This document shows, in pieces, positions 1 to 64,000 of a stretch of DNA of 64,000 bases; positions within the stretch are counted from its first letter, which is position 1, and each line of letters begins with the position of its first letter. This DNA comes from Candidatus Woesearchaeota archaeon (lineage in GTDB: Archaea > Nanobdellota > Nanobdellia > Woesearchaeales > DSVV01), in NCBI GenBank assembly GCA_018661705.1, contig JABJHR010000015.1:67525-131524 (forward strand), read 5' to 3'. The notes under the pieces are model-generated. The model searched no databases. It had not been told where the DNA came from and saw nothing but the letters and a program-made list of their open reading frames with translations. A program made the translations under genes and the position numbers.

Positions 1-2395
1 TTAATACATTAATCTCTGCCTTTAAACTTAAACCTTTTTCTGATTTATGTTTTCTAACAGCACCTACAATTTCTACTACTTTATCCCCTGTTTCTTCAAC
101 TAAATCATTAACAAGTTTTTCATTGTATTTTGGCCATAATGAATTATGAATAGATTCAATCTCTTTATGTTTGTCATTACTTTTACTTAATCTTGCATTT
201 TCATGGTCTTTCCAATATAATTCAAAAACAGCATCAGTAATATGTGGCATGATTGGTGCAAATAGTTTGTTTACATCTAAAAATGTATGGTACAATGTAA
301 ATTGTGCTGATTTTCTCTTATCTTCTCCTCTTTGTTCAGGATTATATAATCTGTCTTTAACAATCTCTAAATAATTATCACATAACTTTTGCCAAAAGAA
401 TTTTTCAGTCTCTTGCTTTGCTTTTGAATATTCATATTTTTCAAATGTTTCAGTACTTGATTTTATTAGTTTATGTAATTTACATAATAACCATTGATCC
501 ATATACTCTAAGTTTTCAATTTCTATATGGCCTAGTTTATAGTCTTGCAAATGCATGAGTGCAAACTTAGAAGCATTCCATAGTTTGTTAACCATTTTTT
601 TACCAGTTACTAAATCTTTTTCTTGATATGGAAGGTCTTCTCCTAACTTAGAGCCAGCTGCCCAAAATCTTAAACAATCTGCACCATATTGTTCTAGCAC
701 TGGGCGTGGTTCAACAACATTACCAATGCTTTTACTCATCTTTTTACCTTTTGGATCTAATGCCCAGCCTGAAATCATAATGTTTTTCCATGGGACTGTA
801 TTTTTATGTAAATGTGATTTAACAACTGTGTTAAATAACCAAAATGTAATTATATCATGTGCTTGTGGCCTTAAACTCATTGGATATAATTTATCATAAC
901 ATGGTTTTCCTTTCATTAATTCAATTGCTAACATTGGTGTTAATGAAGAAGTTGCCCATGTATCTAAAACATCTTTTTCTGGTCTAAATTTGTCATGACC
1001 ACAGTTTTCATTTGAACATTTTCCTTTTGGTTTGTCTGTTAATGGATCAACTGGTAATTGATCAGGCTCTGCTAATTTAACTGCTTCACATTTTTCACAA
1101 TACCAAACTGGAAATGGAACTCCAAAATGTCTTTGTCTAGAAATACACCAATCCCATTGTAATCCTTCAATCCAATTATTAAATCTATGAACCATAAATG
1201 GTGGGAACCAATTCATTTCTTTTCCCCTTGCTATAAATTCATCTTTTATTTCTAAATATTTAATAAACCATTGCTTGGAGTTTAGAATTTCAATTTCTGT
1301 GCCACATCTTTCATGAACATTTACTGGGTGAGAAATTGGTTTTTCTTTAATTAATAATTCTGCTTCTTTAAGATCTTCAATAACTTGTGCTCTTGCTTCT
1401 TTTATTTTCAATCCCTTATACCTTTCAGCAATCTCACTCATATGCCCGTCTTTAGTAATGCAAATTTTTAATGGCAGATTATGTGCTTTATACCATTCAA
1501 TATCTGTTTGATCTCCAAATGTACAACACATAACAATTCCTGTTCCTTTTTCAGGATCTGCTCTTGGATCAGGTTTTATAGGGACTAAATGATTGTATAA
1601 CGGGACACGTGCTTTTTTACCAAAGAATTTTTTATAACGTTCATCATCTGGGTCTGCAAAAACTGCAGCACACGCACTTAACATTTCAGGTCTTGTTGTA
1701 GCAATTACTAAATCTTCTTCTCCTACGACCTTTTCATCTTCTTTTTCTTCTACTTTGAATATAATATCTACAAATTTGCTGTTAATGTCTTTATCAACTA
1801 ATTCTACTTGAGCAATTGCTGTTTGACATCTAGGACACCACATTGTTGGTGCTTCTTTTTGATATTCTTTTCCATCATTGTAAAGATCAATAAAACTTTG
1901 TTGTGAAATTTTTCTAGAATGGTCATTAATAGTTGAATAATAAATATCCCAATCACAACTCATTCCTAAAATTTTCCAATCTTCAATAAATTCAGGCTTA
2001 ATTCTTTCAATTGTTTCCATACAAAGTTTAATGTATTCTGTTCTATCCATCCTTGCAGATCTAACATTATTTAGTCTTTCTACTAATCTGTCTGTTGGTA
2101 AACCATTATCATCTGTTCCAAATGGATAAAATACGTTTTTCCCAAGCATTCTTTGGAATCTGGCAACAAAATCTTCTTGAGCATAACTAAAAGCATGACC
2201 AATATGCATTTTACCAGAAACTGTTGGTGGTGGTGTGTCTATTGAATAGATTTCCCTATCTGTATCATCAGGATCAAACTTGTATGTTCCTTTATCTAAC
2301 CACTGTTTTTGTAATCTAGGTTCATCTACTTTGAAATTATAATTTTTAGGTTGTTCTTGTGCAGCTTTTTCTTGGTTTTTGTTGTCTTTAGTCAT
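1..2395 (-). CDS. valS: Valyl-tRNA synthetase (3' end runs off window)
   Basis: Manual minus-strand translation from ATG at 2395: MTKDNKNQEK...; HIGH-like PPTVSGKMHIGHAFSYAQEDFVARFQR, KMSKS (KGKKMSKSIGNVVEPRPV), zinc-type CxxC motifs. Open to the window edge; missing from the ORF track because it has no stop. Confidence 0.93.
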   Translation of the reverse strand, partial: MTKDNKNQEKAAQEQPKNYNFKVDEPRLQKQWLDKGTYKFDPDDTDREIYSIDTPPPTVSGKMHIGHAFSYAQEDFVARFQRMLGKNVFYPFGTDDNGLPTDRLVERLNNVRSARMDRTEYIKLCMETIERIKPEFIEDWKILGMSCDWDIYYSTINDHSRKISQQSFIDLYNDGKEYQKEAPTMWCPRCQTAIAQVELVDKDINSKFVDIIFKVEEKEDEKVVGEEDLVIATTRPEMLSACAAVFADPDDERYKKFFGKKARVPLYNHLVPIKPDPRADPEKGTGIVMCCTFGDQTDIEWYKAHNLPLKICITKDGHMSEIAERYKGLKIKEARAQVIEDLKEAELLIKEKPISHPVNVHERCGTEIEILNSKQWFIKYLEIKDEFIARGKEMNWFPPFMVHRFNNWIEGLQWDWCISRQRHFGVPFPVWYCEKCEAVKLAEPDQLPVDPLTDKPKGKCSNENCGHDKFRPEKDVLDTWATSSLTPMLAIELMKGKPCYDKLYPMSLRPQAHDIITFWLFNTVVKSHLHKNTVPWKNIMISGWALDPKGKKMSKSIGNVVEPRPVLEQYGADCLRFWAAGSKLGEDLPYQEKDLVTGKKMVNKLWNASKFALMHLQDYKLGHIEIENLEYMDQWLLCKLHKLIKSSTETFEKYEYSKAKQETEKFFWQKLCDNYLEIVKDRLYNPEQRGEDKRKSAQFTLYHTFLDVNKLFAPIMPHITDAVFELYWKDHENARLSKSNDKHKEIESIHNSLWPKYNEKLVNDLVEETGDKVVEIVGAVRKHKSEKGLSLKAEINVL

Positions 2396-2441
2396 GATTG
2401 TATCAGATATCTTCTAAATATTTATAAATCTTGTTTATTTT

Positions 2442-3233
2442 TTGATGTTTATGGAAGAAAAAATAGAAATTAACAGCGCTGGCTATAAATTAAATGCTAT
2501 TCTAAATATCCCTGAAAAAGCTAATAAAACTGAAAAAATCCCCTTAGTTATAATTTGCCACGGATTTAGGGCCCAAATAATGAGGCCAAGTTATGTTAAT
2601 ATTGCAGCAGGTATTGCTGAGAAAGGTATTGCTTCATTAAGGTTTGATTTTTTTGGTCATGGTGCTAGCCAAGGTAAATTTGAAGATCTAACACCTGAGA
2701 TTGCTTTGCAGAATCTTAAGGATGTTTTTGAGTTTCTAATGTCTAATGATAAATTTGATTTTGTTGATAAGTCTAGGATAGCAGTCTTTGGTAGTAGCTT
2801 TGGTGGTATGATTTCATTATTATTTGCTTCTTCTTTTTATGATAAACTTAAATTTATTATCTTGAAAGCGCCAGTAAGTAATTTTAAGGATTTTTGGAAT
2901 AGTAAATTTGATGTTCAAAAGTGGAAAAATGATGGCTTTATTATGCATTCAAGTTTTAATAAACCTACTTTAAGATTGAATTATAGCTTTTATGAAACTG
3001 GGGCAAGTTTTGATGTGTATAAAATGGCTGAAAAGATAAAATGTGGTGTTTATGTTATTCATGGCACAGGCGATAAAATTGTTCCAATTGAACAGAGTGA
3101 GGAATTAATTGAACATTTACATTCAGAGAAAGAATTAAATATTGTTAAAGGTGCTGATCATTTGTTTTCTGATCCAGAGCATAAAAAATACTTGTTATCA
3201 TGGCTTCTTGATAAGGTTGCTGAAAAGATATAA
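2442..3233 (+). CDS. Alpha/beta hydrolase (serine aminopeptidase/esterase-like)
   Basis: CHGF oxyanion region, nucleophile elbow FGSSFGG, DKIVP..H charge relay. Confidence 0.85.
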   Translation: MMFMEEKIEINSAGYKLNAILNIPEKANKTEKIPLVIICHGFRAQIMRPSYVNIAAGIAEKGIASLRFDFFGHGASQGKFEDLTPEIALQNLKDVFEFLMSNDKFDFVDKSRIAVFGSSFGGMISLLFASSFYDKLKFIILKAPVSNFKDFWNSKFDVQKWKNDGFIMHSSFNKPTLRLNYSFYETGASFDVYKMAEKIKCGVYVIHGTGDKIVPIEQSEELIEHLHSEKELNIVKGADHLFSDPEHKKYLLSWLLDKVAEKI

Positions 3234-3278
3234 TCAACATCAACAAACTTAATAAACAATGCGATATTCCATATTTCT

Positions 3279-4499
3279 ATGAGAAATAATGTAATGGTGC
3301 CTTGGATTAGGAAATATTTACCTAAAACAACTAAGGATATAATTGGTCAATCTAGTTCTATAACGCATATGAAGAATTTCATTAAGAATTTTAAGCAATT
3401 AAAGAAAAAAGCATTGTTAATCTATGGGCCAAGTGGTTCTGGTAAAACATCTTCTGTTTATGCAATCTCTAATGAGATGAACTTAGAGATTCTAGAGGTT
3501 AATGCAAGTGATTTTAGAAATAAAGACCTTATTGATAAAACAATTGGTCAATCTTCAAAACAACAAAGTTTGTTTATGAAAGAGAAATTAATTTTAGTAG
3601 ATGAAGTTGACGGGCTTAGTGGAACAAAAGATAGAGGGGGGATACAAGCAATTGCTAAGATTATTCAAAATACCAGTTTTCCAATTATTTGCACTGCTAC
3701 AAACCCTTATGAACAAAAATTAAGTGGGCTAAGAAGCAAATGTGAACTAGTTGGGCTAAATGAATTAACTTATTTGAATATTTTTGAGAAATTAAAAGAA
3801 ATTTGTGAAAAAGAAAAAGTTAAGTTTGAGGAAATTGATTTAAAATCCTTGTCTAGAAGGGCAGCAGGTGATTTAAGAGCTGCAATTAATGATTTACAAA
3901 GTCTTGTTAGTGATGGTGAACTAAAAAAAGAAGATGTTCGAGAACTAAGTGAGAGAGATAAAACAGAAACAATCATTGATGCACTTGTTCGTGTGTTTAA
4001 AATTAAAGATGCAAAGGTTGCTTCAGCTGCGTTTGATAATGTTGATGAAGATTTTGATCAACGTTTTTTATGGCTAGATGCAAATTTGCCTAAAGAATAT
4101 ACTAGGCCAGAAGATTTAGTAAGGGCATATGATGCATTAAGTAAAGCAGATGTTTATAGGGGTAGGATTAGAAGATGGCAACACTGGAGATTTTTAGTTT
4201 ATGTTAATTGTTTGTTAACTGCAGGTGTTGCAACTGCTAAAGATGGAAAATATAAAGAATTTGTTAAGTATGCCCCAACTATGAGATTATTAAAGATTTG
4301 GCAAGCTAACATGAAATATCAGAAAAGGAAAGCAATTGCAGCTAAAATAGCAGAGAAAACACATTCATCTGTTAAGGATGCTATTAAGAATACATTACCT
4401 TATATGCAAGTAATGATGCAAAAGGATAAGGGAATGAAAACTAATTTAGCAGAATTCTTTGATTTAGATAAGGAAGAAGTGGCTTGGATGGTTAAGTAA
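3279..4499 (+). CDS. rfcL: Replication factor C large subunit (AAA+ clamp loader)
   Basis: Walker A GPSGSGKTS, Walker B LILVDEVDG, sensor CTATNPYE; RFC boxes. Confidence 0.92.
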   Translation: MRNNVMVPWIRKYLPKTTKDIIGQSSSITHMKNFIKNFKQLKKKALLIYGPSGSGKTSSVYAISNEMNLEILEVNASDFRNKDLIDKTIGQSSKQQSLFMKEKLILVDEVDGLSGTKDRGGIQAIAKIIQNTSFPIICTATNPYEQKLSGLRSKCELVGLNELTYLNIFEKLKEICEKEKVKFEEIDLKSLSRRAAGDLRAAINDLQSLVSDGELKKEDVRELSERDKTETIIDALVRVFKIKDAKVASAAFDNVDEDFDQRFLWLDANLPKEYTRPEDLVRAYDALSKADVYRGRIRRWQHWRFLVYVNCLLTAGVATAKDGKYKEFVKYAPTMRLLKIWQANMKYQKRKAIAAKIAEKTHSSVKDAIKNTLPYMQVMMQKDKGMKTNLAEFFDLDKEEVAWMVK

Positions 4500-4639
4500 A
4501 GTAAGAAGTTTGAAGTAATAAGTGGGAAGTGGGTTGGCTGTTGTTTGGTTGTGCGTTTGTGTGTATAAATCTAACATTTTCTTTTAAAAATGTAAAATAA
4601 TTTACATTAGGGTTATATAATAACTGTGTCTATAGTATA

Positions 4640-4653
4640 TGTATCCTAGATAG
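4640..4653 (+). promoter_or_regulatory. 14-nt motif TGTATCCTAGATAG upstream of orphan gene 4708-5172
   Basis: Exact match to the motif upstream of lysW. Confidence 0.5.
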
Positions 4654-4707
4654 AAGAGGCTATATTAAAGAGATCATAGTTAATGAAGAAGAACGGAGGA
4701 TAGAAAA

Positions 4708-5172
4708 ATGGATGTTCATAAAATTCCAAGAGGAACTTCAGAAGGTGGTGCTGCTTTACATGAGGGCGATGATGTTGGATATATTGGTCCTTTACCAGAA
4801 GTAGGAACTTATGGTTGTTTAGTAAGGGTCCAAACTGATGAAGGAACTACTTATGCATATAAAACAATTTCACTTGAAGGCGAAGTTGCATTAGATGTTG
4901 CAAATGGCGGTTTACCTGAAACAGTAAGAAAAGCTCTTGAAGGAGATCTAGTTCCAGGTACTGGATTGTACATGAAACTTGGTTCTGGTGATGGATTACA
5001 TGCTGATCATTTAAAATATACTGCAAGGCATCTTAATAATGGTGGTGCACGTTCAGATACAGAAGTTGATGCTATGTTTAGAACTGCAAGGGATCCAATT
5101 GATGCTGTTGTAGCTTTAACATCAACTACTAGAGAATCAAAGTTATATGGGACAACTGTATGTAACTTTTAA
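4708..5172 (+). CDS. Orphan hypothetical protein (154 aa)
   Basis: Complete ORF, GGAGG about 14 nt upstream, TATA-like TTATATAA; no family recognised. Confidence 0.7.
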   Translation: MDVHKIPRGTSEGGAALHEGDDVGYIGPLPEVGTYGCLVRVQTDEGTTYAYKTISLEGEVALDVANGGLPETVRKALEGDLVPGTGLYMKLGSGDGLHADHLKYTARHLNNGGARSDTEVDAMFRTARDPIDAVVALTSTTRESKLYGTTVCNF

Positions 5173-5209
5173 CCATTATCACCTCTTTTTTCTTTTTTTA
5201 ATTTTATAA

Positions 5210-6409
5210 CTAATTATAACTTAAAACTTTAACAATTTTCTCAATAACAATATCCAATTCTTCATTACTAATAGTTAAAGGTGGTAGTAATCTTAAGACT
5301 GTTGGGCCTGCCGGCATGCAAACTATTCCATCATCCATTAAGTTTAAGATGTGTGGTTGAGATTTTTCTTTTAATTCTATACCTATCATTAAGCCAAGCT
5401 GTCTTATCTCTCTGATTTTAGTTATGCCGGCTTCTTCTATTTGTTTATTGAAATTTTCAACAAAGTAATTACCTTTTTCCTCTGCTTGTTTTGCTAGATC
5501 TTCTTCTAACATAAACTTAATTGCAGCATTTGCTGCAGCACAAGCTAAAGGATTGCCACCAAAAGTTGTTCCATGTCTACCTAAAGGAATTTCTACTTTA
5601 TCAGAACATAAAACAGCACCCATTGGAAAACCACCGGCTATTGATTTTGCTAAACACATTATGTCTGGTTGTAAATTAAAGTTTTCACAAGCAAACATCT
5701 TACCAGTTCTACAAAAACCTGTTTGTACTTCATCAATTATTAGCAAAATATTATTTTCATCGCAGAGTTTTCTAACTTCTGCAAAATACTCCTCGGTACC
5801 AATATTAACTCCGCCTTCACCTTGAATAACTTCTAGGATAATGCCTGCTGTTTTTCCATTGCTTTCTTCTACTCTCTGTCTTAACTTTTCAATGTTATTG
5901 AAAGGAACAAAACTAAAGCCAGGAACTAAAGGTTGGAAATCTTTTCTATACTTTGGATTAAATGTGGCACTTAATGCTCCCATACTTCTGCCATGGAAAC
6001 TACGCATTGCACAAATAAATTCAGTTTTCTCTTCTCCAAATTTAGTTTTAGCAGTGAATCTAGTAAACTTAAGTGCAGCTTCAACTGCTTCTGTCCCTGA
6101 ATTACATAAAAATGCTTTTGTTAAATTAGCAGGGGCTATATTTATTAATTTCTCAAGCAATAATGCTCTTGTATCATTATAAAAAACACCTGTGCACGTT
6201 ATTAACTTGCTGGCTTGTTCATTAATTGCTGCAATAACTTTTTCATTACAATGGCCAATGTTTGCAGACCCATGACCGCCAACGCAATCAATAAATTCTC
6301 TTCCTTCATTATCCCAAATTTTAGCATTCTTACCTTTAACAATAACTAAATCTCTCTTAGGATAAACATCAAATTCATATTTTGTTTCTAATTCTTTGTA
6401 TTTTGTCAT
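5210..6409 (-). CDS. lysJ: LysW-gamma-L-lysine/acetylornithine aminotransferase, class III PLP
   Basis: PLP Lys region IIDEVQTGFCRTGKMFACENFNLQPDIMCLAKSIAGGFPMGAV; lies in the LysW cluster. Confidence 0.88.
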   Translation of the reverse strand: MTKYKELETKYEFDVYPKRDLVIVKGKNAKIWDNEGREFIDCVGGHGSANIGHCNEKVIAAINEQASKLITCTGVFYNDTRALLLEKLINIAPANLTKAFLCNSGTEAVEAALKFTRFTAKTKFGEEKTEFICAMRSFHGRSMGALSATFNPKYRKDFQPLVPGFSFVPFNNIEKLRQRVEESNGKTAGIILEVIQGEGGVNIGTEEYFAEVRKLCDENNILLIIDEVQTGFCRTGKMFACENFNLQPDIMCLAKSIAGGFPMGAVLCSDKVEIPLGRHGTTFGGNPLACAAANAAIKFMLEEDLAKQAEEKGNYFVENFNKQIEEAGITKIREIRQLGLMIGIELKEKSQPHILNLMDDGIVCMPAGPTVLRLLPPLTISNEELDIVIEKIVKVLSYN

Positions 6410-6453
6410 TTTGTTACCTTCTTTTCTTTTTTTATGTTGTTTAAGATGAATTC

Positions 6454-6550
6454 AATAACAATAATCTTGACGGCGCTCACGGACTTTTGCTGCGCAAAAA
6501 TCCTATTCACCTCACTTTGTTCGGTTCATCAGCGCGTCATTATTGTTATT
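6454..6550 (-). ncRNA. Structured intergenic element, copy 1 (three-way-junction family)
   Basis: Perfect 12-bp outer stem AATAACAATAAT/ATTATTGTTATT; minus-strand core GACGCGCUGAUGA-ACC..GGU-GAAUA-GGA..UCC-GUG-AGCGCCGUC. Confidence 0.65.
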
Positions 6551-6571
6551 TAGTTTTTTCTTTTTGTGTGT

Positions 6572-7372
6572 CTATGAAATAATTGTACCTTTTCCACTCA
6601 AAGCATCTTTAATTGGATGTTCTGTTCTTCCATCACTTATTATTACTATGCTAGCACCGTCTTCAAACAATTTTCTTAATGCTAACATCTTTCTTTTCAT
6701 TCTACCTTCTACTTGTTCTTCTCTTTCTGCTAATTCTTGTCTTGACATTTTACTAACAAGTGTACTTGGATCATCTTTATTTTCTAAATAACCAGGTGCT
6801 TCAATTAATTGTATGATTTTGTCAGCGTGAAATGTTGCCTCTAACACATTAATGATATCATCATTCTCTGAGTTAATTGCAAAATTGTTTTCATCAATAA
6901 TTGGAATGCACAAAACAGGAGTATATCCATTATTTAACAATAAATCTAACAATTCTTTGTTAATTTCCTTAGGTTTTCCTGAAAAATCTCTGAGCAACAT
7001 TAACTTTTCTCCTTGCTTTGTTTTTATTCCTCGATTTCTTCTACCTTGGATTGCTTTTCCATCTATTCCTGATAAACCAACTGCATTAATTCCATTTTGT
7101 TGGCATAATTCTACTATTCTTTTATTTCTTAAGCCAGCATAAGCCATCATTTGCAAATCTATTAGTTTCTCGTCTGAAAATACACTAGAATAACCAGAGA
7201 CAGATTTAATTATTCTTTTTTCTACTCCCAACTCAGTAGCTAACTGGTCACGAGCAGCGTTTGCTCCATGGACTATGATAAACTGTTCTCCATTATTTTT
7301 TAATTCAACAAGATCTGCAATAACCCCTTGTGTGTTTATTCCAGCTCCTCCTCCAATTTTTATTATTAACAT
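6572..7372 (-). CDS. lysZ: LysW-aminoadipate/glutamate kinase (acetylglutamate kinase family)
   Basis: MLIIKIGGG start, IVHGANA, VGLSGIDG, ISDGRTEHPIKDAL; cluster context. Confidence 0.88.
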   Translation of the reverse strand: MLIIKIGGGAGINTQGVIADLVELKNNGEQFIIVHGANAARDQLATELGVEKRIIKSVSGYSSVFSDEKLIDLQMMAYAGLRNKRIVELCQQNGINAVGLSGIDGKAIQGRRNRGIKTKQGEKLMLLRDFSGKPKEINKELLDLLLNNGYTPVLCIPIIDENNFAINSENDDIINVLEATFHADKIIQLIEAPGYLENKDDPSTLVSKMSRQELAEREEQVEGRMKRKMLALRKLFEDGASIVIISDGRTEHPIKDALSGKGTIIS

Positions 7373-7388
7373 TTTTCTTTTCTCCTTT

Positions 7389-8039
7389 TCAAAATTGTTT
7401 TATTGTATTGTTTTCTATCTTTGTCCATCCTTCTTCGTTTTGGTATGAGTCTGAACAAATAATAATCCCATTTTCATTTTCTTTGTAATGCATTGTAAAA
7501 TAATCTTCATCTTCATTAAACATTGTGCTGAGATAAATATTATTTGTTTCTTTATCAACAATAATTATATTCATTGACTTAATATATCTTGATCTATTTT
7601 TAATTATTTCAACACTTTTTTGTAATGCTTCTAACATATTTGCAGCACTACCTTGTTCCATTCTTCTAATAAAGTTAAATATTTTCTCTGCTCCAATTCT
7701 TCCTTCTACATTTAATTTAACTCCATGCAATTCTCCATTAAATATGAAAATATACTTGTCGTCTTCAAATGGCATATTATTCTCTATTACAATGCCTTCA
7801 TCTTTGAAAGCACTTCTTGCATGACCAATTAAAAGATTAGTTGTGTTAAATTGTTCAAGGTTGTCTTCCCAAATTGGTTGAATGTTTCTGTATGTATTCC
7901 ACTTCCCATTGTTTAAATAACTACAACCCCATCCGTGGCCTTGAAATTCTTTACTGTTTTTTGAAATATCAGCAAAGCTAGACAAATGTTTGCTAATTTT
8001 AAATTCATTCTCTGTTCTTACTAACAATAATCTACACAT
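7389..8039 (-). CDS. Class II glutamine amidotransferase-like Ntn hydrolase (N-terminal Cys2)
   Basis: MCRLLLVRT start (catalytic Cys2), GHGWGCSY, LLIGHARSA, FIFNGELHGV: GATase-II signatures; sits between lysY and lysZ. Confidence 0.85.
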   Translation of the reverse strand: MCRLLLVRTENEFKISKHLSSFADISKNSKEFQGHGWGCSYLNNGKWNTYRNIQPIWEDNLEQFNTTNLLIGHARSAFKDEGIVIENNMPFEDDKYIFIFNGELHGVKLNVEGRIGAEKIFNFIRRMEQGSAANMLEALQKSVEIIKNRSRYIKSMNIIIVDKETNNIYLSTMFNEDEDYFTMHYKENENGIIICSDSYQNEEGWTKIENNTIKQF

Positions 8040-8054
8040 TTTTACCTTAACCTT

Positions 8055-9092
8055 TTATATTGGATGTAATCCTGTAAATCCTAGTCCTGCTGTTTCCTCA
8101 AAACCATTTGCAACATTCATTGCATGAACAGCCTGACCTGCTGCTCCTTTCATTAAATTATCAATTGCTCCAATTACAACTAATCTTCTTGTGTTTGGAT
8201 CTAATTCAAACCCAATATCACAAAAGTTTGTTCCTGCAAGTATTTTAGGTTCTGGATATCTGTAAATACCGCTTCTTTCCTTTACAATTCTAATGAATGG
8301 TTCTTCTCCATATTCTTTCCTGTAAGTTTTCCAAACATCTAACTCTGTTACACCTTCTTTTAGGAAAACATGGGCAGTCATTAAAATACCACGAACCATT
8401 TCAATTGTAGTTGCAGAAAATTCAATTGGATTACCAAGCTCTTGTATCATCTCCGCAGTATGTCTATGTCGTGTTGGTTTATATGAACGAACACAACCAC
8501 TTCTTTCTGGGTGGTGAGAAGCATCACTAGCTTTATTGCCTGCTTCTGAACTTCCACATTTAGCTTCTGCAATTACTGGCTTGCTTAGATCAACTAAATC
8601 ATTTTTGAATAAAGGCCATAATGGTAATATTGTAGATGTAGCATTACAACCGGCACTACTAATTAATTTAGCGCTTTTCATTTCTTCTCTGTGCAACTCC
8701 ACTATACCATATACAAATTCATTCAGTAATTCAGGATTTGGATGTTCTAAATCATACCATCTTTTGTAATCTTCTGCTGTCTTTAATCTAAAATCTCCTG
8801 AAAGATCAATTATTCTATCTGCAAGAGCTCTGAAGTTTTCAATATTGTTCATTAACTTTGCATGTGGTAATGCTGTAAACAATAAATCTACTTTTTCAAG
8901 ATCATTAACACTACTAAATTTAAGAGTTGTTTGCTTTCTTAAATTAGGATGTACAATAGTAACTGGTTTTCCTGCAAACCTTTCTGAAGTTACTTGGTGT
9001 AATTCTACATTTGGGTGTTGAAGCAATAATCTAAGTAAATCTCCACCTGCATAACCACTTGCCCCTACTATGCTAACTTTTATTTTATTCAT
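8055..9092 (-). CDS. lysY: LysW-aminoadipyl/glutamyl-6-phosphate reductase (ArgC family)
   Basis: [31 protein letters not shown] active-site Cys, HRHTAEM. ORF track starts at 9122; the start at 9092 ([11 protein letters not shown]) is more likely. Confidence 0.9.
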
Positions 9093-9975
9093 TTTGTTCA
9101 CCTGAATTATTTGATTTTGCAACAGCTAAAACATAATCAACAACTTTTTCTGGAATGTTAACTCCTGTTGTTTCAATGCTGTTTTTGAATTCCATTGTAT
9201 AGTTAACTTCATTAACTGATAATCCCTCTGCTGTTTCAAATAAATCAATTGCTACAATACAATCTTTTCCATTACTTACAGCTCTTGCTGCATCAATTGA
9301 AATTTTTGCAAGCTCTGGAGTTACTGGACAATTTTCTGCTTCCCCACCTCTTGAAGTATTAGTTATCCAATGTTTTGATGATCTATAAATTGCTGCAATA
9401 CATTTATTTCCAACAACAAAACTTCTAATGTCTCTTCCTTTCTTCTTGTCAATGTACTCTTGAATGTAAAATATTGAGTGGTGATAACTACCTAAAACTT
9501 GTTTGTGCTCAAGGATTGCTTCTGCTGCTTCTCTATCATTAATTTTTGAAATTAACCTTCCCCATGAACCTACTGCAGGCTTAACAACACAAGGATACCC
9601 TAATCTTTCAATTGCTTCTAATGCAGATTCTGGTGTAAAAGCAATAAAACATTTTGGTGTTGGTACTCCTGCTCTGATTAATGCAGATGTTGTTAAAAAT
9701 TTACTACCACAAACATCTCCAACTTCATAACTATTCAATGTTTTAACGCCGTGGTCATTATATATCTTTAAAGCATGTAATGCTCGTGAATGATTAATGC
9801 ATCTTTCTATTACAATGTCATAATCAAAATTATTTTCATGTAACTCAAAAACTAATTCTCGATCATCTATCATAATTAATTCAACATCTTCTCTGCTTCT
9901 AAATTCATCTATCAAAAGTTTTTCATCTTTTCTGATTAGTGAATGTAAAAATCCTACTCTTATTTTATTACTCAT
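9085..9975 (-). CDS. lysX: LysW ligase (ATP-grasp, LysX/ArgX family)
   Basis: ATP-grasp features [23 protein letters not shown]-terminal [22 protein letters not shown]. Confidence 0.9.
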
Positions 9976-10026
9976 TTTTGTTTCCTCCCAATCTTATGTC
10001 TTTGTTAATTTTATTATTTATTTTAT

Positions 10027-11067
10027 TTATGATTCTTTTAAAATCCTAATTATGTTATCTGTAACTTGTGCTGTTGTTAAGTTTCCACCTAAGTCTGGTG
10101 TAAGCATATTATTTTGCATTGCTTTTTTAATTGCATTTTCTAGTTTGTTTGCTTCATTTGTTAATCCTAAATGATCTAACATTAATTTTGCTGATAGTAA
10201 AGTTGCAATTGGGTTTGCTTTTTCTTGTCCTGTAATATCAGGAGCACTACCATGTACTGGTTCAAATATTGCTGTATCTGTTCCAATATTTCCTGAACAT
10301 GCCATTCCTAGTCCTCCTACTAACATTGAAGCTTCATCACTTAATATATCTCCAAATAAATTTGTAGTAACAATTACTTGGAATTGTTCTGGTGCACGAA
10401 TTAATTGCATTGCACAGTTATCAACTAACATCTCTTGCATTTCAATATCTTGATAATTTTGTGCAACCTCTTGTGCAACAACTCTAAATAATCCACATGT
10501 TTCTCTTAATACATTTGCTTTATGCACAACAGTTACTTTGCTTATATTGTTAGTTTTTGCATACTCGAATGCGTGTCTAATTATTCTTTCTGAACTTTTT
10601 CTAGTAATTATTCTTTCAGTAACTGCCCTAGTTACTACACCATTCTCGTCTTTATCTACATGTTCAACTTTTGAGTATAATCCTTCTGTATTTTCTCTGA
10701 AAATAGTTATGTTAATATTATCTTTTGATGTTGGATGTGGCATTGATACACAAGGCCTTAAATTAACAAATAAATCAAAATGTTTTCTAAGTCCTAAAAT
10801 AGGGGATGAATAATTAGGAATATTTGGAGGGGTTGTAACAGCTCCAAACAAGGTAGCATCTGCTGTCTTAACTTTCTCTAATGTTTCTTCAGGTAATGGA
10901 TTTCCTAACTTTTGATAAGCGCCATAACCAATATCCCCATAAGTATAATTAAATTCTATAATCTCGTTTGAAGTTTCAGCTAATGTATTTAATACTCTTA
11001 CAGCTTCTTGAATTACTTCTGGACCAATTCCATCTCCTGGTAGGATACATAAATTATATTCTGTCAT
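10027..11067 (-). CDS. Isopropylmalate/homoisocitrate dehydrogenase family
   Basis: LPGDGIGPEV, NITIFRENTEGLYS, TTNLFGDILSDEAS, FEPVHGSAPDI; homoisocitrate role inferred from cluster. Confidence 0.9.
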   Translation of the reverse strand: MTEYNLCILPGDGIGPEVIQEAVRVLNTLAETSNEIIEFNYTYGDIGYGAYQKLGNPLPEETLEKVKTADATLFGAVTTPPNIPNYSSPILGLRKHFDLFVNLRPCVSMPHPTSKDNINITIFRENTEGLYSKVEHVDKDENGVVTRAVTERIITRKSSERIIRHAFEYAKTNNISKVTVVHKANVLRETCGLFRVVAQEVAQNYQDIEMQEMLVDNCAMQLIRAPEQFQVIVTTNLFGDILSDEASMLVGGLGMACSGNIGTDTAIFEPVHGSAPDITGQEKANPIATLLSAKLMLDHLGLTNEANKLENAIKKAMQNNMLTPDLGGNLTTAQVTDNIIRILKES

Positions 11068-11079
11068 TTTTTCTTTCTT

Positions 11080-11643
11080 CTAAACCTCATTAGTGTTTTC
11101 TGAATTAGCTTGTTCTTTTAGATAATTAATCATTCCACCTGCATCAACAATTTTTAAAACAAACTCTGGCAAAGGTTGTGCATTATATTTTTTTCCTGAT
11201 GTGTTGTTCTTAATTTCCCCAGATTCTAGATTAACATCAATGTCATCTCCTTCAGTAATTTCATCATAGCATTCTTTACATACAAGGATTGGAAAACCAA
11301 GGTTAATACAATTTCTATAAAATATTCTTGCAAATGATTTTGCAATAATGCATTTTACACCTGAATATTTCAATGCAATTGGTGCGTATTCTCTACTTGA
11401 TCCACAACCAAAATTACTACCGCCTACAATGATGTCTCCTTTTTGCTTTTCTTTTGCAAATTTAGGATGTAATTCACATAAACAAAATTCTCCAAGCTCT
11501 TCAACATTTTCTCTAGGATAATATCTTCCAGGAATAATTTGGTCTGTGTTTATATTATTCTGAAATTTCCATGCTTTTGCCATTTTATTCCTCTCTCCTT
11601 TTTCTTGGATCTGTAATCTTTCCTTCAATTGCTGATGCAGCAC
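11080..11643 (-). CDS. Homoaconitase/isopropylmalate isomerase small subunit
   Basis: NNINTDQIIPGRY, GGSNFGCGSSREYAPIALK, SFARIFYRNCINLG. Confidence 0.9.
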   Translation of the reverse strand: MLHQQLKERLQIQEKGERNKMAKAWKFQNNINTDQIIPGRYYPRENVEELGEFCLCELHPKFAKEKQKGDIIVGGSNFGCGSSREYAPIALKYSGVKCIIAKSFARIFYRNCINLGFPILVCKECYDEITEGDDIDVNLESGEIKNNTSGKKYNAQPLPEFVLKIVDAGGMINYLKEQANSENTNEV

Positions 11644-12865
11644 ATACTGCAGGGCTTCCTAAGTAAATCTCTGCTTCAGGAGAGCCCATTCTTCCTTTGA
11701 AATTTCTATTCATTGTTGTTAATGCTACCTCTCCAGAGGCCATTGTTCCTTGGTGTCTTCCAATGCAAGGTCCACATCCTGGATTACAAACAATACAACC
11801 AGCGTCTTGGAAAATCTTAATAAAACCACTCTCATTAGCTTTTTGGAAAACTTCTGTTGAGGCTGGAATTACGATTGTTCTTGTAAATCTATTAACTCTT
11901 TTTCCTCTCAAAATGTTTGCTGCTATTTCAAGATCTTCATATCTTCCATTAGTACATGTTCCAATGAAAACTTGATGTAATTCCAAACCTTCAACTTCAT
12001 TAATTGGTTTAAGATTATCTAAATCGTGTGGGCATGCAATTTGTGGTTCTAGTTCTGAAATGTTGAAATTAAAAGTTTGTTCATAATTTCCATTATTTGC
12101 TTTAATAATTCCATTATTATTTATGTCAACATTTTCAGTTGTTCTACCTTGTAAATATTCAACTGTTTTTTCGTCTGCTTCTATGAGACCAGCTTTTGCA
12201 CCACATTCAATTGCCATATTACATAATGTAATTCTTTCTGGAATTGACATTCTTGTTATTGCATCTCCTCTAAATTCTAATGATTTGTATGTTGCTCCAT
12301 CTACACCGAGTGTTGCAATTATTTTTAATATGAGATCTTTTGCATAAACTCCTTCTTGAAATTCTCCAGTTACATTAATCAGGATACTTTCTGGAACTCT
12401 AAACCATGTTCTGCCAGTTGCATACGCAATTCCTACGTCAGTACTTCCCATTCCTGTACCAAATGCTCCTAATGCACCATAACTGCAAGTATGACTATCA
12501 CTTCCGATGATTATGTTTCCTGGTTGAACAAAACCTTTTTCAATCATAATCTGGTGGCAAACTCCTTCTTGGAAAAAATGTGGGAGCTTGTGTTCTTTAA
12601 TGAAATTCATAATATTTCTCTGCATTTTTGCTTGATCAATATTTGCTGGTGGTAAGATATGATCAAAAGGTATTACAATACGTTCTGGAAATTTTGGTTT
12701 AGCTTCAATACCTAATTCATTACTTACTTTTCTCATTGCTTCTATTGCTAACCAAGACATTGTATCATGGCTCATTATTCTATCTAACTCTACCCAAACT
12801 ATTTCTCCTGCTTTGACTTCTCGTCCTAATTTTCTTGAAAATATTTCTTCTGTTAGGGTTCCCAT
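11585..12865 (-). CDS. Homoaconitase/isopropylmalate isomerase large subunit
   Basis: IIGSDSHTCSYGALGAFGTGMGSTD, FIGTCTNGRYEDL, CNPGCGPCIGRHQG (Fe-S cysteines). Confidence 0.92.
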   Translation of the reverse strand: MGTLTEEIFSRKLGREVKAGEIVWVELDRIMSHDTMSWLAIEAMRKVSNELGIEAKPKFPERIVIPFDHILPPANIDQAKMQRNIMNFIKEHKLPHFFQEGVCHQIMIEKGFVQPGNIIIGSDSHTCSYGALGAFGTGMGSTDVGIAYATGRTWFRVPESILINVTGEFQEGVYAKDLILKIIATLGVDGATYKSLEFRGDAITRMSIPERITLCNMAIECGAKAGLIEADEKTVEYLQGRTTENVDINNNGIIKANNGNYEQTFNFNISELEPQIACPHDLDNLKPINEVEGLELHQVFIGTCTNGRYEDLEIAANILRGKRVNRFTRTIVIPASTEVFQKANESGFIKIFQDAGCIVCNPGCGPCIGRHQGTMASGEVALTTMNRNFKGRMGSPEAEIYLGSPAVCAASAIEGKITDPRKRREE

Positions 12866-14040
12866 TATGCCACCTGTTGAATTATCTCTTTGTTGTTTTT
12901 ATTTTTTATTAAATTAATAATTATTTTTAATTCTTCTCGTCTAACAATCTTACCTTTTTGACCAACTGATTTTATAATTTCTAAAACTTGATTAATTAAA
13001 TCATCATTTAATTCAGTTTCTCCAATTTTTTTTAATACATACTTTAATGATGAGATTCCAGACATGTGGTCCAATGAAATTCTCATTTCTCTTCCAATAC
13101 TGTTTGGATCTAAACTTTGGTAATGTAATGGATTATTAATTGCTGCATTTGTATGGACACCTGCACAATGTGTAAATGCATTTTCTCCCATAACTGGATT
13201 GTTTACAGGAATTGCTATTCCTGAATGTTCACTTACTAAATTATATAATTCTTGTAGTTGTTTTAGATTCCAATTATTTTCTACGCCAAAATCAATTTTT
13301 AATACTGTAAGTAATTGTGCAAGATCTACAATTCCTGCTCTTTCTCCTAATCCTAAAACAGATGCATCTATTATGTCGACGCCTGCTCTGAAAGCATCAA
13401 TTGCATTTGCTAATGCGAAGCCTCTATCATTGTGACAGTGCACTGCAATTTTTGGATTTTGGTTTTGTTCTGTTAAAGCTGTTTTTAACTTTCTAACATA
13501 ATCATACATGTTTCTTTCTGTTCCAGGAACCATAAATCCTGTTGTATCAGCAATACTAATTATGTCTGCTCCTGCTTTTGTTGCTGCAACAGCTGCTTCT
13601 ATTACATTATTAAATTCAGATCTTACAGTATCTTCTGGTGTGTATCTTATGATTATGTTTGGATTTTGTTGTTTTGCATATCTAATTACTTCTGCGATTT
13701 GTGCAATTGCAGTTTTCAAATCTTTTTTGAAAACTCCGTTTAGTCTTTGTTCAGATACACAATAAAATATTCCTATGAATCCCACGCCACAACTAATTGC
13801 TTGGTCAATATCTTTTTTCCATGATCTTGAATGTGCTGCAATAACTGCTCTTATGTTTCTTTGTGCTATGTTTTTTACTGCATCACATACTTCATTACTA
13901 ACTACTGGATGCCCAGCTTCAATAAAGTCTACGCCAATAACATCTAATTGCTCAGCTATCGCTAATTTAATGTGGCTGTCAAAATAAACTCCTGGTGTTT
14001 GTTCACCTTCCCTTAATGTTGTGTCTAATATTTGTACCAT
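12865..14040 (-). CDS. Homocitrate synthase / isopropylmalate synthase family
   Basis: LDTTLREGEQTPGVYF, HCHNDRGFALANAIDAFRAGVDIIDASVLGLGERAG; homocitrate role inferred from LysW cluster. Confidence 0.88.
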   Translation of the reverse strand: MVQILDTTLREGEQTPGVYFDSHIKLAIAEQLDVIGVDFIEAGHPVVSNEVCDAVKNIAQRNIRAVIAAHSRSWKKDIDQAISCGVGFIGIFYCVSEQRLNGVFKKDLKTAIAQIAEVIRYAKQQNPNIIIRYTPEDTVRSEFNNVIEAAVAATKAGADIISIADTTGFMVPGTERNMYDYVRKLKTALTEQNQNPKIAVHCHNDRGFALANAIDAFRAGVDIIDASVLGLGERAGIVDLAQLLTVLKIDFGVENNWNLKQLQELYNLVSEHSGIAIPVNNPVMGENAFTHCAGVHTNAAINNPLHYQSLDPNSIGREMRISLDHMSGISSLKYVLKKIGETELNDDLINQVLEIIKSVGQKGKIVRREELKIIINLIKNKNNKEIIQQVA

Positions 14041-14134
14041 TGTTCTTATTCTCTGTTATATTATTTTAGTATTTTAACTTTCACCCCTCTTTGCATAAAA
14101 AAACTAAATAAACATAAAAAAATAAAAATAATTT

Positions 14135-14299
14135 CTATTCTCCCCAATCTTCTTCTTCTTGTGGTGCTTCTTTGATTGTAAACGGATCAACTGCAGTTAC
14201 TTCTAATTCAATTCCACAATCTGAACATTGTAATAATTCACCTTTTTCTGTGCCCTCTTTTAATTCAAGAGCAACTCCACAAACTGGACATTCAACCAT
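14135..14299 (-). CDS. lysW: LysW amino-group carrier protein, 54 aa (absent from ORF track)
   Basis: Manual translation: MVECPVCGVALELKEGTEKGELLQCSDCGIELEVTAVDPFTIKEAPQEEEDWGE; two CxxC zinc motifs and C-terminal EDWGE. Confidence 0.95.
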   Translation of the reverse strand: MVECPVCGVALELKEGTEKGELLQCSDCGIELEVTAVDPFTIKEAPQEEEDWGE

Positions 14300-14346
14300 A
14301 TTCTCACTCCTCACTTGATTTTATAATAATTAAGGTATTTACCTTA

Positions 14347-14360
14347 CTATCTAGGATACA
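14347..14360 (-). promoter_or_regulatory. 14-nt motif TGTATCCTAGATAG upstream of lysW (shared with 4640-4653)
   Basis: Exact 14-mer also at 4640-4653 (+), 47-54 nt upstream of the start codon in both cases. Confidence 0.5.
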
Positions 14361-14448
14361 GGCATGCTATAATAACTTAATGTTAATTATTTTACAGAAA
14401 AGTTTATAAATGATAGTATATTAACAATTGGTGTTTGGTTAAGTTCAT

Positions 14449-14540
14449 AACAAAAACAACAACAACAGGGGCACAGACGGACTTTACAAATAAAGTCCTA
14501 TTCGCCTTTGGCTCATCTGGCCAAGTTGTTGTTTTTTGTT
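14449..14540 (-). ncRNA. Structured intergenic element, copy 2
   Basis: Outer AACAAAAACAACAAC/GTTGTTGTTTTTTGTT; minus-strand core GGCCAGAUGA-GCC AAA GGC-GAAUA-GGACUUUA..UAAAGUCC-GU-CUGUGCC. Confidence 0.65.
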
Positions 14541-14577
14541 TATAAAAAGTTCATTTAATTAAATCAAAGGTGAAAAA

Positions 14578-15237
14578 ATGGTAACAATCGCTAGAACAGT
14601 TGAGAAAATAATTGAAAGAAAACCTTTCTTACAAGAAGCATTAATTAGAGGTATTGTTAATGTTGCTGCATTAGCTGAGGAAATAACATCTGAAGTTGAG
14701 CAAGAAATGGGGCAAAAGGTTAAATTTTCAGCAGTAATGATGGCTATTCGTAGATTAGGAGAAAAATTAGAGAAAACAGTCATTAATAGAGTTAAGTTTG
14801 ATAAAAGTACTGATGTTAGTCTAAGATCTGATCTATATGAAATAACTCTTAAAAAAATTCCAGGGGTTCAAACTAAAATCAGTAAGTTATATGAGTTAAT
14901 TAATTCCAAAGAAAATGATATCTTAACAGTTACTCAAGGATTTCATGAAATTACTCTTATTACTAACAAACGAAACAAAGAAAAAATAAAAAAAATCTTT
15001 AAAAAAGAAGAAATTAAATCAGAAATTGAAGATTTAGCTAGTGTTACTATTAATATTCCTCCAGAAGCAATTGAATCAGTTGGATTGTTTTACATTGCAA
15101 CAAAAGCACTAACATGGGAAAACATAAATGCAATTGAAGTTGTCTCAACCTTTACAGAATTAACATTTATTATCAAGGAAAATAGTGCTGCTAAAGCATT
15201 TGATGTTTTGAAGAGGCTGATTAGGGAGCAAAGTTAA
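14578..15237 (+). CDS. ACT-domain-like protein with possible N-terminal HTH
   Basis: C-terminal beta-alpha-beta pattern resembling ACT repeats (NDILTVTQGFHEITLITNKRN; VGLFYIATKALTWENINAIEVVSTFTELTFIIKE). Confidence 0.6.
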   Translation: MVTIARTVEKIIERKPFLQEALIRGIVNVAALAEEITSEVEQEMGQKVKFSAVMMAIRRLGEKLEKTVINRVKFDKSTDVSLRSDLYEITLKKIPGVQTKISKLYELINSKENDILTVTQGFHEITLITNKRNKEKIKKIFKKEEIKSEIEDLASVTINIPPEAIESVGLFYIATKALTWENINAIEVVSTFTELTFIIKENSAAKAFDVLKRLIREQS

Positions 15238-15280
15238 ATAAATTAAATAATAAACAATATAAACATACAATAAATACTAG

Positions 15281-16783
15281 GTGAATAACATGACAGATAC
15301 TAACATTGAGAATATGGCAACTTTCTGTAAGAAGAAGGGATTTGTTTATCAGAATAGTGAGATCTATGGTGGTTTATCAGGATTCTTTGATTATGGGCCG
15401 TTAGGGGTTGAAGTAAAGAATAATATTAAACAACAGTGGTGGAAGAGGTTTGTGCAGAGTAGACAAGATGTTGTAGGTATTGATGGTAGTATTGTTTCTC
15501 ATCAGAATGTTTGGAAGGCTAGTGGGCATGTTGGATGTTTTGGTGATATGTTAGTAGAGTGTAAAGGTTGTAAACAAAGACATAGGGCAGACCATCTTGT
15601 AGAAGAAGCATTAAATGTTATGGCAGAAGGTATGAAGAAAGAAGATATTGATAAATTAGTTGAGCAAAATAATCTTAAATGTCCAAGCTGTAAAGGCGAA
15701 TTAAGTAAAGCAAGAGAATTTAACTTAATGTTTAAGACTTTTGTTGGACCAGTTGAAAGTGAAGAGGGTGTTGCTTACCTAAGACCTGAAACCGCACAAC
15801 AAATGTTTACTAATTTTAAATTAATCACAGAAACTTCTAGAGTTCAACTACCGTTTGGTATTGCACAGCAAGGAAAAGCTTTTAGGAATGAAATTTCTCC
15901 TCGTGATTTCTTATTTAGGTGCAGAGAGTTTGAACAAATGGAAATTGAATATTTTATTCATCCTGAAGAAAAAACTTGTGCATTACTAGAAAAGAAAGAT
16001 CAGAATTATGAATTCCAAATATTAACAGCTGAATTACAAGATGCAAAGAAAAAAGCTCATGTGAAAATGAAGTTAAAAGAAATGTTGAAAACTAATTTAA
16101 TGGGTGAATGGCATGCTTACTGGATGAAACAAACATATCAGTGGTTTGTTGATCTAGGAATTAAAAAAGAAAATTTAAGATTAAGAGAACATACTAAAGA
16201 TGAGATGGCACATTATAGTAGTGCTTGTTTTGATATTGAATATAAATTTCCGTTTGGTTGGCAAGAAATACATGGGATGGCTAACAGAGGAAGCTTTGAT
16301 TTAGAACAACATCAAAAACATTCTAAGAAAAAAATGGAATTATTTGATGAAGCAACTAAAAGTAAAGTAATTCCTAGAGTTATTGAGCCATCACAAGGAA
16401 CTGATAGAGCTTTTTTAGCATTTATGTTTGATGCTTATACACAAGACACAAAAAATAAAGAAAGAGATTGGGTTGTATTAAAATTAAATCCAAAATTAGT
16501 TCCAACCCAAGTTGCTATTCTTCCTCTAGTGAATAAATTAAATGAAAAAGGTATGGAGATTTACAATCAATTAAAAGATGATTTTGTTTGTTTCTATGAT
16601 AAATCTGGTGCAATCGGGCGTCGTTATGCGAGAGCTGACGAGATTGGTGTTCCTGTTTGTTTAACAATTGATTTTGATACTATTGAGAAAGATGGTTGTG
16701 TAACTCTTAGAGATAGAGATACAACAAAACAAGAAAGAGTTAAAATTGAAGATCTTAAATCGAAGTTAAGGGAAATGTTTTAA
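15281..16783 (+). CDS. glyS: Glycyl-tRNA synthetase (archaeal/eukaryotic type)
   Basis: YQNSEIYGGLSGFFDYGPLGVEVKNNI, RPETAQQMFTNF, FEQMEIEYFIHP, class II motifs. Confidence 0.93.
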   Translation: MNNMTDTNIENMATFCKKKGFVYQNSEIYGGLSGFFDYGPLGVEVKNNIKQQWWKRFVQSRQDVVGIDGSIVSHQNVWKASGHVGCFGDMLVECKGCKQRHRADHLVEEALNVMAEGMKKEDIDKLVEQNNLKCPSCKGELSKAREFNLMFKTFVGPVESEEGVAYLRPETAQQMFTNFKLITETSRVQLPFGIAQQGKAFRNEISPRDFLFRCREFEQMEIEYFIHPEEKTCALLEKKDQNYEFQILTAELQDAKKKAHVKMKLKEMLKTNLMGEWHAYWMKQTYQWFVDLGIKKENLRLREHTKDEMAHYSSACFDIEYKFPFGWQEIHGMANRGSFDLEQHQKHSKKKMELFDEATKSKVIPRVIEPSQGTDRAFLAFMFDAYTQDTKNKERDWVVLKLNPKLVPTQVAILPLVNKLNEKGMEIYNQLKDDFVCFYDKSGAIGRRYARADEIGVPVCLTIDFDTIEKDGCVTLRDRDTTKQERVKIEDLKSKLREMF

Positions 16784-16786
16784 TTT

Positions 16787-16972
16787 TTAATCTAGAATGC
16801 CGCATTCTCGGTAATCGTCTTGGTTTTTGAATTTTATTTCAATCTTAGATCCATTTTTTGTTTGAATTATTATTGAATCTTTTCCTTGTTTCTTTGCATC
16901 ACTAATCATTTGCATAAGTTCTTGATCAGAAACGTCTATTCCTTGTGCTTTTAATGTTTCTTTTATTGTCAT
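16787..16972 (-). CDS. Small hypothetical protein (61 aa)
   Basis: Complete ORF, charged composition, own promoter region; no family recognised. Confidence 0.5.
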   Translation of the reverse strand: MTIKETLKAQGIDVSDQELMQMISDAKKQGKDSIIIQTKNGSKIEIKFKNQDDYRECGILD

Positions 16973-17075
16973 TTTTAATAGTTTATTATCTACCCCCTTA
17001 GTATTATATGTCCGTTCTATTATATATACTTATGGCTTATATTTTATAAACGAAATAAAACAAATAAAAATAAAA

Positions 17076-20000
17076 TTAAGGTTCTTCAGGAACTTCTTCA
17101 ATAACTTCTTCTTCTGCAACCTCTTCTAGACACAAATTCTCTTCATTATCAGGATCTGTACATGCAGCACCCATTAAACCATCATCATCACAAAAGTTTC
17201 TGCATATTTTGTTGCCTTCACAATCAACATTCTCCTCATCTCCATCATTATCCCCAATACACCACAGTTCTTTAACTGTGTCATCATCTTTGCACTTTTC
17301 AAATCCATCTCCTTCTATTGAACCAAATGCATTTGTTATATATGCATAACTTGGAATTTCAGGGAAGAAACCATTGTCTGTTTCAAAACATCCTTCTAAA
17401 TTTTCATCATACTCTTCACAACTGCCAGTCATGTCATTACATAACATACCATAATCTGTGCAATCAATTGTATCATAAACAATTGCATCACCTACACAAT
17501 AAAATTCTTTAACCTTTTCATCGTTTTTGCAATAATCCCAATGTCCTTCTTCAATTCCAAAAGCATTATAATATTCTGTGTATCCTTCTAAAAACGGATC
17601 ATCTGGTTCTATCTCTTCACCACCAGCATTGTCAATACATTGTTCTAGTGCAGGATCTTCTTCTACACACATTCCTTCGTAACATGTTTTTCCTTGTTCT
17701 GTACAATCTATAAGTTCGTAAGTGATGTCGTTTCCATCACAACCATAATCAATCATATATGGTCCGTCATCAGATCCCCCTGAAAAAAAGAACCAATTGT
17801 TTGCGTCTTCAATATCTGTATCAGTATCTGCATATTCTAGTTCGTCAAGATAATCTTGGTAATAGTATTCATCTCTGCACGTATTTGTTATTAATGTGTT
17901 TTCACCAAATTCATTAGTGAAATCTACTTTTTCTACTTGTCCCCATGGCCATTGATAACCTCCCACAATTTCACATGTTTTTAATTCAGGGTTTGGTGTC
18001 ATGCATTTGCTTGCAAAGCATTTCATGCCAAATTCTGTACAATCAATTGTTTCTGAATCATCTTCAACACCATCACAAAAACGCTCTTTTAATTCATCTG
18101 GATTTTTACAGTAATCACTTTTAAAATCTACATCTCCAAATGCATCTATAACAGTAATTGTTCCAGATGTGTAAGGGTCTGCAGAATCAGGTTCATCTTC
18201 ATCAGGAATACAATCTTTTAAATTGTCGTCCTTAACTTTACATTCACCTTTATGACAAACTTTGTCTTGTTCTGTGCAATCAATTATTTCATAATCTAAA
18301 TCAACACCATCACAATTAAATTCTACGAGATAATTACTTTCAGTCTCCCAATCCCAAAATTCTTCAGAAACATCGTCTTCAATACAATGGTTCTCCTTAA
18401 TTGAGGTTTCTCCAAATTCATTTGTAGAATGATAATATGTCCAATCTCCGACAACCTCTTCTTCACATGCTTTTAAATTCTCATCTGGATTTACACACCT
18501 TCCTGCATGACAAGTTAAACCTTCCATTCCGCAATCATAAGGAGGAGTCATCTGTAATTCTTCACCTACACAATAATATTCAATTAACAAGTTAGTTCCT
18601 TGAAGGCAGGTATCGAAATTTACATCGTCAATATTATGCATACTTGTTGATTCAACTTTGCCTTTTGTATAATAATCTAATCCTTCATCTTCAGTTTCTT
18701 TACATTCCATCCATTCAGGGTTTGGTAATACACAAACTCCTTCATCACACAATGCTGCACCAAATTCATTTTCCTCTTGTGTGCAATCATATCCTTCTTT
18801 ATTTGGAGGATTAACAGGTGTTATACATTCATATTGGTAAACTATTGTTCTATCAAAACTACAGTAATCATCATGCCAATCAGTTTCTCCATTTAGTTTA
18901 TTAAATTCAAGATTGCCTGCTAACCATGGATTACCTGCAATTAAATTAGTATCTCCGGGATCATGATCAATGCATTCGTTACTTCCATTAGTTTCAACAC
19001 ATTTTCCATCTTCGCAAAGTGCATTTTCATAAATACAATTTATAGGAAAATAATCTGCAAGTTCATCACTATCACAATGATACTCATGAAGTATCTCCTC
19101 ATTAGAACATACGTCTGGTAGGATTAAATCCTCTCCATCAATTGTTGTGTAATCAACTTCTCCATAAACCCATATGTTAGTGTCTCCTTCAGGATCCCAA
19201 CAACTTAAATGATTTTCATCTATTGGAACACACTTGCCTCCTTCACATTTTGCATCTAATAGTGTACAATCAACTTGTTTTTTTAATGAAGGATAAGGAA
19301 ATAGATTATTATCTAACTTTTGCATAGGGCTTAAACAATATTCTTCTGTTAAAATTGCGTTATTTTTATAGTGAAAATATTTATCACACTCATCTTGATC
19401 ATGATCTATATACTGATTGTACAAGAAACTTGTTTCTCCATAAGTCCAATAGTCTTTTCCATCATCGCTATCATAACACCAAGCACTACAAATATTGTCG
19501 TCTTCATAATTTCCTGGTTCATAATAATAACTATCTCCTGAATAAATCTCTTCTGTTTTTTCATTATCTTCTTCATCCATCTCAGCAATATCTTCATTAA
19601 CATCAACAGTTATTGTAACTTCGTCTGTTGAATCCAAATCTGTAAACTTGTAAATATGTGTTTTTGGTGGGTTTTTAATCATAACACAATCAAAAACATC
19701 CAATGGTTGTGCAGAAGCATCATACTCAAATATTGAATCTTTTCCATTTGCTTCCATTTTTATCATAAATGGTTGATTAACAGGAGCTTCTCCAATATTA
19801 CAAATTTCAAAGCTGTAAAAGTTAACACAGAATTCACTTAATGCATTTTGTGGAATAACACCAACAATTATATTTGGTTGTAACTCATATAAACAATCTT
19901 CACTGCAACCATCGTCATTAATTGTATTGCCATCATCACATTCTTCTTCTTCTTCTACAAGACCATTTCCACATTCATAAACAATCTCTAATACTTCTAT

Positions 20001-20669
20001 GGCGCATTCACCATTCAAACAAACATAATTTTCACCAAACTTTTGTTGACAATTAATTGCCCTATATGATGGTAAATTCTTTACAGGATCACATTCTGCC
20101 TCATATAAGAATGGTGAATCTCCTTCTTTTAATGTTTTGCACATATCAGGAATAATATTACATCCTTGTTTAAGAACTTTGTATTCTGTTGGTGCAGGGG
20201 TTGGATAAAAACTATAATCTGGAGTTATTTCATAAACAGAATAAACATAGATGTTTGAAGCTTTTTTAAATGGGGATAAAGAATTTTTATCAGGATCAAT
20301 ACATTCCACATATTCTTCTTTGTCTAGATCTGGAATTAAACCAGCTTTTGCTTGTGCAATGCTTTCTGCTTGAGAACAATATAAGTTTTCTTCTTGATTT
20401 AATTGCCAATTCTTTAAATCATTCATTATGTTTGTAAACAATGTGGCTTCATTACTTAATTTATCAATATCCGCTTGAAGTAATGTTGAAATTTTTCCGT
20501 TTTGACGTTCTTCACTAAATCTTGAACCATAATCTTCTTTTTCTGGTGTTGGTAATTCTTTAAATGCATAACCTGTAATATTCATTCCTCCAGAAACAAA
20601 ACTTACAACAAAAACAGTTGCAACAAACAATACTAATGCCGTGATTAATAGATTATTATCTTTTCCCAT
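17076..20669 (-). CDS. Very large Cys-rich secreted/surface protein (1197 aa)
   Basis: N-terminal TM/signal (LLITALVLFVATVFVVSFVSGGMNITGYAF); Myxococcus-type Cys repeat ECGNGLVEEEEECDDGNTINDDGCSEDC; many CxxxxDxxYxxG...IDCTExGxxCxxGxCV repeats. Confidence 0.85.
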   Translation of the reverse strand: MGKDNNLLITALVLFVATVFVVSFVSGGMNITGYAFKELPTPEKEDYGSRFSEERQNGKISTLLQADIDKLSNEATLFTNIMNDLKNWQLNQEENLYCSQAESIAQAKAGLIPDLDKEEYVECIDPDKNSLSPFKKASNIYVYSVYEITPDYSFYPTPAPTEYKVLKQGCNIIPDMCKTLKEGDSPFLYEAECDPVKNLPSYRAINCQQKFGENYVCLNGECAIEVLEIVYECGNGLVEEEEECDDGNTINDDGCSEDCLYELQPNIIVGVIPQNALSEFCVNFYSFEICNIGEAPVNQPFMIKMEANGKDSIFEYDASAQPLDVFDCVMIKNPPKTHIYKFTDLDSTDEVTITVDVNEDIAEMDEEDNEKTEEIYSGDSYYYEPGNYEDDNICSAWCYDSDDGKDYWTYGETSFLYNQYIDHDQDECDKYFHYKNNAILTEEYCLSPMQKLDNNLFPYPSLKKQVDCTLLDAKCEGGKCVPIDENHLSCWDPEGDTNIWVYGEVDYTTIDGEDLILPDVCSNEEILHEYHCDSDELADYFPINCIYENALCEDGKCVETNGSNECIDHDPGDTNLIAGNPWLAGNLEFNKLNGETDWHDDYCSFDRTIVYQYECITPVNPPNKEGYDCTQEENEFGAALCDEGVCVLPNPEWMECKETEDEGLDYYTKGKVESTSMHNIDDVNFDTCLQGTNLLIEYYCVGEELQMTPPYDCGMEGLTCHAGRCVNPDENLKACEEEVVGDWTYYHSTNEFGETSIKENHCIEDDVSEEFWDWETESNYLVEFNCDGVDLDYEIIDCTEQDKVCHKGECKVKDDNLKDCIPDEDEPDSADPYTSGTITVIDAFGDVDFKSDYCKNPDELKERFCDGVEDDSETIDCTEFGMKCFASKCMTPNPELKTCEIVGGYQWPWGQVEKVDFTNEFGENTLITNTCRDEYYYQDYLDELEYADTDTDIEDANNWFFFSGGSDDGPYMIDYGCDGNDITYELIDCTEQGKTCYEGMCVEEDPALEQCIDNAGGEEIEPDDPFLEGYTEYYNAFGIEEGHWDYCKNDEKVKEFYCVGDAIVYDTIDCTDYGMLCNDMTGSCEEYDENLEGCFETDNGFFPEIPSYAYITNAFGSIEGDGFEKCKDDDTVKELWCIGDNDGDEENVDCEGNKICRNFCDDDGLMGAACTDPDNEENLCLEEVAEEEVIEEVPEEP

Positions 20670-20790
20670 TTTAAATACCCCTTTTAGTTAATATAATTGT
20701 GATTATAAGTTATAAGTCTATCTATTAATATTGTTATTTATAAATATTACGGGAAATTATATAAAGAACTGTTTTTTTCAAGAGTCTACC

Positions 20791-21198
20791 ATGAAAATTA
20801 ATGAATTACAAGCAAGACAAGGAAGCGTGGAGTTAGTAGGAACAATCAAAGAAAAAGGCGAAAGCCGTGAGTTTGAAAAGTTTGGTAAAATGGGTAAAGT
20901 ATGCAATGCTGTACTTGCTGATGATACTGGCGAAGTAAAACTAACTTTGTGGAACGAACAAGCTGATCAAGTTAATCAAGGCGATAAAGTCAAGATTAGC
21001 AATGGTTGGGTTGGAGAATATCAGGGAGAAAAGCAACTTTCAACTGGTAAGTTTGGTAAATTAGAAGTTGTTGAAAAAGCTGCAGAAGGAACTGCACCAG
21101 CAGAAGCACCTGCAGAACCAGCAGAACCTGTAGCTGAAACACCAGCAGAACCAACTACTCCTGCAGAACCTGAAGTTAAAGAAGAATTTATAGAGTGA
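20791..21198 (+). CDS. OB-fold single-stranded DNA-binding (RPA/SSB-like) protein with acidic Ala/Pro/Glu tail
   Basis: VELVGTIKEKGESREFEKFGKMGKVCNAVLADDTGEVKLTLWNEQADQVNQGDKVKISNGWVGEYQGEKQLS; ORF track start (20731) probably too far upstream. Confidence 0.8.
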   Translation: MKINELQARQGSVELVGTIKEKGESREFEKFGKMGKVCNAVLADDTGEVKLTLWNEQADQVNQGDKVKISNGWVGEYQGEKQLSTGKFGKLEVVEKAAEGTAPAEAPAEPAEPVAETPAEPTTPAEPEVKEEFIE

Positions 21199-21285
21199 TT
21201 AGCAAAAGCTTTATAAATAGATTGTTGCTTCATGAATATCTGTCTGACTACAATGGGGATTTGTTAAGCTAAGGCTTTTCATACC

Positions 21286-21434
21286 AGAGCTGTAGCTCAG
21301 ACTGGGAGAGCACTAGTTTGTTTTTAAACAAAGTGAAACTGAAGTTCCAGACTGGCGGCTTATAGATCTTATGAGGCCTACGCCAATGATTATTAGACAT
21401 CTAGGTGTCCGGGGTTCAAATCCCCGTAGCCCCA
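21286..21434 (+). tRNA. tRNA-like gene with ~75-80 nt insertion (intron) in anticodon arm; isotype unresolved
   Basis: D arm TA-GCTC-AGACTGGGA-GAGC, T arm CGGGG-TTCAAAT-CCCCG, 3' TAGCCCC-A; anticodon stem CTAG/CTAG; two A-C mismatches in acceptor stem. Confidence 0.6.
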
Positions 21435-22096
21435 TTTTTTAGTTTTTTATATCTTTTAATATTTCTGGTATTGGAAAAACCTATTAATTTAACCCATTTT
21501 TGAACCATTTTATCACCATTTATTGAAATTCTGTAAATCATTCTGTAATTTTGAGCTTTAAATTTTCTAAATCCTATTCGGAAATTTTTAGATAAAATTG
21601 TTTTAATTTGTATTGCTAGCTTTTTGCTTGTTGTGCTAATTTCTATTGTTGGATAATCATTTCTATATCCTTTATTTGCTAAGAACAATGAACCATCTGT
21701 ATCAGTGATTCCTCTTATACAATCATTTCTTAATGAAGTATTACTCCTTATTATTTCAGGTATGAAGATATTTTCTCCTTTTATTTTATTATAAGGAAGA
21801 TTCAAATAATATATCCAATATTCAACGAGTTTTTTTGAATAGATTCTTAGTCTTATGCAATTGCTTTTTATTTTTATAAATGAATTAAGGTTTGTTTCTT
21901 TTTTGATAAGATTTTTAAGATATAAAAAATATTCTTTTTCATGATCTTTGTTACCTACTATTTCAATATAATATTGATTAATTTTTGGTTTATACCTAAT
22001 ACATCCGTCACCAATTATTACACCAACTAATTCTGCAAAGTTTGGAGTAATTTTATCATAATTATTGGATTTTATTTTTAATAAATCAAATTTCAT
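21416..22096 (-). CDS. LAGLIDADG-type homing endonuclease
   Basis: Two motif-like blocks LVGVIIGDGCIRY and IRGITDTDGSLFLA; last codons (KNGATGI*) are antisense to the tRNA 3' end. Confidence 0.82.
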   Translation of the reverse strand: MKFDLLKIKSNNYDKITPNFAELVGVIIGDGCIRYKPKINQYYIEIVGNKDHEKEYFLYLKNLIKKETNLNSFIKIKSNCIRLRIYSKKLVEYWIYYLNLPYNKIKGENIFIPEIIRSNTSLRNDCIRGITDTDGSLFLANKGYRNDYPTIEISTTSKKLAIQIKTILSKNFRIGFRKFKAQNYRMIYRISINGDKMVQKWVKLIGFSNTRNIKRYKKLKNGATGI

Positions 22097-22154
22097 TTAA
22101 ATCACCACATATCTTTAATTGAAACTATATAATTGATTTTGTAGAATTTAATCA

Positions 22155-22547
22155 TATATAAGCTTCACATCAGCATGTCCAGTGCTTATGACTATGCTTT
22201 AGAAGGCTTCTATTGTTTAAATTTGGCTATTTCAGGCCCAGAAAATCCTCTGTCCACTGGACAGTGTTTTCCGAACAAGAAAATCTGAAAGATTTTATGC
22301 ACATAAAATCACTTTGTGATTTTATTGTGAATCATAATTTAATAGTTGAGATCTGTTTTTGGCGATTTAATCTTTGAAATTTTTATTTTTTATTCTAACC
22401 ATCTCTTATCTTTACGCATAACTTTTACACTTTTTCTATTGAAAATAATTCGTTGTCCACTGGCTCAAAGCCACCCTACTATCTAAATTCTTTAGTTTTA
22501 GCTGTTTTAGGGGGTAGCACTGGACATGTTGTTGTGAGGTATATAAA
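22155..22547. promoter_or_regulatory. Two TATA boxes and four TGTCCA(C/G)TG operator-like sites
   Basis: TATATAAG 22155-22162; ATGTCCAGTGCT 22175-22186; palindrome CTGTCCACTGGACAG 22250-22264; TTGTCCACTGG 22453-22463; AGCACTGGACAT 22516-22527; TATATAAA 22540-22547. Confidence 0.6.
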
Positions 22548-22604
22548 GGGGTTTTGGTATAGTGATTAGTAGACCAAACACAAGGTCTGTTGGAGGTGAC
22601 AAAC

Positions 22605-22721
22605 ATGGCATATAACACACACTTAGGATGTTCAGACATCACACATGAAACAGTTGAATCATTATTCATGAACCAAATCATGAAATTATCACGATCAACT
22701 ACAAAATGGGGGTGTCTATAA
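22605..22721 (+). CDS. Small ORF 1 of cassette (38 aa)
   Basis: GGAGGTGA Shine-Dalgarno upstream; MAYNTHLGCSDITHETVESLFMNQIMKLSRSTTKWGCL; TATA box at 22540. Confidence 0.5.
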   Translation: MAYNTHLGCSDITHETVESLFMNQIMKLSRSTTKWGCL

Positions 22722-22876
22722 TGTTGAGTTTTTATGAGTTTATTAATAGAAAAGAATTAGCTGAAATTAGAAAAATTAAAGCTTATTCAAAGAAAATAAA
22801 TCAAATAGAACAAGGACCTTTTACTTTAGCTAGTGAAAGTTTAGTTGAGCATACAATGAATGAAGCAGTTGCTTAA
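22721..22876 (+). CDS. Small ORF 2 of cassette (51 aa)
   Basis: TAATG overlap with ORF 1; MLSFYEFINRKELAEIRKIKAYSKKINQIEQGPFTLASESLVEHTMNEAVA. Confidence 0.5.
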   Translation: MLSFYEFINRKELAEIRKIKAYSKKINQIEQGPFTLASESLVEHTMNEAVA

Positions 22877-22890
22877 TATTGTTAAACGAG

Positions 22891-23040
22891 GTGATTAAAA
22901 TTATACAATTCCTAAAAAATATATTCATAAAACAAGATCATTATGTTGGTTGGAATACTTACTCTGGCCATATCAACGAAGTAAATGATTTACTTTGGAG
23001 ACAGAATGTAAGAAAAAGATCTCTGAATAACCTTTCCTAA
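22891..23040 (+). CDS. Small ORF 3 of cassette (49 aa, GTG start)
   Basis: VIKIIQFLKNIFIKQDHYVGWNTYSGHINEVNDLLWRQNVRKRSLNNLS; GTG in GAGGTGATT context. Confidence 0.35.
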   Translation: MIKIIQFLKNIFIKQDHYVGWNTYSGHINEVNDLLWRQNVRKRSLNNLS

Positions 23041-23086
23041 TTACACAACTTTATTTCTTTGACCATCTCTCATCTGCACAACCCAA

Positions 23087-23113
23087 GGTGGTATTGGCGA
23101 AAGCTGGTACCAC
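23087..23113 (+). terminator. Hairpin with GAAA tetraloop between the small-ORF cassette and tadC
   Basis: GGTGGTATTGGC-GAAA-GCTGGTACCAC, near-continuous 12-bp stem, followed by ACTTTTTCT. Confidence 0.5.
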
Positions 23114-23148
23114 TACTTTTTCTATGAATTTAATTTAAGAAATAATTA

Positions 23149-25371
23149 TCAGCCCCAACCCATGGAATTGAATACAAGAACTGCAATTACATTAAAGGTA
23201 ACCATAACGACTAAACTAATTATAGAATAAAGGATTGCACCTTTGATTAAATTTTTGCCTAATAAAAATGATTCATTTAAATTGTCTGCACCATTTTCAA
23301 TACCATTAACTAAAACAGTTAAAATGTAAATTATTTGAATAACATATATTCCTACAACTATCTGAAAAAAGTAAGTTGGTATGCCAACACCAAATAAATT
23401 TTCAACACCTTGTCCAAGACCAATATTGCCCCCTGTTGCTTCACCTTTTAACATTGGACCTAATCTTCCTAAAATGTTGGTGATCATGGAGGTGATACCA
23501 ATAACAATTCCAGCAATTGCTGGTGTCATTATATTAATCTGTGATTTCATTGATGAGATTACGTCTGCTAATAAATCTTTTAATCTTTCATCTACTCTAT
23601 GCATTTCTTTTATATACCTAGAAATATTAAGTAGTGCTTGGGCTGCTACTTTTGGACCTTTTTTTACGGATTGAACAAGAACTTTCATTGAACTTGTAAT
23701 CATATTTGAAGGGAATGAAATAATTGCACCGACTTTTGGATTAAATATTGCTTCTTCAACACTCATTCCTAATTTGTTAATATTAATACTAACTTTTTCA
23801 AAAAACTTGCCAGAAGTTGTACTTTGCATCATACTTGCAACTTTTCCAAACGCACTTTCAGCTGGAATTCCATCACCTAATCTATTGCCTAATTGAAAAA
23901 TACCAGATGCAAATTCTGTTTCTAATTTTTTTGCTTTGTTCCGAATTTCAATTACATTTCTTGATCTAAACCTATGATATAAACCAATACCTAATGCAAG
24001 TGCAATTGGAATAAATAAACTTAATATTGAGGAAATTAATCCAAAGGGCCCAACTAATTTTCCTGTTTGATCATCCACCATATAGTCGAGAAAACAATAT
24101 GATTTACCGCAAGTAGTTATAGGGTCTAATTTTCCAACACCAAAATCAGAAATCCCTGCAAAATTTGCAATCAGGGGTGAAAATCCAATTAATAATATAA
24201 TTGCTGCAACACCTACTGCAATATAAACTGGATGCACTTTATATTCTTTGCCTCCCAAATTAAGAAGAATATATTTGTATTTTCCTAATGATGGAACCAT
24301 TTTAGTAACATCTGTGTCACCATAACCCGAAGGTCTTTGGGAAAGTATTGTTTGGCCAAGATACATTACGCCAATTGGTAATAAAACATTATAAAATATG
24401 GCTAAATAATACCATTTAACTCCACCAATAAAACTAATTAATAATGGTAAAATAACTAGGCCTAATATTGGCAAAATAATTCCTAACATGTGTAACATAG
24501 TTATAGGTGATTTAAGATTGTGAGCATAATGCAACATTTTTTCGTATGTTTCATCTAATATCACATCAAGAGATTTTTCTAATAATTCAATTCTTCTTGG
24601 TTCATTGCCTTCATATAATGAAGATTCAATTAAATGGAATGCTTCAATAAATTCTATATTATATTCTCTCCATTTTTCAAGATAATTGTCCATTGATTCT
24701 TTTATGTCTTTGAATTTTTGAGTTTCAACATCCCATAATGCTTTTTTTAAATCTAAAGCTAATGGTCCTGTTAAATGTTCAGATGCAAACTTTATTGCAA
24801 GTTCTAAATTCGATGTATGCCTCATATAAGTTACAAGATAAAAAATACATAAAACCATTTCATTGCTAGCTTTCATTCGAAAATTACTTGCGAGAATTTT
24901 AGGATAACTTCTCATTGGAAACATTAAAATTGCAGCGCTTAATAAACTAACAACAATGAAAAATGTAGATGCTGGTTTTCCAAATATTCCTGGGATGATG
25001 AAACTTAATATTAATCCGGAGAGCCCTAAAATAACTGGTGCTAAAATTGAAAAACTTGTTGTTCCTGTTGGAGTAACCTTTAAATGTGCTGCTTCAATTG
25101 CTTTATTTAATTCTGCTTCTTCTTTTGCATCGGGTTTAATCTTTAGAATTTTTTCTCCCCAATTACATGCTTTTTCATAAAATGAGGCTGTGCCAGGCAT
25201 CATACTTTTTCTAAATGTATCATAATCTGCAGAAGTAATTGGTTTGTCATCTGCTTTAACAGTTGGACCTAACTCTGACTCAATCTTTGTCTTATATTTT
25301 TGTAATAACTCTTCTACTTCAGGAGATGGCATGTTTACCTCTAATTTATTGTGTATGAATGGATTGAACAA
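23149..25371 (-). CDS. Archaeal type II/IV secretion membrane protein (TadC/FlaJ family)
   Basis: Duplicated T2SSF-like TM architecture; adjacent to a TadA/FlaI ATPase. Confidence 0.85.
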   Translation of the reverse strand: MFNPFIHNKLEVNMPSPEVEELLQKYKTKIESELGPTVKADDKPITSADYDTFRKSMMPGTASFYEKACNWGEKILKIKPDAKEEAELNKAIEAAHLKVTPTGTTSFSILAPVILGLSGLILSFIIPGIFGKPASTFFIVVSLLSAAILMFPMRSYPKILASNFRMKASNEMVLCIFYLVTYMRHTSNLELAIKFASEHLTGPLALDLKKALWDVETQKFKDIKESMDNYLEKWREYNIEFIEAFHLIESSLYEGNEPRRIELLEKSLDVILDETYEKMLHYAHNLKSPITMLHMLGIILPILGLVILPLLISFIGGVKWYYLAIFYNVLLPIGVMYLGQTILSQRPSGYGDTDVTKMVPSLGKYKYILLNLGGKEYKVHPVYIAVGVAAIILLIGFSPLIANFAGISDFGVGKLDPITTCGKSYCFLDYMVDDQTGKLVGPFGLISSILSLFIPIALALGIGLYHRFRSRNVIEIRNKAKKLETEFASGIFQLGNRLGDGIPAESAFGKVASMMQSTTSGKFFEKVSININKLGMSVEEAIFNPKVGAIISFPSNMITSSMKVLVQSVKKGPKVAAQALLNISRYIKEMHRVDERLKDLLADVISSMKSQINIMTPAIAGIVIGITSMITNILGRLGPMLKGEATGGNIGLGQGVENLFGVGIPTYFFQIVVGIYVIQIIYILTVLVNGIENGADNLNESFLLGKNLIKGAILYSIISLVVMVTFNVIAVLVFNSMGWG

Positions 25372-25422
25372 ATGGTGAAAGATCTTTTACTACTATCATT
25401 TCTAGTAATTTCCCTTTTACTT

Positions 25423-27714
25423 TTAGACTGTTTTTTTTCTTATGTGTCTTTGCAGCCATTCATTCCATTCAAAGAAGATCCGTTTACTATCAAGCTTCCC
25501 TATGTCTTCTCTTACTTTTTCAGTTACGTTATGAAAATAATCATTACATTTAATTACAAATGGGGCTTCTAATAATTCAGGCCTATTAGATTTTTCTGCA
25601 GCATCTACTATTGCTTGTTTTATCTTTCCCCTTAACATAATATTCTCCCAGACAGCATCCCAGTTGCCTGCAAACTCTTTAATATTTCCTGCAATTGCTT
25701 TTAATACCTCTGAATCACCATTTTGTAGATCATCAGTAACTTCTAATTTATCAGTATCACTATTATATTTCATTAAGTCAACAAAACCACCTTCTGCTAA
25801 TGGGTCATTTTCCCAATGTTTTCTTACTTCTGTTATTTGAGTAACTCTTCTTGATCTATGTAAACCATCGGCACTTCTTATTGGGTTAGCAACAATACAA
25901 ACATCAGTTGCTTTAAAACTTGTTTTTGGAATTCCAATATCATTAACAACCCTGTCGTATATACCATACGGACTATCACTGTGAATTGTTCCTGCAACTA
26001 CATTTGCGGCAGCACCAACTCGCATTGCTTCATAAAGAGCAATTGCTTCTTTACTTCTTACTTCTCCTACAATCAATGCAGAATCACCTAACCTTAATGT
26101 TGTTCTTATTCCTGTTGATGCATCAACTTCTGTGCTTTCTTTTGCTAGGGCAGATGCAACTTTCATGGATTGAAGATTAAAACCAAGTTCTCTTAATTGT
26201 TTTGTTGGTAGCTCTAAAGTATCTTCAATTGTAATTATTCTATACTTTCGCATGATCTCGACTAACATTGCACTTAACAATGAACTTTTTCCTGCGCTTC
26301 TTGTTCCAGCAATTAACATTGTTCTTGTTCCGTCTACCAAAAAGCTAAGTAGTCCTGCAGAGATAGGATCAATCATTTTATATTTCATAAACAAAGGTAA
26401 GGTCCAAGGTTTATCTCTGTGTCTTCTAAATGAATATGCTAATCCTGTTGGATTTAGTGGTCGTGAAATAACAGAAACTCTTGTGGAAGCATTTGGTAAT
26501 TCTAATTCAGTATCTAATATTGGGTTTGCTTCATCTAATGGTCTTCCAGAAATTAATCTTAATTTAGAAGCCCAACCTTCTGATTCTGTTTTTGTTGGAA
26601 TAACATTAGTATAACAATCTCCGTGGTCAGCATGTACAATAAACATTGGAATTTTTCCCATTGGGCTGTTAATAGAAATGTCTTGAATCTTTTCATCTTT
26701 TAATAAAACTTCAATTAATCCAAAACCAACTGTGTATCTAACTAAAATATCTGCAAGTTTATCAATTTCTTTTGCTCTTAATAAAATATTTTTGCTTTTT
26801 GATAATTCTTCTATTAAATCTTTACCAATGTTAACAAAAACGTCTCGCATTCTTTCTGGATCAGTAAATTCTTCTTCTCTTGGTTTGTGCTCTGCCATTA
26901 TTTTTCTAGCTAAATCTAATAATTCATATTTATCTTCATTAAGTTTAAATTCAGGTGGGACAATATGATAAAGTACTTTTATATCGTCTGCAAATTTAAA
27001 AACTGTAACCTCTGTGTCCCCATCAATTGTGTAACTATCAATCTCTTCTCCATCTGGCGGGAAGGTTGACATTAATTTTGTAAACATAAAATCAGGCTTA
27101 ATTGTTGGTGTAAAAATGTATCTGTAAATACTTCTGTCTCCAACTTTGTATCCAGGAATATAAGGTCTTGCTTGAGAAATTAGTTTTGTTTTATCTAACA
27201 TCCCTAACAAAAAAGTTAATGCTGAGATAAATCGTTTAACAATTTCTCCAAATTTAGGGTCTGTTACTTTTTCTAAATCAATTTTTTCTTTTCTTAGGAT
27301 CCTTGCCATATCAACATATGCGCCAATTGGATCGCTTTTTAACATTTTAAACGCAAGATTTTGTAGGTCAGTAAATCTTTTGTTTAGATATTGAAGATTT
27401 AATTGTCCTAAACCAACAGCATTATAACTAAAAATATTTTTTTCCCTGATAATTCTTTTATAGATTTCAGAAATTTCTACTAATATTTGGGTTTGGTTGT
27501 AATCATATTCATATTCTCGTTTTTGAGAGAATATAATTTTTGTAACACCACTAATCTGAGTAAGAAGCTCAATTGTTTTTGACATGATTGTGGTATAGTC
27601 TTCAACAGATGGTGCATAATTAATGCCCTCAACATAAATATAGAGAATACTATCTTCGCCTTCTTTAATTACATCATGTTCCCAATCTTTCTTACCTTCG
27701 TATAATCTGGTCAT
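25423..27714 (-). CDS. Type II/IV secretion system ATPase (TadA/FlaI/VirB11 family)
   Basis: AGTRSAGKSSLLSAML Walker A, IIТIEDTLELP Walker B region (RIITIEDTLELP), ASTGIRTTLRLGDSALIVGEVRSKEAIALYEAMRVGAAANVVAGTIHSDS. Confidence 0.92.
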   Translation of the reverse strand: MTRLYEGKKDWEHDVIKEGEDSILYIYVEGINYAPSVEDYTTIMSKTIELLTQISGVTKIIFSQKREYEYDYNQTQILVEISEIYKRIIREKNIFSYNAVGLGQLNLQYLNKRFTDLQNLAFKMLKSDPIGAYVDMARILRKEKIDLEKVTDPKFGEIVKRFISALTFLLGMLDKTKLISQARPYIPGYKVGDRSIYRYIFTPTIKPDFMFTKLMSTFPPDGEEIDSYTIDGDTEVTVFKFADDIKVLYHIVPPEFKLNEDKYELLDLARKIMAEHKPREEEFTDPERMRDVFVNIGKDLIEELSKSKNILLRAKEIDKLADILVRYTVGFGLIEVLLKDEKIQDISINSPMGKIPMFIVHADHGDCYTNVIPTKTESEGWASKLRLISGRPLDEANPILDTELELPNASTRVSVISRPLNPTGLAYSFRRHRDKPWTLPLFMKYKMIDPISAGLLSFLVDGTRTMLIAGTRSAGKSSLLSAMLVEIMRKYRIITIEDTLELPTKQLRELGFNLQSMKVASALAKESTEVDASTGIRTTLRLGDSALIVGEVRSKEAIALYEAMRVGAAANVVAGTIHSDSPYGIYDRVVNDIGIPKTSFKATDVCIVANPIRSADGLHRSRRVTQITEVRKHWENDPLAEGGFVDLMKYNSDTDKLEVTDDLQNGDSEVLKAIAGNIKEFAGNWDAVWENIMLRGKIKQAIVDAAEKSNRPELLEAPFVIKCNDYFHNVTEKVREDIGKLDSKRIFFEWNEWLQRHIRKKTV

Positions 27715-27726
27715 TATTTTCCTCTG

Positions 27727-27800
27727 ATGAAGTAAGGTGTCTGAGGTTAGAAATCTGAAGTTTTTTTAAACTTCTTACCTCTTACTTCTTACTTATTGCT
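27727..27800. terminator. Imperfect palindrome AAGTAAG...CTTACTT
   Basis: aagtaaggtgtctgaggttagaaatctgaagtttttttaaacttcttacctcttacttctta. Confidence 0.4.
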
Positions 27801-27808
27801 TTTTATTA

Positions 27809-27958
27809 TTATTTCATTTCATTTCTTAATTTCTCTAATGCAATTTCAATAAGATGTGATTTATTCCTAAAAGTAGTTTTATCTTTAAGTTTGTCATTGA
27901 TCCACTTAATGAGATCTTCATCTATAGTTGCAGAAATTGGTTTTTTAATACACAACAC
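27809..27958 (-). CDS. Small ribbon-helix-helix (CopG-like) DNA-binding protein, 49 aa, GTG/TTG start (absent from ORF track)
   Basis: VLCIKKPISATIDEDLIKWINDKLKDKTTFRNKSHLIEIALEKLRNEMK: RHH pattern. Confidence 0.65.
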   Translation of the reverse strand: MLCIKKPISATIDEDLIKWINDKLKDKTTFRNKSHLIEIALEKLRNEMK

Positions 27959-28066
27959 CCCATAGGATTTGTACTTTATGTTTTGACATATAAATCTTTT
28001 GTTTCATTTTTTTGTAGTAATTTATTGAATTGTGTTTAGATTTTCTTTTTCTCTTTGAAAATAAAA

Positions 28067-28123
28067 AGGAGAAAAGAAATTGCGGGAAGGGGTTCTCGCG
28101 TCTTTTCTCCTGCCAAATTGGCA
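28067..28123. ncRNA. Strong two-part hairpin upstream of RHH gene and gene 28268
   Basis: AGGAGAAAAGA/TCTTTTCTCCT 11 bp closing GCGGGAA-GGGG-TTCTCGC 7 bp, followed by TGCCAA-A-TTGGCA. Confidence 0.45.
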
Positions 28124-28267
28124 AATTATTATTATATTATATAATGTACTTTATAAAGTTTCCTATATCTTTACTCAGAAAATATATTTTATCATATGTT
28201 TTTTATGTGGCACCTATAATTTCTTTCCATAAGATTTATAAATTTAGAATGTCTTAGTAATGATACT

Positions 28268-28576
28268 ATGAATGAAATACAATACTCCGGAATAAGTGAC
28301 CTTAATGAAGAAGAAAGGGACACTCTTAATGAGATCTCTAGCAAATCTTACGAGAAAATAAAGAATTTGCTGAAGAAAGATGATACTACTGTAAGTGTAC
28401 ATATCAAAACTTACAGGCAAAAAGGAGAAAAAAAGAAATATTCGGTTACAGTAAAAGCACTAGCTCCTGCTACTTCTATCTTTAGAAGTGGAACAACTAA
28501 TTGGATTTTTGCAAATGCTCTAAATGATGCTTTTGATAGAGTGCAAAATGAAATAAAAAATCACTTTAAGATGTGA
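28268..28576 (+). CDS. Ribosome-associated HPF/RaiA-like protein (tentative)
   Basis: VSVHIKTYRQKGEKKKYSVTVKAL...NWIFANALNDAFDRVQNEIKNHFK resembles sigma-54 modulation/HPF fold. Confidence 0.4.
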   Translation: MNEIQYSGISDLNEEERDTLNEISSKSYEKIKNLLKKDDTTVSVHIKTYRQKGEKKKYSVTVKALAPATSIFRSGTTNWIFANALNDAFDRVQNEIKNHFKM

Positions 28577-28615
28577 TTTTTACTTTTTATTAATTTTTTA
28601 AATTTTCTCTATTTA

Positions 28616-28685
28616 TTACAAATTTGACCCTAATACTGCATCTTTCAAGTTGCAGATATAGGGCATAGCATGGTTGAATTTGTAA
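28616..28685. ncRNA. Intergenic stem-loop 1
   Basis: 14 consecutive pairs TTACAAATTTGACC/GGTTGAATTTGTAA (two G-T), inner CCCTA-ATA-CTGCA/TGCAG-ATA-TAGGG. Confidence 0.5.
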
Positions 28686-28686
28686 G

Positions 28687-28784
28687 AATGAAAATTTGTC
28701 GATCAGTTTCGAGCCACTAATACTCTGCACTTTAGTGTGTGGGTAGTTGGCGAGTCAATAAAATATACTTGGCAAATTTTCATT
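28687..28784. ncRNA. Intergenic stem-loop 2
   Basis: Perfect 12-bp AATGAAAATTTG/CAAATTTTCATT closing an inner GCCACTA..TAGTTGGC, TGCAC-TTTA-GTGTG hairpin. Confidence 0.5.
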
Positions 28785-28793
28785 ATTTTTTCT

Positions 28794-31064
28794 TTATTCG
28801 TTATATTTGTTATCATTATTGTATCCTTCATCATAGTCTTTGTATTCTCCTTTTTCATAATCGCTATTGTAGTCTTTGTAATCTTCTTTGTAATCTCCTT
28901 TTCCATAATCGCTGCCATAATTATCATATTCTTCTTGATAATGATCTTGGTTTTCATCAAATTCTTGATACTGATCATCATCTTCATAATATGCTCCATC
29001 ACCTTCAGTCCATCCTTCAAGTTCTCTAATTGAATTTGCAAGATCCTCTATTTCATTCATGTCTGAATCTTCAATGTTTTTAGCTTGTTCTAAGATGTTC
29101 TGCAGTTCTTTTTTGTCAACAAACTCTGCTCCACCTTCACCAATAACCATGATTTTATCAGATTCTCCTCTTTTTAGAAATTCTGGTTTTTGATTATGCA
29201 TCATTTCTTTTTCTGCTGCAAATTTTGCTTCCATTATTACATGACAAGCCTCATCACCAATATATTCATCACCATTATAGCATTCAGGAGATTCTTCTCT
29301 TCCTTTTCTCCATTCATCACCATGTAATTCTTCCATTATTGCATGGCATGCATCATCTCCAATATATTCATCCCCATTATAACATTCAGGAGAATCTTCT
29401 TTTCCACTACTCCATTCATCACCATGTAATTCTTCCATTATTGCTTTGCATTCCTCTTCTCCAATAAATTCATCTCCTTCATAACATTCAGGAGATTCTT
29501 CTCTTGCCTTTGCCCATTCATCACCATATAATTCATCCATTATTGCACGACATGCATCATCACCTATGAAAGTATTTCCTTCATAACATTCTGGTGATTG
29601 TTCTTTATTACGTTGCATTTGTTCATCCAATCGTTCTTTACATTCTTCATCTCCAATAAATTCACCATTTTCTAAACATTGTTCTGCTATTTCACCATCA
29701 AAATCACCCTCACCATGCATTTGGCAATTATCCCAACCAACAAATTCTCCTCCTTCTATGCATTCTTGAGGGATTTTACCAGCTGCCATTAATGCTGTAT
29801 TACACGCTTCTTCTCCAATAAACTTTCCATTATCCATGCATTCTGGATCAGGAGGGCCATATAATTCATTCATTATTTCATCACATTCTTCAGGACCAAT
29901 AAATTCTCCTCCTTCCATACATTCTTTTGGAGGCGGTCCATGTATTTCCATCATTATGTTTTCACAATCTTCTCTTGTTGTTACCCCAGCTTTTTTACAT
30001 TCTGGTGGTGCAAATTTGTCAAACATATCTGTATCTTTTTCTTCTAAAAGTGCCATGAAGGTTTCTTTAACACTATCTCTCATAAATTCTGGAAGGTCTT
30101 CTAGAAAATCTTCTTCTTTTCCATCAAGTTCATTACAAGCTTTCATATCTTGTTCATATTCACATCTTACAGCTAAAGCAGAGTTTTCAATGCATTTATC
30201 TTTTTCACTCTTAACAGGGATGTCATCACAATTACACTTTCTTGGATCTTCTATACATTGTTTTAAGTTTTTTAAAATTAAATGAATGGATGTTTCTTGT
30301 CTTTTTTGAATTTCTTCTTCAATAATCTCAGCTAACCATTCCGGTGCATTGTCTGGGTCACATCTTGGTTCTTCTAACATAAGATTATAATCTTCTAATG
30401 CTAATTTATCACAAAGGTCTGCAATTTTTGTTGCAAGTTTTCCCGCAACCTGATTTTTATCTGCTTGAGTTTTCTGTGCATCAATTAATGTTTTTATTTC
30501 ATTTAAATCCTTTGGAAGTTCAGCATCCATTTCTGCTAATATTTTTCGAATAAACTCCATTTTTTCCTGAGTTAGTTTTTCAACCTCTGGGCTCATACCT
30601 TCTTCAACTAATCCAGAAACATTTGCATTTTCTAATGCTTCTAAGGTTTCTGCAGTAAGGTTTTTATCAGCCATTAATTTTGCTTCTGCTACTTTTTCAG
30701 CAGCAATTTCTGCTGCCTTCTCAGCTTTGTCTTCTCCCTCCGCCATTGCAAGTACAAATGTGTCTGCAATTTCATCTACAAAATAAAAAGGGCTGTCTGG
30801 AGTTATGCCTGCACTCTCTATAATTACTTCTTCTTCAACAAGTTCCTCTTCAAGAAACTCGTCAGGTATGTTTGGATCTGAGATATCTTCATCAATTTCT
30901 TTATTTTTGATTTCTTCGTCATACTCTTCTTCAAACTCTGCATAACTATCTGCTACTTCGGCACTTTCGGTTTCAAAACCAGGGCCTTCTGCAAAAACAT
31001 TTATTGATGTTATTCCTAATACAATTAATAATATGATTAATAATAATCCCTTTTTATTTTTCAT
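28794..31064 (-). CDS. Secreted protein: DUF5667-like N-domain, ~9 Cys-rich tandem repeats, Tyr/Asp-rich tail
   Basis: Signal peptide GLLLIILLIVLGITSINVFA; repeats ECYxGDEFIGxxACxAIMEELHGDEWxxxREESP; tail GDYKEDYKDYNSDYEKGEYKDYDEGYNND. Confidence 0.85.
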   Translation of the reverse strand: MKNKKGLLLIILLIVLGITSINVFAEGPGFETESAEVADSYAEFEEEYDEEIKNKEIDEDISDPNIPDEFLEEELVEEEVIIESAGITPDSPFYFVDEIADTFVLAMAEGEDKAEKAAEIAAEKVAEAKLMADKNLTAETLEALENANVSGLVEEGMSPEVEKLTQEKMEFIRKILAEMDAELPKDLNEIKTLIDAQKTQADKNQVAGKLATKIADLCDKLALEDYNLMLEEPRCDPDNAPEWLAEIIEEEIQKRQETSIHLILKNLKQCIEDPRKCNCDDIPVKSEKDKCIENSALAVRCEYEQDMKACNELDGKEEDFLEDLPEFMRDSVKETFMALLEEKDTDMFDKFAPPECKKAGVTTREDCENIMMEIHGPPPKECMEGGEFIGPEECDEIMNELYGPPDPECMDNGKFIGEEACNTALMAAGKIPQECIEGGEFVGWDNCQMHGEGDFDGEIAEQCLENGEFIGDEECKERLDEQMQRNKEQSPECYEGNTFIGDDACRAIMDELYGDEWAKAREESPECYEGDEFIGEEECKAIMEELHGDEWSSGKEDSPECYNGDEYIGDDACHAIMEELHGDEWRKGREESPECYNGDEYIGDEACHVIMEAKFAAEKEMMHNQKPEFLKRGESDKIMVIGEGGAEFVDKKELQNILEQAKNIEDSDMNEIEDLANSIRELEGWTEGDGAYYEDDDQYQEFDENQDHYQEEYDNYGSDYGKGDYKEDYKDYNSDYEKGEYKDYDEGYNNDNKYNE
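29240..29650 (-). repeat. ~102-bp tandem repeats within CDS 28794-31064
   Basis: 34-aa unit repeated with near-identical nucleotide sequence at 102-bp spacing. Confidence 0.75.
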
Positions 31065-31079
31065 TTTTTCACCTTTTTA

Positions 31080-32249
31080 TTATTCTGTTTCACTTTTGTC
31101 TTTTGATTTTAGATAGTTATAGTATAAAAAATTAACGCAATCATGTGCAATTGGTTTTTGTGTCCAACCACAATCTAGTTTTTTACATTGGTGATTTTCA
31201 ATTTTTTCATCATCTTTGCAATTTAATATTTCACAGCCATGATTAATTGCATGTTCATATTCTGTACAATCTAATTTTATACATGCGTGGTTTATTGTAT
31301 ATTCGTCTTCTGCACAATCAAGAGAAGTACATTGGTGGTCTTGAACAATTTCTGCTTCTGTACAATTTAAAGAAACACATTTGTTGTTGTTACATTCTTC
31401 TTCATTACCGCAAGTATTACTTTCACAACACTCTTGTTTTTCACATATGTGGTTAGAAGCATATTCACATTCTTCACAGTCTAGCTCCTGACAAATTTCT
31501 TCTTCGCAATATTCATTTTTCTTACAATCTCCAGAATATCTGCAAGTAGGCATCTCTTCGCAATTTGCTTCTTCAAAAAAGTTACCTTTTTCACAATTAT
31601 AAAACATAGAAAATCTTTCAACAGGTTTTGTCGCATTCCATATGAATTTGTATTTATTTCCTTTCTTAAGCTTTTTCTGTGTCATTATTATTTCTTTGAA
31701 TTCATCCCTATATTTTTCAGGAGACCTTACATAATTTGATCCGTCTTCTAACCAAACTCTGTACTCTAAGCCATAAGGGCTGCCAAATCTTAAAACCTTG
31801 TCTCCAATCAAAGGGATATTCTCAATGAAAAATTTTGAATAAAATGTGTTGTTACGCATATAACATGATTCAATTGTTGTATTTAAAATATTACAAGCAA
31901 ATACAAAAGCAGGGCAAGTTATTGTATATCTTCTTGTTCCAACTTTGAGATAATATTTAGTTGGGGAACCTTGAACAAATACACCTTCTTTTGACTCAAA
32001 TTTATATCTTTTAACTTTGATAAGACCAACACTTTTTTCATATTTTTTCCATTTTCCAGAAACTAAGAAAAAAGGATCTTTACTTGCTTTTACTTGAGCA
32101 AGAACATCTGCTTTTTTACTTGAGTCTTTGATACTAACAGAACCATCATTATTACATTTTATTTTAATTGCTAGGATATTAGGAATAATGAGAGTAAAAA
32201 GAACTATTACCAAAACTACAATTATCACCTTTTTTCTCAATATTTTCAT
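31080..32249 (-). CDS. Secreted Cys-rich protein with ~17-aa C-terminal repeats
   Basis: N-terminal TM; repeats LDCAEDEYTINHACIKLDCTEYEHAINHGCEILNCKDDEKIENHQCKKLDC. Confidence 0.8.
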   Translation of the reverse strand: MKILRKKVIIVVLVIVLFTLIIPNILAIKIKCNNDGSVSIKDSSKKADVLAQVKASKDPFFLVSGKWKKYEKSVGLIKVKRYKFESKEGVFVQGSPTKYYLKVGTRRYTITCPAFVFACNILNTTIESCYMRNNTFYSKFFIENIPLIGDKVLRFGSPYGLEYRVWLEDGSNYVRSPEKYRDEFKEIIMTQKKLKKGNKYKFIWNATKPVERFSMFYNCEKGNFFEEANCEEMPTCRYSGDCKKNEYCEEEICQELDCEECEYASNHICEKQECCESNTCGNEEECNNNKCVSLNCTEAEIVQDHQCTSLDCAEDEYTINHACIKLDCTEYEHAINHGCEILNCKDDEKIENHQCKKLDCGWTQKPIAHDCVNFLYYNYLKSKDKSETE

Positions 32250-32370
32250 GATTTATTACTTTAGATGGACATATATATTTAAATTTACCGACTTATTAGT
32301 AATTAATTACTTAGTAAAATAAATATTCAAATAGTAATCTTTATATATACCTGATTTTTTAGAATGCTCT

Positions 32371-33438
32371 ATGACTTGGTATACAGAATTAAAGTTTGCA
32401 AAGAATCCTTTAGATATACGGCCTAATCCTAACTTAATTGGTCTTAAAGATCAGGAAAAAACAATTGTTAATCATATTCTTAAAGATGATATTTGTTTTG
32501 TTAATGGTTTAACTGGTTCTGGTAAATCTTCTATGCTTAAAAGAATTCAACGTATATTAAAGAGTCATGAATTTATTTATCTAGATGCACATGATTTACC
32601 ACCTAAATTCAATTTGGAAAAGGAATTAAAGAAAAAAAGAAACTTTTTTGATAAAATTACTTTTAGAGAATATCCAAAGGAAAAGCCAGTTTTAATAATA
32701 GATGAATTTCAAGCAACAGACCCAAGATTAATATTAAATGCAAGAAGCAAATGGGAAAATCCAGATAAAAGAACTATTAAAAGTATTGTTGTTGCTCAAA
32801 TCTCTCAACATTTAGAAAATTGTAGTCAATCCTTTAAAGAAAGAATTGGATCTAAAATTGTCCAAATGCGGCTTTTAAATCATGATGAACTAAAGGAAAT
32901 GTTAAGAAGACGATTATTTAATAGAAGAGCAAAAACTAATTTTGTTCAAAAATTTAATGAAGAAGCTTTGGATTTAATTGTAAAAAGTGCAGGGAAAAAT
33001 CCAAGAAAAGTTTTAGAATACGCAGAAATGATATTTGATCACCATCATAAACGTTTTGGAGATATTAATCCTATTTTAAGAACTGATTATGAAGTTTCAC
33101 ATCATGTTGCAAGACAAGTTTTAGAAGAGAATGGTGTATATGTGGAAAAAAATAAAATTAAAAAAAGCAAAGTAAGTAAAATAGAAGAAAAAAAATCAGA
33201 TAATGAGCAAAAAACACAAATCAGTGAAGGTTTAGAAAAAGAAATTCTTCAATATCTTAATGCGGAACCAAGAACAGTAAAAGACGTTGCTAAACAATTT
33301 GATCTTTCTAATAACAAAGCAAAAAAACAAATTGATGTTTTAAGAAAAAATAACCATTTAATCCCTAAAGGTAAAAAGGGCAGGATGAAATTATGGGATG
33401 TTAATGCAGAAACTAAAAGATTATTAGTTGAAAGTTAG
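32371..33438 (+). CDS. AAA ATPase with C-terminal winged helix
   Basis: GLTGSGKSSM Walker A, PVLIIDEFQ Walker B; C-terminal EKEILQYLNAEPRTVKDVAKQFDLSNNKAKKQIDVLRKNNHL wHTH. Confidence 0.75.
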   Translation: MTWYTELKFAKNPLDIRPNPNLIGLKDQEKTIVNHILKDDICFVNGLTGSGKSSMLKRIQRILKSHEFIYLDAHDLPPKFNLEKELKKKRNFFDKITFREYPKEKPVLIIDEFQATDPRLILNARSKWENPDKRTIKSIVVAQISQHLENCSQSFKERIGSKIVQMRLLNHDELKEMLRRRLFNRRAKTNFVQKFNEEALDLIVKSAGKNPRKVLEYAEMIFDHHHKRFGDINPILRTDYEVSHHVARQVLEENGVYVEKNKIKKSKVSKIEEKKSDNEQKTQISEGLEKEILQYLNAEPRTVKDVAKQFDLSNNKAKKQIDVLRKNNHLIPKGKKGRMKLWDVNAETKRLLVES

Positions 33439-33480
33439 GTGTTTGATTTTAGTTCTAAGAATTAAAAAGTAAAAAATAAA

Positions 33481-33516
33481 AACTTATGAGAAACATTGGC
33501 TCCGCCCTAGTGTTGG
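33481..33516 (+). repeat. F2 hairpin family, inverted copy
   Basis: Reverse complement AACACTAGGGCGGAGCCAATGTTTCTCATAAGTT matches 45907-45944. Confidence 0.6.
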
Positions 33517-33543
33517 GGGGTAATACATTACATGTCACTCCTT

Positions 33544-33580
33544 AACACTATGTCCGAAGGACATACAGTTTATGAATTTT
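33544..33580 (-). repeat. F2 hairpin family copy
   Basis: AACACTATGTCCGAAGGACATACAGTTTATGAATTTTC. Confidence 0.55.
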
Positions 33581-33679
33581 CATTTTCCAGAATATTTCTT
33601 AGCGTTTAATCTCGAAATAAACTAACATTTTCTATTTTTAGTCAAAACTATTAAATACTCTAAACCCTTTCCTTCTTTT

Positions 33680-34012
33680 ATGTTAGTTAGAAAATTGATC
33701 CCTACTAAGCTAAGTTCTAGATTGGCGATTATCGTTGCATTAGCCACATTTGGGTGTACAACATTTAATCCTTGTAAGCCTGGACAATATAAACTGCCTG
33801 CTGGTTGTTATAAAGCAGAATGTCAAGTGGATACAGATTGTGCTGGCAAAGATGTTTATGGTGGGCTTTGTGGTGATTATGGAAGGTGTGTTGATTGTTT
33901 GACAGATAGGGATTGTAGTCCTGGAGATAAATGTGAATTGGGTGCTTGTATGAATGTTTTAGAAGAAGACTTTAGATCATATGGTGCAAGAACCTCCACA
34001 CATAGGGATTAG
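33680..34012 (+). CDS. Small Cys-rich lipoprotein-like protein
   Basis: Hydrophobic N-terminus ending LATFGCTTFNPC; repeats DTDCAGKDVYGGLCGDYGRCVDCLTDRDCSPGDKC. Confidence 0.6.
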   Translation: MLVRKLIPTKLSSRLAIIVALATFGCTTFNPCKPGQYKLPAGCYKAECQVDTDCAGKDVYGGLCGDYGRCVDCLTDRDCSPGDKCELGACMNVLEEDFRSYGARTSTHRD

Positions 34013-34043
34013 TTGATATAATTATTTCTTAATAATAAATGCG

Positions 34044-34144
34044 CAAAAAACAACAACATCATAGGCATGGACAGACTTTTTCATTGAAAAAGTCTTACTC
34101 GCCTCAGCAAGCTTCGGCTCGCCCAGCCATATTGTTGTTTTTTG
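34044..34144 (-). ncRNA. Structured intergenic element, copy 3
   Basis: Outer CAAAAAACAACAAC../..GTTGTTTTTTG; minus core GGC UGG GCGA-GCC GA AGC..GCU GA GGC-GAGUA-AGACUUUUUC..GAAAAAGUCU-GU-CCA U GCC. Confidence 0.65.
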
Positions 34145-34297
34145 TATCTAAACAAAATATTATAATACTCTTAAACTCCGGCGGATGCTCTTTTTTCACT
34201 AGGATCCCTTTTTTGACAAAACAAACTAAATCAAATCACAAATAATTAAAAGGATTAGTTTTTTCTAAAGCTAAAGTTAATGTTAAATTAATTTAAG

Positions 34298-34624
34298 GTG
34301 ATAAATATGGATGTAACAGATGAAAATTTTAATGAAAATGTAATTGAAAAGTCTAAAGAGACACCAGTTATAGTAGATTTCTGGGCAGAATGGTGCCATC
34401 CTTGCAAAGTTCTTAAACCTATTTTAGAGAAATTAGAGGGGGAGTATGCTGGGAAGTTTGTTTTAGCAAAAGTTGATGTTGAAAATGGTAAAGAAACGGC
34501 AGGGAAATATGGTGTTTCTGGAATTCCTGCAGTTAAGATGTTTAAGGATGGTGAAATAATTGCAGATTTTGTTGGATCAAAACCAGAAGATGGTGTTAAG
34601 GCATGGCTTGACGAAAATCTTTAA
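34298..34624 (+). CDS. Thioredoxin-like protein
   Basis: VDFWAEWCHPCKVLKPILEKL (WCxPC), GVSGIPAVKMFKDGE. Confidence 0.92.
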   Translation: MINMDVTDENFNENVIEKSKETPVIVDFWAEWCHPCKVLKPILEKLEGEYAGKFVLAKVDVENGKETAGKYGVSGIPAVKMFKDGEIIADFVGSKPEDGVKAWLDENL

Positions 34625-34668
34625 TTTTTTTTAATTTTTTAATTATTATAATTAATAAGAATTCTTAA

Positions 34669-35670
34669 TTATTGCAATATGTGATCGATTGCCATTTCTG
34701 AGATGTCATTGATATTTAACCGCATGTTAAATAGATTTAATAATAATGAATCTGCTCTTACTTGGTTGTCTTTGCTTAGGTCATATTGTCCTGTGTTTAT
34801 GTTATTAATTTTTAAAAAGATTCTTTTTTTCTTGTCAAGGATTTCGTTTGCTAGTTCTAGGTCTTTTGTTAACATGCTTTTTACAGATTTTTCATATTTG
34901 ACTAATAACATGTTGGAAACTTCATCGATTTTTTCTAATAATTTTTTATCTATTTTTCCTGCTAGTTCTATTGAATCTTTTGCAATGTAATATGTGTTAT
35001 CTGTTATATTTTCAATTATTTTAATTAATAACAAATAGTTCATGCAATCTGTTGTAGTTAGATTTAATTGTTTTAGTTTAAGTGAAGATTTCATTGCAAA
35101 CCCTAATTGTTTTCTTAACAAAAGATAAAGTCTATCTACTTCATCTTCCCATAATTGAATATTTTCTACTGATGTTGATTCTTGTTTTAGAATTTTTATT
35201 GCTTCTTTTAACATTAATGAAGAAATATTGTATGATCTTCTTAATGATTTAATAATTGATAAATAATCTGATGAAAAAAAGTCTTGAATAATTATATTTC
35301 GGTTATCTTCTTCTATAATCTCAAACCCAATTAGTTTTTTTGCTTGTTTTACTATGTTTTTTCTTAATGATAAGTTTAAATCTTCTTTTTTTGATGTTAT
35401 TTTTATTAGGTGTGCTCCGTTTAAATAATTACCAACTAGTTCTCTTATTACATAATCATCTTTTTTGTTATCAACTATTATTGTTTTTTCTTCTGTTATT
35501 TTTTGTTCTAATTGTCTGCTTATGTGTAATGATCCATCTTTTTCTTCAAATATTGATAGATATTCGCCTGCTTTAATCTTGTTTTTTACTATCCAGGTTT
35601 TTGGCAATGAAATTGTGAATGTTGCCATTCCTGTTTTTTGTATTTTTCGTTGGTCTTTTTGCATGTTCAT
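34669..35670 (-). CDS. AbrB-PhoU domain protein
   Basis: N-terminal SpoVT/AbrB-like GMATFTISLPKTWIVKNKIKAGEYLSI; C-terminal PhoU-like helices. Confidence 0.75.
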   Translation of the reverse strand: MNMQKDQRKIQKTGMATFTISLPKTWIVKNKIKAGEYLSIFEEKDGSLHISRQLEQKITEEKTIIVDNKKDDYVIRELVGNYLNGAHLIKITSKKEDLNLSLRKNIVKQAKKLIGFEIIEEDNRNIIIQDFFSSDYLSIIKSLRRSYNISSLMLKEAIKILKQESTSVENIQLWEDEVDRLYLLLRKQLGFAMKSSLKLKQLNLTTTDCMNYLLLIKIIENITDNTYYIAKDSIELAGKIDKKLLEKIDEVSNMLLVKYEKSVKSMLTKDLELANEILDKKKRIFLKINNINTGQYDLSKDNQVRADSLLLNLFNMRLNINDISEMAIDHILQ

Positions 35671-35810
35671 ATACTCAAGAGTGGTAACATTCTTTATAGG
35701 GTTAATGTATATACATTACGTACATCTATATACTTGCCTATATACTTCTTACGCCTATATTTAAACTTTACGTTATTTTTAAGATAAATAGAGTCTTTCT
35801 TACTATTAAT

Positions 35811-36035
35811 ATGAAATATCACTTAATATTAGCATTAACAGCAGATGTATTATTAGGATTAGCCCTAATTAATGATAGTTTGCACACCCGTGCTTTGCTA
35901 ATTGTGCCTGTTTTAGTGTTATTTCACGCTTCAATTGTTGTATTTGGTGTTGAATTTGATAATATGAACATGAGATCATGGAAAGAAAAAGAAAAAAGAA
36001 TAATTGAAGAAACAATAGCTAAATTTCAAAACTAA
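35811..36035 (+). CDS. Small membrane protein (74 aa)
   Basis: Two predicted TM helices. Confidence 0.5.
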   Translation: MKYHLILALTADVLLGLALINDSLHTRALLIVPVLVLFHASIVVFGVEFDNMNMRSWKEKEKRIIEETIAKFQN

Positions 36036-36168
36036 AATGATTAATAGGTTCTTATTTCTAACTTGTACTTATTATTTCTGTAACAAACATTTATAAATGG
36101 TTTCAATTATTAATATCATAACTTAATGTCATTTAAAGTGAATAACCTAAGATTTAATTAATTAATAA

Positions 36169-37011
36169 TTGAAAAAAATGGAAGACAAAACTAAAAACTG
36201 GCTAATTATTGGGATTTCATTAGTAGTAATAATTGGATTCTTTTTCTTAGCTCAGAAAATACCGCAAGAAGCTCTTGAAACTTTAGGCGGTAGTTTGTCT
36301 TTGCCTGTTTTTACTTTTATTATTGCATTAATTGATGGATTTAATCCTTGTACATTATTTGTTCTAACAATGTTGTTGGGTTTAATGATATCTGTTTCAC
36401 ATTCAAGAAAAAAAATATTTGCAGTAGGATATACCTTTGCAATTGTTGTAATGATATTTTATTTTTTATTCATGCTTGCATGGCTAAATATTTTCAAATA
36501 TGTTGGATTTATTACTCCTTTAAGATATGGGATTGCTGCTTTAGCTCTTTTTGCAGGGTTAGTTAACTGTAAAGAATTATTTTTCTTTAGAAAAGGATTT
36601 ACATTAATGATTGCTGAGAAATATAAAACTTCATTATTTAGAAGAATACAAGCAATGAAAGATATTATTTTAAAAGGTTCAATGGCGGCTATTATCTTAG
36701 CCTCAATTGTTTTAGCAATATTTTCTTCACTAATTGAATTACCATGTACTGCAGGATTTCCAATCATCTATGCAGGCATCTTAGCTGCAAAAGGTTTTAG
36801 TGGTGGTTTATGGCATATATTATTTTTAGTTTTCTATAGTTTTGTTTATATTTTACCATTAACAGCTGTTATTACATTATTTGGATTTACTTTCAAAGGT
36901 AAACAAATAAGTAAACAACAAATGCAGATAATTAAGTATGTTGGTGGGTTTATTATGGTCTTGTTAGGTATTTTATTATTAGTAAATCCTGGATTGTTAA
37001 CAGCGATGTGA
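36169..37011 (+). CDS. Cytochrome c biogenesis/DsbD-like (CcdA family) membrane protein
   Basis: ALIDGFNPCTLFVLTMLLGL and FSSLIELPCTAGFPIIYAGIL conserved Cys-containing TMs. Confidence 0.8.
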   Translation: MKKMEDKTKNWLIIGISLVVIIGFFFLAQKIPQEALETLGGSLSLPVFTFIIALIDGFNPCTLFVLTMLLGLMISVSHSRKKIFAVGYTFAIVVMIFYFLFMLAWLNIFKYVGFITPLRYGIAALALFAGLVNCKELFFFRKGFTLMIAEKYKTSLFRRIQAMKDIILKGSMAAIILASIVLAIFSSLIELPCTAGFPIIYAGILAAKGFSGGLWHILFLVFYSFVYILPLTAVITLFGFTFKGKQISKQQMQIIKYVGGFIMVLLGILLLVNPGLLTAM

Positions 37012-37014
37012 TCA

Positions 37015-37122
37015 AATAGTTTTAAGTAATAGGTTCTAAGTTTGTAGTTGGTTATGAGTTAATTAGTATGTAGTCTTTAGACTATTTACCAACTTCTTAC
37101 TTCCAACTTAGAACTACTTACT
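37015..37122. repeat. Long imperfect palindrome in convergent spacer (copy B)
   Basis: taagtaataggttctaagtttgtagttggttatgagtt ... aacttcttacttccaacttagaactacttac. Confidence 0.65.
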
Positions 37123-37125
37123 ACC

Positions 37126-37875
37126 TTACTTTATTTCTATTCTTAATTGAGGAAATTTAACTAAACATGCTTCTTTAACATCCTCTAAAAAACCGAGAGA
37201 AGGAGGATTAATACTTTGAAAGTTTTTGTTTAATAATTCTTCATCATTAGTAAATTTCTGAAGAACCCATCTTACATTAAGGTTATTAACAATGTTTGCT
37301 ATTTCTAATATGTCTTCTTTTCTATAAAGTAAACCAGGAATAATTGTAGTTCTTATTTCTATATCAATTTTATCTTTATTTTCTTTGAGAATTTGAATTG
37401 TTGCTCTAATATTATCAAGGATTTGGTTAGAGCTAATAAAGAAAGTCTTTGATTTTGTATTTTTTTCAAATAATTCTTCTTGTAATGGTGATTTTATATC
37501 TAAAGCAACAAAATCAATTAAATTTTCTTTTATTAAACTATTAAGAACTTCTGGTTTTGAACCATTTGTTTCAATTCCTGTTTTTAGTTTTCTTCCTTTA
37601 CAATACTTTGCAAGGTCTATTAATTGAGGTCTTTGTAAACATGATTCTCCACCTGTAAAAATTACTGCTTCAGCAAAACCACTATTTAATTCAATTTCTT
37701 TTTTTATTTCCTTAATGTCAATTAAGAATTCTTCTCGTGATTCAACAAGGTGGTGTGTCTTGCATATGGGACATTTAAAGTCACATCCTGCAAAGAAGAC
37801 TTTCAGACACACATTCTTTGTCCAATCAACATGAACTGGTTCTACTGCTTTAATATATGCCTGCATAAGGCTCAC
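37126..37875 (-). CDS. Radical SAM anaerobic ribonucleotide reductase-activating protein family
   Basis: FFAGCDFKCPICKTHHL (CxxxCxxC), AVIFTGGESCLQ, TGIETNGSKPEVL. Confidence 0.85.
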   Translation of the reverse strand: MSLMQAYIKAVEPVHVDWTKNVCLKVFFAGCDFKCPICKTHHLVESREEFLIDIKEIKKEIELNSGFAEAVIFTGGESCLQRPQLIDLAKYCKGRKLKTGIETNGSKPEVLNSLIKENLIDFVALDIKSPLQEELFEKNTKSKTFFISSNQILDNIRATIQILKENKDKIDIEIRTTIIPGLLYRKEDILEIANIVNNLNVRWVLQKFTNDEELLNKNFQSINPPSLGFLEDVKEACLVKFPQLRIEIK

Positions 37876-37888
37876 CCATTTTACTCTT

Positions 37889-37919
<31 letters not shown>

Positions 37920-38054
37920 TACAAAAGAAGCTAATTTTGTGTTTTTTCTAACTGTTTCATAACTTATAATTTTGTCCACCTCTTTTTTAAATAAAAAGCA
38001 AGGATATAATCTTGCGATTTCATCCAAACTTTTATCGCCTCTTTTTAATTGTAA

Positions 38055-38504
38055 TCAAAAACGCCCAGAGCTGCCAAATCCACCTGTGCCTCTTTCAGTA
38101 TCTTCTTCCCACGCGTTGACTTCTTCTAAGTCAACAATTTCAACTTTTTTGAAGACAGCTTGAGCAATTCTTTCGCCTCTTTTAATCTCGTAAGCCTCTT
38201 TCCCATGGTTAACAAGTAAAGCATGTACAATGCCTCTATAACCTTGATCAATAGTACCCGGTGTATTAATCATTGAAATGCCATGATTAACAGCTAAACC
38301 AGACCTTGGTCTTATTTGCATTTCATAACCCAAAGGAATTGCAATTTTTATTCCAGTACTAATGCCTTTAATTTCTCCTGGTTGAATATTAGTAGTTTCT
38401 GTTGAATATAAATCCATGCCTGCATCCCCATGATGTTTGTATTTTGGGGTTGGTAGATCTTTATCTGTTTTTAAAATCTTAATTTTTAACAATCTTTTCA
38501 CCAC
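38055..38504 (-). CDS. dut: dUTPase (dUTP diphosphatase)
   Basis: DAGMDLYS, RPRSGLAVNHGISMINTPGTIDQGYRG, RGERIAQAVF, GTGGFGSSGRF. Confidence 0.95.
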   Translation of the reverse strand: MVKRLLKIKILKTDKDLPTPKYKHHGDAGMDLYSTETTNIQPGEIKGISTGIKIAIPLGYEMQIRPRSGLAVNHGISMINTPGTIDQGYRGIVHALLVNHGKEAYEIKRGERIAQAVFKKVEIVDLEEVNAWEEDTERGTGGFGSSGRF

Positions 38505-38636
38505 TTAACATCTAAGAATTGATGCCGCAATCACATCTTTTTTACTATATCTATTTTGATATGAATTCTTGTATATAAAGTATGTTAATATAAAACATAT
38601 AGTTTGTAGGTTACATGTGATGTTTGAGTAGTGAAT

Positions 38637-39278
38637 TCATTTTTTTATCACTACAAACATTTCATCAAAGTTTCCAATAGATGGATGACATTTTATCTTT
38701 TTTGTTTCAATTATGTTAAAATCTTTAAGTATTTCTTTCCATTCTTTTGGTGTCCATAAGTTTCTATAAAGGCCATCGCAACAAATTGTTCTATCACCTT
38801 GTTTCTTGATATGATAATGTTTTGCTGATCTTTTACTCATAATAGGGAAACTTGCAATAATTAAATGAGAAACTTTGAGCATTTTTCTGATTAATGTTGG
38901 TATTTTTCTTTTAGGAAAATGTTCAAGAACGCCACCATGCATGATACAATCAAATGAGTTTAATTTAAACTTTTTATCAATATCGTATAAATCTACATTC
39001 ATTATTTTAATCTTCTTTCCAAATTTCTTTGCATTCTTTTTTGCAGCAGTAATAACTTTCTTATCTATATCAATTCCTGTTACATTATAACCAAGATAGG
39101 ACATTGGAATGGCTGTGCAACCTAATCCACAACCACAATCTAACAATTTTGCATCTTTTTTTAGGTATTTTTCATATATCCATAAGTCATGTTTAACCAT
39201 ATCTAAATAATTAAGAAAGTCTTTCTTAGTAAAGATTACATTCATGTGTTGTTTAAATTTTTCATACCAATCTTCCAT
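38637..39278 (-). CDS. Class I SAM-dependent methyltransferase
   Basis: LLDCGCGLGCTAIPMSYLGYNVTGIDIDKKVI; IMHGGVLEHFP. Confidence 0.85.
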   Translation of the reverse strand: MEDWYEKFKQHMNVIFTKKDFLNYLDMVKHDLWIYEKYLKKDAKLLDCGCGLGCTAIPMSYLGYNVTGIDIDKKVITAAKKNAKKFGKKIKIMNVDLYDIDKKFKLNSFDCIMHGGVLEHFPKRKIPTLIRKMLKVSHLIIASFPIMSKRSAKHYHIKKQGDRTICCDGLYRNLWTPKEWKEILKDFNIIETKKIKCHPSIGNFDEMFVVIKK

Positions 39279-39360
39279 GTGTTTAAATTAAATTCATTAG
39301 TTTATATTTTTTTTGACAATCAACAGAAACTTTTTAAATAAATAAAGAATCCTTAGTATT

Positions 39361-39690
39361 ATGGTAACCGCATTTGTGCTTATGCATATTAAACCGAATA
39401 AATTGAAAATAGTTAGTAATACTTTATCTAAATTAGAAGAAGTTAAAGAAATTCATGAAGTCTATGGTAGGTTTGATGCTATTGCTAAGATTGAAGTGGC
39501 TAATAATCAAGAATTGCAAAGTTTCTTTCAGAATAAAATTAGTATCATTGAAGGAATTAGAACATCTGAAACATTGATTACATTAGATAATGATTACAAT
39601 GGAAACAAAGATAATAATGTTGATGTTAATGAACTACTAGAAGAAGCAGATCATGAAGATAAAGATGATGATGTTGAGTATGAAGTATAA
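39361..39690 (+). CDS. Stand-alone Lrp/AsnC ligand-binding (RAM) domain protein
   Basis: VTAFVLMHIKPNKLKIVSNTLSKLEEVKEIHEVYGRFDAIAKIEVANNQELQSFFQNKISIIEGIRTSETLITL. Confidence 0.85.
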   Translation: MVTAFVLMHIKPNKLKIVSNTLSKLEEVKEIHEVYGRFDAIAKIEVANNQELQSFFQNKISIIEGIRTSETLITLDNDYNGNKDNNVDVNELLEEADHEDKDDDVEYEV

Positions 39691-39695
39691 TTCTT

Positions 39696-39805
39696 AGGGT
39701 TTTGAGTAATGAGTTTTGGGTCTTGAGTTGGTAATGTGTTTGTAGCTATGAGAATACTCGTTACTCACTACAAAAAACTAACTACTTACTCATAACACAG
39801 AACTC
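39696..39805. repeat. Long imperfect palindrome in convergent spacer (copy C)
   Basis: gttttgagtaatgagttttgggtcttgagttggtaatg ... actcataacacagaactcaaaac. Confidence 0.65.
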
Positions 39806-40406
39806 AAAACTTTTTCCTTCTTTCTCTACCAACTAGCCTTTCTAAAGCATCTATCTTCTTAAGTAATTCGTATTTCTCATCTGAGAAATCTTTAAGTTTT
39901 CTTGCATGCTTTTCTAATGAGAAATCTTTTTCTTTAATATTAGAAGCAATTCTATTAAATTTGCTCATTTCTGTTTTTACTTGTTCAATTCCTGTATTGA
40001 CAGATTGTAACGATTGTTTTAAATCATTATAACTCTTAACATCTGTTCTAATACGTTCAACTTGTGATCCAAGCTCTGTTTTGAATTCTTTTGTTAATTC
40101 TTCGACTACTTTTTGTTTTAATTGTGTTTTTAATAGTTTTAGATCATCTAATTCTGAATTCATTTGTATTTTAACATCTCTAATGCTTTCTAATTCCTTC
40201 TTTATTTGATTAACATGTTCAGAACTATTATTATGGAAGTTAATTAAGTTTGTTTTAAGATTTGAAACATCAGAATGCATTGCTTGAATTATCTCAGATT
40301 GTTTAGTTAAGTTTTCATTATGAGTGTTTAATTTATCATGTACTTCTTTAATTTTTTCCTCTGATTCCATTAACCCTTTTATTTTGTTTAACATTTTTGT
40401 AACCAA
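39804..40406 (-). CDS. Coiled-coil protein
   Basis: Heptad-rich 200-aa protein. Confidence 0.6.
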   Translation of the reverse strand: MVTKMLNKIKGLMESEEKIKEVHDKLNTHNENLTKQSEIIQAMHSDVSNLKTNLINFHNNSSEHVNQIKKELESIRDVKIQMNSELDDLKLLKTQLKQKVVEELTKEFKTELGSQVERIRTDVKSYNDLKQSLQSVNTGIEQVKTEMSKFNRIASNIKEKDFSLEKHARKLKDFSDEKYELLKKIDALERLVGRERRKKF

Positions 40407-40431
40407 AATCTACTTTTTTAGATAAAAGAAA

Positions 40432-40543
40432 GCGGGGAGAGGGACTCGAACCCTCGATCATCGGGATCTGCGAAATCATCACATATTGCTATGCTCATAA
40501 TCCCGATTGCAGCCGATTGCCTTAGCCACTTGGCCACCCCCGC
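40432..40543 (-). tRNA. tRNA-Cys (GCA) with 41-nt canonical 37/38 intron (plus-strand 466-506 of 40 kb, i.e. 40466-40506)
   Basis: Acceptor GCGGGGG/TCCCCGC, D arm GCC..GGC, anticodon loop C-T-GCA-A, T arm GAGGG-TTCGAGT-CCCTC, T73. BHB: ATCGG/CCGAT outer, CTGC/GCAG 4-bp helix, bulges AAT and ATC. Confidence 0.93.
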
Positions 40544-40685
40544 ATTCTACACAAAGCAAAGGTCGTTTATTTATATAGTTTTTTGTTAGAAAAGGTTAAA
40601 GGTGAATGGAACTCTATGGTCTTTCAGTATTCACCATAACCTTTATAAACTTGTATTATACATCTATATACTAAAAGGGGAGAAC

Positions 40686-41399
40686 ATGAAACAGCATGTA
40701 AGTAGATTTTGGAAAGAGTATATAGTTGCTGTAATTATCATTCTTTTATCAGGACTCTTTATGAAAGTTGATATGGTTGAATTTTTAAGATCTGTAACTG
40801 GTTACGTGGTTGCAGAGTCAACTGCTGCAATAATCGTAAGTTATTCTTATTTATTTTTAATTGTTCTTGGACCATTGTTGTTAATTGGAATGATTGGACA
40901 TAATCATTATTCTGCTAAAGTTGAATACAAAAATGCAAGAGATTTTCATAAGGTTAAACATAGTAGTGTTGATCATTCATTACATCACTTTTTACATGAA
41001 GATTCACATAATCATATTAAAGAATATAATGCAAAAGAAAAACATTTGCATGAATCAAGAAACAAAGCAAATAATCTTAAAGGTTCTGAATTATTAACAT
41101 ATCCTCATGCAATGGATCATGTTATGTTAAAACAGCATATTAAAAATAAACTTGTACAAGGGCATACTAGAACTGCTATCATGGCTGAGTTAGCAAATAA
41201 TAACTGGGACCAAAATAAAGTTGGATTAGCGTTTGAAGATGTTAGTTTAACTGCTTCTGAAGCAGAAATTATGTTAGGAAGCTTTGTTACAAGAAGTTTA
41301 GTTGAGGGGAATGATATTAATTCTATCAGACAATCATTAGTAAATGGTGGTTGGGAATCACAAAAAGTTGATAAAGTTATTAATATGGTTATGAAATAA
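40686..41399 (+). CDS. Membrane protein with His-rich linker and tandem C-terminal helical repeats
   Basis: Two TMs; DFHKVKHSSVDHSLHHFLHEDSHNH; repeats LVQGHTRTAIMAELANNNWDQNKV / LVEGNDINSIRQSLVNGGWESQKV. ORF track start 40602 probably too early. Confidence 0.65.
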   Translation: MKQHVSRFWKEYIVAVIIILLSGLFMKVDMVEFLRSVTGYVVAESTAAIIVSYSYLFLIVLGPLLLIGMIGHNHYSAKVEYKNARDFHKVKHSSVDHSLHHFLHEDSHNHIKEYNAKEKHLHESRNKANNLKGSELLTYPHAMDHVMLKQHIKNKLVQGHTRTAIMAELANNNWDQNKVGLAFEDVSLTASEAEIMLGSFVTRSLVEGNDINSIRQSLVNGGWESQKVDKVINMVMK

Positions 41400-41400
41400 A

Positions 41401-42129
41401 ATGAAACTATTAACTAACAGAGAAGGAAAAAAGTTTTTCTATAAAGGACAAGATTTGCATACTAAATATGGTTTTGTTAAAAAAAGTGATATTGAAAAAG
41501 CAAAACCTGGGGATAAAGTAAAAACTCAATTAGGAAAAGAGTTTACAGTCTTACCTGCATTATTTATTGATAAATTAGCTAAGATGAAAAGAGCACCACA
41601 AATTATTCCTTTGAAAGATGTTGGTTTAATTATAGCAGAAACTGGTCTAGAACCAAACTGGAAAATTGTTGATGCTGGAGCAGGAAGTGGAGCATTATGT
41701 TGTCACCTTGCAAATTTAGTTCCTAAAGGAAAGGTTTATACTTATGATATTAGAGATGATCATTTAGCAGTTGCTCAGGCAAATATTAAATTCTTTGGGT
41801 TCAAAAATATTACTGCAAAAAAACTAAGTATTTATGATAAAATTCCTCACAAAAATATAGATTTAATTACATTAGATGTTCCTGAACCTTGGTTAGCATT
41901 AGAAAATGCATTCAAAGCATTAAAACCAGGTGGTTTTATTGTTAGTTATTCTCCATGTATGCCCCAGGTAAGTGATTTTGTTGAGGCTGTGAAGAAGATT
42001 GATGGATTAAGTTACATTAAGACTATTGAATTAATTCAAAGGGAATGGGAAGTTATTGGCAGGAAACAAAGACCTAAGACACAGCAAATGGGACATAGTG
42101 GGTTTATTAGTTTTGTAAGAAAGATTTGA
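41401..42129 (+). CDS. trmI: tRNA (adenine-N1)-methyltransferase (TrmI family)
   Basis: DAGAGSGALCCHLANLVPKGKVYTYDIRDDHLAVAQANIKFFG; LDVPEPW; archaeal/actinobacterial TrmI N-domain. Confidence 0.9.
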   Translation: MKLLTNREGKKFFYKGQDLHTKYGFVKKSDIEKAKPGDKVKTQLGKEFTVLPALFIDKLAKMKRAPQIIPLKDVGLIIAETGLEPNWKIVDAGAGSGALCCHLANLVPKGKVYTYDIRDDHLAVAQANIKFFGFKNITAKKLSIYDKIPHKNIDLITLDVPEPWLALENAFKALKPGGFIVSYSPCMPQVSDFVEAVKKIDGLSYIKTIELIQREWEVIGRKQRPKTQQMGHSGFISFVRKI

Positions 42130-42957
42130 GTAATTTATTCTTTTCCTTTTTATCTTTTCAGGTTCTTTAAGATAATTTTCTTTTGAAAGCACTTTCTCAT
42201 CTGTTCTTTTTTCTAATTCTTTTCTTGCAATACCTGCTACTCCGCCTCCATCTTTTGCAGCTTCTTTATTTTCATCAAAACCTTTTGTATCTCTTTTTTT
42301 TGCTATTTTAGTTGTAGAAGCTTCTCCTAACATTGCAAAAATTAGTTCTAAATCATTCATATGGTCTCTTAAGTTTTGTTTTTTTAGTTCTTTATGTTTT
42401 TTATACTCAGATATTGTCATTCCAAATGAGGCTTTTGAGATCTCATTAGTAAGAATTCCATAATCTCTGTGTTCAACTTCTCTTTTTGACCATTCATCTG
42501 TTAGTTCTTGCCTTACTACAATACCTCTTATTCTTTTTTCAATCCATTCTTCTGAATAACCTTTTGCTCTGTAAAGTTGTTTCATCCTTTTTTGAGCTAA
42601 TTCTGGGTTTTCTATTTCTTTTACTCTATCATAACCTGTCTTAGCCAACCACAATTTGAATGGTTCTGCTTTTTTTGAAGGGATTGACTGTATAATCCTG
42701 AATGCACCTTCTGTGTTGACACAATTCATTCTTTGTTTCCCACCAATTGTATCAATAGAAAGGGTATGTACAATTTGTACCCACCCTTTGGTCAATGTGG
42801 GATTTCTGTATTTCATTCTTTGTATATACTGTTTTGGATCACTAGAATTTGTCAAAGCATACACAATATCATCTAAAACAAACCACCATTCATCTTTATG
42901 CCATTTTCTCCTAATTTTTTTATCTTCAAATAAAGCTAAACTTCTTTCTTTTTTCAT
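42031..42957 (-). CDS. BRO-N domain / DinD-like (DNA-damage-inducible D family) protein
   Basis: IRRKWHKDEWWFVLDDIVYALTNSSDPKQYIQRMKYRNP; EGAFRIIQSIPSKKAEPFKLWLAKTGYDRVKEIENPELA. Confidence 0.85.
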   Translation of the reverse strand: MKKERSLALFEDKKIRRKWHKDEWWFVLDDIVYALTNSSDPKQYIQRMKYRNPTLTKGWVQIVHTLSIDTIGGKQRMNCVNTEGAFRIIQSIPSKKAEPFKLWLAKTGYDRVKEIENPELAQKRMKQLYRAKGYSEEWIEKRIRGIVVRQELTDEWSKREVEHRDYGILTNEISKASFGMTISEYKKHKELKKQNLRDHMNDLELIFAMLGEASTTKIAKKRDTKGFDENKEAAKDGGGVAGIARKELEKRTDEKVLSKENYLKEPEKIKRKRINYSNLSYKTNKPTMSHLLCLRSLFPANNFPFPLN

Positions 42958-43096
42958 GTTAATTACCTCCGAAAATGTTTCGAAATTTTGAATTTCGCTT
43001 TTACACTTAGAATTAATAGGTAGATTTTGAAGTTAATAAATTTTCCTCGACGAGAATCGGAAGATTTCCGGAAATTTTTAACTTTTTAGAAATAAC

Positions 43097-44890
43097 TTAA
43101 CTCCTTTTCTTATTTCTTCTTGCAGCAATAATAACTAACACTGCCATAAACACTAAGAATAATATTAGAACTATTAGGTCTCCTATTTGATAATCTAATA
43201 ATAGGTTGTGGTAGATTATCTTTCTGATCATTCTTTCACCAACAACCATTGGATTAAGTTGAGCAAAGAACGCAGCTAACTTTGGCATTACTTCTGGTGG
43301 AAAGATAACATCAGAAAATAAAAATGCAGCAAGTGCAAGAAATGTACTTACTAAAATAGACGTTTGTTGTTTCTTAATAAAATATGCAATTGACATTCCC
43401 AAAAGAATAAATATTGAGGTGACAAGCAGAATTACAATGCTTAATGATCCAATAACTGGGAAAATTTGAATATTAAATTTAAACTTTGCTAAAATTAGTA
43501 ATACAATAATTTGAAATACAACAACTATTAAATTTGTAATAAACAATCCAATTACAAAAATTGATTCTTTAACAGGAACTAAGAAATTTCTAAAATAACT
43601 TTGTGAATTGATTTCATTAAGTACATTGATATTTGCTAAGAGAATACTAATAAACATTATAATAAATACAAGAACAACTGGAAATACTAAATTAATCTTA
43701 GTCATGTCTTGTAATATGTCTTCATACTTGGTTGTGATTGGTTTAATTAATGATTCAGCTTGTGACTGATCAAGACCAGAAAATTTTGCAATGTTTTTGT
43801 CTAACTTTTCTTTTACTTGGTTTAATTCAATAATCGCATTGTTTAAAAGAAGGATATTTGCATCAATTTTATCTCCAACTACATCAATAAATTCTTTTAC
43901 TTCCTTGATTAACTCAACAGTTGAATCAATTCTAGTTGATAATTCTTGATTTGTTTTCTGAACAGAAGTATCATACTTATCTAAATCAGTACTCAGTGAG
44001 GTTAATCTACTCTGAAGAGCAATTAATTCTTTAGAAAGCTTTTCTACATCATTAAAATCAATTAATACAGCAATTATTGGAACAGACTTAATTGCATTTT
44101 GAACATCTTCATCTAATAATGTGTCTTCTAAATCACTATTAACAAAACTAATGATACTGTTTATGGAATTGATTTTTTGCTGAACCACTGCTTTTTTAAT
44201 ATGTAATTGGTTTACTGTAGAATTAATATCATCTGCATTTTCATGGTATGTTTTTTGTAATAATAACGCATCTTCATATAATGGATCAATTTCATCTTTC
44301 ATTTCTATTAATGTAATTTTTGTTTCTGCAAGATCATTTCTAATCTTGATTATGTCTGCGATAAATGAATCAATTGTAGTCTTTGCCTCTTGCATGAAAG
44401 AAACAGCTTCTTCAATATCTCCTAAAATTCCTGTTGCTGCTTCTAACGTAATTTGTTCAGAAGTAATTGCTACTTTGCTTTGAATGTATTCTTTAAGATA
44501 AGAAACTAAATTATATCTGGAGTTGTCGTAATGGAAAGTAATTTTTCCTGCAATCTCATTTTCAGTTGCCTTAAAATCTTCAGATAGTTCTGCACAAACT
44601 TCTATTAATCCAGTCTTAATGTCCCATAAACATTCATCTAAATTAGAATATTGTTGAACATTAACTTCTTGAGATTGAAATATTTTAACTAATGCATAAT
44701 TTTGGCTGTGATCATGGCTTACAATTCCTATGTTAATATCATGGACTTGGTCCCCACCAAATGCAAAACCAATTAATAAGATTAACAGCATTGGACCAAC
44801 AACTAATAATAATAAAGAACTTGGGCTTCTGATAACTAGTTTAAGGTTTTTCATAATTACTGAAAATAGTAATGTTATGTTTTTAAACAT
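43097..44890 (-). CDS. ABC-2 type transporter permease with long extracellular coiled-coil domain
   Basis: N-terminal TM, ~300-aa coiled-coil domain, 5 C-terminal TMs (VFPVVLVFIIMFISILLANINVLNE). Confidence 0.8.
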   Translation of the reverse strand: MFKNITLLFSVIMKNLKLVIRSPSSLLLLVVGPMLLILLIGFAFGGDQVHDINIGIVSHDHSQNYALVKIFQSQEVNVQQYSNLDECLWDIKTGLIEVCAELSEDFKATENEIAGKITFHYDNSRYNLVSYLKEYIQSKVAITSEQITLEAATGILGDIEEAVSFMQEAKTTIDSFIADIIKIRNDLAETKITLIEMKDEIDPLYEDALLLQKTYHENADDINSTVNQLHIKKAVVQQKINSINSIISFVNSDLEDTLLDEDVQNAIKSVPIIAVLIDFNDVEKLSKELIALQSRLTSLSTDLDKYDTSVQKTNQELSTRIDSTVELIKEVKEFIDVVGDKIDANILLLNNAIIELNQVKEKLDKNIAKFSGLDQSQAESLIKPITTKYEDILQDMTKINLVFPVVLVFIIMFISILLANINVLNEINSQSYFRNFLVPVKESIFVIGLFITNLIVVVFQIIVLLILAKFKFNIQIFPVIGSLSIVILLVTSIFILLGMSIAYFIKKQQTSILVSTFLALAAFLFSDVIFPPEVMPKLAAFFAQLNPMVVGERMIRKIIYHNLLLDYQIGDLIVLILFLVFMAVLVIIAARRNKKRS

Positions 44891-45624
44891 CAGACAACAC
44901 CTTGTTTAATCATTTTTACAAACATATAATTCAAGCTTTTTTCTTTTGGATATTTCTTTTTCAGGCCCTGCATTGTTGTTACGTGCACTTTGCCTTTGCT
45001 AAGAAAAGCAATTTTTTTGCATTTTTCTTCTATAAAATCTAATAAATGACTAGAAACAATAATTGTTTTTCCTTCTTTATTGATTTTCTCTATTAAATCC
45101 CAAATACTTTTTCTAATAATTGGATCTAAACCAGTTGTTGGTTCATCTAAGATTAATATCTCTGGATCATGGATTAGTGAGATTGCAAAATCTAGTCTTC
45201 TTTTCATTCCACCAGAAATTCTGCCTGCTAATCTTTTTTTATGAGCTTCTAAGCCTGTTAAATCTAATAAGTGTGAAGATCGCTTTTTTAATAAACGTCT
45301 ACTCATTTTGTAAAGTCTACCATAATACCATAAATTTTCTTCTATTGTTAATTCTGGATAAAAACTATTTTCTTGTGTACAAAATCCAACAACGTCTCTA
45401 ATTAAACTAGTTTTTTTAGTAATGTCTTGGTCATTGAATAAGATCTGTCCGGCATCTATCTTAAAAAAACCAATAAGAACTCTTAATAACGTAGTTTTAC
45501 CTTCACCACTCTTTCCTATCAATCCAATTAAATCACCTTTGTTTATAGAAAGGTTTAGATTATCAAGTATCTTGTTTGTGCTAAAAGCCTTATCTATATT
45601 AACAAATTCAATTATTTTTGACAT
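44890..45624 (-). CDS. ABC transporter ATP-binding protein
   Basis: GLIGKSGEGKTTLLRVL Walker A, ISGGMKRRLDFAISLIHDPEILILDEPTTGLDP. Confidence 0.95.
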   Translation of the reverse strand: MSKIIEFVNIDKAFSTNKILDNLNLSINKGDLIGLIGKSGEGKTTLLRVLIGFFKIDAGQILFNDQDITKKTSLIRDVVGFCTQENSFYPELTIEENLWYYGRLYKMSRRLLKKRSSHLLDLTGLEAHKKRLAGRISGGMKRRLDFAISLIHDPEILILDEPTTGLDPIIRKSIWDLIEKINKEGKTIIVSSHLLDFIEEKCKKIAFLSKGKVHVTTMQGLKKKYPKEKSLNYMFVKMIKQGVV

Positions 45625-45783
45625 TATGTTGTTTTATGTCTTTAATATAATATAAATGTTATGTCTGGATTTGTTTTTTTTAAATGTTTGAGTAAAAAAT
45701 AACAATGTGGTAATATAAATTGGAAAAAAACTTTAGTGAATAAGGAAGCATCCGCAATGTTCTTAAGTAAATGATGTACTAGC

Positions 45784-45875
45784 AAAAAATAACAACAACC
45801 ATGGCACAGACAGACATTTTACTTTGTAAAATGTCTTACTCGTCTTCGACTCGCCTGGCCAAGTTGTTATTTTTT
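45784..45875 (-). ncRNA. Structured intergenic element, copy 4
   Basis: Perfect 13-bp outer AAAAAATAACAAC/GTTGTTATTTTTT; minus core GGCCAGGCGA-GUC GAA GAC-GAGUA-AGACAUUUUAC..GUAAAAUGUCU-GU-CUGUGCC. Confidence 0.7.
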
Positions 45876-45906
45876 AGTATAAAAAGATTTAATCATAGGT
45901 CTCTTA

Positions 45907-45944
45907 AACACTAGGGCGGAGCCAATGTCGCTCACGAATTTTTA
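45907..45944 (-). repeat. F2 hairpin family copy
   Basis: AACACTAGGGCGGAGCCAATGTCGCTCACGAATTTTTA. Confidence 0.6.
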
Positions 45945-45960
45945 AGTTTTAATTAAGAAT

Positions 45961-46149
45961 TTATCTGAAATCATCATAATCGGGTGCCATACTGATGAAA
46001 GAAGCAATTATCATAACTAAAAATACTAACATGAATGCAAATCCCCAACTAAGGCCAATCTTGCCTGAGTAAGTAAAGATTGCACTAAGTAGAAATCCCA
46101 TTAATCCTGTTAATAATACAGATTGTGGTAATGGTGCATATTTAGTCAT
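45961..46149 (-). CDS. Small two-TM membrane protein
   Basis: 62 aa, hydrophobic segments. Confidence 0.55.
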   Translation of the reverse strand: MTKYAPLPQSVLLTGLMGFLLSAIFTYSGKIGLSWGFAFMLVFLVMIIASFISMAPDYDDFR

Positions 46150-46210
46150 AATATTATTCTTTGGCGTATTTGGTTTATATATTTTTTGTTTCTAAGTGGG
46201 AATGAATATT

Positions 46211-47299
46211 TTAAGAAAACTTTACAAACTTTAACTTCTTAACATCTTTCTGTGCCTTCTTTAGATCTTTAGTGAACTTTTTTAAGAACGCTTCCATCTT
46301 TTCGCATGCTATTTGTTTTATTTCTCCACTACTCATCTTGCCAGACTTATAGGCTTTATAGATTTTCTCTAGTTCTTTATCATCTTCAACTAAATGAGTT
46401 TTTAGTAGCTCAAATACCATGCACTTTTCTACTTCTGCCCCTAGTTTTCTATGTAATTCTAATGTTTCTCTTCCGCCTGTAACGGCTCGCATGATTTTTT
46501 TCTTTACAGAAGCAAAATCTTCAGGTAGTTCTACACAACTTTGTGGATGAGATTTAGACATTTTCATGTCTCCATTTAAACTAGAAGTAAATTTATGATA
46601 AATTCCAGCTGGCAGGAAATATTTCTCAGCTTTTGTTCTTCTAACAACATCTCGTGTTAATCTTATATGTGGATCTTGATCAATACCAACAGGAACAATG
46701 CCTGGCATTCGTTCTTTAAGCTGTGGATAAAGAATGTCTCCTACTTGTGTAACTGCAGCTAAGATTCTTGATGGATCTGCTTGCCCATAAATTGCTTTGA
46801 ATTCATTCAAAGTAACTTTCTTAGCAAATTTATATGCTAAGTGCATCACATCTTTGTTTTCAGATTGAAAATAGAATGTTGTTTTCTTTGGATCTAGACC
46901 AAGAGCAATCCATGCAGGAATATGAAACTCTAAAGCTCGTCTTTGAGCTTCTTCTAGTGTAATTCCTCTGGTTGTAGCTGCTTCTAAATCTGCTACTAAT
47001 ACAAAAGTTTTTGCACCATTTTCTTGGAAATATTTAACTTGTTCAATAACCATCTTATTTCCAAAATGTAGTTTGTCAGCAGATGGCATAATTCCTGTAA
47101 GAACGTAATATGGTTTTTTCTCTTTAATACACTTAGCAATAATACTCAAATCCCTGCCTGCAAAGACAGTGTGCCTTCTCATTAATCTATTTGGTTTAGG
47201 GAATTTTTTAATATCAAACTTATCTAATCCAAAATCCTTGACAATCTTAACATAATCCTCTACTAATTCACTACCCCAAGGATCTATTATCTTTTTCAT
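46211..47299 (-). CDS. trpS: Tryptophanyl-tRNA synthetase
   Basis: GIMPSADKLHFGNKMVIEQ (HIGH-like), KMSKSHP, QADPSRILAAVTQVGDILYPQL. Confidence 0.93.
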   Translation of the reverse strand: MKKIIDPWGSELVEDYVKIVKDFGLDKFDIKKFPKPNRLMRRHTVFAGRDLSIIAKCIKEKKPYYVLTGIMPSADKLHFGNKMVIEQVKYFQENGAKTFVLVADLEAATTRGITLEEAQRRALEFHIPAWIALGLDPKKTTFYFQSENKDVMHLAYKFAKKVTLNEFKAIYGQADPSRILAAVTQVGDILYPQLKERMPGIVPVGIDQDPHIRLTRDVVRRTKAEKYFLPAGIYHKFTSSLNGDMKMSKSHPQSCVELPEDFASVKKKIMRAVTGGRETLELHRKLGAEVEKCMVFELLKTHLVEDDKELEKIYKAYKSGKMSSGEIKQIACEKMEAFLKKFTKDLKKAQKDVKKLKFVKFS

Positions 47300-47386
47300 G
47301 ATTATTATGTTTTAATTATAGTATATAAAGGTTTTGTGTTGATTTTATAATAAGGGGGGAATTTTGTAATTCTGAACTAAATTGAA

Positions 47387-47476
47387 ATGCACCACCACAA
47401 CTGGCCAGGCCCACAGACTTTTGCAAGCAAAAGTCCTATTTGGCTTCGCCTCATCAGCCTGCTAATGATGGTGCAT
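47387..47476 (-). ncRNA. Structured intergenic element, copy 5 (divergent outer stem)
   Basis: Outer ATGCACCA/TGGTGCAT; CAGGC/GCCTG; minus core CUGAUGA-GGC GAA GCC-AAAUA-GGACUUUUGC..GCAAAAGUCU-GUG. Confidence 0.6.
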
Positions 47477-47533
47477 CATCTATATCTTGTTAAAAAAATA
47501 AGAAATAGTAAAGAAAAAATAAGAAATAAAGAA

Positions 47534-47971
47534 TTACTCTACAATTACAGACCCAATCATATTTGGGTGGGGTTTGCAATAATAACCAAATTCACCTTCT
47601 TCATTAAAAGTATAACTGAACTTTTCTCCTTTTTCTAGCAAAGGTGAATCAAACAATCCTGTGTCGGATGTTGCTGTATGCTTAACCTCATCTTCTTGTA
47701 CCCATGTAACGGTTGTACCAGGTGTTACAACAACTTCTGCAGGATCAAATGTAAAATCATGAATCTTAATAATGATTGTACTTGTTTCTGCTGTTGAACC
47801 TGCTTCTAACTCAGCAGTATCATCAACTTCTTCTGTGTCCATGTCCTCGACAACACCTTCTTCTGGTTCATCAACAACCTCTTCTGTTGTATCTACTACA
47901 GTAGAACTACAACCAACACAAATAATCAATAGAATTACTAGTGCGCATAATACCCACGGACTTTTCATCAT
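47534..47971 (-). CDS. Plastocyanin/cupredoxin-like blue copper lipoprotein
   Basis: Lipobox ICVGCSS; type-1 Cu ligands KHTATS...YYCKPHPNMIG. Confidence 0.88.
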   Translation of the reverse strand: MMKSPWVLCALVILLIICVGCSSTVVDTTEEVVDEPEEGVVEDMDTEEVDDTAELEAGSTAETSTIIIKIHDFTFDPAEVVVTPGTTVTWVQEDEVKHTATSDTGLFDSPLLEKGEKFSYTFNEEGEFGYYCKPHPNMIGSVIVE

Positions 47972-48135
47972 TTTATCACCTTTAACCTTTTTTTTAATAA
48001 TCTGTTTTTAATTTCTTAATATTTATTCTTATACATCTTTATATGTTTAATTATTCTGAATTATCTAAGTCCAATAGAATTTAACAATCTTAACTAATAA
48101 CCTTCAATAATTTAAATCATGGAAGGCTCAATAAT

Positions 48136-51100
48136 TTAAATTACATAGAATTCAATATCTGTTTCAGCTGAGTTTCCATAATTATCTACACATTTTACAT
48201 GGAAATTATTCAAGTTTTCATCTAAATCTGCAACATTTGCTATGAATGTATTAATCTCTGTGTTATCATTACTATTATCATCATTATTATTTTCTTGTTT
48301 TATCATATCAATATAACTAATACTAAACTCTTTCTTGTATCTACATTTAATATCTGCCTTTGTTGTTTTAATTATTAATTGTGTGGATGCAGTATTTACT
48401 TCTCCTTCTGGTTGTGTTTCTATTATCTCAAAACCAGCGGATTTTGATAACGTATATACAAAGCTTTGTTCATTAACATTTTGTTGTTCAATTTGATTAG
48501 TTGCACATTGGAATGTTAAATTATGTTTAAGATTTCTTTCATAACATTTGACTGCAGAAGTTTTCTTAGGTAAAATTTGTTTAAAACATGTTTCTTCTTG
48601 GCATATCATTGGTTGCTCTTGTGCAGGTGTTGATTTATCTAATTGAAAGCATACCTGCGGTTGTTCAAATTTAAGGGAAAGTTCTATTAATTGGTTTGTT
48701 TCTGGAAGCGTTATTTGATTTCCAGGGATACCTTCCACATTTTTCATATTAAATTCTACTTTTTCTTCAACAACAGTAACTTCTTCAGTCTCTATAAAAT
48801 ACGTTTTTTCTTGTTTACCTTGATTAAGATCAATTTCTGTAATGCACTCATAAGTTCCTAAATGTAATTCATTTGTTTTTTTGCAGTTATTTAATTCTCC
48901 ACTATAGGTTCCAAAAGAAAATTGACAAGAATCTGGAGAATCTTTAAACAAATGTAACTCAACTTTATTCTTAATGTTATTATCCATTTCTTCTTCCTCT
49001 TCACCATTAGATTTTGAAGTATCTAATTGAAATGTAATATGGTCTTCTTCAAACATTGATAATGATGAATAAATTTTGTTTGGTAAAGTAAAATTAAAAA
49101 ATTCATTTGAAGTTAATTCACTAATGCCATTTGTATTTGTTTCTTCTAAATAAAAGAAATATTCCTTAACTTGGAATGGTTGATCTTGACATTTAATATA
49201 AGCAGTTGTTGGATCATCAAGCGTAAATAATGTTGTTGCACATTCGTAAGTTCCTCCAAAGCTAGAAGAAACTTGATATTGACCTGTATCACATTCAAAT
49301 TCATAATCCATTTTTTCAAAGTCTAGATCATAAAAATCATATCTGCATTCACTTGGTTCATTTAGATAAATTGTTAATGGCTCTTCATAAGTTTCTTTTT
49401 GTATTTTTGAATTATTTGTTGGACTAAAACCAATAATGGATGGGGCAAGATTATCTTCAGTATTGGAACTAATTGGGATTTCAATAAATTTAGTCTCTGC
49501 ATTTTCATTTCCGCTTTCATCAACACACCTAACAAACAACAAATATGTATTGTTTTCAAGTTTATCTAAACTAACACTAATCATTGTTTTAATATATGGT
49601 AAATTACTTTTGTAATTAGAAATTATTTCTTTTGCTTTCTCTACAATAGGATCTACTTTATCTTCAATGTCTTTACTAGCGAACATATTATATAAATTAA
49701 TTGCAGTTTTATATTTTTCTTTATACGTATTCATTAATTCTTCTGGTTCTTCCATGACATCTGCAATCTCTTTGTAATGGGTGAAATTTAAAATATCCAT
49801 TATGTTTTCAGGTATTGCGATTTTAGGAGGGGTTCTTAAGCTTATATTTTGAGTTTTAGAAAATGATTGACCACCTAAATAAATTCCTGTTACATCATTA
49901 AAGTTTTTGAATGGCATTAAAGTTAGTTTACAAGTAACTGGTTCATTTGATTTAATTCCTAATGAAAATGGTGCATTTGGATCTACTTCTGGTAAAATTT
50001 TATGGCCTTTAATTATTTTTGTTCCTGTTGTTATAGTTACTGGATATAAATCATAACCCGGGGTTAATGCTTCATTATCTAAATTAACAATTGGTGGTGT
50101 TTTGTCATCTGATTTTTGTTGTTGACAAGTGGGATCTCCAAAATTATAATCATAAACACAAGTTTGGCCAAGACTCTTGCACGAATATTCTGAGCAAGGT
50201 TTAAATTTGTTAGCTGTACAAGATTCACAATTTTGTATTGTACGTGGTGGCATCCAAGGGCCACATAAACTTATTCCTAAAACATAAATTGCTGGTTTGT
50301 CTTTGAATGGGTTTATGAAATCAGTTGCTGATAATGATGAAATTTTATCTATGTATTCTAAACTTGCACTAACAAGCTCTGCATTGCTATTAATTGCTTC
50401 TCCATAAGTAAATGGAGTTAGTGTTGCTCTATTTGTTGCTTCATATACTAATTTATTTTCTGTTTCTTCATTATTATCATAGTAATTGCCTTTATTATAG
50501 GCCTCGCTGCTTGGTTTGTATTTAAAATCAGAAGTAATAAAACCATATTTTGTTAAAACTTGTTTTGTGTTTTTATAATTTCCACAATCACCCTGTGTAT
50601 AACATAAAGTTGTTGTGTCATCTACCCATTCCTGGCCACAACTAAGACCTGAACATTCTTTTTTCTCATTAGCTCTTGTACAGATGGGAACAGCAGTAGG
50701 TTGCCAAAATTTAAATCCTGGAGAGACTGCAGGAGTACATTTTTTATCTGTTGATAAATATTGCCAAGTACAATCTCTAACACTAGAATCTTCACAACAG
50801 TCTTGTGTTTCGCATTTGATACAATCCTCCCACCTATTTGGTCTACATTGGGCATTTGAATATATGTTTCCAGATGAGTCCTGATCTTTTTTCTCAACGC
50901 AAACTTCTTCTCTGTAATCTCGACAAGGCTCAACATATTCTTTTCCATTTAAGCAATAATGAACAAAATGTCTTGAACCAACTAATTCTATCCCTTGCCC
51001 TGGTTGTGTTTTATAACTACACCATGATTCTCCATTTAATTTATCTTCTCCAAGATAATTATTTTCTATTCTGTTGTATGTGTTCTTACAATCAAGACCT

Positions 51101-52056
51101 ATGTTAAGAGTGTCTTTATCAAAAAATGTTTGGGCAGGGCAATCACACGGCGCATCAGTGTAAAATCCTTGTTTTTCTTGGCATTCTTGTTTATTGCTGT
51201 TCTTAAAACAAAAATTATCTTCTGGATTATAGCAACATCCGCCCTTGTTATTGCTAACACCATAAAAGCTGTAACCTAATTCAGAAATTGTGTCTTCTCC
51301 TTTCAATGCAAATTGAAAAACAAATTGTTTTTTTGTGATTCTATAAATTATGTTTGGGTATGGTCTGAATTTTTCAATAATTACATTGTGTTGTTGCATA
51401 AATTCAACAATCTTGAAGTTTTGTTTTTGAATCTCAGAATTTAAAATTTGATTACTAATTCTTAAAATAAATCCTAGCTCTGATTTGGTGTTTGTTGCAA
51501 AAGAATCTATGCTTAAAGCAATTGATTCTTTTTCTAGTTTAATTGGATAATCTAATGAAAAAGTAATGCTGTCTTCTTCGATTTGAACATTTGTTTTTGC
51601 GTTGCTAGCTTCAACAACAAATCCTTGGTTACGAAAAATATCTAAATCTACACATGTTTTTATTTTATTATTGATTTCTTGTGCAATCTCGTTCTCAATA
51701 TCACTTCTGAAAATTAATGTGTTTTTGCAACCATCCCCGGGTTCATGGGTGCAATAATAATTAATTTTTTCATTATTAAGATATTCTGAGTTTTCAGGAT
51801 CAATTTTCCCTCCATGATAAGCAACTTCTAACATTGCTTCATTTCCTATGTCTTTTAAACATTTTTCAACATAGCTTTTAACAGGAATAATGGAATTTGT
51901 AACTAAATAAATTTTTTCTAAATCTTCTCTTGGTTCTCCAATTTGTTTTACATATCCAACTAGAACTAATAAGATCAAAACTACTACTCCCATGATTATA
52001 AACAATGTTACTTGCCCTTTACGCATGATCAACCCCTTTTTTTTAATAATATTCAT
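48136..52056 (-). CDS. Very large Cys-rich secreted/surface protein (1306 aa)
   Basis: Type-IV-pilin-like N-terminus MRKGQVTLFIIMGVVVLILLVLVGYV; many Cys pairs; Ig-like extracellular segments. Confidence 0.8.
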   Translation of the reverse strand: MNIIKKKGLIMRKGQVTLFIIMGVVVLILLVLVGYVKQIGEPREDLEKIYLVTNSIIPVKSYVEKCLKDIGNEAMLEVAYHGGKIDPENSEYLNNEKINYYCTHEPGDGCKNTLIFRSDIENEIAQEINNKIKTCVDLDIFRNQGFVVEASNAKTNVQIEEDSITFSLDYPIKLEKESIALSIDSFATNTKSELGFILRISNQILNSEIQKQNFKIVEFMQQHNVIIEKFRPYPNIIYRITKKQFVFQFALKGEDTISELGYSFYGVSNNKGGCCYNPEDNFCFKNSNKQECQEKQGFYTDAPCDCPAQTFFDKDTLNIGLDCKNTYNRIENNYLGEDKLNGESWCSYKTQPGQGIELVGSRHFVHYCLNGKEYVEPCRDYREEVCVEKKDQDSSGNIYSNAQCRPNRWEDCIKCETQDCCEDSSVRDCTWQYLSTDKKCTPAVSPGFKFWQPTAVPICTRANEKKECSGLSCGQEWVDDTTTLCYTQGDCGNYKNTKQVLTKYGFITSDFKYKPSSEAYNKGNYYDNNEETENKLVYEATNRATLTPFTYGEAINSNAELVSASLEYIDKISSLSATDFINPFKDKPAIYVLGISLCGPWMPPRTIQNCESCTANKFKPCSEYSCKSLGQTCVYDYNFGDPTCQQQKSDDKTPPIVNLDNEALTPGYDLYPVTITTGTKIIKGHKILPEVDPNAPFSLGIKSNEPVTCKLTLMPFKNFNDVTGIYLGGQSFSKTQNISLRTPPKIAIPENIMDILNFTHYKEIADVMEEPEELMNTYKEKYKTAINLYNMFASKDIEDKVDPIVEKAKEIISNYKSNLPYIKTMISVSLDKLENNTYLLFVRCVDESGNENAETKFIEIPISSNTEDNLAPSIIGFSPTNNSKIQKETYEEPLTIYLNEPSECRYDFYDLDFEKMDYEFECDTGQYQVSSSFGGTYECATTLFTLDDPTTAYIKCQDQPFQVKEYFFYLEETNTNGISELTSNEFFNFTLPNKIYSSLSMFEEDHITFQLDTSKSNGEEEEEMDNNIKNKVELHLFKDSPDSCQFSFGTYSGELNNCKKTNELHLGTYECITEIDLNQGKQEKTYFIETEEVTVVEEKVEFNMKNVEGIPGNQITLPETNQLIELSLKFEQPQVCFQLDKSTPAQEQPMICQEETCFKQILPKKTSAVKCYERNLKHNLTFQCATNQIEQQNVNEQSFVYTLSKSAGFEIIETQPEGEVNTASTQLIIKTTKADIKCRYKKEFSISYIDMIKQENNNDDNSNDNTEINTFIANVADLDENLNNFHVKCVDNYGNSAETDIEFYVI

Positions 52057-52131
52057 ATTTCTTTTGTTTTATTATATATTTTTCGGTAGATTTATTGATA
52101 GATAAGCTATTTTTAACAATAACATTTAATA

Positions 52132-52818
52132 ATGGTAGTACTTTATATCAAAAATATGTTAATAGCAGGGATTGATGAGGCCGGTCGTGGCCCCTTGATA
52201 GGACCGATGGTAATGGTTGGTGTTTCAATTAAAGATGTAGACGAGGCTTTATTAAAAAAAGTAGGTGTTAAAGATTCAAAACTACTTTCTCAAAGACAAA
52301 GAGAAGAAATATATGAACAAATTGAAAAATTAGCTAAAGATTATAAAATTATTAAAGTTGAGGCAAAAGAAGTGGATGAAGTTCTAGAAGGTACAAAATC
52401 TAATCTAAATTGGTTAGAAGCTGATAAAACTATTGAAATTCTTGCTAAATTAAAGCCAGATAAGGCGTATGTTGATTGCCCAAGTATTAACGAAAAAGCT
52501 TATGAAGAATATTTGAGAAAAGGATTAGAAAAAAAGGGTCTGAAAAAAATGGAGTTAGTTGTAGAACATAAAGCAGATGTAAATTATCCTGTTGCATCAG
52601 CTGCTTCAATTATTGCAAAAGTTGTTAGGGAACAAGAAATTGAAAAGATTAAAATAAAGATAAATAAAAATTTTGGAAGTGGCTATCCAAGTGATCCTTA
52701 TACACAAAGATTTTTAGAAAAATATTGGGATAAATTTCCAGAAATATTTAGACGAAGTTGGAGTAGTTATAAAAAGCTTGTCGAGAAGAAAAAGCAGAAA
52801 AGTTTAGGGGAATTCTAA
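52132..52818 (+). CDS. rnhB: Ribonuclease HII
   Basis: IAGIDEAGRGPLIGPMV, KVGVKDSKLL, ADVNYPVASAASIIAKVVRE, GSGYPSDPYTQRFL; start may be 52156. Confidence 0.95.
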   Translation: MVVLYIKNMLIAGIDEAGRGPLIGPMVMVGVSIKDVDEALLKKVGVKDSKLLSQRQREEIYEQIEKLAKDYKIIKVEAKEVDEVLEGTKSNLNWLEADKTIEILAKLKPDKAYVDCPSINEKAYEEYLRKGLEKKGLKKMELVVEHKADVNYPVASAASIIAKVVREQEIEKIKIKINKNFGSGYPSDPYTQRFLEKYWDKFPEIFRRSWSSYKKLVEKKKQKSLGEF

Positions 52819-52822
52819 TTTA

Positions 52823-52947
52823 GTTTTAAGTGAGAAGTTCTAAGTTTGTAGTGGGTAATAAGTCATTTAGTTAGTAGTTCTCTACACGCCACTAACTAAT
52901 TTACTAAAAACCCACTACTAACTTCTAACTTAGAACTACTTACTTAG
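52823..52947. repeat. Long imperfect palindrome in convergent spacer (copy A)
   Basis: taagtgagaagttctaagtttgtagtgggtaataagt ... cccactactaacttctaacttagaactacttactta. Confidence 0.7.
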
Positions 52948-52949
52948 AA

Positions 52950-53546
52950 TTACTTACTAACAACCAACATTCTATTGTCTCTATGGCATTTTGTTTTTAG
53001 TGTTTCAAATGCTTCTTGAAGTTGGATTTCCGGAACTATTTTTTCACCTTTTGCAGGATCATTTATTGTAAATTCATTTGCTTTTTCATTGTAACTAAAT
53101 ATGGCAAAATAATTTGCTTCTGGTCTCATTCCATGAAATATTTGTTTGTTTAATCTTAATAAAACTAAATTCTTTTTCTTTAAAATTTGTTTGATTTCTT
53201 CAAAATCAAAATCTCTTTCTTCTATTTCAATACCGTCTTCTCTTGCTTTTCGTTGGTGCATGTAAGATGAGAATTTTGCATTATTAATTTCTTCTTTTTT
53301 GTAAGCTTGAAATCTGTAATTTGGAAAATTATACTCATGATTTCCTACAATCACCTTTGGATTAAGGCCTTGTGCCTTTGCAAAGCTTGCTAAACCATAA
53401 ATGGATGAAGCTCTTGTTGGTAAATTAACAGAATTATGCCAAATACTAAATTCATTTTCTTTACTAAGTATGAATTCTTTGTTAAAATGATTAATTATAC
53501 GCATTAATCCAATTGCAGCTGCTGTAAATCTAGTTGATTGTTCCAT
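52950..53546 (-). CDS. C39-peptidase-like / cysteine-protease-fold protein (possibly inactive)
   Basis: RASSIYGLASFAKAQGLNPKVIVG and HGMRPEANYFAIFSYNEKANEFTINDPAKGEKIV pattern; no N-terminal catalytic Cys. Confidence 0.45.
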   Translation of the reverse strand: MEQSTRFTAAAIGLMRIINHFNKEFILSKENEFSIWHNSVNLPTRASSIYGLASFAKAQGLNPKVIVGNHEYNFPNYRFQAYKKEEINNAKFSSYMHQRKAREDGIEIEERDFDFEEIKQILKKKNLVLLRLNKQIFHGMRPEANYFAIFSYNEKANEFTINDPAKGEKIVPEIQLQEAFETLKTKCHRDNRMLVVSK

Positions 53547-53789
53547 TGCTTTTGTAAGGTTGATTGAATATATATGTTTTTGGGTGATTTAGGGTGAATC
53601 TAGCTGTTTTAAGGGGTAAGAAAATTATCACTGTCTTGGTATAAAAAACGCCATTTTATTGGTTTATTTGGGATTCTACATGCCTAATTGGCCTTCTTTT
53701 TCTTTTTTACTTGTATTTTGACTTGTATACTGGAAAACATAAATGTTTATATATGTGGAATTACATTAACTGTTGTATTACATTAACTG

Positions 53790-54437
53790 TTGTATTACTT
53801 ATCCTTTTGGTGTATAATGTCTGAAGAAGAATTATTAAATGAAGATGAAATGGATTCTAGAAGAAATGCTCTTTTTTTGTCTGAAACAAAATTGGCAAAG
53901 CCAGATGTAGGTGTAACTTTGGGCGTCTTAGAGGATTTAGTCCTTGATTTTGATACTAAAATTAGTATGAATTCTCTTGATACACCTGCTGATGCAAATA
54001 AGTTATTGGATTTCTTTAAAGTTATTGATCAATATTGGATGCTTCCTTTATCTGAAGTTTGGGGATTGGAAGCGTATGTTAAAAGAGTTACAACTGGAAA
54101 AATGCTTTATTTAACAAATCAAGATAATAAAATTATGGGCCTTATTGCTTATAGGGAACATTATCAAGATCAAAATATAGTGGGGCCTTATATCAGTACT
54201 GTTGCTGTTCTCCCAGAGCATCATGGAAAAGGTTTAGGGCAAAAACTTATGGGTTCTGCCATTAGTGATTTACACTCTTTAGGTTTAGATAATATTTGGA
54301 TTAAAACCTGGACAACAAATAAAGCAATTTCTTTGTATAAAAGAAATGGTTTTGAAGTTAAAATTTATCTTCCCGATGATAGAAAACCTGGTGTGGGATC
54401 TATTTACCTACGTAGGGATTCGAAAGCAAAAGATTAA
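53790..54437 (+). CDS. GNAT family N-acetyltransferase
   Basis: VAVLPEHHGKGLGQKLMGSAISDLHSLGLDNIWIKTWTTNKAISLYKRNGFEV; probable start 53818. Confidence 0.9.
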   Translation: MYYLSFWCIMSEEELLNEDEMDSRRNALFLSETKLAKPDVGVTLGVLEDLVLDFDTKISMNSLDTPADANKLLDFFKVIDQYWMLPLSEVWGLEAYVKRVTTGKMLYLTNQDNKIMGLIAYREHYQDQNIVGPYISTVAVLPEHHGKGLGQKLMGSAISDLHSLGLDNIWIKTWTTNKAISLYKRNGFEVKIYLPDDRKPGVGSIYLRRDSKAKD

Positions 54438-54502
54438 AATAAAGAAAGTTAATTATATTTCTAAGCAAAAACTATATATATAGATAAAGAAGAAATTATT
54501 AT

Positions 54503-55516
54503 ATGAACTATGTATTGAAAAAAGAGGTGTTTAGTAAGTTTGTAAACTCTGTTCTTAAGGAGAAAGGAATAGATTTTATTGCACCTGTTAAATCTGAACA
54601 AAATGATATTATTAAATTTCAAAAATTAATTTCTTTTTCTGATCTTTGTTTGGATAAAAATGCATATTATCCGTTGAAAGAATGGTTTTTCAAGAAAAAT
54701 GAAGTTCTTTTTGAATTTAAAGGAGATAAAATAACAATTCCTGAAAAAAAACCTAAACCAAAAATATTTTTTGGAGTTAGAAGATGTGATTTAAACTCTA
54801 TAAACAGACAAGATGTTGCTTTCTCAGAAGGTTGTTGGGATCCTTATTATTTTCTAGAAAGAGAAGCATCAACTTTAATTGGTTATCATTGTTTTGAAAA
54901 AGAAGATAACTATTGTTTTTGTGGTTCTGTTGGGCTAGAAGACCATTATGATCTAATGTTTTATGATAGGGGAGATTATTTTTTAGTAGAGATTGGTTCA
55001 AAAAAAGGAGCTTGGTTTCTAAAACAAAGAATTAGATTTTTTAAGAAAACAACTGAAAGATTAAGTGCTAGGAAAAAGGTAATTAAAAATGCAAACAGAT
55101 TACAAAAAAAGAATATTGCACCATTTTATGATCATAAAAATTGGAAAAAAGGAGTTGATCTTTGTTTAGGATGTACTTCATGTAACACGCTTTGTCCAAG
55201 TTGTTATTGTTTTGAATTTAAAGATAAAGTAAATATTTCCAATCTAAAAAACGGAAAAAGAATTCGAGAATGGTCTGCTTGTCAGTTAAAAGATTTTAGT
55301 GAAGTTGCTGGTAATCATATATTTAGAAGTGATCGTGAACATAGATTTAAACATAGGATTTATCACCAGCTCCAATATTTTAATGAAAAACATGGCAAAC
55401 ATCTTTGCTCTGGTTGTGGGAGATGTATTCGTGGATGTCCTACAAGAATTGACTTTGTTGGGATTTTAAATAACATGAAAACAAAAAAACCTAATGTTAA
55501 AAAACCTAAAAAATAA
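54503..55516 (+). CDS. hydB: Group-3b [NiFe] hydrogenase/sulfhydrogenase beta subunit (4Fe-4S)
   Basis: GVRRCDLNSINRQD, CLGCTSCNTLCPSCYCFE, CSGCGRCIRGCPTRID. Confidence 0.88.
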   Translation: MNYVLKKEVFSKFVNSVLKEKGIDFIAPVKSEQNDIIKFQKLISFSDLCLDKNAYYPLKEWFFKKNEVLFEFKGDKITIPEKKPKPKIFFGVRRCDLNSINRQDVAFSEGCWDPYYFLEREASTLIGYHCFEKEDNYCFCGSVGLEDHYDLMFYDRGDYFLVEIGSKKGAWFLKQRIRFFKKTTERLSARKKVIKNANRLQKKNIAPFYDHKNWKKGVDLCLGCTSCNTLCPSCYCFEFKDKVNISNLKNGKRIREWSACQLKDFSEVAGNHIFRSDREHRFKHRIYHQLQYFNEKHGKHLCSGCGRCIRGCPTRIDFVGILNNMKTKKPNVKKPKK

Positions 55517-55531
55517 TCTGAAAAATAGAAA

Positions 55532-56431
55532 ATGATAAAAAACAAAAAAACAAAAACAAAATCTACAAAAAAATCACTGAAAAATAAAAAAGTGAAAAAG
55601 TCTAGAACAGCAAAAAAACCTCAAAAAGTAGATTTGGTTTATGGGCTTGTACCTAAGAAAAAGAAAATTATTGATTTTAAAAGGGAAACCTCTATTAATT
55701 TTACTCTCAAGCTTGATTGGAAAGTTAAACATGATCCTGGGCAGTTTATGATGGTTGGTATTCCTGGAATTGGTGAATGTCCAATTTCAATTTGTTCTTA
55801 CTCGGATCAGTATGTTGAGTTAAGTATTAGGGAAGTAGGAAATGTTACTAAAGCATTAGGTAACCTAAAAAAAGGTGGTTTTGTGTTTGCAAGAGGACCA
55901 TTTGGTAGAGGATATCCTATGCATTATTTTAAAGGGAATAATGTAATTATTGTTGGTGGTGGTTGTGGCATTGCACCATTAAAGGGAGTTATTGAATATA
56001 TTACAAAAAATAGAACTGATTTCAAAGATGTTTTGTTGTATCTTGGATATAGATCTCCGGATGATGTTATATTTGAAGAGCAACTTAAATCATGGGAAAA
56101 AAAGTTTTGTTTGAATGTTAGCTATGATAAGGCACCTGCAAAATCCTGTTATGATGGTAAAGTTGGTTTTGTTACAGAGCTAATTAGAAAATCAAAATTT
56201 GATAATAAAAATAAAATTGTGTTTATTTGTGGTCCGCCAATAATGATGGAAACCGTTATTAATATCCTTAAGAAGAAAAAATTTAATAATGATCAAATTT
56301 ATATCAGTGCTGAGAGGAGAATGCAATGCGGTGGTGGCAAGTGCGGACATTGTATGATACATGGAGTATATGTCTGCAAAGATGGCCCTGTTTTTAGATA
56401 TGACGAACTAATGGATTATAAAAACGACTGA
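55532..56431 (+). CDS. hydG: Group-3b hydrogenase gamma subunit (FAD/NAD(P)-binding diaphorase)
   Basis: GQFMMVGIPGIGECPISICS, IIVGGGCGIAPLKGVI, C-terminal CGGGKCGHCMIHGVYVCKDGPVF. Confidence 0.9.
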   Translation: MIKNKKTKTKSTKKSLKNKKVKKSRTAKKPQKVDLVYGLVPKKKKIIDFKRETSINFTLKLDWKVKHDPGQFMMVGIPGIGECPISICSYSDQYVELSIREVGNVTKALGNLKKGGFVFARGPFGRGYPMHYFKGNNVIIVGGGCGIAPLKGVIEYITKNRTDFKDVLLYLGYRSPDDVIFEEQLKSWEKKFCLNVSYDKAPAKSCYDGKVGFVTELIRKSKFDNKNKIVFICGPPIMMETVINILKKKKFNNDQIYISAERRMQCGGGKCGHCMIHGVYVCKDGPVFRYDELMDYKND

Positions 56432-56434
56432 AAA

Positions 56435-57238
56435 ATGTTAAGAAAACAAAAAATTGAGAAAAAGAAGAAAAACAAGAAGCCAGTAGTTGGGTTTTATGCA
56501 ATTACTGGTTGTCAAGGTTGTTTACTTAGTGTTCTCTTTAATGAAGATAAACTTTTTGATTTAACTAAATTAATTGATATTAAGGCATTTCCTTTTATTA
56601 AACAATTAGAAGGTGCAAAAGAATTTGATGTTGTTTTTATGGAAGGGTTAGTTGCAAAAAAGAATGATCTTAAAGAGCTTAAAGAAATAAGAGCAAAAAC
56701 AAAAGTGTTGGTTGCAATTGGTGCTTGTGCATGTACGGGTGGAATTCCAGCTTTTAGAAATTTTATGAAAGAAGATAATTATAAACATTTGGTTTATCAT
56801 AAAGCAATGCATCTTACAGACATGAAACCAACACCAATTGATAAATATGTTAAAGTTGATTATTATTTGCCTGGTTGTCCTCCCGATAAAAATGAAATTC
56901 TTACTTTTATTAAAGATTTTGTACTTGGCAAGAAACCAGAAATTTATAAAAAACCTGTTTGTTTTGATTGTAGAAAAGAAGGAAATCCTTGTTTGTTAGA
57001 TTCTGGTAAATTATGTTTAGGACCAATTACAAGAGGGAATTGCGGAGCTGTCTGTCCTTCTGGTGGTCTTGAATGTTGGGGCTGTAGAGGACCTACAGAT
57101 GATGCTAACATTAAAACAATGATGTCTTTGTTAGAGAAAAAAGGATTTGATGTTTCACATATTAAAAAAAGAATGAAATCTTTTGTTGGCCTAAAATTAG
57201 CTAAAAAGGGGATTGATACCTATGAGCAAGAATATTAA
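56435..57238 (+). CDS. hydD: Group-3b [NiFe] hydrogenase small (delta) subunit
   Basis: GCQGCLLSVL, AIGACACTGGIPAFRN, LPGCPPDKNEI, CWGCRGPT. Confidence 0.92.
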   Translation: MLRKQKIEKKKKNKKPVVGFYAITGCQGCLLSVLFNEDKLFDLTKLIDIKAFPFIKQLEGAKEFDVVFMEGLVAKKNDLKELKEIRAKTKVLVAIGACACTGGIPAFRNFMKEDNYKHLVYHKAMHLTDMKPTPIDKYVKVDYYLPGCPPDKNEILTFIKDFVLGKKPEIYKKPVCFDCRKEGNPCLLDSGKLCLGPITRGNCGAVCPSGGLECWGCRGPTDDANIKTMMSLLEKKGFDVSHIKKRMKSFVGLKLAKKGIDTYEQEY

Positions 57239-58499
57239 ACTTAGTCATATTACAAAAATAGAGGGGCATGCTAGTTTAAACCTTTCTATTGATAATGGTA
57301 AAGTAAAAAAATGTGAATTACAATCAACAGAAGGTTCAAGATATTTTGAAGGCTTAGTAAAAGGAAGAATTTATGAAGAAGCTCCAGAAATTACTTCTCG
57401 AATTTGTGGGATATGTAGTTCTGCACACACCGTTTGTGCAATTCAAGCAATGGAACGTGCAATTAAGTTTAAACCATCTGAACAAACAATTATGTTAAGA
57501 GAGTTAATGACTTTGGGAGAAAGAATAAGAAGTCATGCTACCCATCTCTATTTTTTAGCTTTACCTGATTTTTTAGGTTATGAATCTGCACTTGCAATGG
57601 CTCAAAAATATAAAAGAGAATTAAGTACTGCACTAAGATTAGTAAAATTAGGAAATAATATTGTTAAAAAAGTTGCAGGTAGAGATATACATCCTGTTTC
57701 TGCTCAAGTTAGTGGTTTTCTGACTTTGCCTACACAAGAAAGTTTAGACGAGATTAAAGAAGAAACAGATGAGAGAAAAAGTGATGCAATCACAACTGCA
57801 GAATTGTTTGCTAAATTAGAATATCCTGATTTTGAAAGAAAAACACAATACTTCTCTTTAAGAAATAAGTTTGGCTATGCAACTTTGTATGGTGATTTAG
57901 TTTCTGAATCATCTAATTTTCCACAGAAAGAATTACATTCTTATCTTAAGGAGTACCATCAAGAGCATGGCACTTCTAATTTTGTTGTTAAACGAGGAAT
58001 GTCTTATATGGTTGGAGCATTATCAAGAATTAATAATAATTTTGATCAGTTAAGTAAAGATGCAAAGAAAGTTGTAAAAAAAGCTAAACATAAATTTCCA
58101 AACTTTAATCCTTTTATGAATAATTTTGCTCAAGCAATTGAATTAGTGCATTGTCTTGATAGGGTTAGTGAAATAATTGATTTTGTTGAACTTAAACATG
58201 AGAAACCACACGAGATTAAAATCAAAGATGGGCATGGTATTGCGGCTATAGAAGTTCCTCGTGGTATTTTATGGCATGAATATACTGTTAAAGCAGGCAA
58301 GATTAAAGCTGCAAACATAATTACTCCTACTTGTCAAAATTTGAGAAACATGAATGACGATATTAAAGCATTTGTTCCAACAATTTTAGATTTACCTAAA
58401 GAAAAGATGATTTTAGAGATTGAAAAATTGATTAGGGCGTATGATCCTTGTTTTTCTTGTTCTACGCATTTCTTGAAAGTAAAGTTTAAGAGAACATAA
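57213..58499 (+). CDS. hydA: Group-3b [NiFe] hydrogenase large (alpha) subunit
   Basis: L1 RICGICSSAHTVCA and L2 DPCFSCSTH followed by 9-aa tail FLKVKFKRT; likely starts MSKNIKLSHITKIEGHASL. Confidence 0.95.
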   Translation: MIPMSKNIKLSHITKIEGHASLNLSIDNGKVKKCELQSTEGSRYFEGLVKGRIYEEAPEITSRICGICSSAHTVCAIQAMERAIKFKPSEQTIMLRELMTLGERIRSHATHLYFLALPDFLGYESALAMAQKYKRELSTALRLVKLGNNIVKKVAGRDIHPVSAQVSGFLTLPTQESLDEIKEETDERKSDAITTAELFAKLEYPDFERKTQYFSLRNKFGYATLYGDLVSESSNFPQKELHSYLKEYHQEHGTSNFVVKRGMSYMVGALSRINNNFDQLSKDAKKVVKKAKHKFPNFNPFMNNFAQAIELVHCLDRVSEIIDFVELKHEKPHEIKIKDGHGIAAIEVPRGILWHEYTVKAGKIKAANIITPTCQNLRNMNDDIKAFVPTILDLPKEKMILEIEKLIRAYDPCFSCSTHFLKVKFKRT

Positions 58500-58502
58500 T
58501 TT

Positions 58503-58626
58503 AATTGGTTTTGAGTTGTGAGTAAGTAGTTCTGAGTTGGTTCTGTGTTAATTAGTAATGAGAAATGCAGTGACACCCAATACCTGAAACTCATAACCAA
58601 CCCAAGACCCAAAACTCATTACTCAG
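58503..58626. repeat. Long imperfect palindrome in convergent spacer (copy D)
   Basis: ttggttttgagttgtgagtaagtagttctgagttggttctg ... aactcataaccaacccaagacccaaaactcattactcagaacta. Confidence 0.7.
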
Positions 58627-59011
58627 AACTATCATTAATTCTTCTTATAACTTCTTTCTTTATTTTTTCTTTATCTCCTGTCTGAGGAATTCCAATTATT
58701 TTAATATCTTTTATTTGTCCTAATTCTTTCATTAATTTTAGAAAAAAACCAACATCAAAATCATGTAAAGTACACAATTTACCTGCTTCTAAATCATCAA
58801 TATTGTTTATTATCATTGGTTCTTCTATATTTTGGACAACATCAAGAATAATAATTTCTTTATTTGGACTAATTTTAGAAAACTCTAATATGTCATCGGG
58901 AGAATCACACATGATGAATTCAATTTCTGGCATGTTAATTTCATTAGCAATTTCTTTAGCTAAACTGTCTTGTTTTATGAATTCATTGCCAAAGCATAAG
59001 ATTGTTTTCAT
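58619..59011 (-). CDS. Hydrogenase maturation protease (HycI/FrxA-like)
   Basis: ILCFGNEFIKQDSLAKEIA; LDVVQN; LHDFDVGFFLKLM; genomic context. Confidence 0.75.
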   Translation of the reverse strand: MKTILCFGNEFIKQDSLAKEIANEINMPEIEFIMCDSPDDILEFSKISPNKEIIILDVVQNIEEPMIINNIDDLEAGKLCTLHDFDVGFFLKLMKELGQIKDIKIIGIPQTGDKEKIKKEVIRRINDSSE

Positions 59012-59109
59012 TTTATATGTTGAAAAGTTGTTTGATATTTAAAATTTTCACTTTTGTTATTTAATAATTACATAACCTTTAAATAATTCATAATTATCAT
59101 AAGATTAAA

Positions 59110-59316
59110 ATGTGTTTAGCAATGCCAGGTAAAATAATTGAGATTAATGGAGATATAGTTATTGTTGAGTATCCTGGTGAGAAACGAGAAGTTCTAAATA
59201 CTGACTTTGATTTAACGCAGGGGGAGTATGTGTTTGTTCAGGCAGGAATCATTATTCAAAAGATTCCTGAACAAGAAGCAGTTGAAAGTTTGAAAATTTG
59301 GGCAGAAGTTCTTTGA
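59110..59316 (+). CDS. hypC: Hydrogenase maturation factor HypC/HybG
   Basis: MCLAMPGKIIEINGDIVIVEYPGEKREV...GEYVFVQAGIIIQKI. Confidence 0.93.
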   Translation: MCLAMPGKIIEINGDIVIVEYPGEKREVLNTDFDLTQGEYVFVQAGIIIQKIPEQEAVESLKIWAEVL

Positions 59317-59844
59317 TTAAGCTTTTTCAATAATATAGCCATAATGGATGATTACTTTATCTTGTGGTTTTATTTCTAAATTATAAATATTAAGGCATCG
59401 TCTTTCTTTTTCTTCCCCTTTATCATCCTTATACTTCACAAATAGAATAATTCTATCAGAAATTACTTCAATCTTATCAATAACTGCTGTATGTATTTTA
59501 CATAAATCTTTTACAGCTGGTGGGAATTTGCAGAAAAAGGCTTTCTCAGATTCAATAAACATATTATGCTCTGCTTCTGTGAAATATCTTTGGATAACTT
59601 CCATATCCCAATAGTTTATTTCTTTGTTTTGTTCTTTACTAAGTCTTTCTGCTAACTCTTTAAGATTTGCAAATGCAACTTTGTACGTATCTTCTAAAAT
59701 TTCTCTAGAAGGAGTTATGTTATTCTCAATTGCATACTTTAGGTCATCAAACCTTTGCTGAGGTATTCTTTTGTCTGTTAAAATTATCTCTGTGCAAGGC
59801 CAAGCATATTTGAAGAAATGTTGTTCTGGTGTATCTTTTATCAT
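59317..59844 (-). CDS. Uncharacterised protein with HypC-like C-terminal domain
   Basis: C-terminal CKIHTAVIDKIEVISDRIILFVKYKDDKGEEKERRCLNIYNLEIKPQDKVIIHYGYIIEKA follows the HypC pattern. Confidence 0.6.
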   Translation of the reverse strand: MIKDTPEQHFFKYAWPCTEIILTDKRIPQQRFDDLKYAIENNITPSREILEDTYKVAFANLKELAERLSKEQNKEINYWDMEVIQRYFTEAEHNMFIESEKAFFCKFPPAVKDLCKIHTAVIDKIEVISDRIILFVKYKDDKGEEKERRCLNIYNLEIKPQDKVIIHYGYIIEKA

Positions 59845-59862
59845 TTTATAATCTCTATCTGA

Positions 59863-60786
59863 TTATCTCTGTGAATTAGGAACAGGAATAAAATACTTAA
59901 CTAAATTCTTTAGATGTACAATTCCGACGGCCATTACAATTCCTGCAATTATTAGTAGCATTCCAATTCCTTGGGAAATTGTAACTGATGTATTTAAGAA
60001 AATAATACTTAATGCAGTTGTAATTGGACTACCTAGTAATAAGATTGATGTTGCAACACTTGCTTTAAGTCTTTGCAATGCATAATACCAACTTGCAACA
60101 TAAAGGAAAAGAAATGCAGATGTTAACAAAACCCATGTTAGTTGTGGTAAGGTTGTGGAAAACGCAGCTTCCATTCTTCCTGTAAACAACCAGAACATTA
60201 GAATAAATCCAAAACCAAATGCCATTCTTCCAAATGCAACTGTTCGTGATGATAATTCTTTTAATGTGTGCTTTGAAATAAGATTTTCTGTTGCCCATAA
60301 TAATGTTGCAATTAGAATAAATAAATTACCTTTAGTTAATATTGCAGATGATAATGGTGAAATTTTTAACAATAATATATTTCCTACTAACAATAAACCA
60401 GCCCCTACAACAAAATATTTGTTAATTTTTTCTTTCAAAAATATGATTGCACCTATTGTTACAAATATAAACATTGTTTTATGAATAAATGCTCCTGAAA
60501 CAGCAGATGTCATAGACAATCCTTTGAAAAACAGTAAAAACGGAATTGATCCTCCAAACAAACCAATGACTCCTAATTTTAGCCATTGTTTTTTTGTTAA
60601 TTTTGCTAATTCTCTAAATTCTCCCATAAAAAAGATTAAAGATAATAAAAATAGAACAACAACTAAATTCTTTAAACCTGTGAATACATAAGGATCTATT
60701 CCAGTTAATCCAAATTTATTTACAAAAATAGAAAACCCACTTACAATTGCAGTGAAAAATGCAAACATCAAACCTTTTTTGTTCAT
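59863..60786 (-). CDS. EamA/DMT-family transporter
   Basis: ~10 TM helices, duplicated EamA architecture. Confidence 0.88.
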   Translation of the reverse strand: MNKKGLMFAFFTAIVSGFSIFVNKFGLTGIDPYVFTGLKNLVVVLFLLSLIFFMGEFRELAKLTKKQWLKLGVIGLFGGSIPFLLFFKGLSMTSAVSGAFIHKTMFIFVTIGAIIFLKEKINKYFVVGAGLLLVGNILLLKISPLSSAILTKGNLFILIATLLWATENLISKHTLKELSSRTVAFGRMAFGFGFILMFWLFTGRMEAAFSTTLPQLTWVLLTSAFLFLYVASWYYALQRLKASVATSILLLGSPITTALSIIFLNTSVTISQGIGMLLIIAGIVMAVGIVHLKNLVKYFIPVPNSQR

Positions 60787-60908
60787 GTGTTGTTGTGGAT
60801 TATATTAATTTATATAAGTTTCGATTATATGTGATATTAAATATATTAAGAAAATATATAAATTAAAACATCTAAAAGATTAATATTCATAATAATTGAG
60901 GTGAAATT

Positions 60909-62291
60909 ATGGCAAAAAGAGGGAAAGCTGCAAAAAGAAAAAAAGCAGCAAAGAAATCTAAATCTATTGATAATTTACATTATTTAGGAATTCTAGTAAT
61001 AGTTGCAATTGTTGCAATTGTATATTTAGTAACAAATGGTAGTGGAACAGTTAGTGAAGATGATTTAGCTGGTGAAGCTACTGGTAAAACTAAGGATAAT
61101 TATTGGAAAGGTTATGAAATTGTAACACAAGAAAAAGAAAATACTGTGGAAGTTGAATTTGGTTGCCCAGACGGTAAAAAAATATTGGGTGGTGGCTGTA
61201 AGGGTCTTGGTGGGCCTGGTGCGTTAATTAGTTCAAGACCATGGTCTCAAGCTGATGGTTGGCAATGTTATTATGATGATGTTAAAGACAAAATCATTGC
61301 ATATGCAATTTGCGCTTGTGTTAGTGAGGATACATGTTCTGTTTCACTTTCAAAAATTCCAACTGTAATTTCAAAAGATAGAATTCCGGTAGGAAGAATG
61401 GAGTTACCTAAAAGGAATATTCCTCCTCCTATAAAAGATGATGAATTTGTTGATTGCGCAGAACTATTTGGAGCAGAATATGAATGTTGGTATAATAATT
61501 GGGAAAGTGATTGTGATGGCGAATCAGATATAATACCCATCCCTCAAGGCAAATGTGAAGTAAAAACAGGTGGCTTTGAGAATTATTGCGTAAGTTGTCA
61601 AGAAGAAACAGCAGCTTGCGAAGGCGAAGTTACCTTTGCAGATCCTAACTTAGAACAAGCAGTGCGAGATAAAATTAATGTACCAATAGGACCTATTCTT
61701 GGTGAATCTGTTCAATCTGTTGGTGTGTTGTATGCTAATAGTAAAAATATTGCTGATTTATCAGGAATTGAATGTTTAACTAATTTACATCAACTAATTA
61801 TTAGTAATAATCAAATTAGTGATCTTGGTCCATTAAAAGGTTTAACTAAATTGACAGTGTTAAACCTTGGTATGAATCAAATATCTAATATTGAACCATT
61901 ATCTGGTTTAGTCAGTTTAAGCACGTTAAATCTTTATAATAATGAAATCTTTGATATTGTTCCCTTAAAGAGTTTAACTGGTTTAACATTTTTAAATCTT
62001 GAATATAATTTGATCACAGATATCAGTATTTTGTCTGATTTAACCCTTTTAAAATTTTTAATTCTTAATGATAACCAGATTAATGGTGTCGGTGCATTGT
62101 CTAGTTTAACTAATTTAAAAGCGTTAAAACTTCCTTCCAATGAGATTACTGACATTAATCCTTTGTCTGGATTAATTGGTTTGGATCAGTTGTGGCTTTA
62201 TGATAATCCTTTATCAAGTGGTTATTGTAATGTTATCACACAGCTCGAAGCAAATGGTGTAGATACTGATATGAGTTCTTCTTGCCCTTAA
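60909..62291 (+). CDS. Membrane-anchored leucine-rich repeat (internalin-like) protein
   Basis: Lys-rich N-terminus + TM; repeats LTNLHQLIISNNQISDLGPLKGLTKLTVLNLGMNQISNIEPL. Confidence 0.88.
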   Translation: MAKRGKAAKRKKAAKKSKSIDNLHYLGILVIVAIVAIVYLVTNGSGTVSEDDLAGEATGKTKDNYWKGYEIVTQEKENTVEVEFGCPDGKKILGGGCKGLGGPGALISSRPWSQADGWQCYYDDVKDKIIAYAICACVSEDTCSVSLSKIPTVISKDRIPVGRMELPKRNIPPPIKDDEFVDCAELFGAEYECWYNNWESDCDGESDIIPIPQGKCEVKTGGFENYCVSCQEETAACEGEVTFADPNLEQAVRDKINVPIGPILGESVQSVGVLYANSKNIADLSGIECLTNLHQLIISNNQISDLGPLKGLTKLTVLNLGMNQISNIEPLSGLVSLSTLNLYNNEIFDIVPLKSLTGLTFLNLEYNLITDISILSDLTLLKFLILNDNQINGVGALSSLTNLKALKLPSNEITDINPLSGLIGLDQLWLYDNPLSSGYCNVITQLEANGVDTDMSSSCP

Positions 62292-62365
62292 TTTTTTTCT
62301 TTTCTTTTTTAATTAATATACCATTTCAAAACCTTTTTAATTAGTTCTTCATTACTTTCTATAAA

Positions 62366-62710
62366 ATGCATGAATATGGAGTTACACAAAGTTTAGTATC
62401 GCAGATTTTAGTTGAGAGTGAGAAGAATAATGTGAAACCTAAGATAATAACTGTTGAATTAGGTAATCTAACAACATATAAAGCAGAATCTATTAAGTTT
62501 TATTTTGATATGTTAAAAAAAGAGCATGATTTATTAAAATCAGCAAAATTAGAGTTAAATGAAGTTAAAGGCAAACTTTTGTGTAATCAATGCAAGAAAG
62601 AGCATGAAGTTCAAGAATCTCATTTGATATTTTGTCCTAAATGTGAAGGTCATGATATTGAAATTGTTGCTGGCAAAGATTTTATAATTAAAAATATTCA
62701 AGGTGATTAG
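62366..62710 (+). CDS. hypA: Hydrogenase nickel incorporation protein HypA
   Basis: MHEYGVTQSLV (Ni site), CNQCKKEHEVQESHLIFCPKC zinc motif. Confidence 0.93.
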   Translation: MHEYGVTQSLVSQILVESEKNNVKPKIITVELGNLTTYKAESIKFYFDMLKKEHDLLKSAKLELNEVKGKLLCNQCKKEHEVQESHLIFCPKCEGHDIEIVAGKDFIIKNIQGD

Positions 62711-62712
62711 AA

Positions 62713-63438
62713 ATGTGTGATAAATGTGGTTGCGAGCAGGAACATGAAGGAAATCATGAACATCATGATGTGGTTGGTTCAAAAATAATTGATGTTAACA
62801 AATCAGTAACAGAAGCAAATGATGAATTAGCTCAGCAAATTGGAAACTTCTTAAAAGACAAAGGAATATTATCTATTAATCTAATGGGTGCTCCTGGTTC
62901 TGGTAAAACTACTTTTATTGAACAATTAGTTGAATTTATTCCTGCAGAAGAAATTGCAGTTATCCAAGGAGATCTAGAAAGTGATATTGATAAAAAAAGA
63001 TTAGAAAAGAAAAATATTCATACTTTTCAGATAAACACACATTCAGGATGTCATCTAAATGCTATGATGGTTAATAAAGCATTAATGCATATGCAACCTT
63101 CTGGAAAAAAATATTTGATTATAGAGAATGTTGGAAACCTTGTGTGTCCTGCGGCTGTTCAAATTGGACAACATATTGATATTGTGGTTAGTTCAACAAC
63201 AGAAGGAACAGACAAACCTAAAAAATATCCAGTTATTTTCATGAACACCAAAATGATTGTTCTTTCTAAGTATGATCTTAAAGAAGCAGTTGGTTTTGAA
63301 GAAACAAAATATCTTGAAGATCTAAAAAATATTAATGCAGAAGCAAAGATCGTTAAAGTTAGTTCTAAAGATCCAGAATCATTTAAGGATGCGGCTGAAT
63401 TTATTAGGGATGAAAGAGAACGCTTGTTTAAAGTGTGA
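62713..63438 (+). CDS. hypB: Hydrogenase nickel incorporation GTPase HypB
   Basis: MCDKCGCEQEHEGNHEHHD, GAPGSGKTTFIEQL, ENVGNLVCPA, SKYDL. Confidence 0.95.
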   Translation: MCDKCGCEQEHEGNHEHHDVVGSKIIDVNKSVTEANDELAQQIGNFLKDKGILSINLMGAPGSGKTTFIEQLVEFIPAEEIAVIQGDLESDIDKKRLEKKNIHTFQINTHSGCHLNAMMVNKALMHMQPSGKKYLIIENVGNLVCPAAVQIGQHIDIVVSSTTEGTDKPKKYPVIFMNTKMIVLSKYDLKEAVGFEETKYLEDLKNINAEAKIVKVSSKDPESFKDAAEFIRDERERLFKV

Positions 63439-63457
63439 TTATTTGTCTGTGTATTAG

Positions 63458-63592
63458 CAAAAAACAATAATAATTACGACTAAAGTCGAAATTATTAAGC
63501 TTGATTAACATCAAGCAACAACAATGGCACAGACGGACTTTCCTTCGTAAAGTCCTACTCGTCTTCGACTCGCCTGGCCTTGTTGTTTTTTG
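63458..63592 (-). ncRNA. Structured intergenic element, copy 6 (with two extra hairpins)
   Basis: Minus core GGCCAGGCGA-GUC GAA GAC-GAGUA-GGACUUUAC..GAAAGUCC-GU-CUGUGCC; extra AATAATTAC GACTAAAGTC GAAATTATT and GCTTGATTAACATCAAGC. Confidence 0.7.
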
Positions 63593-63620
63593 TATTAAAA
63601 ATTGAATTAAAAAACTTTGC

Positions 63621-63657
63621 AACACTAGGTCCGTTAGGACATGTCACTCACGAGTTC
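63621..63657 (-). repeat. F2 hairpin family copy
   Basis: AACACTAGGTCCGTTAGGACATGTCACTCACGAGTTC. Confidence 0.6.
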
Positions 63658-63726
63658 TTTTTTTCTACCCAAGATTTTTAGTTTAAAGCAGAAACCTTTT
63701 TATATCTTAAAATTAACTAAATTATA

Positions 63727-64000
63727 ATGCTAAATAATTACATTAAAGAACTAAAAAAAGCAGGTAATCCTGAAAAAGCAAGAATATTGCAGGGATTCTT
63801 TAAAACAGGTAAAGGAGAGTATGGAGAGGGAGATGTCTTTTTAGGGATAACAGTACCTAAGCAAAGAGAAATTGCTAAAAAATATGTTGACTTAGAAATT
63901 AAAGATTTACAAACACTTCTTAATAGCAAAATACATGAGCACAGGTTAGGTGCATTATTTATTCTTATTATGCAGTATCAAAAAGCAGCAAAGATTGCTG
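63727..64000 (+). CDS. DNA alkylation repair enzyme (AlkD-like), runs off window
   Basis: MLNNYIKELKKAGNPEKARILQGFFKTGKGEYGEGDVFLGITVPKQREIAKKY. Confidence 0.88.
   Translation, partial: MLNNYIKELKKAGNPEKARILQGFFKTGKGEYGEGDVFLGITVPKQREIAKKYVDLEIKDLQTLLNSKIHEHRLGALFILIMQYQKAAKIA

Follow-up and report, generated by a model that had tools for sequence, protein, structure and literature searches.

The six elements of the window, by which we mean the whole 64,000-nt stretch of Woesearchaeota DNA that was analysed, are members of one interspersed palindromic repeat family of Woesearchaeota, a previously undescribed family of folded repeats of ~100 bases. All six are present on the minus strand, with covariance-model scores of 45-73 bits, and each forms one three-way junction within a long outer stem, which bears out the single intergenic architecture claimed by the sequence-only reading. 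Their E-values of 1e-11 to 1e-20 arise by construction, because the six elements or close relatives were within the training set of the model; copies from other genomes that were not used for training reach E = 1e-16 to 1e-17. The element had not been recognised as a named family, and no model of Rfam release 15 matches it: the 4227 models at curated cut-offs yield only two tRNAs in the window, and permissive searches gave no relevant match on copies 4 and 5 or on loci with second-type and distant copies. Moreover, a search of the open-access literature found no description of this repeat family, and one REP survey that covers archaea mentions neither Woesearchaeota nor DPANN. Large structured repeat families are most familiar from bacteria (REPs, BIMEs, ERIC and Correia); new here is a DPANN archaeal family with a conserved three-way junction and a strand polarity that can be measured, in a genome (G000) that lacks RAYT.

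The covariance model detected 75 copies in this 1.65-Mb genome, of an organism represented by metagenome-assembled genomes alone, at E < 1e-7, the weakest copy scoring 38 bits and the next match 18 bits, and a whole-genome search found 94 copies in the sister genome of the same genus (G001, SI047_bin3). Within the order, 35 of 292 sampled genomes are positive; they belong to many families, with a patchy distribution and one to tens of copies each (per-genome numbers in this sample are lower bounds), and in a sample of 284 genomes of the phylum every match falls inside the same order. The search of related archaeal genomes that had been suggested as a check has in this way returned many homologues. 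A pattern restricted to P3 found 21 palindromic places genome-wide versus 2 with the reversed control. An exact pattern scan gave no match in viral contigs, and the bacterial pattern matches from the scan of the genome collection (L113 and L135) were rejected as members by the covariance model. Copies occur about once per 15 kb in G000 outside contigs C19 (215 kb) and C6 (125 kb), which hold one copy apiece versus ~22 expected in all; these copy-poor contigs may represent either a different chromosomal domain or sequences binned from another organism.

Fold and strand polarity of the element

Read on the minus strand, the core runs through P1 (GGC-CA / UG-U-GCC), G R, P2, U A, P3 (GGAC.. / ..GUCC) and G U back to P1, where P2 is lengthened on its outer side by a Y-R pair and, as a rule, by two G.A pairs. 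The core is 45-116 nt long and consists of three helices, and its stem is prolonged by outer arms of ~10-20 bp, namely AAAAAAYAACAAC / GTTGTTRTTTTTT and variants, of which AAAAAAYAACAAC is the main arm in G000. The outer arms pair in nearly every copy read, with variable sequence; as had been noticed from the window alone, they differ between copies yet remain complementary.

Pairing was assessed on a hand-set structure with 23 core sequences, which gave 98.2% standard pairs and changes on both sides in 10 of the 17 pairs; none of 500 shuffles reached either value, and slid versions paired at 26-47%. An extended set of 73 distinct cores gave 98.5% standard pairs and two-sided changes in 15 of the 17 (0/500 shuffles; slid controls at 33-54%), in agreement with the earlier statement that pairing is kept while bases change. 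Unconstrained RNAalifold recovered P1, P2, P3 and part of the outer stem, and lengthened P1 by setting the GU of the last junction opposite the R and Y of GRYGA, a pairing in which all changes are one-sided. The Y-R pair is better supported than this arrangement because it covaries, as the sequence-only reading had proposed: among the 73 cores it is C-G in 41, U-A in 29, U-G in 2 and another combination in 1. Copy 4 takes the same fold as RNA (z = -6.6) and as DNA (z = -7.5).

There are two types of P1, GGC-CA/UG-U-GCC in copies 2, 3, 4 and 6 and NNGCU/AGC-like in copies 1 and 5, which corrects the description of P1 given at first. The tandem GA core is likewise not invariant, since copy 5 reads GA..AA at this position and the distant relatives L065, L070 and L080 have Watson-Crick pairs instead of tandem G.A. 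Constant across relatives are the lone R, the two linkers (UA and GU) and the helix order.

The two strands of the palindrome are not equivalent. Over all cores, G.T outnumbers A.C by 64:6 in G000, 62:4 in the sister genome and 8:0 in a more distant set, and the more stable fold is that of the sense strand in 74/75, 94/95 and 15/17 copies, respectively. Neutral decay of a double-strand palindrome is not expected to give such biases; together they indicate that the minus strand was rightly chosen and that the folded single strand matters. The data support the view that the folded minus strand is acted on, whether by selection or by some mechanism. Wobble tolerance confined to one strand, together with compensatory substitution, is what a structured RNA shows, and it is also expected of folded single-stranded DNA.

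Copies of the window, nesting and turnover

Copy 1 (6454-6550, minus strand; core 6472-6535) is of the second P1 type and lies between two lysine-biosynthesis genes, encoding a [LysW]-aminoadipate kinase (6572-7372) and an ArgD/LysJ-family transaminase (5210-6409). Copy 2 (14449-14540, minus; core 14470-14522) and copy 3 (34044-34144, minus; core 34064-34128) are of the main type, copy 3 having UG/CA instead of CA/UG in the inner P1. Copy 4 (45784-45875, minus; core 45803-45860), also of the main type, is bounded by the outer arms AAAAAATAACAAC / GTTGTTGTTATTTTTT. Copy 5 (47387-47476, minus; core 47407-47460), of the second P1 type and with the broken GA/AA tandem, lies upstream of trpS (46211-47299). 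Copy 6, again of the main type, was correctly located, but the extent first assigned to it, 63458-63592, is too long because a second hairpin repeat occupies its right arm. The element itself, with its left arm and inner right arm, spans 63516-63592 (minus; core 63526-63579), and the foreign hairpin repeat, CTTGATGTTAATCAAGCTTAATAATTTCGACTTTAGTCGTAATTATTA, spans 63468-63515 on the minus strand (approximate ends). The same hairpin repeat stands beside four more copies in G000 (C3:122553, C16:7511, C3:124904 and C1:13101).

Copy 4 sits in the apex of a second palindrome, whose right half (45731-45780, minus) reads ..TTTACTTAAGAACATTGCGGATGC..TTCACTAA and whose left half (45901-45940, minus) reads AATTCGTGAGCGACATTGGCTCCGCCCTAGTGTTTAAGAG. 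This palindrome belongs to a family of its own, AATTCGTGAGAAACATGTCCTTCGGACCTAGTG ... GCGGATGC ... CACTAGGATTTT, which hosts the junction element in its apex in G000 and is found without the junction at C12:34863, C9:58992 and C1:16812; the same stretch flanks other copies. Other features of the window include the two tRNA genes, at 21286-21434 (plus strand, 149 nt) and 40431-40543 (minus strand, 113 nt), which probably contain introns and were both missed by ARAGORN at its bacterial setting. An ORF of 756 amino acids (28794-31064, minus) contains coding tandem repeats at 29228-29604 and 28817-28936, with units of 102 and 48 nt, and a 460-residue protein encoded at 60909-62291 (plus) has leucine-rich repeats, with matches to internalin-type models well below cut-offs.

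The copies are intergenic, none in G000 and two in the sister genome lying inside long ORFs. Within tandem gene pairs, they run with and against the genes 24 and 15 times in G000, and 20 and 24 times in the sister genome. In the sister genome only, convergent gene pairs enclose more copies and divergent pairs fewer than expected, G000 having no such bias, and like-orientation runs along the chromosome do not exceed chance. Among the 73 genes beside distant copies, no family was seen more than twice and no transposase family is among the top 25 families listed; nor is any neighbour family enriched in 43 distant loci. The stretches analysed by script cover 0.48 Mb of G000 and 0.99 Mb of the sister genome, and no split copy with an ORF was found in the examined parts of the two.

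Another palindrome, present in intact form at other loci, carries many of the G000 copies at its apex. Full copies in the sister genome are immediately preceded by left halves (arm plus GGCCRGRYGA), as many as three consecutively, and followed by right halves (GTCCGTCCGTGCC plus arm), an arrangement that looks as if copies enter copies. Small hairpin repeats adjoin copies at fixed sides and in fixed orientation, as do CAAAAAGAGCCTGCCGGCCTGTTAAA and CACGGGAAACATGTCCTCCGGACCTAGT to the right of junction elements in the sister genome (e.g. C14:2961, C27:33573 and C11:1841). The right flanks of the sister copies C11:8089 and C33:66517 contain right-arm sequence in tandem arrays, (ATGTTGTTGTTGGATTTAATATCATC)n, as well as two right-half units with a tail of ~25 nt. 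In addition, inverted pairs of copies ~50-150 nt apart are present in several genomes. The contention that the family reflects selection on structure rather than a simple duplicated repeat holds in that substitutions are compensatory and not random; the copies are, however, dispersed, nested and in both orientations.

Comparison of syntenic intergenic regions of at least 100 bp with the sister species showed the element in both at 19 places, in only one of the two at 12 and 11, and in neither at 67. The 19 shared sites suggest that many sites are old, and 7 of the 19 shared copies are flipped. Some sites have similar flanks but cores that resemble each other no better than randomly chosen copies do, as is often so for orthologous cores; at one shared site, the core is 98% identical and the arms are different. 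Copy 2 and G001 C55:84110, a pair found separately from the 19, share their position and left flank and differ in P2, the Y-R pair, P3 and the loops, with pairing kept. The copy at G001 C12:17584 has a unique AT-rich arm that is still complementary. No target-site duplication was demonstrated in this comparison, in which the median protein identity is 71% and nested copies give approximate boundaries only. The pattern fits neither a fresh transposon burst nor an ordinary set of RNA genes, and slow turnover is the simplest story.

Candidate modes of maintenance

On balance we lean towards a REP/BIME- or MITE-like non-coding element that is spread and maintained as folded single-stranded DNA. 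Such a short element would spread and persist as a folded single DNA strand, of which a single-strand DNA processing enzyme would recognise the junction bases. New copies would prefer to land in existing ones, and this preference would explain why places are conserved with changed orientation and content. Turnover would be slow: now and then an existing copy would be replaced or would receive an insertion, and the fold would be needed on every such occasion. Some observations sit uneasily with this reading. No mobilising enzyme is tied to the element, and the near-total uniqueness of the cores (72/74 distinct in G000 and 86/89 in the sister genome) is unlike recent amplification; their 98.5% pairing despite distinct sequences suggests constraint locus by locus.

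The loops bear on the nature of the folded strand. Longer loops repeat a YGA..GAR module, and YGAR is a stable context for tandem G.A in DNA. Among the short P2 loops, 118 of 134 are GNA (91) or GNNA (27), all of the latter being GTTA, GATA or GACA, and the P3 loops include GNA (43), TTTA (20) and CTTG (17). The short loops of P2 and P3 include neither GNRA nor UUCG. When closed by G-C, GNA and GNNA loops form extraordinarily stable DNA mini-hairpins, d(GCGAAGC) having a Tm of 78 °C (PMC4686876). These loops and the YGAR context of the G.A pairs moderately favour folded single-stranded DNA, rather than RNA, as the active form. The loop counts are phylogenetically non-independent because the copies are related, the argument is not uniform since distant members (e.g. 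L066 and L070) have a TNC loop in P2 on the sense strand, and CTTG loops and G.A pairs suit RNA as well as DNA. Loop statistics for all perfect hairpins genome-wide gave numbers too small to inform.

A new structured RNA family, with the sense strand of each copy giving a small RNA or UTR domain that binds a protein or ligand through its junction, is a serious alternative that we nevertheless consider less than probable. Covariation, G.U tolerance and strand asymmetry are as an RNA would show, the sense RNA folds with z = -6.6, pairing stays at ~98% though the cores are almost all different, and RNA readily accommodates tandem G.A as well as the CTTG loop, seen in 17 cases. By contrast, the orientation to genes is inconsistent with no recurring neighbour family, the short P2 and P3 loops are devoid of GNRA or UUCG, and an RNA gene would not usually be nested, flipped or present in 75-94 copies. 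The original interpretation as a new structured RNA with a tandem-GA core is partly supported; its stronger form, that the element must be an RNA, is not supported. The family may serve as a test case for whether an RNA-like covarying structure can be maintained as single-stranded DNA, which concerns every pipeline that calls covariation "RNA".

More tentatively still, the element might be a self-homing, strand-specific three-way junction, with an archaeal single-stranded DNA (or RNA-guided) system recognising the folded junction and inserting copies into copies, so that positions would persist for as long as species do, with turnover of orientation, arms and hairpins. If true, this self-insertion pattern would point to an undescribed mobilising enzyme in Woesearchaeota.

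It is unlikely that the palindrome is neutral and that intrastrand template switching (quasi-palindrome correction) keeps its pairing without selection on the fold. The almost free yet complementary variation of the outer arms, as at G001 C12:17584, and the swapping of whole hairpins between orthologous loci would suit such a process. Correction, however, gives no preference for G.T over A.C, so the ratios of 64:6 and 62:4 already weaken this reading, and the unpaired R, UA and GU and the tandem G.A mismatches are kept rather than corrected. Template-switch correction may still have a part in shaping the outer arms. A cis-regulatory role (riboswitch, attenuator or terminator) for nearby genes, such as those of lysine biosynthesis or trpS, is very improbable: copies 1 and 5 do lie on the coding strand just upstream of the lysJ-like and trpS genes, and outer arms end in T-runs, but the family occupies both orientations and divergent and convergent intergenic regions alike, the 43 distant loci lack an enriched neighbour family, and the T-runs are paired within the arms, with some copies between divergent genes. 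A variant hammerhead-like self-cleaving ribozyme is scarcely credible, for although copies 1 and 5 read CUGAUGA .. GAA/AAA, and copy 1 and other second-type copies carry CUGAUGA followed by a stem and GAA, the Rfam hammerhead models give no match in searches reaching E = 10 and E = 5, position 14 (A or G) covaries with position 7, site 17 holds G or U in the second type, the G.A tandem can be replaced and the main type has CAGRYGA.

Comparison with known systems

The folded element resembles REPs, BIMEs and REPINs in being a high-copy, intergenic, strand-specific folded palindrome that is mosaic with other modules, occurs in both orientations and partly forms inverted pairs. The REP tag is GTAG (PMC3733652, PMC6006769), and the foot of P3, (G/A)TAG, resembles it. 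We took as REP a 20-40 nt hairpin tagged GTAG (GT[AG]G) in a genome with a RAYT (Y1_Tnp) gene, usually flanked by the repeats. In contrast, the present element is ~90-110 nt long with a three-way junction, its tag is not invariant (GTAG, or ATAG when the Y-R pair is U-A), and G000 has neither a RAYT/Y1 gene nor a REPtron arrangement: the Y1 transposase domain PF01797 is absent from this genome, which is 92.8% complete. Among eight Y1 loci scanned, only that of the sister genome has a copy, ~1.1 kb away. At this locus (L226, G001 C3:37441-37782), where the contig ends, lies one IS200-like Y1 transposase gene, separated from the junction element by a conserved gene. Since Y1 is absent from G000 and unassociated elsewhere, the family does not belong to the REPs, though it works like REP/BIME.

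MITEs and the ERIC and Correia elements are similarly short, non-coding and intergenic in both orientations, with inverted-repeat arms and nesting. The outer arms of the present family form terminal inverted repeats of variable sequence; unlike the fixed terminal repeat of those elements, they vary freely with compensation, and the core fold is constrained on one strand. The integron attC is likewise a recombination site folded from single-stranded DNA, and some G001 arms, ATCCAAC/GTTGGAT, fit its RYYYAAC / GTTRRRY core sites. Most arms, however, misfit, including the main G000 arm AAAAAAYAACAAC, and the element is dispersed in both orientations and does not follow cassettes in an array.

The tandem sheared G.A beside a short helix, and CUGAUGA in the second type, recall the hammerhead and the kink-turn of box C/D RNA. 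Rfam gives no match to either, the G.A pairs are replaceable by Watson-Crick pairs, position 14 is variable and there is no conserved cleavage base. The hammerhead core CUGANGA / GAAA / UH is lacking, and a kink-turn, with G.A directly after a 3-nt bulge, is ruled out because the covarying Y-R pair flanks the G.A, which is Watson-Crick in relatives.

To our knowledge, a three-way junction is not the known end structure of IS200/IS605 (HUH, Y1) elements, and no tnpA was found adjoining the element. Nevertheless, the family has in common with IS200/IS605 ends and their palindrome-associated derivatives that folded single-stranded DNA would be recognised via a hairpin and unpaired bases, and recognition of this kind would explain both the strand bias and the invariant junction bases.
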